From positions 1 to 23,688 of the IMG/VR virus record IMGVR_UViG_3300005264_000188: a stretch of 23,688 bases of DNA; one strand, written 5' to 3'. The translations under genes were made by a program, and so were the position numbers. The DNA is from a virus. Below, piece after piece: positions 1 through 23,688 of this stretch (its first letter is position 1; every line of letters starts with the position of its first letter). The notes under the pieces were generated by a model. It did no database searches, was not told the origin of the DNA, and was given only the letters and a program-made list of their open reading frames with translations.

Positions 1-2
1 AA

Positions 3-641
3 ATAGCAAAAGATATCGACGATGATCTTATTGCAGCATTTAAAGCAAAAGTATTAAAACGAATTAAATCTGAAGTAGGTATTAGTGTTGACTCAGAAGA
101 AGAAACGGAAGGTGAAGAAGAGATCGATGATGAAAACAAAAATGCTGAAGAGAACAAAGAAGATGGTGATGAGACTGAAGATGAAGAGTCAGAAGGAGTA
201 GAAGAAGATTCTAGAGAAGAAGATGAATCCGAAGAAGAGACAGACGAATCTGGAGAGGAATCTGAAGAAAGTGAAGGTGACGATGATGAAGACGTAGAGG
301 AAGATCTAGACTTACCTAAAGAAGACGAATTCGTTATTAAAATCGCAAAAGAAAACGATTTAGAAATTAACGATGTTTTAAGTTTGTGGAATAAAGCAAA
401 AAAAGAATCTTCAATTCAAGTTGATTTGAAATTAATTAAGAAAATCAATAATTTAATTTCAAAATGGCTTAAAACGGATAAAGAAATGTATAAAGATGAA
501 ATAATGAACATATTTAAAATCAATGAAAATATATTTAATGTTAATAACTCTTTTATTGAGTTAATTAAAGAAAATTTTATAGAAAAACAACACATTAAAA
601 CCTTTGATAGATTATATAGTGAATTTCATGAAAACCTTTAA
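3..641 (+). CDS. C-terminal part of an acidic protein (5' end outside window)
   Basis: The frame is open from the first bases to the TAA at 639-641 with no convincing start, so this is the 3' end of a gene beginning upstream. The visible part is about 212 residues. Roughly residues 30-110 are almost entirely Glu/Asp with some Ser, including runs such as EEETEGEEEIDDE, so that part is very acidic and probably disordered. About 100 residues of ordinary Lys/Ile/Asn-rich, probably helical sequence follow, ending in EFHENL. I do not recognise the family. Acidic low-complexity regions occur in T4-like scaffold and core proteins, but nothing here proves that role. The end overlaps the start of the next gene by 14 bases, so the two are probably translated together. 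Confidence 0.75.
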   Translation: MAKDIDDDLIAAFKAKVLKRIKSEVGISVDSEEETEGEEEIDDENKNAEENKEDGDETEDEESEGVEEDSREEDESEEETDESGEESEESEGDDDEDVEEDLDLPKEDEFVIKIAKENDLEINDVLSLWNKAKKESSIQVDLKLIKKINNLISKWLKTDKEMYKDEIMNIFKINENIFNVNNSFIELIKENFIEKQHIKTFDRLYSEFHENL

Positions 642-1410
642 GCAACATCTTCAAGAAATGTCATGGGATATGTCAGAACTTGAACCTCGTGACAATGCTC
701 CTATAAGTACTCATGACGTATCTCAAATGAAACTTAAAGGAACTGAAGATGTTTATTACGTTAAGTTTTCTGATAAGGATTTATATGATGACCTTTCTGA
801 CGCCAGTATTCATCCTATTATAGAATATTTAGCATATAAAATCTATAAGTTATATAAGTTGTCTGTTCCTGAAGTGGATCTTGTGACTGATAACGGTCGT
901 ATAGGTCTAGCCTCAAAAGCAACTAAAGGAAAACCCGTTAGTCATTCAAATCTTTTGAAAATTAAAAATATTGCAGACTTTTTTACTGTAAGTGCATTCA
1001 TTGCCAACTGGGACGTACTTGGAACTGGATTTGAAGCGGGCAATATTCTTGTAGATAATGGTAAAGCAACTTTAATCGATCCAGGGGGCTCTCTTACATT
1101 TAGAGCACAAGGAGCTCGAAAAGGATCAATGTTTAGTAATAATGTTGGAGAGGTTCAAACTCTTCAAGATCCTTCTATGAGTCAAGCAGCAGATGTGTTC
1201 AGGAAAGTAGATGTAACAAAGAGCATGAAGTCTTTCCTTAAAGTTCCTTGGAGTAAAATTAAGTCACTTTTAGACCAAGAAGATAAATATATAAGAAGTG
1301 TTATTGATTTAAATCTACTTAAAGCGTGGCAAAAAGAAATTAAGATCATAACATTAACCTTAAAGGAACGACATAAATCATTAACAGAAATTATTAAAAA
1401 AATAATTTGA
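628..1410 (+). CDS. Kinase-like (HipA/PI3K-like loop) protein with T4-type capsid-targeting N-terminus
   Basis: 260 aa from ATG 628. A TTG at 604 is in frame, but the ATG gives an N-terminus of known type. MKTFKQHLQE closely matches the T4 capsid-targeting sequence of internal proteins and Alt (MKTYQEFIAE, cut after an L/I-x-E motif by the gp21 protease); here L-Q-E would be the cleavage site. In the middle, around residues 125-165, the motif NWDVLGTGFEAGN is followed by a short strand, IDPGG and then FRAQG. This resembles the catalytic loop (D...N) and metal-binding Asp of protein-kinase-fold enzymes such as HipA-like and PI3/4-kinase-like domains; similar NWD...IDxGG...FRAQG motifs occur in phage head-associated proteins. 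Inference: a head-packaged, possibly injected kinase-like protein, analogous in logic to T4 Alt. No clear SD is visible; translation may be coupled to the upstream gene. Family assignment is by motif only. Confidence 0.6.
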   Translation: MKTFKQHLQEMSWDMSELEPRDNAPISTHDVSQMKLKGTEDVYYVKFSDKDLYDDLSDASIHPIIEYLAYKIYKLYKLSVPEVDLVTDNGRIGLASKATKGKPVSHSNLLKIKNIADFFTVSAFIANWDVLGTGFEAGNILVDNGKATLIDPGGSLTFRAQGARKGSMFSNNVGEVQTLQDPSMSQAADVFRKVDVTKSMKSFLKVPWSKIKSLLDQEDKYIRSVIDLNLLKAWQKEIKIITLTLKERHKSLTEIIKKII

Positions 1411-1433
1411 CAAACAAACGGAGATCTGATATT

Positions 1434-1838
1434 ATGAAAGAAAATAAAGCAATAAGTGCTGGTGACATTGCCAGTGCTGATTCAATCGTTGGAGGAAAAC
1501 CTATAAGAAGAAACAAAAAAGATGGATCTGGAAAAGGCAAAGGACAAAAAAACGGACAAAGAAGAAATCAAAGAGATCCTGAAAATTGCAGACGTAAAGT
1601 AATTAAAGAATCTGATGGATATTCATTTTATCAACAAAACGATTTAAACATCTTTGAAATAACCGATTTAAACGCTCAAAACACATATTTTACAGGTTAT
1701 AGGACTGGTAAACCACAATTTTGGAGACAAAACGACATCACATCTGAAATGATGAATATTATGAATTCTGAAGGTGGTAGAAACTTTACTGTAAAAATTG
1801 GTGATCAACATAGTTTTCCATTAAAACAAAAAAGGTAG
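1434..1838 (+). CDS. Hypothetical protein with a basic, Gly/Lys/Arg-rich N-terminal half
   Basis: 134 aa from ATG 1434, preceded by GGAG at about 1420-1423. An in-frame TTG at 1407 is less likely because it has no ribosome binding site of its own. Residues ~20-60 are strongly basic and low in complexity (KKDGSGKGKGQKNGQRRN), which suggests nucleic acid binding or disorder. The C-terminal half looks like a small folded domain (YSFYQQNDLNIFEITD, then YRTGKPQFWRQ). I do not recognise the family. It lies 23 bases after the kinase-like gene and just before another short basic gene. Confidence 0.65.
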   Translation: MKENKAISAGDIASADSIVGGKPIRRNKKDGSGKGKGQKNGQRRNQRDPENCRRKVIKESDGYSFYQQNDLNIFEITDLNAQNTYFTGYRTGKPQFWRQNDITSEMMNIMNSEGGRNFTVKIGDQHSFPLKQKR

Positions 1839-1839
1839 T

Positions 1840-1989
1840 ATGAGCAAGACAAGAGTAAGAATAAATAAAACTAAAGTTCCTAAAAAACACAAGTTAAAAG
1901 AAAATAAAAAAACTTATAAGAACTTCAAACAATTTTATGAAGAAGAAACAGTAGAAGACCTTGAATATAAAATTAAAGGTTTAAAATAA
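1840..1989 (+). CDS. Short basic hypothetical protein (49 aa)
   Basis: ATG 1840 follows the upstream TAG (1836-1838) after one base, with AAGG at about 1832-1835 as ribosome binding site. It encodes 49 residues and ends with TAA at 1987-1989. The first half is Lys/Arg-rich (MSKTRVRINKTKVPKKHK). The end contains NFKQFYEEETVEDLEYKIKG, which looks helical and acidic. It fills the gap to the next gene and keeps the strand and spacing of the operon, which is the main support. No family recognised. Confidence 0.55.
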   Translation: MSKTRVRINKTKVPKKHKLKENKKTYKNFKQFYEEETVEDLEYKIKGLK

Positions 1990-2004
1990 TTAAAAGGAGA
2001 AAAA

Positions 2005-2346
2005 ATGAATGAAGAAATTAAAACAGATGAAAAAATTGAAGATTATATAGAAAAAGTTAAAACATATCTATCATCCTTCCAACAAATAGGTCTCGACATA
2101 GGCTCTTTAGTTACTGAAAAAAATAAAGCCTATGGAGACTCCTTTAATCAATCAAAAAAAATTTTAGAGATCTTATATCCAAACGGTGTTACAAACGATC
2201 AATATCAAGATATGCTTACGATAATTCGAATTATTGACAAATTGTTCAGAATTGCTACAGATAAAGATGCTTTTGGAGAATCTCCTTGGGATGATATTGC
2301 TGGATACTCAATACTGGCAATTGAAAAAACATTGAGAATAAATTAG
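2005..2346 (+). CDS. DUF1599 / nucleotide-modification-associated-like phage protein
   Basis: 113 aa with a strong ribosome binding site (AAGGAG, about 7 bases before ATG). The core motif is EKNKAYGDSF, then ILYPNG, QYQDMLTIIRIIDKLFRIA and GESPWDDIAGYSILA. This pattern of an E-x-x-N-x-x-YG motif, a helix with R-x-x-DK-x-x-R and a final D-x-x-GY helix is typical of the all-alpha DUF1599/Nmad1-type proteins common in phages. Their reaction is not established; a link to nucleotide metabolism or modified bases is suspected from gene neighbourhoods. Here it lies directly upstream of the sliding clamp promoter, consistent with early DNA metabolism. Family by recalled motif, moderate certainty. Confidence 0.7.
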   Translation: MNEEIKTDEKIEDYIEKVKTYLSSFQQIGLDIGSLVTEKNKAYGDSFNQSKKILEILYPNGVTNDQYQDMLTIIRIIDKLFRIATDKDAFGESPWDDIAGYSILAIEKTLRIN

Positions 2347-2350
2347 ATTA

Positions 2351-2379
2351 TTGACAAACATTATTCTTTTTGATATACT
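2351..2379 (+). promoter_or_regulatory. Sigma70-type promoter for the sliding clamp gene
   Basis: TTGACA at 2351-2356 and TATACT at 2374-2379 with a 17-bp spacer. It lies directly after the preceding stop codon and 44 bp before the clamp start, with a predicted RNA start near 2386. Confidence 0.85.
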
Positions 2380-2426
2380 ACAATTAAATTTTAAATTAAT
2401 AAATTAATTAATGGAGAAACGAATGA
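2361..2426 (+). other. Weak inverted repeat burying the clamp promoter and start codon
   Basis: 2361-2371 (TTATTCTTTTT, in the promoter spacer) can pair with 2416-2426 (GAAACGAATGA, containing the ATG at 2423-2425): 10 of 11 positions pair, two of them G-U. This is the weakest member of the series in this window. Confidence 0.35.
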
Positions 2427-3151
2427 GTAAATTTAGTTATACTGAAGAAGAAATTAAGATTCTTAAAAACTTTGCTGAAATACATTCTGGAATGATCATA
2501 AAACCTGATAATTTTATGGTTGTAAATGGTATGGATAAATCCGTTGTAGGAGTATATAAATTTGAAAATCCTTATGATTATGATGAATATGGAATTTATG
2601 ATTTAAAAGAATTTTTATCTGGAATTGGTTTATACGAATCAGAATTAGAAATACATGAAAAATATGTAAGCATTTCTAATACAAAACAAGGGATTCAAAC
2701 AAAATACCGTAACACTAGTCTTGACATGCTTCCAGAAGTTAAAGATTTAAGTGAAAAAATGAGTCAGATTGATTGTGAACTTGAATTTTCATTAACAGCG
2801 GAAAAATATAACGTCCTAAAGAAGATTATTCAAGTTTATGGTGCCGATAGACTTTATTTTAGAGCGTTAGATAATAAATCAATACGTTTAGTTGCCGGAT
2901 GGAAACTTCAATCTGATTCCTTTGACCCAGAACTTCAAGAAAATGCAACTGAAATCATCTTTAAGGACGATGAAGTACAGTCTGCTAACCTACCTGATGA
3001 TACTGTTCTATATATCAAAGTAGATGAATTTAAATTAATGGAGGGAGATTATAATGTTAAAATATCGTCTAAAGGTATATCAAATTGGAAACATCAACAT
3101 ATTCAAACACTTCAATATTTTATAGGAATTGCTAACATTCAAGAGGATTAA
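2423..3151 (+). CDS. 45: DNA polymerase sliding clamp (T4 gp45-like)
   Basis: 242 aa from ATG 2423, with GGAG at 2413-2416. The ATG at 2411 is in frame but is itself part of this ribosome binding site. T4 gp45 is 228 aa, so this is full length. It is recognised from its position immediately before the clamp loader gene (T4 order 45-44-62) and from the overall pattern: two similar halves, with acidic strands and a C-terminal YFIGIANIQED close in type to the end of T4 gp45. In T4 it forms a trimeric ring that tethers gp43 to DNA and is also needed for late transcription. It has its own sigma70 promoter. A homing endonuclease gene separates it from 44. Confidence 0.8.
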   Translation: MSKFSYTEEEIKILKNFAEIHSGMIIKPDNFMVVNGMDKSVVGVYKFENPYDYDEYGIYDLKEFLSGIGLYESELEIHEKYVSISNTKQGIQTKYRNTSLDMLPEVKDLSEKMSQIDCELEFSLTAEKYNVLKKIIQVYGADRLYFRALDNKSIRLVAGWKLQSDSFDPELQENATEIIFKDDEVQSANLPDDTVLYIKVDEFKLMEGDYNVKISSKGISNWKHQHIQTLQYFIGIANIQED

Positions 3152-3159
3152 ATTTTACT

Positions 3160-3257
3160 TTAATAAATAGTATTAAGGAAGTAATCTGAAAAGCGCGAAC
3201 TTTTCAGAAACAGTCTAAGGTGACAAACCGCTGTCCTTCCTCTAATCTATTTATTAA
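3160..3257 (+). other. Structured leader of the homing endonuclease, sequestering its ribosome binding site
   Basis: TTAATAAATAG at 3160-3170 pairs perfectly with CTATTTATTAA at 3247-3257, which touches the AAGGTG ribosome binding site (3256-3261). Inside this stem lie further pairings: AGGAAG 3176-3181 with CTTCCT 3236-3241, a hairpin CTGAAAAG/CTTTTCAG at 3186-3207 with a CGCGAA loop, and ACAG 3210-3213 with CTGT 3231-3234. RNA started at the late promoter would lack the outer left arm but keep the inner hairpins. Confidence 0.6.
3161..3169 (+). promoter_or_regulatory. T4-like late promoter (TAATAAATA) before the homing endonuclease
   Basis: TAATAAATA at 3161-3169, a variant of the T4 late element TATAAATA. 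The same nine-base form recurs at 6845 and 11832. It lies 10 bp after the clamp stop codon and overlaps the left arm of an inverted repeat whose right arm lies at the endonuclease ribosome binding site. Confidence 0.6.
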
Positions 3258-3267
3258 GGTGAAGTCT

Positions 3268-4209
3268 ATGAGTAAAAAATTATCATATACTTATGTAAAA
3301 AATTATTTTAAAAGTCAAGGGTGTAAGTTGCTTGAAGATGTATATATAAATTCTAGAACTAAAATGAGGTATAAGTGTTCTTGTGGTAATAAAAGTCATA
3401 TAACATTTGGTAATTTTCAAAAAGGTCATAGATGTAAAAAATGTGGAGAAATAAGAAAAGCAGATAATAAAAGATTATCATATAAATACGTCGAGGAATA
3501 CTTTAAGAATCAAGGGTGTAAATTAATATCTAAAACGTATAAAAATAATTCTGAAAAATTAAAATTTATATGTAATTGTGGTAATCCCAATGTAGAAGAA
3601 GTAAGTTTTAACGCCTTTAAAAAAGGATCTCGTTGTAATAAATGTAAAATTATACGTCAATCTGAAAAAGTTAAATTATCTTATGAAGATGTTAAAGAGT
3701 ATTTTAAGTCTCAAAGATGTTTGTTGATATCGAAATCATATAAAGGTATTAATGAAAAGTTAAAATTTATATGTAATTGTGGTAATCCTAACATAGAAGA
3801 AATAACTTTTAATCATTTTAAACATCACTATCAAAGGTGTTCGAAATGTGGTTTAGAAAAAAGAAAAAAAACTCTAAGAATTAATAATGAAAAAAACGGT
3901 ATATGGACGCCTTTAGAAGATTTAAATAATTTTGAATTGTATAGAAGAAATGTTCATAGTTTAAGTAATTTGAATTACAGAAAACATAAAGACGTAATAA
4001 ATCCTTTAAATTTACCTAGAGGTCGTAATAAGTATCATTTAGATCATAAGTTTAGTGTTTTTGAAGGTTTTAAGAATAATATACCACCTTATATCATTGC
4101 AAACCTTTATAATTTGCAAATGTTAAGTGAAAATGAAAATTGTGTTAAACATGTATCATGTTCAATAACTAAAAAAGAATTAATGAATAAATTTTTTAAA
4201 GGAATTTAA
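3268..4209 (+). CDS. Free-standing HNH homing endonuclease with three zinc-ribbon (DUF723-like) repeats
   Basis: 313 aa from ATG 3268 with AAGGTG six bases upstream; the in-frame GTG at 3220 lies inside the structured leader. The first ~190 residues are three copies of a ~60-residue module: LSYxxVKxYFKSQGCxLxSKxYK, then CxCGN and RCxKC, i.e. a four-Cys zinc ribbon with a helical lead, like DUF723 DNA-binding modules. The C-terminus carries an HNH-type nuclease: YHLDHKFSVFEGF, then IPPYIIANLYNLQML and EN. The gene sits in the usually tight 45-44 interval and its stop abuts the clamp loader ATG, typical of an intergenic homing endonuclease in T4-like phages. It would cut the cognate site in phages lacking it. 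A late promoter and a sequestering hairpin control it, as in T4 I-TevI and mobE. Confidence 0.85.
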   Translation: MSKKLSYTYVKNYFKSQGCKLLEDVYINSRTKMRYKCSCGNKSHITFGNFQKGHRCKKCGEIRKADNKRLSYKYVEEYFKNQGCKLISKTYKNNSEKLKFICNCGNPNVEEVSFNAFKKGSRCNKCKIIRQSEKVKLSYEDVKEYFKSQRCLLISKSYKGINEKLKFICNCGNPNIEEITFNHFKHHYQRCSKCGLEKRKKTLRINNEKNGIWTPLEDLNNFELYRRNVHSLSNLNYRKHKDVINPLNLPRGRNKYHLDHKFSVFEGFKNNIPPYIIANLYNLQMLSENENCVKHVSCSITKKELMNKFFKGI

Positions 4210-5151
4210 ATGAAACCTAACGAATCATCATTATGGGTAGAGCGTTGGCGCCCGCAAAAATTTCAGGATATCGTTGCACCTTCAAAAATACATCAATATC
4301 TTGAAAAAGTTAAAAAAGATGGAGATATTTCTAACTTATTTTTTTATGGACCCTATGGAACTGGAAAGACGACTACTGCGCTTGCAATAGTTAAGGAACT
4401 TGGAGTAGATTTTATTCATCTTAATTGTTCATTAGATACTAGTATAAATGATGTGCGATACAAAATTCAAAATTTTGCAACGTCAAAAAGTCTTATGAAT
4501 GACTTAAAGAAAATTGTTATACTTGATGAAATGGATCGTATCAGTTCTGAAGGTCAAGATGCACTTAAAGGTTTAATTGAATTAACCTCAAAGAGAACTC
4601 GATATATTTTCATTACTAACCATAAAGAAAGAGTACATCAGGCTCTATTAAGTCGGACTCAATTATTTTCTTTTGGAGTTAATGAAAAAGAACGTGCAGA
4701 ATTAGTTAAACAATTCTTTAAAAGAGTTCAAAACATTTTAAAAACTGAAAAAGTCAAATTTGATTCTAAAGTTGTTGCTAAATTTGTTGCTGAAGGTTAT
4801 CCCGACTTTCGAAAAACAATAGGCGAACTTCAGAAATTTAGTAAAATGAATGGTGAAATAGATGAAAATTTGTTTAATATGCAAGATGAAGTAATTTCAT
4901 TAAGTCTTATTGAAGCTTTAAAGAATAAAAAAATTGATGATATGAGAAAGATTGTATCTGCAATTGATCCTAGTTCTTTTTATAGTACGATATATGTTGA
5001 CTTAAAGAAATATGTCGATAATTCAAGTATACCGACTTGTATTCACATCTTAGGTGAACATACTTATAGAGACGGTGTATCTATAAATCGGGAAATAAAC
5101 CTTGCAGACTGTTGTGTAAATCTAATGGAAAATATAAAATGGAAAAAATAA
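4210..5151 (+). CDS. 44: Clamp loader large subunit, AAA+ ATPase (T4 gp44-like)
   Basis: 313 aa, close to T4 gp44 (319 aa). N-terminal WVERWRPQKFQDIV is the usual RFC/gp44 opening. Walker A is GPYGTGKTT (residues 47-55). Walker B is VILDEMDR (DEMDR at 106-110; T4 has DEFDR). Sensor-1/arginine-finger region ITNHKE...LLSRTQ (SRT at 148-150) stands where RFC proteins have SRC. FRKTIGEL at about residues 196-203 is identical to T4 gp44. The protein would load the gp45 clamp onto primer-template with gp62. Its ATG directly follows the endonuclease stop, so it has no leader of its own and depends on read-through from the clamp promoter or on coupling. Overlaps the next gene by 13 bases. Confidence 0.95.
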   Translation: MKPNESSLWVERWRPQKFQDIVAPSKIHQYLEKVKKDGDISNLFFYGPYGTGKTTTALAIVKELGVDFIHLNCSLDTSINDVRYKIQNFATSKSLMNDLKKIVILDEMDRISSEGQDALKGLIELTSKRTRYIFITNHKERVHQALLSRTQLFSFGVNEKERAELVKQFFKRVQNILKTEKVKFDSKVVAKFVAEGYPDFRKTIGELQKFSKMNGEIDENLFNMQDEVISLSLIEALKNKKIDDMRKIVSAIDPSSFYSTIYVDLKKYVDNSSIPTCIHILGEHTYRDGVSINREINLADCCVNLMENIKWKK

Positions 5152-5444
5152 ATCTTGACGAATTAAGAAAAACCGAAGAATATAAACAGTATGTAAAAAC
5201 ACTTGCGGGTTCTAATGGTACAGCAGTAGGGTATGATAAAAGTCATACACATTCTAGTCCTTATGGACAAACTAGTCCCGCAATAGGTAATAATTTTTTT
5301 TTTCATCAACATACAACTGAATCAGGTCTATTAGGAACTCCGTATGAATACGATCCAGAAACGCTTAAACATAATCATTATTTAATTACACATGAAGAAA
5401 ACAAAAGCAAAAACAAAAGTAAAATCAAAATCGTTAAATCCTAA
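5139..5444 (+). CDS. His-rich hypothetical protein between the clamp loader genes
   Basis: 101 aa from ATG 5139 (an in-frame TTG at 5112 is less likely). It overlaps the end of gene 44 by 13 bases and the start of the next gene by 53 bases. It is rich in His and Gly/Ser: SHTHSSPYGQTS, FFFHQHTTESG, LKHNHYLITHEE, which could bind metal or be structural. The C-terminal tail is Lys/Asn-rich and falls where the next gene begins in another frame, so its composition may be dictated by overlap. Family not recognised. Confidence 0.6.
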   Translation: MEKINLDELRKTEEYKQYVKTLAGSNGTAVGYDKSHTHSSPYGQTSPAIGNNFFFHQHTTESGLLGTPYEYDPETLKHNHYLITHEENKSKNKSKIKIVKS

Positions 5445-5823
5445 ATTGACACCTTGGGATTATTTAAAATCTTTCAGAACTAAGAATTATATAGAAGATT
5501 TAAGCGGATTTAGTCCATTCTTAACAGCAATGAACTACAGCGCAGGTAACTCACAATTCTGCTTTATTGCTAATGCTCTTAATAAATTAGGACAACATAA
5601 ATTACCCAAAAGAGCATTTTATGATTTTTATTATTATTCAGTGCCTAAAAATCATAGATTTATTAAATATCCTAAATCCGCAAAAGATCCCAAGGAAATT
5701 AAACATATACAAGAGTGGTTTGGATGTGATGAAAAAAGTGCCAAAACAGCTTTAGAAGTTATTGATAAAAAAGAACTTAAAGAAATTAAAGATTTCTTTG
5801 AAAATAGAGGATTTATAAAATGA
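5392..5823 (+). CDS. 62: Probable clamp loader small subunit (T4 gp62-like)
   Basis: 143 aa; T4 gp62 is 187 aa. After a Lys-rich N-terminus (KKTKAKTKVKSKS) it continues FSPFLTAMNYSAGNSQFCFIANALNKL, then FYDFYYYSVPKNHRFIKYPK and a helical end with EWFGCDEKSAKTALEVI. This recalls the gp62 signature FNYLMAAVPRGKRYGKWAK followed by a helix in which the lattice of Lys/Tyr/Ala residues is kept. Position after gene 44 matches the T4 order. gp62 has no ATPase site and completes the 4:1 loader with gp44. No good ribosome binding site, so translation is likely coupled. Stop overlaps the next ATG (ATGA). Confidence 0.7.
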   Translation: MKKTKAKTKVKSKSLNPKLTPWDYLKSFRTKNYIEDLSGFSPFLTAMNYSAGNSQFCFIANALNKLGQHKLPKRAFYDFYYYSVPKNHRFIKYPKSAKDPKEIKHIQEWFGCDEKSAKTALEVIDKKELKEIKDFFENRGFIK

Positions 5824-6065
5824 AAGATAAAATTTTAGAAGAAACCGCTAAGTTATGTCATAAACAGTGGACTGGTTGGATGAAATATCTTTTTAAGAAA
5901 GGTGTTTTTAATGAAAATGGAACTTGGAGTATGCCTAAAGAATTTGTCGAAAGGTGGTTACGTCAAACGAATACTGAATATGAAGAGTTACCCGAGTATG
6001 AAAAAGAATCAGATAGAATAGAAGCATATAATTATATTAATTTATTTAAAAAGTTAATGTTATGA
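5820..6065 (+). CDS. Conserved phage hypothetical protein (WxxWMxYLF...ERWxRQ)
   Basis: 81 aa, start overlapping the previous stop (ATGA). The pattern WTGWMKYLFKKG, then NGTWSMPKEFVERWLRQ and YEELPEYEKESDRIEAYNYI is one I recall from many phage and prophage hypothetical proteins of this size. Its function is unknown to me. All likely helical, with no membrane segment. It is embedded in the replication operon and is stop-start coupled on both sides. Confidence 0.7.
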   Translation: MKDKILEETAKLCHKQWTGWMKYLFKKGVFNENGTWSMPKEFVERWLRQTNTEYEELPEYEKESDRIEAYNYINLFKKLML

Positions 6066-6367
6066 ATACAGAATTAAAAATTGCCAGTAGTAAAGTTCAC
6101 GATATTAATAAAGCAAAAAAATTTGAAGATCGAGATAAAGAAGAACAAAAAGTTATAAGGAATTATACTGTTTGGGAAAATCTTCTTAATTTTATTGAAA
6201 AATTTGGAGAAAATAGTGAAATTGAAAGCGGTTTAGTTATTATAAAAACAAATGATGGTGATATTAGAACTAATGCTTATAATATGGACTCTAATGAATA
6301 TATATCAGTATTAGAAGAAAGCAAACAAAGATTTTATTTTAACAAATTTATGGAAGATATTATATGA
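6062..6367 (+). CDS. Hypothetical protein (101 aa)
   Basis: Start overlaps the previous stop (ATGA) and its own stop overlaps the dUTPase start in the same way, which is the best support for its being real. The N-terminal third is Lys/Glu/Asp-rich and helical. The middle, WENLLNFIEKFGENSEIESGLVIIKTNDGDIRTNAYNM, looks like a small alpha/beta fold. No family recognised. Confidence 0.65.
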   Translation: MNTELKIASSKVHDINKAKKFEDRDKEEQKVIRNYTVWENLLNFIEKFGENSEIESGLVIIKTNDGDIRTNAYNMDSNEYISVLEESKQRFYFNKFMEDII

Positions 6368-6831
6368 GATTAAATATTGAAAAAATGAATAAAGATGCTA
6401 TAGTTCCTACTAGAGGTTCTACTTATAGTGCAGGACTTGATTTAACTGCAATTGATTATGAAGTTAAAAATGACGGAACTAATGGAATTGTATTATTTAA
6501 AACTGGTTTAAAAATGGAAATTCCTGAAGGTTATTTTGGTGCAATTTATATGAGATCCGGCTTAGCAAAAAAAGGTCAATGGATGTTAGCTAATTGTACG
6601 GGAGTGATTGATTCTGATTATCGTGGGGAAATCATGATTATGTTAAGATTTATCGGTTCTAATAGATTTTATGCAAGACAAATCAACTTCACAAAAGAAA
6701 TTAAAGAACTTATAGGCACTCGAATTGCTCAAATAATAATTCAACCTTATACAAATGTTGAATTAGCATCTGTTAAAAAAGTGAAAGATACTGAAAGATC
6801 TGACGGTGGTTTTGGATCAACGGGAAAATAA
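6364..6831 (+). CDS. dut: dUTP diphosphatase (trimeric dUTPase)
   Basis: 155 aa with all five family motifs in order: AGLDL (23-27), RSGLA (64-68), GVIDSDYRGEI (80-90, with the catalytic Asp), GTRIAQIII (118-126) and the glycine-rich C-terminal RSDGGFGSTG (145-154). It hydrolyses dUTP to dUMP and PPi, keeping uracil out of phage DNA and supplying dUMP for dTTP synthesis. An insertion of about 13 residues (FIGSNRFYARQIN region) lies between motifs 3 and 4, longer than in the shortest homologues. Last gene of the stop-start-coupled operon; its end is directly followed by a large inverted repeat. Confidence 0.97.
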   Translation: MRLNIEKMNKDAIVPTRGSTYSAGLDLTAIDYEVKNDGTNGIVLFKTGLKMEIPEGYFGAIYMRSGLAKKGQWMLANCTGVIDSDYRGEIMIMLRFIGSNRFYARQINFTKEIKELIGTRIAQIIIQPYTNVELASVKKVKDTERSDGGFGSTGK

Positions 6832-6891
6832 TTTTATTTCTCCTTAATAAATACTTGTAACTATGAATTAACTATTAAGGAGAAATAAAAT
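6831..6891 (+). other. Perfect 19-bp inverted repeat hiding the ribosome binding site and start of the next gene
   Basis: ATTTTATTTCTCCTTAATA at 6831-6849 is exactly complementary to 6873-6891, with a 23-base loop. The right arm holds AAGGAG and the first two bases of the ATG at 6890. The late element TAATAAATA (6845-6853) straddles the left arm and loop, so late transcripts would start inside the loop and lack the left arm. Confidence 0.9.
6845..6853 (+). promoter_or_regulatory. T4-like late promoter (TAATAAATA)
   Basis: TAATAAATA 37 bp before the start of the small late protein gene. Its placement within the hairpin copies the arrangement at T4 gene e and soc, which supports it as a functional late promoter. 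Confidence 0.75.
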
Positions 6892-7126
6892 GAAAACTTT
6901 ATTTGAAACGTATTTAACAGAAAAAAAAGAAAATAATGAAAATATTAAAGTATATTTAAAAGCAACACAAACAATTCCAGATCGTTATAGTAAAGAAACT
7001 AAAATAAATAATTTAATGCTGTCTGGTAAAATTAAAGATGTGGACTCTCATAATCTACTTCTAGAAAATCAAGAATGTTTAATCCCTTACAGTAGTATAT
7101 TATCAATTAAACCAGATAGAGGTTAA
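6890..7126 (+). CDS. Small late protein with capsid-targeting-like N-terminus
   Basis: 78 aa. It begins MKTLFETYLTE, very like T4 internal-protein targeting sequences (MKTYQEFIAE), with L-T-E as the presumed gp21-type cleavage site. The mature part of ~67 residues is KKENNENIKVYLKATQTI..., later NNLMLSGKIKDVDSHNLLLENQECLIPYSSILSIKP, reminiscent of a small Sm/beta-barrel-like fold, but not assignable. The late promoter and RBS-hiding hairpin upstream indicate strictly late expression, as expected for a head internal protein. This late gene is set among early DNA-metabolism genes. Confidence 0.75.
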   Translation: MKTLFETYLTEKKENNENIKVYLKATQTIPDRYSKETKINNLMLSGKIKDVDSHNLLLENQECLIPYSSILSIKPDRG

Positions 7127-7127
7127 T

Positions 7128-7592
7128 ATGATAATTGCCATAGACCCAGGGAAAAAAGGAGCTATTGTAATTATTAGAGATAATGAAATAACACCTATTG
7201 AAATGCCTTTATTAGGTAAGGAATTGAACGAACGAGAAATATATCACATTATATCAAAATATAGTAAAGATCAAGAATGTTACGGTTTTATTGAGAAAGT
7301 TCATGCAATGCCGGGACAAGGTGTTACTAGCATGTTTAATTTTGGCATGGGATATGGGATACTCAGAATGACGTTCACAGCATGTAACATTCCATACCAA
7401 CTTGTCACTCCTCAAGCCTGGAAGAAATATGTTTTAGCAGGTCTTCCCAAAGATAAGTCATCTACAATTAATTACGTTGCTAGAAAGTATCCAAACGTAG
7501 ATTTAACTCCAGGCAGGAAAAGAAAACCGCATGATGGGATTGCTGACGCTATTTGCATTGGAGAATATGGTAAACATCTTTTAGGAAAATAA
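7128..7592 (+). CDS. RuvC-like Holliday junction resolvase
   Basis: 154 aa, RNase H-fold. It opens MIIAIDPGKKGA with catalytic Asp6, has FIEKV with Glu56, and closes with KPHDGIADAICIG carrying acidic Asp136 and Asp140. These are the RuvC active-site acids in the expected order and spacing, and the length fits. PGQGVTSMFNFGMGYG and LVTPQAWKK are typical of the phage subgroup. It would resolve four-way junctions or branches in replicating concatemers before packaging, the role of T4 gp49 (an unrelated fold). It starts one base after the previous stop. Confidence 0.9.
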   Translation: MIIAIDPGKKGAIVIIRDNEITPIEMPLLGKELNEREIYHIISKYSKDQECYGFIEKVHAMPGQGVTSMFNFGMGYGILRMTFTACNIPYQLVTPQAWKKYVLAGLPKDKSSTINYVARKYPNVDLTPGRKRKPHDGIADAICIGEYGKHLLGK

Positions 7593-7940
7593 ATGAAAAA
7601 AGTACTTGCAGTTGTTGGTAGTAGAACGTTTAGTAATTATAAACTTCTTAAAGAAGAATTAAACAAACGAAAATTTGATGAATTAGTTTCAGGTGGAGCA
7701 ATGGGAGCGGATTCGTTAGCTGAAAGATATGCAGAAGAATTTAATATTCCAATTAAGTTATTTCCTGCAGAATGGACAAAATATGGAAAACGTGCAGGTT
7801 ATTTAAGAAATAAATTAATTGCAGATTATTGTAATGAAGCTATCGTGTTCTGGAATGGTAGGTCAAAAGGTACAGAGAATGTTATATCCTGTCTTCAGAA
7901 TATTAAAAGACCCTTCAAAATCGTTAAATTTTTAGATTAA
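7593..7940 (+). CDS. SLOG-family (DUF2493, YspA-like) nucleotide-binding protein
   Basis: 115 aa, typical length. Motifs: VVGSRTF (N-terminal), SGGAMGAD (glycine-rich loop), FPAEWTKYGKRAGYLRN and WNGRSKGTENVI. These define the DUF2493/YspA branch of the Rossmann-like SLOG superfamily, thought to bind or process nucleotides or nucleotide-derived ligands. The exact ligand in phages is unknown. It follows the resolvase directly, with AGGA before the ATG. Confidence 0.9.
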   Translation: MKKVLAVVGSRTFSNYKLLKEELNKRKFDELVSGGAMGADSLAERYAEEFNIPIKLFPAEWTKYGKRAGYLRNKLIADYCNEAIVFWNGRSKGTENVISCLQNIKRPFKIVKFLD

Positions 7941-8000
7941 TCAATACAATTTGTCCTATTTATTTTTTTAAAATTTTCTAATGTAACGTTATTAGTGAAT

Positions 8001-8022
8001 GTACAGTTTTGGTACAGTTTTT
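8001..8022 (+). repeat. Tandem 11-bp repeat upstream of hsp20
   Basis: GTACAGTTTTG at 8001-8011 is followed directly by GTACAGTTTTT at 8012-8022, and GTAG starts a third partial unit at 8023. The period of 11 places both GTACAG boxes on the same helix face. The rest of the 136-bp gap (7941-8076) holds no gene. A possible -10 (TATAAA, 8036-8041) has no good -35. Confidence 0.7.
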
Positions 8023-8076
8023 GTAGCTGATAAAGTATAAACATTTTACTAAACTAATAAACTAATGGAGGTTATT

Positions 8077-8496
8077 ATGAGAAATTTGCCAAGTGTTTTC
8101 AATAAAAGAAATACAGGTCTTACTAAATCTTTTGATAATTTTTTCGATTCTTTTTTTACAGACTTATGGAGTCCAATAGAACCCTTTACAACTGATATTT
8201 ATAAATCTAATTATAAAAAATTATCAGACGATAAATCAGTTTTATTTATTGAAATGCCCGGATATAATAAAAAAGACATTAATGTAGAATTTAAAGAAGA
8301 CGATCATCTTTTAACTATATCGGCAGAAAGAACAGAAGATAAAGAATATTATTCTAAGAATACTTATAATCGTCAATGGACGTTAAGTGAACACTTAAAA
8401 GTAGATGAAGTTAAGTTACGAGATGGAGTTCTTAAAATCTTTTTTAAAGACGAATCACCACCTGAAAAAAAACCAATACAAATAGAAGTTAAGTAA
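8077..8496 (+). CDS. Small heat shock protein, Hsp20 / alpha-crystallin family
   Basis: 139 aa from ATG 8077, with GGAGG at 8068-8072; an ATG at 8065 in frame overlaps that ribosome binding site. The N-terminal part NFFDSFFTDLW resembles bacterial and phage Hsp20 leads. The alpha-crystallin domain follows: VLFIEMPGYNKKDINVEF, LLTISAER, then RQWTLSEHLKVDEVKLRDGVLKIFF, with the terminal PIQIEV serving as the I-x-I/V tail motif. It is an ATP-independent holdase. Hsp20 genes are common in marine T4-like phages and may assist capsid or host proteins during infection. It stands alone between two promoter regions. Confidence 0.92.
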   Translation: MRNLPSVFNKRNTGLTKSFDNFFDSFFTDLWSPIEPFTTDIYKSNYKKLSDDKSVLFIEMPGYNKKDINVEFKEDDHLLTISAERTEDKEYYSKNTYNRQWTLSEHLKVDEVKLRDGVLKIFFKDESPPEKKPIQIEVK

Positions 8497-8498
8497 AC

Positions 8499-8527
8499 TT
8501 GACAATTTTCCATTAGGGTGATATAAT
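8499..8527 (+). promoter_or_regulatory. Consensus sigma70 promoter for the polymerase operon
   Basis: TTGACA at 8499-8504 and TATAAT at 8522-8527 with a 17-bp spacer: a perfect consensus. Predicted RNA start is near 8534, 26 bp before the gene at 8560. It drives two small genes and the two polymerase pieces. Confidence 0.92.
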
Positions 8528-8552
8528 AGTTTTTATATTTAACCCTAATGGA
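8509..8552 (+). other. Perfect 11-bp inverted repeat around the -10 box and ribosome binding site
   Basis: TCCATTAGGGT at 8509-8519 (promoter spacer) pairs exactly with ACCCTAATGGA at 8542-8552, which includes most of the GGAG ribosome binding site (8550-8553). Only RNA from upstream would contain both arms. It could alternatively be a DNA operator palindrome. Confidence 0.8.
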
Positions 8553-8559
8553 GATCATA

Positions 8560-8814
8560 ATGAAAAAAAGAATTAAACCCCGAAGTAAATGGCTTTCAGA
8601 AATTAGAAAAAAAGTTATTACAAATTCTTCAAAAAACCAACCTTATGAACCTCAAATTATCCCTTATGCTCTCAAACATTATAAAAGATTCTTTGCTGAT
8701 TCTAAATCGCCTTCTTTTAAGAATCAAGGTGGATCTAAATTCTTTCTTTTAGAACGAGCAAGAAAATTTAAAGAAAAAGGTGAATACGAACAAGAATGGT
8801 TAAATGAAACATAA
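8560..8814 (+). CDS. Hypothetical basic protein (84 aa)
   Basis: ATG 8560 with GGAG at 8550-8553; the ATG at 8548 is in frame but overlaps that site. Lys/Arg-rich throughout: KKRIKPRSKWLSEIRKK, later IPYALKHYKRFFADSK and KFFLLERARKFKEKGEYEQEW. No family recognised. First gene after the perfect sigma70 promoter. Its end overlaps the following ATG by 11 bases. Confidence 0.7.
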   Translation: MKKRIKPRSKWLSEIRKKVITNSSKNQPYEPQIIPYALKHYKRFFADSKSPSFKNQGGSKFFLLERARKFKEKGEYEQEWLNET

Positions 8815-9037
8815 TTTTAAACAAGGAAATAATGTTAAAATTCTTAAAGGTTATTATGAGGATTGTACCGGAATTATTAAACATATTTGGTACAGTCAAC
8901 AACATGTAGGTCTTATAGCTGACATATTTTTAGATGATATTTTTACATCAAATAATCAAAATAAAGTGATTTCACAATATTTAGATAATTTAAAAATAAT
9001 TAAAAAAATGAATAGAAATGGAGCAAATAAAGAATGA
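8804..9037 (+). CDS. Small KOW/SH3-like hypothetical protein
   Basis: 77 aa, overlapping the previous gene by 11 bases and the polymerase N-piece by 4 (ATGA). FKQGNNVKILKGYYEDCTGIIKHIWYSQQHVGLIADI has the look of a KOW-type small beta-barrel (V-x-I-x-x-G-x-x-x-x-x-G-x-I), as in several short phage proteins. The resemblance is general and no function is proposed. Confidence 0.65.
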   Translation: MKHNFKQGNNVKILKGYYEDCTGIIKHIWYSQQHVGLIADIFLDDIFTSNNQNKVISQYLDNLKIIKKMNRNGANKE

Positions 9038-9423
9038 AACCTTTTTATACTAGTGTTACCTTAAAAAAGAATATAATAACAGAATATTGGATAGATGAAA
9101 ATGGAAAAAGAAAAAAAACTACTTCTAAATTCAGACCTTCTCTTGCAATAGAAACAAGTAAAAAAACTCCTTATAAAAACATATTTGAACAAAATTTAGG
9201 TCTTATAGAATTTGATTCGTGCTTAGACATGTATACTTGGAAAAAAGAAAATGGAAAATATACTAACATTTATAATGATGTTGGACCAGTCTATGAGTAC
9301 ATATCTAAGAAATACCCCGATTCACTAAAACCAGACTTTACGAAAATTAAAATATTTAATATCGATATTGAGTGCGTTAGTGGTCCTGATCCAAATAAAA
9401 AAGTAAAAATACGAAAAAAATAA
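9034..9423 (+). CDS. 43: DNA polymerase, N-terminal piece ending just after Exo I (T4 gp43-like)
   Basis: 129 aa. It starts MKPFYTSVTLKKNIITEYWIDENGK, matching the T4 gp43 opening (MKEFYISIETVGNN...RYIDENGK), and continues with SKFRPSLAIE and YKNIFEQN as in gp43. It reaches the 3'-5' exonuclease motif Exo I (FNIDIEC, catalytic Asp111 and Glu113). The last 16 residues, from Cys114 (CVSGPDPNKKVKIRKK), no longer read as polymerase but like the first block of an intein (C-V-S-G..., V-K-I-R-K). TAA stops at 9421. T4 gp43 continues without a break here. GGAG lies about 14 bases before the ATG, and the start overlaps the previous stop. Alone it can hold only part of the N-terminal and exonuclease domains. 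Confidence 0.88.
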   Translation: MKPFYTSVTLKKNIITEYWIDENGKRKKTTSKFRPSLAIETSKKTPYKNIFEQNLGLIEFDSCLDMYTWKKENGKYTNIYNDVGPVYEYISKKYPDSLKPDFTKIKIFNIDIECVSGPDPNKKVKIRKK

Positions 9424-9608
9424 TATTGATACAGAGATTAATTAATATTTTATAATCAAGTGTAGAATATAACCTCACTATAAAACAATATAAATTATAA
9501 AAAATTATGAATGAAGACACTGTAACTATCGGCGAATTTATTTCTAATTACGATAAAAACGAATACGAAATTTTTGATGAAGAAACAAATGAGTGGGTTA
9601 ATTACAAC
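9373..9608 (+). other. Intein-like remnant splitting the DNA polymerase gene
   Basis: Codons 9373-9420 encode 16 residues starting with Cys (CVSGPDPNKKVKIRKK). After 86 bases with stops in all three forward frames, codons 9510-9608 encode NEDTVTIGEFISNYDKNEYE and then IFDEETNEWVNYN. Placed together they resemble the N-terminal region of phage inteins (C...VKIRnk.tG...vtIgeF...YEI.....eWv). The splicing blocks further on (T-x-x-H, H-N-F, terminal HN plus Cys/Ser/Thr) are absent; polymerase sequence resumes at FPKPDQAKYPI. Identification is by pattern memory, not alignment. Confidence 0.5.
9424..9506 (+). other. 83-bp non-coding insert inside the polymerase gene
   Basis: Very AT-rich, with stops in all three forward frames and no ribosome binding site before the ATG at 9507. 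The last sense codon before it is AAA (9418-9420), and an AAA in the downstream frame (9501-9503) precedes ATT ATG. It has a poor sigma70-like element (TTGATA 9426, TATAAT 9451, 19-bp spacer). Confidence 0.6.
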
Positions 9609-11828
9609 CAATCATCATATGCAAAATCTTTCGGATTCCCAAAACCAGATCAAGCAAAATATCCGATCAATTCAATAACTGTTCAAGATTATTATTTAGA
9701 TGTTTTCTATGTATTTGCTTTTCAGGATTATAAAGTAAAAGATCATCGTGTAAAATATATTCAATGTAATGATGAATATGATTTATGTGAAAAATTTTTA
9801 AATTTCTTTCGTAGATCAAGACCGGATGTAATTACAGGATTTAATACTGAAGGGTTTGATATACCTTATATTATAAATCGATTTAAACAAATTTTACCAA
9901 AAGGTGAATATTATAAATTATCTCCAGTAGATGAAATAAAACCTATTCAATATAAAGGCGAAATTGTTGGTTATAATATTATAGGTATTGCTCATTTAGA
10001 TTTTTTGAAGATATATAAACAAATGAATCTAAAGAAATTAGAAACATACAGTCTTGAAAGTATTGCACAAGAAGAGTTGGGTGAAGGAAAGATCGATTTT
10101 AGAAAACAAGGTTATAAAAATCATTATGATTTATATAATAGAAACTTCGATTTATTTATAGATTATAATATCGTCGATGTTGAACTTGTTAGTAGAATTA
10201 ACAAGAAAAAAAGATTTATAGAAATCGTTTTATCTCAAGCGTATATGGCTAAAGTAAACATTGAAGACGCTTTAGGATCTGTTAAACCTTGGGATATTTA
10301 TATTTATAATGAACTAAAAAAAGAGGGAATTTTACCTTCACCTAAAATTAATTCTTTTCATACAGATATCCCTGGAGGTTATGTAAAAGAGCCAATACCA
10401 GGCATTCACGAATGGTTGATAGTAGCGGATATTGCAAGTAGTTATCCTAATAATATCATTAGTGCTAACTTAAGTCCAGAAACACACGTAGACAGGAATA
10501 ATCTTCCTAAAGAATTGTTGGAAATTCAAGATGAAGTAAAAAAACAATTTTGGGGCAATAAAGATGAAGAAAGTACTGGGTATATTGATATAGATGATAT
10601 GGAAGACGTAACTGAGTTATTGAAGAAACATAATCTTTGTATGAGTCCTAATGGAGAATTCTTTCGTTCTGACATTATTGGAATTTTTCCTAAAATCGTT
10701 TCTAAAGTCTATCAAGGTCGTAAAAATAAAAAGCATGAGATGAAAAAATATTGGAATGAAATGAAAAAATATCCCAAAGACAGTCGAGAATATAAAGACT
10801 TTGAAAGTAAATGGGCTGCAGCGGATAATGAACAATATGCATTAAAGATCTTCCTGAACAGTGGTTATGGCGTTTTTGCTAATCAATATTTTCGTTATAA
10901 TACACCACATATTTCATCTGCCGTAACTACTGGTGGACAAAGTGTTATTAAAGGTCCGGCAAAATATATTGAAGCAAAATTACCTAATGTTAAAATTCAA
11001 TATATTGACACTGATTCTATTTTTATAGACGTTTCAAATATTCTTAAAGATAGATTTAAAGAAAAGTATGATAAAATTTCAATGAAAGAAAAAAGAGAAT
11101 TCAGTATTGCAATATATAAAAAAGTAATCGATAAAATCATTAAAGAATTCTATCAAAATTACACTTCTACCTTAAATTTTCCTCAAAATACATTTAATAT
11201 GGACTTTGAGGTTATTTCAGATAAAACATTATTTATAGGTAAAAAAAGATATATTATGAATTTAGTATTTGATGATGGCGACTTTTACACTGAAGACAAT
11301 ACTAAACTTAAAATTAAAGGTGTTGAAATCAATCGTACAAATACACCAATGGTAGTAAGAGAAAAACTTAAAGAAATTGTAAAATTAATTATTAACACCC
11401 AAGATAATGATTTATGTCTGAAAATCGTTAACAATTTTCGTAAAGAATTTTTTAAGATGATATTTGAAAAAATATCTAAACCTACTGGAGTTAAAGGTAT
11501 AGATGAATATACTTTAGGTCAAAAAAGTATTCCTATTCATGTTAGAGCATCTAAGATTTATAATAAAGCCTTAAAAGATTTAAACTTAAACACACTTACA
11601 CCAATAATGAGCGGTGATAAGATACATTTTTGTTATATAAAAGAACCTAATATTTTTAATTCTAACGTTATTGCTTGTTCTGAAGAATTACCTAAGGAAA
11701 TTTCAAATAAAATTCAAATTGATTATGAAACTCAATTTGAAAAGGTTTTTATGAGTCCTGTAAAGATTATGTTTAAAGCATTAAATTGGCAAACTGAAAA
11801 AAGGGTAAATTTAGAATCGTTTTTTTAA
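9507..11828 (+). CDS. 43: DNA polymerase, main piece with exonuclease and polymerase motifs (T4 gp43-like)
   Basis: 773 aa. Residues 2-34 look intein-derived; polymerase begins near residue 44 (FPKPDQAKYPINSITVQD, matching T4 FPDPMKAEYEIDAITHYD). Exo II GFNTEGFDIPYIINR starts at 111, Exo III YNIVD at 220-224. Polymerase motif A is VADIASSYPNNI (Asp308), motif B KIFLNSGYGVFAN (NSGYG 451-455), motif C YIDTDSIF (DTDS 501-504), and KKRY is present. The C-terminus NLESFF is a probable clamp-binding peptide, like the SLDFLFG end of gp43. All catalytic acids are present except Exo I, which is on the 129-aa piece, so full proofreading needs both proteins. There is no SD before ATG 9507, so how it is translated is unclear. 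Confidence 0.93.
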   Translation: MNEDTVTIGEFISNYDKNEYEIFDEETNEWVNYNQSSYAKSFGFPKPDQAKYPINSITVQDYYLDVFYVFAFQDYKVKDHRVKYIQCNDEYDLCEKFLNFFRRSRPDVITGFNTEGFDIPYIINRFKQILPKGEYYKLSPVDEIKPIQYKGEIVGYNIIGIAHLDFLKIYKQMNLKKLETYSLESIAQEELGEGKIDFRKQGYKNHYDLYNRNFDLFIDYNIVDVELVSRINKKKRFIEIVLSQAYMAKVNIEDALGSVKPWDIYIYNELKKEGILPSPKINSFHTDIPGGYVKEPIPGIHEWLIVADIASSYPNNIISANLSPETHVDRNNLPKELLEIQDEVKKQFWGNKDEESTGYIDIDDMEDVTELLKKHNLCMSPNGEFFRSDIIGIFPKIVSKVYQGRKNKKHEMKKYWNEMKKYPKDSREYKDFESKWAAADNEQYALKIFLNSGYGVFANQYFRYNTPHISSAVTTGGQSVIKGPAKYIEAKLPNVKIQYIDTDSIFIDVSNILKDRFKEKYDKISMKEKREFSIAIYKKVIDKIIKEFYQNYTSTLNFPQNTFNMDFEVISDKTLFIGKKRYIMNLVFDDGDFYTEDNTKLKIKGVEINRTNTPMVVREKLKEIVKLIINTQDNDLCLKIVNNFRKEFFKMIFEKISKPTGVKGIDEYTLGQKSIPIHVRASKIYNKALKDLNLNTLTPIMSGDKIHFCYIKEPNIFNSNVIACSEELPKEISNKIQIDYETQFEKVFMSPVKIMFKALNWQTEKRVNLESFF

Positions 11829-11831
11829 TTA

Positions 11832-11840
11832 TAATAAATA
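11832..11840 (+). promoter_or_regulatory. T4-like late promoter (TAATAAATA)
   Basis: TAATAAATA four bases after the polymerase stop codon and 44 bases before the ATG of a virion-like protein. It is the same variant as at 3161 and 6845. Confidence 0.65.
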
Positions 11841-11883
11841 ACAGTAGAGGTTATACTTACACGTTCATTAAAGAAAGGTTATC

Positions 11884-12732
11884 ATGACTACTATTATTCC
11901 AAAAATTAATGCTTTTAAAGGTGATTCAATACAAATAGAATTGAATTTCAAAAGAACCGATATTACAGGTTATTCTATAAGAGCAACGTTATATGACTCT
12001 AATGAATACGCATATCAAAAATTAGGATTAAGTATCGATTCAACAACTTCAACATCTTCACTGGCTCAAGATTATACTTTCAAGGTAAATGAAACAGAAT
12101 ATACAATCACTACGACTGCTTCTATGAGTTATGCTCAAATAACTTCTTTAATGAATGTGAGTATACCTCATGTTATAAAAAAAGGATCTGCAATAGTAAC
12201 AGGAGGTTCTTCAGATCAAATAAATTTTATAGATACTAGAGCAGGATATCAAGACTTTGGATTATCTATAGATTCTTCAAGTGCTTCAAATGCTGCCGCT
12301 CAAGACTATGATATCACTGTAAACGATACACTATATACAATAACATTAACTGCAAGTGAGATATATTCAAGTATTGTCAGTAAATTAAATACTGAACTGG
12401 GAACTACATATACGTGTTCAATTATAGGAAATTCACCTACACAAGACATTAGGATTGAGCATAATACTGAAGGGGATGATAATGATGTTGAAATAGAAGC
12501 TGGTAGTTCTGCTGATTTATTAACGTTATTAAGTAGTACGCCTGAAATTGCAGTAAGTGGTTTTACAAATAAAGGTTGGTATAATGTAGAAATTGATGAA
12601 GATGAAACGATTGATTTTGTAGGAGATTCTTATATAGAAATAGAAGTAGAAGATAGTAATGGTAAGAAATTTTCAAGTAAAGGATGTATTGTTTTCGAAA
12701 CTCCTTATATATCTTGGTCAGCAGTAAGTTAA
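11884..12732 (+). CDS. Putative virion protein with internal duplication
   Basis: 282 aa, AAAGG before the ATG. The composition (Ser/Thr/Ile/Asp-rich, few Lys) is that of a beta-rich structural protein, unlike its enzyme neighbours. It contains an internal repeat: KLGLSIDSTTSTSSLAQDY...NETEYTITTTAS near residues 42-83 and FGLSIDSSSASNAAAQDY...NDTLYTITLTAS near residues 121-161. The ends look like small beta-sandwich parts (KINAFKGDSIQIELNFKRTD; YIEIEVEDSNGKKFSS). A late promoter precedes it. Likely a head- or tail-associated protein; exact role unknown. It is the only large late-type gene on this strand. Confidence 0.7.
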   Translation: MTTIIPKINAFKGDSIQIELNFKRTDITGYSIRATLYDSNEYAYQKLGLSIDSTTSTSSLAQDYTFKVNETEYTITTTASMSYAQITSLMNVSIPHVIKKGSAIVTGGSSDQINFIDTRAGYQDFGLSIDSSSASNAAAQDYDITVNDTLYTITLTASEIYSSIVSKLNTELGTTYTCSIIGNSPTQDIRIEHNTEGDDNDVEIEAGSSADLLTLLSSTPEIAVSGFTNKGWYNVEIDEDETIDFVGDSYIEIEVEDSNGKKFSSKGCIVFETPYISWSAVS

Positions 12733-12749
12733 AAAAAGTTCTTGACAAA
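12729..12749 (+). repeat. Promoter-upstream repeat, copy 1
   Basis: A 21-bp segment containing AAAAAAAGTTCTTGACAAA is identical to 22810-22830. Both copies end in the -35 box of a sigma70 promoter, and both overlap the stop codon of the gene upstream. Confidence 0.85.
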
Positions 12750-12769
12750 GTTTCATTTTTTGTTATAAT
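12742..12769 (+). promoter_or_regulatory. Sigma70 promoter for the DUF932 gene
   Basis: TTGACA at 12742-12747 and TATAAT at 12764-12769, with a 16-bp spacer. Predicted RNA start near 12776. Confidence 0.88.
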
Positions 12770-12822
12770 GAAAGCATATAATGACATATTTTAAAAACTT
12801 TCAGGAGAACAAAATGGAACTT
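12748..12822 (+). other. Inverted repeat pairing the promoter spacer with the DUF932 start codon
   Basis: AAGTTTCATTTTTTGTT (12748-12764, the -35/-10 spacer) can pair with AACAAAATGGAACTT (12808-12822, containing ATG 12814): 15 pairs, one of them G-U, with two U bulged. RNA begun at the promoter lacks the left arm. Confidence 0.7.
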
Positions 12823-13830
12823 GTAAAAAGTCAAGCATTTTCAGTTAATTCAAATTTACCTCTCAACAGTTCAGAAAATTATACGCCGTGGGGTTCTAAC
12901 GGAATCAAACTTACGGAAGCTCCTACAAGTTCTGAAGCAATCAAACAAGCAGGACTTGATTGGGATGTAGAACTTCGACCATGCCACTACTATACTGATG
13001 ATGGAGAACCTATTTCAGTGCCCAATAAAAAAGTAGTAGTAAGAAACTTCGATAATCGTCCACTATCAGTAGTTGGAAATAAGTGGAAACCTATTCAAAA
13101 CGTTGACGCATTTAACTTTTTTGATCCATTCGTTGAAAAAGGACTTTGTAAGTACGATACTGCTGGTTTTATCAATAATGGAGAAAAAATCTGGATTATG
13201 GCAAAAATTAATGCAGATCCAATGGAAATTGTTAAGGGTGATTTAATTGACTCTTATTTCCTTCTTACAAATGCTCATAACGCTATCAGTTGTGCAAGAG
13301 CAATATTCACTGATATTAGACTTTTCTGTACTAACGTTCTCCATAAAATTGAAAAATCTAAAAAACAATCAAAAATCTATCATATGGGAGATACAAAAAG
13401 TGCTCTTCAAGGTGTATCTGACTTGATAGATATGCGACGTGAAGATTTTAAATCCACTGTTGAACAATATCAATTCCTTGCTTCTAAGTCTGCAAAAAAA
13501 GAGGACACTGATAATTATATTGATATGGTTTTTAATAACGGAGTCTGGCAATTTAACGAGAAAGGTGAAAGAATCCAAGTTAAAGAAGATCAATCAGAGC
13601 ATAAACGTGCAAAAAGAGCGGTTGAAGAACTAATTGAAACTGGAAGAGGTGCTGATACTAAAGGTGTTAAAGGTACTTGGTGGGGAAATTTTAATGCGGT
13701 GACAGAATATTTGGACCACTATAAAGGTCGTAAAGTTGATACTAGACTTAATTCAATTTTTTATGGCGATGGACGTAAAAAATCTATTAAAGCCCTCGAT
13801 CTTGCACTTAATTTTGCTAATGTTGCTTAA
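12814..13830 (+). CDS. DUF932 / TIGR03299 phage-plasmid protein
   Basis: 338 aa from ATG 12814, with CAGGAG at 12802-12807; the in-frame ATG at 12781 has no ribosome binding site. Family features: early PWGSNGIKL, then VPNKKVVVRNFDNRPLSVVGNKWKPIQN, a central EKIWIMAKI, a YFLLTNAHN strand, a Cys-containing FTDIRLFCTNVL, and a C-terminal region with GTWWGNFNAVTEYLDHYKGR and RLNSIFYGDG. This matches the widespread phage/plasmid DUF932 family, whose role is not settled; an influence on DNA replication or repair has been suggested from context. Own sigma70 promoter; followed by a tiny membrane peptide gene. Confidence 0.9.
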   Translation: MELVKSQAFSVNSNLPLNSSENYTPWGSNGIKLTEAPTSSEAIKQAGLDWDVELRPCHYYTDDGEPISVPNKKVVVRNFDNRPLSVVGNKWKPIQNVDAFNFFDPFVEKGLCKYDTAGFINNGEKIWIMAKINADPMEIVKGDLIDSYFLLTNAHNAISCARAIFTDIRLFCTNVLHKIEKSKKQSKIYHMGDTKSALQGVSDLIDMRREDFKSTVEQYQFLASKSAKKEDTDNYIDMVFNNGVWQFNEKGERIQVKEDQSEHKRAKRAVEELIETGRGADTKGVKGTWWGNFNAVTEYLDHYKGRKVDTRLNSIFYGDGRKKSIKALDLALNFANVA

Positions 13831-13839
13831 AGGAGATTT

Positions 13840-13947
13840 ATGAAATTTTATTTATATTTGTTTTCATTGATTTTTTTAGGATTACTTGATGCAAACTTTT
13901 TAATGAGTTATATGTCTGTCAATCCTCATTGGAATCACCTTTTATAA
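13840..13947 (+). CDS. 35-aa membrane peptide
   Basis: A very good ribosome binding site (AAAGGAG, 13829-13835) lies just before ATG 13840. The peptide starts MKFYLYLFSLIFLGLLDANF and then has SYMSVNPHWNHLL. The first ~16 residues are one hydrophobic helix with a single Lys near the start, so it is likely an inner-membrane microprotein. Its stop overlaps, tail to tail, the end of the convergent minus-strand gene by six bases. It is cotranscribed with the DUF932 gene. Function unknown; small early phage membrane peptides often act on host processes, but nothing here specifies which. Confidence 0.6.
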   Translation: MKFYLYLFSLIFLGLLDANFLMSYMSVNPHWNHLL

Positions 13948-14304
13948 AAATTTAGGAGTTATCTTAACAGTAGGTTTGATCTCAGCTTCTTCTATCAGAC
14001 CTACTTTTATTTTAATTTTATTAGTACTCTCAAATACATCTTCAGTATTATTTAACTTAATAACACCTTTCCATAATTCAATCCTATATTCATCTGTTAA
14101 AACTTCAATTTCTAAATCAATAAGATCACTCTCCCATTGAACAAAATTTAAAGGCGGTATTGAAATTTTCGAATCGGTTCCTTCAAATCCTACAAAATAA
14201 TTTGAAGTTCTAAGCAAAGTCCTTAATATAGGTTTAGTTTTATTACCTTTAATGTTAAACTCTACCTCAACTATCGTTTTTAAATTTATATTTAATTCAA
14301 TCAT
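13942..14304 (-). CDS. Small beta-rich virion-module protein, paralogue A
   Basis: 120 aa. It is clearly related to the protein encoded at 22062-22394: both start MI-x-L, then F-x-x-x-G-x-KT-x-P-x-x-R, an aromatic Y-x-x-F-E strand, IP-x-L, an E-V strand and a W-x-G motif (ELWKGVIKL here, EAWSGKVLV there), followed by a charged tail. Beta-strand-like throughout. Last gene of the minus-strand late module; it starts two bases after the previous stop, without its own ribosome binding site, so translation is coupled. Function not recognised. Confidence 0.7.
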   Translation of the reverse strand: MIELNINLKTIVEVEFNIKGNKTKPILRTLLRTSNYFVGFEGTDSKISIPPLNFVQWESDLIDLEIEVLTDEYRIELWKGVIKLNNTEDVFESTNKIKIKVGLIEEAEIKPTVKITPKFL

Positions 14305-14306
14305 TT

Positions 14307-14570
14307 TTAAAGTTTATCTTTAGTCTTAAATACTTCTTTATATGTAAATAGCAAGTCTAATTTTTCAGCATAATCTTCTTGTCTGATAGTTATACCCTCT
14401 ACATATATTTGCACTGTATCTTTTTCTTTCTCTACTCTAAAATAACCACCTTTAGTAGAGGTCGTTTTAACATCTACTACAATCTCAACTCCAGAACCCA
14501 ACCATGAAGGAAGAAATTCTTGTCCATCTGGTTCTAAATATGTGGGATTTAATGAAGGATAACTAACCAT
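14307..14570 (-). CDS. Hypothetical protein of the structural module (87 aa)
   Basis: Starts MVSYPSLNPTYLEPDGQEFL, then WLGSGVEIVVDVKTTSTKGGYFRVEKEK and VQIYVEGITIRQEDYAEK. Mostly beta-strand by pattern. Its ATG overlaps the stop of the 510-aa gene upstream (TAATG), so the two are translationally coupled. No family recognised; a small structural or assembly partner of the fibre-like protein is plausible. Confidence 0.65.
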   Translation of the reverse strand: MVSYPSLNPTYLEPDGQEFLPSWLGSGVEIVVDVKTTSTKGGYFRVEKEKDTVQIYVEGITIRQEDYAEKLDLLFTYKEVFKTKDKL

Positions 14571-16102
14571 TATACTGGAGTCCTTATACGTTTATCTGCG
14601 CTTATCGTATATACATGCAGTGGAGTTATATCATCGTCATCGTAAATCGTTACTGTCAGTCCATCTTCAGATATAACAGCTTTATTCGATTCAAGTTTTC
14701 TAAGTTTTTGAACTTGTTCACCTGCAGAATTTACTGTTGTATGTTCGTTCAGGTCTTCGTCCCATACATTATTTGCTATATTTTCTCTATTCAACAAACC
14801 CGATGTTGTTAAAGTTGTATAACTAGTAGCATTATCAATAAGAAGCCCTATTCCATTAATATCTATTATACCATCAGTAATAGTGGAATCTAAAGTAATT
14901 TTTCCACCATCAATCTGTACTGTTATTTTATTTGCTGTTGTTAAATTTTTAAACGTTATTGCTCCACTCCAATCCTGGACGATACAATTTTGACCACTTC
15001 CACCCATATCAATTATTGGAGGACTATCAGGATCTACTAAACCACAATCCATTAAAATGGCATCTTCATTTCCAGCCAAAGTAATTGTGCCATATATTCC
15101 GCAATTTCTTAAATGACCATTGACGTATGTTATGTCACCAATCATACAATTTGCTAAATGTGAACCTCCATCTAATACACCTATTACATGACAGTTTTCA
15201 AACGTAACGTTTGATGATTCTGCGCTGTCTGCAATAGTAACAACTGTATTAACATGCGAAGCTCCTCGAATAATAAAATCACTAAAATTATTTGTTCCAC
15301 CAAATGTCATACTTTCAAGAATATATAATTTTTTAAACCCTCTCTCTTCTGCAATTGTTAAAGCGTCAGTTAGATTATTAATAGGTGCTTCAATTGTACC
15401 TATTGGAAATTCGGTGCCAGAAACGCCATTAATAACATCGATAGTAACTCCACCATTAAATGAGCTATATTGAATTGCTGATAATTCCTGAAGAGTAGCA
15501 GAACTAGAAGATGTTCTAATTACATGAGTTGCGAAAGAAGGGACAAAAGCAGATATTGTATTCCTGTTATTGTCTACTGCTACAAGGTTTCCACCACCTA
15601 CTTCACATTGAATTTTATTCCAAATTTTATATTCATCGCCTACTTCCCAATCATTATTTGTTCCATCTTCTAAAACAAAATGAGTAATTTGAGTTTCCGA
15701 ATCAACAGATATGATAGTTGTTACAGATTTATCATTGATATTTAAAATAGTGTCACCTGTTTGGATTCCATCTGTTATGAATGTAGCAGCGGAATCTTTT
15801 AATATTGAACCTTGAGAATTTGCAGTAGTAACAGTACCGGAAGAATCAGATTTGGTACGTTGTTGGAAAGCAATTTGAGCATTCTGGAGTTCTGCGGTAA
15901 GACCTACATAAACTCCAGAACCTAAATCTTCTTTACCACTAGTTTTAATTAAATATGGATAAGATAAATTTACAGGTTCATCTTCAACATTTTTAATTGA
16001 ATCAGATAAGTCTTGTAAAGACACTTGAGTATAAGGTGCATAGATTAAAATAATCCTTGGACTCAAGTGCCACAATACTTTTAGTGGTATAATTGCAGCC
16101 AT
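14570..16102 (-). CDS. Putative tail fibre/spike protein with beta-helix
   Basis: 510 aa, Ser/Thr/Asn/Asp/Gly-rich. The N-terminal ~80 residues (VSLQDLSDSIKNVEDEPVNL...LQNAQIAFQQR) resemble the lead of phage tail proteins. Residues ~98-161 form the beta domain shared with the other large proteins here (GSILKDSAATFITDGIQTGD ... NNDWEVGDEYKIW). From ~230 comes GTEFPIGTIEAPINNLTDAL, a phrase common at the start of phage beta-helices, followed to ~440 by short strands with recurrent N-C and D-C steps, typical of a right-handed parallel beta-helix. The C-terminus contains VWDEDLNEH as in other phage tail proteins. Likely receptor-binding or decorating. Minus-strand late expression. Confidence 0.75.
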   Translation of the reverse strand: MAAIIPLKVLWHLSPRIILIYAPYTQVSLQDLSDSIKNVEDEPVNLSYPYLIKTSGKEDLGSGVYVGLTAELQNAQIAFQQRTKSDSSGTVTTANSQGSILKDSAATFITDGIQTGDTILNINDKSVTTIISVDSETQITHFVLEDGTNNDWEVGDEYKIWNKIQCEVGGGNLVAVDNNRNTISAFVPSFATHVIRTSSSSATLQELSAIQYSSFNGGVTIDVINGVSGTEFPIGTIEAPINNLTDALTIAEERGFKKLYILESMTFGGTNNFSDFIIRGASHVNTVVTIADSAESSNVTFENCHVIGVLDGGSHLANCMIGDITYVNGHLRNCGIYGTITLAGNEDAILMDCGLVDPDSPPIIDMGGSGQNCIVQDWSGAITFKNLTTANKITVQIDGGKITLDSTITDGIIDINGIGLLIDNATSYTTLTTSGLLNRENIANNVWDEDLNEHTTVNSAGEQVQKLRKLESNKAVISEDGLTVTIYDDDDITPLHVYTISADKRIRTPV

Positions 16103-16118
16103 ATTTTTTCATTTTATT

Positions 16119-16127
16119 TATTTATTA
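16119..16127 (-). promoter_or_regulatory. Possible late promoter (TAATAAATA) for the 510-aa fibre gene
   Basis: On the minus strand the sequence reads TAATAAATAAATA between the stop of the 945-aa gene and the start at 16102. The leader would be only about 10 bases and no SD is visible, so confidence is modest. Confidence 0.4.
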
Positions 16128-16132
16128 ATTAA

Positions 16133-18970
16133 TTATGCTTGTGTATCATCAGTTCTAATTACAGCTTGTGAATAACCTGTACTTGAAATAGTTCCTGTTA
16201 CATTAAATGGTACCATTTTTTGCGTCGCTCCTGAAGATGAACTTCTAACTTCAAGTAAAACATCTTTATTTGTATCATATGTAACATTTACTTCAATAGA
16301 ACCTGGAGATCCATCTGTCCCGGTATCTTCAATAGCATCAATATAAGGAACAAAGAAAGTATCTGATCCAGTATAATCTATAACCAATGAGTAAACTGCA
16401 AAAGTGTCACCCGATGTCCACGTAGTTGCTACTGAAGAATTAGTAGTTTCTCTTAATAATGTTGTTTCTACTTCATCGTTATCAGTTTTTGAAGTTACAT
16501 AACAATATCCAAGAGTACCACTCGTTCTATGAATAATATCACCAACTTGAACATTAGTAAAAGCGCCTGAACCAGAATCTTCTAATGTTTGCCCAGAAGT
16601 GTTACCATCACTCGTTCCAGTTACTTCAGTTGGTAATGTAAAAACAGCAGGATTAGTAGTTCCGTTTCTTGATGTAAATCTGTAACGATGTTGTTCGTTA
16701 GTCACACTGTCTATAATAACAACAGTTCCTGAATTTGGAGTATCGTTAGGAGCGGCTCCAGAATTTCTTCTAATTTCAACATCACCAATACCATTATAAG
16801 TTGCTGAAGGTGTCGCTAAAGTATATTGAGTTTTTTCTGGAAGATTTGTACCGGTATTTCTAAGATAAAGAGCAACTCTATCATCAACACGCGTATTACT
16901 TACAGTTAATGTAATAGCGAGTAAAGGTTCTTGAACAGATCCTAAATCTTCAGTTAATTTAATGTTGTTATTATCGTTAGATGCCATTCCTTGAAGCCAG
17001 ACTCCTTGAGCACCAAAAAATACACCACCAGCAAGTGTTCCAAACGGAGCAGGTTTTGTTGCAGCATAAGTTGAAGTACCTTCCGCTTTAATATATTCTT
17101 CGGCTGCCATTATAGTTGTTGTACTACCATCACTATAGAAAACTTCTCTATCTGTAACACTTTGACCATCTCTTAAATAAAATTGAAGATATGCATAAAT
17201 GTCCGTTAAACTTCGACCTGTGTTATAGATAGACCCACCTTCAATAAATACTGCATAATTGTATGTTGATGATAGTGAGAAGTTAAAACCTTCAACGTTT
17301 GTATTAGTAAACCCACCAGCACCTACAGTACATACAGCACCTGATATATCACCAGTAATTGTTTCAGTATTGATAGGTTCTTCAGTTGGATCGACGTTAC
17401 ACAAAGTAATATCTGAACCATCATCATAAACAACAATCGCATCACCACCACCGCTTAACACAACTCTTTCTCCAACAGTGAATGTTCCCGTTGTTCCACC
17501 GTGAGCTGCAGTACCATTAATATGTCCAACTGTAATATCACTGAAACCGGAAATTAAAGTATTTCCAAGATTGTTTGCATCTAATGTAACACTTAAAGAG
17601 GCACTATTATAACCAGTAATAACATCATTCTCAAGAAAATCTTTATATAATAAATTTCTAGTAGTTCCAGTATAATCTCTTGTATCAATTGTAGTATGTG
17701 AATGATGAACTTTCAATAATAATTTTCCTGAAGTACCATCATCTTGAGCTGCAACTAAAATTCTTTCTGCAGAACTTAATGAACCTTGAATTGGATAATT
17801 TCGATCACCGTTAACAGGACCAGTAGTTTCCGCATCATATGATACCCAAGTATCTCCAGCATCCGTTCCATTAATAGCACACGAATTAGGAATTGAAGTA
17901 CCAACATATATACTGTCAGTGTCCGTCAATGTTCCTCTCAACCCTCTAACTGTCAGAACACCAGAGTTTGTCCAGTAAGTATGAGCTACAATTTCAGCAT
18001 ACCATGTAGGAGGTGTTGTAGCATTTGTTGAAGTATCTTGTATGATTGCACCGGTAGTAAATGTAGCGCTTGGATCTCCTGAACTATCATAAAAAATGTA
18101 ATGTTCACCTTCTGTAATGTTAACTTCATCAGCTGATGTTTCCACAGCGATAGGTGTTCTACCTGCAGCTATTACAGTTGATTCAACAAAAGTAAACGTA
18201 TCACCTGTTTGTCTTGCAAAGGTTGTAAACTGTCCCGAATCAATTAAAGACCCTCCAAGTTGAATGGGGAATAAAATATCAATACCTTCAGTTGCAGTAG
18301 TACCTCTATTCCAATTGTCTAAATGTGACCATTCAGCGATTCTAACTCTAGCATCACTTGCAGGGTGATTTTGATAAACATAAAGTTGTGGATTTGGTGT
18401 TCCAGTATAACTAGAAATAGTAAACAAATTAAGATAAATCTCATCACCACCAGCAGGAGGTGAAGATTCTGTTGTTTTTGTTCCTGTACCACCATCAGTC
18501 GTAACTTCAATAGTAGTTGTCCCCGCAATTGCACCATGAGTTTCAGTGTCTCGAATCCAAAGTCTGGTAGTTCCAGAAGTTCCATAGTCATTTTCATATG
18601 CTAAAAGTGGTCCAATATCTGTAGTTTCTCTAACAGTTAAATCTTTATCACCAGAAACAAAATCTGTACCACCTGTACAATCAACCATTAATACATCACC
18701 TGAATATCCTAAAGTATCAATACCCCCACCGTAAAGAAACTTTAACAATTCACTACCTTCTCCATTATCTAAAAACCAACCATTTAACATGGTGAAAGAT
18801 GTTGGCGTGTTAAACTTCATAGGTGTTTCATATGATAAATATGCTGGTTCGTCAAAAATATCCATCAAAAAACTATAAAACGCTTTTGTTGTATAAACGG
18901 TAGTTTTTGTCGGATCGTGCCGAATAGTTTTACTATAAGGATGGATAGTAAAATCATCTTGTATTGCCAT
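16133..18970 (-). CDS. Large virion protein, probable tail fibre/appendage (945 aa)
   Basis: Starts at ATG 18970 after AAGGAG. N-terminal AIQDDFTIHPYSKTIRHDPT...YTTKAFYSFLMDIFDEPAYLS, then a region of many beta strands rich in Thr/Gly/Ser/Asp with almost no Cys. Recurrent GTTT, TGT and GDT patterns are visible. Near residues ~790-860 it has a divergent copy of the beta domain found in the neighbouring large proteins (GQTLEDSGSGAFTNVQVGD ... TWTSGDTFAVYSL), then a C-terminal immunoglobulin-like portion (VNVTYDTNKDVLLEVRSSS). No enzymatic motif seen. It has the best late promoter in the module (TATAAATA) and the strongest ribosome binding site, so it is probably highly expressed. The exact appendage cannot be named. 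Confidence 0.75.
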   Translation of the reverse strand: MAIQDDFTIHPYSKTIRHDPTKTTVYTTKAFYSFLMDIFDEPAYLSYETPMKFNTPTSFTMLNGWFLDNGEGSELLKFLYGGGIDTLGYSGDVLMVDCTGGTDFVSGDKDLTVRETTDIGPLLAYENDYGTSGTTRLWIRDTETHGAIAGTTTIEVTTDGGTGTKTTESSPPAGGDEIYLNLFTISSYTGTPNPQLYVYQNHPASDARVRIAEWSHLDNWNRGTTATEGIDILFPIQLGGSLIDSGQFTTFARQTGDTFTFVESTVIAAGRTPIAVETSADEVNITEGEHYIFYDSSGDPSATFTTGAIIQDTSTNATTPPTWYAEIVAHTYWTNSGVLTVRGLRGTLTDTDSIYVGTSIPNSCAINGTDAGDTWVSYDAETTGPVNGDRNYPIQGSLSSAERILVAAQDDGTSGKLLLKVHHSHTTIDTRDYTGTTRNLLYKDFLENDVITGYNSASLSVTLDANNLGNTLISGFSDITVGHINGTAAHGGTTGTFTVGERVVLSGGGDAIVVYDDGSDITLCNVDPTEEPINTETITGDISGAVCTVGAGGFTNTNVEGFNFSLSSTYNYAVFIEGGSIYNTGRSLTDIYAYLQFYLRDGQSVTDREVFYSDGSTTTIMAAEEYIKAEGTSTYAATKPAPFGTLAGGVFFGAQGVWLQGMASNDNNNIKLTEDLGSVQEPLLAITLTVSNTRVDDRVALYLRNTGTNLPEKTQYTLATPSATYNGIGDVEIRRNSGAAPNDTPNSGTVVIIDSVTNEQHRYRFTSRNGTTNPAVFTLPTEVTGTSDGNTSGQTLEDSGSGAFTNVQVGDIIHRTSGTLGYCYVTSKTDNDEVETTLLRETTNSSVATTWTSGDTFAVYSLVIDYTGSDTFFVPYIDAIEDTGTDGSPGSIEVNVTYDTNKDVLLEVRSSSSGATQKMVPFNVTGTISSTGYSQAVIRTDDTQA

Positions 18971-19011
18971 TTAAATCTCCTTAAATTTGTTACGAAAATA
19001 TGTTATATTAT

Positions 19012-19019
19012 TATTTATA
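19012..19019 (-). promoter_or_regulatory. T4 late promoter (TATAAATA) for the 945-aa virion gene
   Basis: TATAAATA on the minus strand at 19019-19012, 41 bp before ATG 18970 and overlapping the last codons of the upstream small gene. Exact match to the T4 late element. Confidence 0.8.
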
Positions 19020-19236
19020 CAATCACAGTAATTTCTGGATTGACTTTTTTAAATTCATCATAAATAGAGTAATCATTCCATTCATTATTTAATCCAACTA
19101 CAATATATTCAACACACTTTATCAATGTTTCTTTACCTGTTTCTTGATCTGGTATTAAATGGTTTGTTACTCTTAAATTTCTAACATTCCTTCTTTTAAA
19201 ATTGTCTGGATCTATTATTTCAGTTATTTCTAACAT
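19015..19236 (-). CDS. Small hypothetical protein between two virion genes (73 aa)
   Basis: MLEITEIIDPDNFKRRNVRN, then LRVTNHLIPDQETGKE and IKCVEYIVVGLNNEWNDYSIYDEFKKVNPE. A compact alpha/beta pattern ending in a hydrophobic strand. AGGGAAG upstream is a usable ribosome binding site. The 3' end carries the late promoter for the next gene. No family recognised; position suggests a structural accessory or chaperone. Confidence 0.6.
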   Translation of the reverse strand: MLEITEIIDPDNFKRRNVRNLRVTNHLIPDQETGKETLIKCVEYIVVGLNNEWNDYSIYDEFKKVNPEITVIV

Positions 19237-19259
19237 TTACTTCCCTCTTTTTAATTTTT

Positions 19260-21569
19260 TTATTCTGCTACAGTATCTTCTTGTAAAACGCAAGTAATAT
19301 CTTTATTACCAGTACTTATATAATCTACTGTTTTGAATGGTATATAATTTGTAGTGCCTTGATCTTTTCTTATTCTAATGAATATATCGTCATTAGAACC
19401 ACCATATGATTTAGTAACTTCGCCATTACTATCTGTTTGATCGTTTAATATGGGTATATCAATTAAATCATCATTATCAGTTAATGTTACAGCTAATTTA
19501 TGAAAACTGTAGGTATCTCCCGAAGTCCAGGTATTATCCGATCCTCCACTTAAAGGAGTTGTCGTAATATTACTTGCATCTGTTATTTTATCAACAATCG
19601 CCCAACTTCCATCAGTAGTGTTTCTAACAGTGTCACCTTCTTTAATATTAAGTGTCGTAAAATTATTTACAGAATCCTGTAATAAAATACCTGTACCTCC
19701 ACCTGTACAATTATAAGTAACTTCTGTTGGAAAAGTAAACGTTTTTGTTGACCAACTTACATATCTATAACTTTGCGTTTTATTTAACGATTTAATCCAA
19801 ACTCTTAACCAACCCTCCGAAGGTGTTTCTGTATCTACTGTTTCATTAACAACAATATCTCCATCTCCTGCTGTATTTCCCGTATCTGCTGTATATATTG
19901 ATGGTGGGGATTTTTGAATATATACTTGTGCTCCTTCTATTGCATTATTATTTATGTCTTTTACTGTTACGGTTATGGTTAATGAAGAAATGATACTAAC
20001 ATCATATGTTGAATTATCATCGTCTACATCTCCCGCATCAATAGCTGAACAATTTTCATCTAAATTAATAATTAAATTTGATGAAGGACCAGATGAAGCA
20101 AATAATACCGCATAATCATTACCAGAAAACTTCAATCCATAATAATCAACACTTCCACCTGTCTCATGTTCAATACCATGTGCATCTCCTGTACTATTAG
20201 TATTAGCAAGAAATGAACTCGCTTTAATATTAATATTAGTTCCCCATTTTAATGCACCATCCGTCGAAGCATCATATCCAGTAAAAATTAAATTTCTTGC
20301 TTCAACTGAACCCAAATCCACTTGACCGCATGAAGTAAAAGTGGTATTTGTTACTAAATGACTAGTATTAGCTCCAAAGGTAATTGTTCCTAAATCTAAA
20401 AAAGTAGCATTAAAAACATATAGTTTGGTTATTGAATTAGTTAAACTAACATTATAAACAGTTCCGTGATAATCATCATCTTTCGCAAAAACCGTTCCAC
20501 CAAAACCTACTCTAGTATCTCCAGTACCGTCTGAATTACCTATCTCAAAATACGTAGTCCCCGAATCTTCTTCAGCATTAATAGTTATATCACATAATTG
20601 ATCAGTAAAGAGTAATACTTCATTTCGAGTTCTAAAGTACGCTGGTTGAGATCCTGAAGTATCTCCAACTGTCATAGGATAATTAAGCTCATACTGGTTA
20701 TCTCTATTTTTAGTGATTAATCCATTAGCTTCACCGGTATTACCTGAAATATAATCATACGTATATAGATCTTCAAATGTTAAATAAGCTCTAACTGTTG
20801 AAGTTACACTAGACTCATCAGAAGAACCCATATCTTCACTTACTGTCATTGTAGTTGTACCTACTGTAGCTACTGTATACTCACCATCACTATAAGTTGT
20901 ACCATCTAAAACAATGGTATCTCCGACTTCAAATCCATCTGTAGTGAATGACCCTGTCGCTCTTGATATCTCTTTTGCACTAACATCAGTAGAATGTGAT
21001 GCTGAGCTAGAGTAGGGACTACATATTTCAACCCCCCTCGTTTTATCAATATACATTATTTGATCGATAGCAAATACTGTAGACTTTCTAGCAATTTTAG
21101 CTACATTAAGTCCTATACCAATCCTATCAACCGATGTAGCTACAAATGTACCAACTTCTACGTCTTCAGTTTTTGTTAGGTCTACAGCTACTATATGCCA
21201 CCCAGCACCTATCCATTTTGTACTGGATGTTGCTACAATCCAATCTTTATAGTTAGTAGTCCAACTATTACCACTTGTTACTCGTACATAACATGACTTA
21301 TTCCCAGAGTCAGATAAAAATGAAGACGCTCCTACATAAACCCAAATTAATACAATAGCGTTAGATAAGTCGACTCCTCCTACATCATCAACTCCATATC
21401 CACTATCACCTGTTGAACTAGGAGCGAGACCTCTTGAATATGTCCCCTGATATACAAAATCTTCTTCATCATCCCATTTAGAAGAATTAGATCCCCATCC
21501 AGACCACGATGCATCTGCTTCAGCATTATTTTCTAATGTAGGTGCTACTTCATAATCAGGGATTGCCAC
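19260..21569 (-). CDS. Large tailspike/fibre-like virion protein (769 aa)
   Basis: GTG start at 21569 with AGGAG upstream; the G is shared with the preceding TAG. Residues ~30-165 look like a concanavalin/LamG-type jelly roll (YSRGLAPSSTGDSGYGVDD, AIVLIWVYVG, GWHIVAVDL). Two GDT-type beta modules follow, one at ~190-260 (SFTTDGFEVGDTIVLDGTTY) and one near the end (ILLQDSVNNF...KEGDTVRNTTDGSWAIV...NTWTSGDTYSF). Between them ~270-510 has short N-T-containing strands typical of a parallel beta-helix (LVTNTTFTSCGQVDLG, ARNLIFTGYD), then an Ig-like carboxypeptidase-regulatory-type segment (TVKDINNNAIEGAQVYIQ). Likely a host-binding appendage. Its start is coupled to the SPOUT-like gene. Confidence 0.75.
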   Translation of the reverse strand: MAIPDYEVAPTLENNAEADASWSGWGSNSSKWDDEEDFVYQGTYSRGLAPSSTGDSGYGVDDVGGVDLSNAIVLIWVYVGASSFLSDSGNKSCYVRVTSGNSWTTNYKDWIVATSSTKWIGAGWHIVAVDLTKTEDVEVGTFVATSVDRIGIGLNVAKIARKSTVFAIDQIMYIDKTRGVEICSPYSSSASHSTDVSAKEISRATGSFTTDGFEVGDTIVLDGTTYSDGEYTVATVGTTTMTVSEDMGSSDESSVTSTVRAYLTFEDLYTYDYISGNTGEANGLITKNRDNQYELNYPMTVGDTSGSQPAYFRTRNEVLLFTDQLCDITINAEEDSGTTYFEIGNSDGTGDTRVGFGGTVFAKDDDYHGTVYNVSLTNSITKLYVFNATFLDLGTITFGANTSHLVTNTTFTSCGQVDLGSVEARNLIFTGYDASTDGALKWGTNINIKASSFLANTNSTGDAHGIEHETGGSVDYYGLKFSGNDYAVLFASSGPSSNLIINLDENCSAIDAGDVDDDNSTYDVSIISSLTITVTVKDINNNAIEGAQVYIQKSPPSIYTADTGNTAGDGDIVVNETVDTETPSEGWLRVWIKSLNKTQSYRYVSWSTKTFTFPTEVTYNCTGGGTGILLQDSVNNFTTLNIKEGDTVRNTTDGSWAIVDKITDASNITTTPLSGGSDNTWTSGDTYSFHKLAVTLTDNDDLIDIPILNDQTDSNGEVTKSYGGSNDDIFIRIRKDQGTTNYIPFKTVDYISTGNKDITCVLQEDTVAE

Positions 21570-21991
21570 TATTTTCTCCTATCATTTAAATATAAAAATC
21601 TATCATACATTGTCATATGAGCTACAATATTTGCATAATGTTCTCCTTCTGGACGAACTTTTATAACCGAACTATTTACCGAATCAAAATCAAAGTTTTC
21701 AAATCCATCATAGTCTGACCCAATGCAATAAGCAATTCCTGAAGTTTCTTTTGGATGATCAAATTCATCTAAATAAATATCACCTCTATGATCAAGCCAA
21801 ATCCAATGATTTATATCTTTATGTTTTTTTACAGCTTCTTCAACACTATGAAATGTATAATTATTAAACTTATCATCTAAAGTGTTGATAATTATAGGAT
21901 AAAATTTATTCATTCCACATAATTTACCCATTAATTGAAAATGACTTTCAATTCTTGATTCTTCTCTAAAATATAAAATATAATTGCTCAC
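21569..21991 (-). CDS. SPOUT/TrmH-like RNA methyltransferase-related protein (short)
   Basis: 140 aa from GTG 21991. The C-terminal half follows the TrmH/SpoU pattern: DEFDHPKETSGIAYCIGSDY (EFDHP at 76-80, GSDYDGF at 91-97 where the family has a G-P/S-E-x-x-G motif), a V-I-x-V-RP strand, and a closing helix HYANIVAHMTMYDRF (YDRF at 129-132; family NLA...LYDR). These form the knot and SAM-binding part of SPOUT enzymes, which 2'-O-methylate RNA. The usual N-terminal Arg motif is not obvious and the second motif is altered, so activity is uncertain. It is unexpected in a late structural operon. Assignment by motif memory. Confidence 0.5.
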   Translation of the reverse strand: MSNYILYFREESRIESHFQLMGKLCGMNKFYPIIINTLDDKFNNYTFHSVEEAVKKHKDINHWIWLDHRGDIYLDEFDHPKETSGIAYCIGSDYDGFENFDFDSVNSSVIKVRPEGEHYANIVAHMTMYDRFLYLNDRRK

Positions 21992-22014
21992 TTTAATTTA
22001 TTATTTCTTTTATG

Positions 22015-22022
22015 TATTTATG
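22015..22022 (-). promoter_or_regulatory. Late-promoter-like element (CATAAATA) before the SPOUT-like gene
   Basis: CATAAATA on the minus strand at 22022-22015, one base off the T4 late element, 23 bp before the GTG at 21991. Confidence 0.5.
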
Positions 22023-22061
22023 AAATTATAAACGAGATGTAATAAAACGAAAGAATTATAA

Positions 22062-22394
22062 TTATTTTACATTAACTTTATCAGGCTCTATTTCTTCAAA
22101 ATCTTCTTTAATCTTAACTTCTATTGGAGTTTCTACTAATACCTTACCTGACCAAGCCTCAAAATAATTATTTTCAAGAAAAACCTCAACTTTAGATGAA
22201 TATTCGCCGGAATCAATATATTTTTTAAGCTCTGGAATATTTACTTCAACTGATCCATTATTATATGTTGCTTCAAACACATAACTAAAAGGTTTAGATT
22301 CTATTACATATCTAACATTAGGAACAGTCTTTGTACCTTCAACCTCTAAAGAAAACTTTAATTGCTTTGGTTTTGATGACGTTAATTTTATCAT
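22062..22394 (-). CDS. Small beta-rich virion-module protein, paralogue B
   Basis: 110 aa, GAGG about 8 bases before the ATG. It is a paralogue of the product of 13942-14304: MIKL start, FSLEVEGTKTVPNVRYVIES, FEATYNNGSVEVNIPELKK, VEVFLENNYFEAWSG, then a charged tail with many Glu/Lys/Val. Strand-rich, no signal peptide. First gene of the minus-strand module, under a perfect late element. Function not recognised; a head or core accessory protein is one possibility. Confidence 0.7.
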   Translation of the reverse strand: MIKLTSSKPKQLKFSLEVEGTKTVPNVRYVIESKPFSYVFEATYNNGSVEVNIPELKKYIDSGEYSSKVEVFLENNYFEAWSGKVLVETPIEVKIKEDFEEIEPDKVNVK

Positions 22395-22424
22395 ATTTAC
22401 CTCATTTATGTTAACACTTATATA

Positions 22425-22432
22425 TATTTATA
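22425..22432 (-). promoter_or_regulatory. T4 late promoter (TATAAATA) at the head of the structural module
   Basis: TATAAATA on the minus strand at 22432-22425, 30 bp upstream of ATG 22394. Imperfect pairing of 22424-22435 with 22386-22396 (start codon region) also exists, but the region is so AT-rich that this may be chance. Confidence 0.75.
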
Positions 22433-22564
22433 AAACAAAAATCCTTAACGTATATATGTTATTTATTAATCAAAAAATAACCTTTACTTCTTTTATAAAT
22501 AATAATTATATGATGTGCCCTAAAGAATTTTTTAAAAAAAGAAAAATACATTTATTCTTTTTTC

Positions 22565-22592
22565 TTGACATTTTTTCATTTTTTGCTATACT
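22565..22592 (+). promoter_or_regulatory. Sigma70 promoter with TGC extended -10
   Basis: TTGACA 22565-22570, TATACT 22587-22592, 16-bp spacer, TGC directly before the -10. The gap 22395-22634 otherwise holds only this and the divergent late promoter. Confidence 0.85.
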
Positions 22593-22640
22593 AGTATTTC
22601 AACAATCGTAAAACAACCTTAAACGGAGCAAAGAATGAAA
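22574..22640 (+). other. Inverted repeat pairing promoter spacer with start codon of the 63-aa gene
   Basis: TTTCATTTTTTGCT (22574-22587, promoter spacer) pairs along all 14 positions with AGCAAAGAATGAAA (22627-22640, containing ATG 22635), one pair being G-U. Read-through RNA would hide the start; RNA from this promoter would not. Confidence 0.8.
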
Positions 22641-22826
22641 CGTCAAGTTGGTGAAATATATAAAGAAGATTCTCCATTCGATTCAAGAAATCCGTGGAAA
22701 GTGAAATTCCCTAAAGGTACTGACGGGTTCTTTTATGTTCACGGATATCCTACCAAAACACAAGCAAAGCTTGGATCACAATTAGCAATATCAATACAAC
22801 GATCCTTGATTAAAAAAAGTTCTTGA
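22635..22826 (+). CDS. Hypothetical small protein (63 aa)
   Basis: CGGAG before ATG 22635. MKRQVGEIYKEDSPFDSRNP, then WKVKFPKGTDGFFYVHGYPTKTQAKLGSQLA. It looks like a small beta-rich fold with a C-terminal helix and a Lys-rich end. Its stop codon TGA lies inside the -35 box of the following promoter. Own sigma70 promoter suggests early expression. No family recognised. Confidence 0.7.
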   Translation: MKRQVGEIYKEDSPFDSRNPWKVKFPKGTDGFFYVHGYPTKTQAKLGSQLAISIQRSLIKKSS

Positions 22827-22830
22827 CAAA
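22810..22830 (+). repeat. Promoter-upstream repeat, copy 2
   Basis: Identical over 21 bp to 12729-12749, although here the segment is also coding (end of the 63-aa gene). Confidence 0.85.
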
Positions 22831-22851
22831 TTTTTCATAGATTAATATAAT
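22823..22851 (+). promoter_or_regulatory. Consensus sigma70 promoter for the small-gene pair
   Basis: TTGACA 22823-22828 and TATAAT 22846-22851, 17-bp spacer, perfect consensus. The -35 box overlaps the upstream TGA. Confidence 0.92.
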
Positions 22852-22912
22852 AAGGTTTTAACACATAACGAAAATATTGAAAATTATCAATTGGAGTCAA
22901 AATGAAATATTT
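22828..22912 (+). other. Inverted repeat pairing promoter spacer with start codon of the 57-aa gene
   Basis: AAATTTTTCAT (22828-22838) pairs at 10 of 11 positions with ATGAAATATTT (22902-22912), whose first three bases are the start codon. Confidence 0.5.
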
Positions 22913-23075
22913 ATTGACGTTTAAAACTGATGTTCTTGACCAAATTAAAGATGAAGTTTCAAGTAAAGAATTTCAGAAAATTAAAGATGTTATGGAACGG
23001 TTTCTTGAGTATGATGAATACGTTTATTTAGAAATTGACACTAAAGAAAAAACAGTAATTGTAGTTGAAAAATGA
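22902..23075 (+). CDS. Small acidic protein, first of an overlapping pair (57 aa)
   Basis: ATG 22902 with GGAG at 22893-22896. MKYLLTFKTDVLDQIKDEVS, then a helix FQKIKDVMERFLEYDEY and strands VYLEIDTKEKTVIVVEK. The stop overlaps the next ATG (ATGA). The size, acidity and stop-start coupling to a DUF4258-like protein resemble a small antidote or regulator gene paired with a toxin-fold gene, but no family is recognised. Confidence 0.7.
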   Translation: MKYLLTFKTDVLDQIKDEVSSKEFQKIKDVMERFLEYDEYVYLEIDTKEKTVIVVEK

Positions 23076-23305
23076 TTCCTCTTAAAAAAATCTTAAAATG
23101 TAAGTTAACTGAACATTGTGCAAAGAGAATGGAGCAAAGAAGAATTTCAGTTAATGATATTGAAGAAGTTCTTTTTGCGCCAGATAGTAAAGAAAAACAA
23201 CCTTGGAAAGATAGAGTCATTTTACAAAAAAAGATTAAAAGAGGATATGTTACTGTAATCTTAAATTCTTCAGAAAAAAGTTTAAAGACTTGTTGGGTTT
23301 GTTAA
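23072..23305 (+). CDS. DUF4258-like protein (RelE/BrnT-like fold candidate)
   Basis: 77 aa. The pattern LTEHCAKRMEQRRISVNDIEEVLFAP, then PWKDRVILQKKIKRGYVTVIL and SLKTCWV, is that of DUF4258: an H-x-x-x-R-x-x-x-R helix, D-I-E-x-V-L, then three to four strands. DUF4258 proteins are small, basic and related in shape to BrnT/RelE-type proteins; whether they are toxins is unproven. It overlaps the upstream 57-aa gene by four bases. Ends in WVC, slightly short of many homologues, so the last strand may be reduced. Confidence 0.7.
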   Translation: MIPLKKILKCKLTEHCAKRMEQRRISVNDIEEVLFAPDSKEKQPWKDRVILQKKIKRGYVTVILNSSEKSLKTCWVC

Positions 23306-23325
23306 ATAATTGAAAAAGAAATAAA

Positions 23326-23508
23326 ATGAAAACTTTTTTAATATTGTCATATGTAGATACTTCAACTATAGTACACGTAGTCAATGCAAAAAGTGAAGAT
23401 GAAGCATATCAAGTCGCTCTTAAAATGGGAGCACCTCTCGAATATTATGATATATTTAATACAAAACTTAAAGGATGTATATTTTGTGAAGACACTGTTT
23501 TAGTATAA
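23326..23508 (+). CDS. Hypothetical small protein (60 aa)
   Basis: MKTFLILSYVDTSTIVHVVN, then AKSEDEAYQVALKMGAPLEYYDIFNTKL. An alpha/beta pattern with one conserved-looking helix SEDEAYQVALKMG. The N-terminus resembles the targeting sequences at 628 and 6890 only in its first three residues and has no L/I-x-E cleavage motif. AAAGAAAT upstream is a weak ribosome binding site. Last protein gene before the tRNAs. No family recognised. Confidence 0.6.
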   Translation: MKTFLILSYVDTSTIVHVVNAKSEDEAYQVALKMGAPLEYYDIFNTKLKGCIFCEDTVLV

Positions 23509-23544
23509 AAGAAGTAAAATAACAGCATACGATTTTTTTATTTT

Positions 23545-23552
23545 TATAAATA
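23545..23552 (+). promoter_or_regulatory. T4-late-like element (TATAAATA) before the tRNA genes
   Basis: Exact TATAAATA, 31 bp before tRNA-Glu. Phage tRNAs are more often early-expressed, so the match may be chance in this AT-rich gap (23509-23582). Confidence 0.4.
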
Positions 23553-23582
23553 ATATAATATAACATAACAAAAAGTTTAAAT

Positions 23583-23660
23583 GCTCCTGTCGTCTACGGT
23601 AGGTTAGGATCTATCCCTTTCAAGGATAAGAAGGCGGTTCGACCCCGCTCAGGAGTACCA
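23583..23660 (+). tRNA. tRNA-Glu (anticodon TTC), CCA encoded
   Basis: Acceptor GCTCCTG pairs with CAGGAGT (one G-U at the end). The D region TCGTCTACGG...AGGA is typical of tRNA-Glu. Anticodon stem TATCC/GGATA encloses the loop CTTTCAA, anticodon TTC. T arm GGCGG-TTCGACC-CCGCT. Discriminator A is followed by an encoded CCA. Confidence 0.95.
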
Positions 23661-23667
23661 AATAAAC

Positions 23668-23688
23668 ACCGGCGTAGCTTAACTGGCT
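23668..23688 (+). tRNA. Start of a second tRNA (cut by window end)
   Basis: ACCGGCG followed by TAGCTTAACTGGCT has the form of an acceptor strand plus T8-A9 and a D arm (GCTTAACTGG). It begins seven bases after the CCA of tRNA-Glu. Identity cannot be read because the anticodon is outside the window. Confidence 0.8.

What the first reader, a model, noticed from the sequence alone, without database searches (positions are those of the whole stretch)
628..1410. Kinase-like protein with a capsid-targeting tag: candidate injected effector
MKTFKQHLQE mimics the T4 tag that sends internal proteins and the ADP-ribosyltransferase Alt into the head, including an L-x-E protease site. The body has a kinase-fold catalytic loop (NWD...N, IDPGG, FRAQG). 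If right, the phage injects a kinase-like enzyme at the moment of infection, replacing or adding to Alt-type host takeover.
Basis: partly seen in the sequence, partly recalled or inferred. Interest (0 to 1): 0.7.

Follow-up and report, generated by a model that had tools for sequence, protein, structure and literature searches.

The report
Phage head-targeted HipA-like kinase effector
A gene in an uncultured T4-like virus of bacteria encodes an enzyme with the shape and active site of a kinase, carrying a short front-end tag that in phage T4 loads proteins into the virus head for injection; the same enzyme domain is built into virus-particle proteins of many unrelated phages, so it is probably a widespread, uncharacterised weapon delivered at the moment of infection.

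Summary
ORF 628-1410 encodes 260 aa starting MKTFKQHLQE, matching T4's capsid-targeting sequence (CTS) at three of the four residues known to matter (F4, L8, E10; position 7 is His). The body is a kinase fold: AlphaFold models of this protein (pTM 0.81) and of its fused relatives (pTM 0.93) both match CtkA (Z about 16), then CotH, HipA and LepB. K46, E66, NWD129, N139 and D151 are invariant. Over 500 viral contigs encode the domain, and no Pfam, PHROG or NCBIfam model describes it. In most phages it is built into large virion-type proteins with ADP-ribosyltransferase, Mu F minor-head or Nudix domains. It stands alone only in one clade, in T4-type phages that carry the gp21 protease, and there with an N-terminal tag. 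The closest relative's genome has 18 proteins sharing that tag on unrelated bodies (0.1 expected), including ART-PolyVal and GNAT enzymes. Another relative lies directly before neck, sheath-stabiliser and terminase genes. Most likely this is a packaged, injected kinase that modifies host proteins. Packaging, cleavage, activity and substrate are inferred, not shown. It is a new variant of known kinds; the tag offers a way to list injected arsenals.

The parts
628..1410 (+). CDS, 260 aa: stand-alone HipA/CtkA-fold kinase-like protein with N-terminal CTS-like tag
628..657 (+). CTS-like tag MKTFKQHLQE; predicted gp21-type cleavage after E10 (mature protein from M11)
   Evidence: T4 IPIII MKTYQEFIAE; functional residues 4, 7, 8, 10 from PMC9026906; homolog tags MKSFKSYLME, MKRFNQLVSE; 18 tagged ORFs in G001
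706..714 (+). S27-T28-H29, invariant S-x-H of the stand-alone clade, at the place of the Gly-rich loop GSNPGG of fused members
763..765 (+). K46 (YYVK), predicted ATP-binding lysine
   Evidence: invariant in A3 and A4
823..825 (+). E66, predicted helix-C glutamate
   Evidence: invariant
1006..1014 (+). N127-W128-D129, catalytic loop with predicted catalytic Asp
   Evidence: invariant
1042..1044 (+). N139, predicted Mg-binding Asn
   Evidence: invariant
1078..1089 (+). D151-P-G-G, equivalent of the DFG/DFD motif; predicted Mg-binding Asp
   Evidence: D151, G153, G154 invariant
1102..1119 (+). R159-A-Q-G-A-R164 (RAxGxR), family signature after the Mg loop
3..641 (+). C-terminal part of an acidic upstream protein, cut by the window edge; overlaps the kinase gene by 14 nt (probable translational coupling); identity unknown

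Best explanation
A protein kinase of the HipA/CtkA fold is loaded into the phage head through an N-terminal capsid-targeting sequence. The tag is trimmed by the T4-type prohead protease after LQE during head maturation, and the kinase is then ejected with the DNA. In the new host it phosphorylates host proteins (takeover machinery or a first-response defence) before any phage gene is expressed. Shown by computation: the kinase fold, intact catalytic residues, the tag and its conservation, and association of the domain with virion proteins and ADP-ribosyltransferases across phages. Inferred: packaging, cleavage, injection, catalysis, and that the substrate is a host protein.
For: Fold: AlphaFold2 model (pTM 0.81) matches CtkA Z 16.0, CotH 14.2, HipA 13.0 and actin-fragmin kinase 12.0. 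The fused-domain model (pTM 0.93) gives CtkA 16.4, CotH 13.7, LepB 12.2, HipA 11.7. One fused member reaches HipA_C at E 7e-4. Catalytic residues are invariant in 11 stand-alone and 44 fused members. Tag: matches the T4 CTS. Relatives L008 and L009 keep MKxFxxxhxE. G001 has 18 tagged ORFs against 0.1 expected, with ART-PolyVal+GNAT, GNAT and ART-PolyVal bodies. Relatives in other T4-type genomes carry a different tag that is likewise repeated on unrelated ORFs there: 11 vs 1.4, 20 vs 2.4, 11 vs 2.4. The gp21 protease and gp23 are in all four contigs over 180 kb with the stand-alone form; gp21 is in 0 of 20 contigs with the fused form. Aligned gp23 N-termini: T4 has FLTE|A at its known E65 cleavage site; G001 has YLME in the corresponding region, as in the L008 tag. 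L009 is followed directly by gp14, gp15, a weak gp16-like ORF and gp17 genes. Fused members: 16 of 44 match ADPrib_exo_Tox, 14 Phage_Mu_F, 7 ART, 4 NUDIX; many match PHROG head-protein families.
Against: Residue 7, one of the two main targeting positions of the T4 CTS, is His here rather than Phe, Tyr or Leu. The window holds no gp21 or gp23 and no late promoter next to the gene (upstream sequence is cut off), and the downstream genes are replication genes. No virion proteomics was found for any member. A kinase fold does not prove protein phosphorylation: relatives of this fold also transfer AMP or glutamate, or phosphorylate lipids (established knowledge). Tag residues 1-13 are modelled with low confidence.
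Confidence: 0.7

Rival explanations
1. Packaged and injected, but its main task is counter-defence: it modifies or occupies a host immune protein (restriction enzyme, toxin-antitoxin, NAD- or nucleotide-based defence) rather than taking over transcription or translation.
For: T4 internal proteins with this tag are anti-defence: IPI blocks GmrSD, and IPIII is needed to infect ECOR17 (PMC9391042). Tagged sets vary in content between genomes, as expected of arms-race cargo.
Against: The catalytic site is intact and invariant over very diverse hosts, and the domain is repeatedly paired with ART domains, which suggests a broadly conserved target.
Confidence: 0.35
2. Packaged, but the enzyme is not a protein kinase: it is an atypical transferase of the kinase fold (AMPylase, glutamylase, lipid or small-molecule kinase).
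For: The fold also houses SelO and SidJ (established knowledge), LepB and the PI3-kinases. The DFG equivalent is DPGG.
Against: The best structural matches (CtkA, CotH, HipA) are protein Ser/Thr kinases, and K, E, D, N and D keep the canonical order.
Confidence: 0.2
3. Not packaged: an intracellular kinase expressed during infection (like T7 gp0.7), with the N-terminal MKTFKQHLQE being an ordinary helix.
For: The gene sits beside gp45, gp44 and gp62 replication genes in the window; no late promoter is visible.
Against: The tag is shared by unrelated proteins in the relatives' genomes, L009 lies in a neck and terminase operon, and the domain is fused to head proteins elsewhere.
Confidence: 0.15
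4. A HipA-type toxin of a toxin-antitoxin module carried by the phage.
For: HipA fold.
Against: No HipB-like helix-turn-helix partner next door, and the relatives stand in virion-gene contexts.
Confidence: 0.03

Closest known systems
T4 internal proteins IPI/II/III and Alt (CTS-tagged, gp21-processed, injected)
   Same: N-terminal tag of about 10 residues ending in hydrophobic-x-E; T4-type replisome genes in the window; gp21 and gp23 in relatives
   Different: The body is a kinase-fold enzyme; the IPs are small proteins, and Alt is an ADP-ribosyltransferase with a different tag
CtkA / HipA / CotH kinases (HipA-like kinase fold)
   Same: Overall fold (Z 13-16) and catalytic residues in the same order
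   Different: 9-18% identity, no HipB partner, phage-encoded with a CTS or fused to virion proteins; DPGG motif, NWD loop
MuF polymorphic toxins (PMC5576092) and polyvalent proteins (PMC5512222)
   Same: The homologous domain is fused to Mu F, ART and Nudix domains in phage virion-type proteins; GNAT and ART-PolyVal enzymes co-occur as tagged neighbours in G001
   Different: The kinase of polyvalent proteins described there (loss of the C-terminal subdomain, His..Asp active site) is another family; the MuF paper's text mentions no kinase
HipA-family kinase of 'Gratiaviridae' (PMC8008677)
   Same: HipA-like kinase encoded between portal and capsid genes
   Different: Its authors proposed a superinfection-exclusion role and thought an early role unlikely because it is expressed late; packaging would remove that objection. 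Homology of the two was not tested here
T7 gp0.7 kinase
   Same: Phage kinase that modifies host machinery
   Different: Made after entry, no tag, different kinase family

Membership tests
T4-type CTS proteins | Targeting residues 4 and 7 of the 10-residue CTS | tested here: inconclusive
   F4 fits; residue 7 is His where T4 has Phe and relatives have Tyr or Leu
T4-type CTS proteins | Processing residues 8 (hydrophobic) and 10 (Glu) | tested here: met
   L8 and E10; same pattern in L008, L009 and T4
T4-type CTS proteins | Same tag on unrelated proteins of one genome | tested here: met
   Shown in relatives' genomes G001, G003, G004, G006. In the window itself only one near-match (6890-7126)
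T4-type CTS proteins | S77 prohead protease gp21 in the genome | tested here: inconclusive
   Found in 4 of 4 long contigs of stand-alone relatives; the window is a fragment that lacks this region
T4-type CTS proteins | Protein present and cleaved in the virion | not testable with these tools
   Needs virion mass spectrometry
HipA-like kinase fold (HipA/CtkA/CotH) | Fold | tested here: met
   Two independent AlphaFold models; Z 16 CtkA, about 14 CotH, 12-13 HipA
HipA-like kinase fold (HipA/CtkA/CotH) | ATP-binding Lys, catalytic Asp, Mg-binding Asn and Asp | tested here: met
   K46, D129, N139, D151 invariant; assignment by motif order, not by a residue-level structural superposition
HipA-like kinase fold (HipA/CtkA/CotH) | Phosphotransfer activity | not testable with these tools
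   Needs a biochemical assay
HipBA toxin-antitoxin | HipB antitoxin gene alongside | tested here: not met
   Flanking ORFs have no HTH match
Kinase of polyvalent proteins (Pfam Kinase-PolyVal) | Match to the family model | tested here: not met
   No such Pfam match in P0001, the 11 stand-alone or the 44 fused members
Alt-type ADP-ribosyltransferase | ART catalytic domain in this protein | tested here: not met
   No ART match in P0001; ART domains occur only in fused relatives

The most novel reading that the evidence does not exclude
One uncurated HipA-fold kinase family is a widespread virion cargo that phages load by interchangeable routes: fusion to Mu F or other head proteins, fusion to ADP-ribosyltransferase polyproteins, or, in T4-type phages, a detachable capsid-targeting tag. 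In T4-type phages the lineage-specific tag marks an entire injected arsenal (about 10-20 proteins per genome: kinases, ADP-ribosyltransferases, acetyltransferases, zeta-like kinases), so arsenals can be read directly from genome sequence.
Probability: 0.55. Interest if true: 0.8.

Novelty: new variant of a known kind. Interest (0 to 1): 0.64.

Why it matters
Few injected phage enzymes are known, and the T4 example (Alt) is an ADP-ribosyltransferase. A packaged kinase would act on the host within the first moments of infection, before transcription, and would explain why kinase genes of some phages lie among late head genes. The tag statistics turn the question 'what do phages inject?' into something that can be listed from sequence and checked by one virion mass-spectrometry run. 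The domain family (over 500 viral contigs) has no model in Pfam, PHROGs or NCBIfam and could be named.

Tried and rejected
Direct family searches of the window protein gave nothing significant in Pfam or PHROGs, and phmmer against PDB gave nothing; the relationship only appeared through tblastn against phages and profile scans. Profile search of PDB by sequence gave only a weak LepB hit for the fused profile (E 0.025). A single-sequence scan of viral contigs found no relative; the profile scan found 505. Searching for closer kin of the window phage through its polymerase and the 12781 ORF found none, so gp21 could not be located in a near relative. HipBA toxin-antitoxin was rejected for lack of a partner gene. 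Membership in Kinase-PolyVal was rejected by Pfam. TATAAATA late-promoter sites in the window are not clearly above chance (11 vs 6.9 expected) and none lies upstream of the kinase within the window. Published virion proteomics for a fused member was sought (Mecenats66): none reported there. One search carries the warning that nothing rang; the same model did ring, which serves as its positive control.

Full report
What was checked. The window is a 23,688-base viral record. ORF 628-1410 gives a 260-aa protein, MKTFKQHLQEMSWDMSELEP.... The surrounding genes are T4-type replication genes: gp45-like clamp, gp44 clamp loader, gp62, and a family B polymerase nearest to T4-type phages at 33-35% identity.

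Is the tag more than chance? Work on T4 showed that the first 10 residues of IPIII suffice for entry into the head, with residues 4 and 7 mainly for targeting and 8 and 10 for processing (PMC9026906). The window protein has F4, H7, L8, E10; T4 IPIII has Y4, F7, I8, E10. A strict regular expression for such tags finds 1 hit in 93 ATG starts of the window (0.04 expected after shuffling residues 2-25). On T4 it returned only ipII, ipIII and gene 61.1, so it is specific, though it misses ipI and Alt.

Relatives. tblastn against phage records found the same domain inside proteins of about 730 to 3,300 aa, several annotated as ADP-ribosyltransferases. A profile scan of viral contigs found 505 relatives and a scan of bacterial and archaeal genomes 41. 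Eleven relatives in the first scan and one more in a second are free-standing proteins of about 270-310 aa (stop to stop) with an N-terminal tag-like helix. Stand-alone and fused profiles match at hhalign probability 100, E 5e-42. In a tree the 12 stand-alone proteins included (the window protein among them) form one group with support 0.97.

Fold. AlphaFold2 on the window protein with 10 relatives gave pTM 0.81. Foldseek's best match is the kinase CtkA. VIA-align gives CtkA Z 16.0 (221 residues, 3.3 A), CotH 14.2, HipA 13.0, actin-fragmin kinase 12.0, LepB 11.2 and Vps34 9.8. A model of the fused domain built from 36 other sequences (mean pLDDT 95.7, pTM 0.93) again puts CtkA and CotH first, then LepB and HipA. 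Against predicted viral structures the best named hits include a portal-protein fusion, ADP-ribosyltransferases and a Gordonia phage protein. K46, E66, N127-W128-D129, N139 and D151 are invariant in stand-alone and, at equivalent positions, fused members, so nothing marks it as a pseudokinase. Which residue does what is assigned by motif order and general knowledge of the fold.

Is it a virion protein? Three lines. (a) Fusions: of 44 diverse fused proteins, 16 match ADPrib_exo_Tox, 14 Phage_Mu_F, 7 ART, 4 NUDIX and 2 Phage_min_cap2; with PHROGs, head-maturation protease, minor head and head-morphogenesis families dominate. (b) Context: in L009 the tagged kinase gene runs straight into genes for the T4 neck protein, gp15, a weak terminase small-subunit match and the terminase large subunit. 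(c) Tag arsenals: the closest relative, L008, lies in a 214-kb contig (G001) with gp21 and gp23. G001 has 18 ORFs beginning MISFKxFLxE or similar, 0.1 expected, with mostly unrelated bodies. L008 is last in a run of four adjacent genes with tag-like N-termini: an unknown protein, a GNAT, a protein with a sub-threshold ART match, and the kinase. Another tagged ORF is ART-PolyVal (E 3e-19) joined to a GNAT. G003, G004 and G006 use a different tag (MKLTxxxLKxLIxE-like), again on several unrelated ORFs (11, 20 and 11 hits; 1.4, 2.4 and 2.4 expected), including a zeta-toxin-like protein and five similar YHGT proteins in G004. Some hits are expected to be spurious.

Protease. The S77 protease occurs in all four contigs over 180 kb with the stand-alone form and in none of 20 contigs with the fused form. 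The records may be incomplete and related, so this is an association, not a proof. In the gp23 alignment T4 shows FLTE|A at E65 (known cleavage site, from general knowledge) and G001 shows YLME in the corresponding region, the same four residues as in the L008 tag. Three G001 tagged genes have TATAAATA 31-35 nt upstream of their start, as T4 late genes do.

Mechanism. Best reading: made late, drawn into the scaffold by the tag, trimmed by gp21, ejected with the DNA, then phosphorylating host proteins at once. Steps shown by computation: fold, intact site, tag, virion association of the family. Steps inferred: packaging of this very protein, cleavage, injection, activity, substrate. Counter-defence is a serious alternative for the purpose, because T4's own tagged proteins act against first-response defences (PMC9391042).

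Relation to the literature. Polyvalent proteins include a kinase family, but a different one (PMC5512222). The MuF toxin paper's text mentions no kinase. A HipA-family kinase between portal and capsid genes was reported in gut phages and judged unlikely to act early because it is expressed late (PMC8008677); packaging would resolve that. That T4-like phages use the CTS to load varied proteins has been proposed before (PMC9026906, PMC3012670). In the open-access library searched here I found no report of a packaged HipA-fold kinase or of tag-based listing of arsenals; subscription papers were not searched.

Noticed in passing
window 6890-7126 (+): 78-aa ORF starting MKTLFETYLTE, a CTS-like tag one residue longer than usual, with an Sm/Hfq-like body (Pfam Hfq E 0.066, below cut-off): possible second injected protein.
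   Followed up: partly
G001 (contig of L008; loci L194-L204): 18 ORFs share the MISFKxFLxE-type tag with unrelated bodies (ART-PolyVal+GNAT, GNAT, a protein with a kinase-like GSGAHSQVFE loop, unknowns); two tagged paralogs of about 300 aa sit next to a second gp23-type gene.
   Followed up: partly
G004 (loci L215-L227), e.g. 254095-256475, 181405, 815, 171119: Several similar proteins starting MT(H/Q)LLRSLIRE(T/N)LLLEE followed by a YHGT motif suggesting ADP-ribosyltransferases (one scanned: no Pfam match), and a tagged zeta-toxin-like protein.
   Followed up: partly
T4 AF158101 18966-19130 (L242): T4 gene 61.1 (54 aa, hypothetical) starts MKTFKEFIKE, a near-perfect CTS; it lies beside 61.2 (adfA) in the anti-toxin region. 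It may be an unrecognised internal protein.
   Followed up: no
window 9034-9423 and 9507-11828 (+): The family B DNA polymerase is split into an N-terminal piece and the main body by a short gap.
   Followed up: no
window 3220-4209 (+): Protein with repeated zinc-ribbon-like segments and an HNH-like C-terminus between gp45 and gp44: probable homing endonuclease.
   Followed up: no
window 3-641 (+): Very acidic upstream protein, cut by the window edge; composition recalls the acidic stretch of T4 core protein gp67, but no homology was found.
   Followed up: partly
G001, starts 114303, 144090, 146913: T4-type late promoter TATAAATA lies 31-35 nt upstream of three tagged genes.
   Followed up: partly
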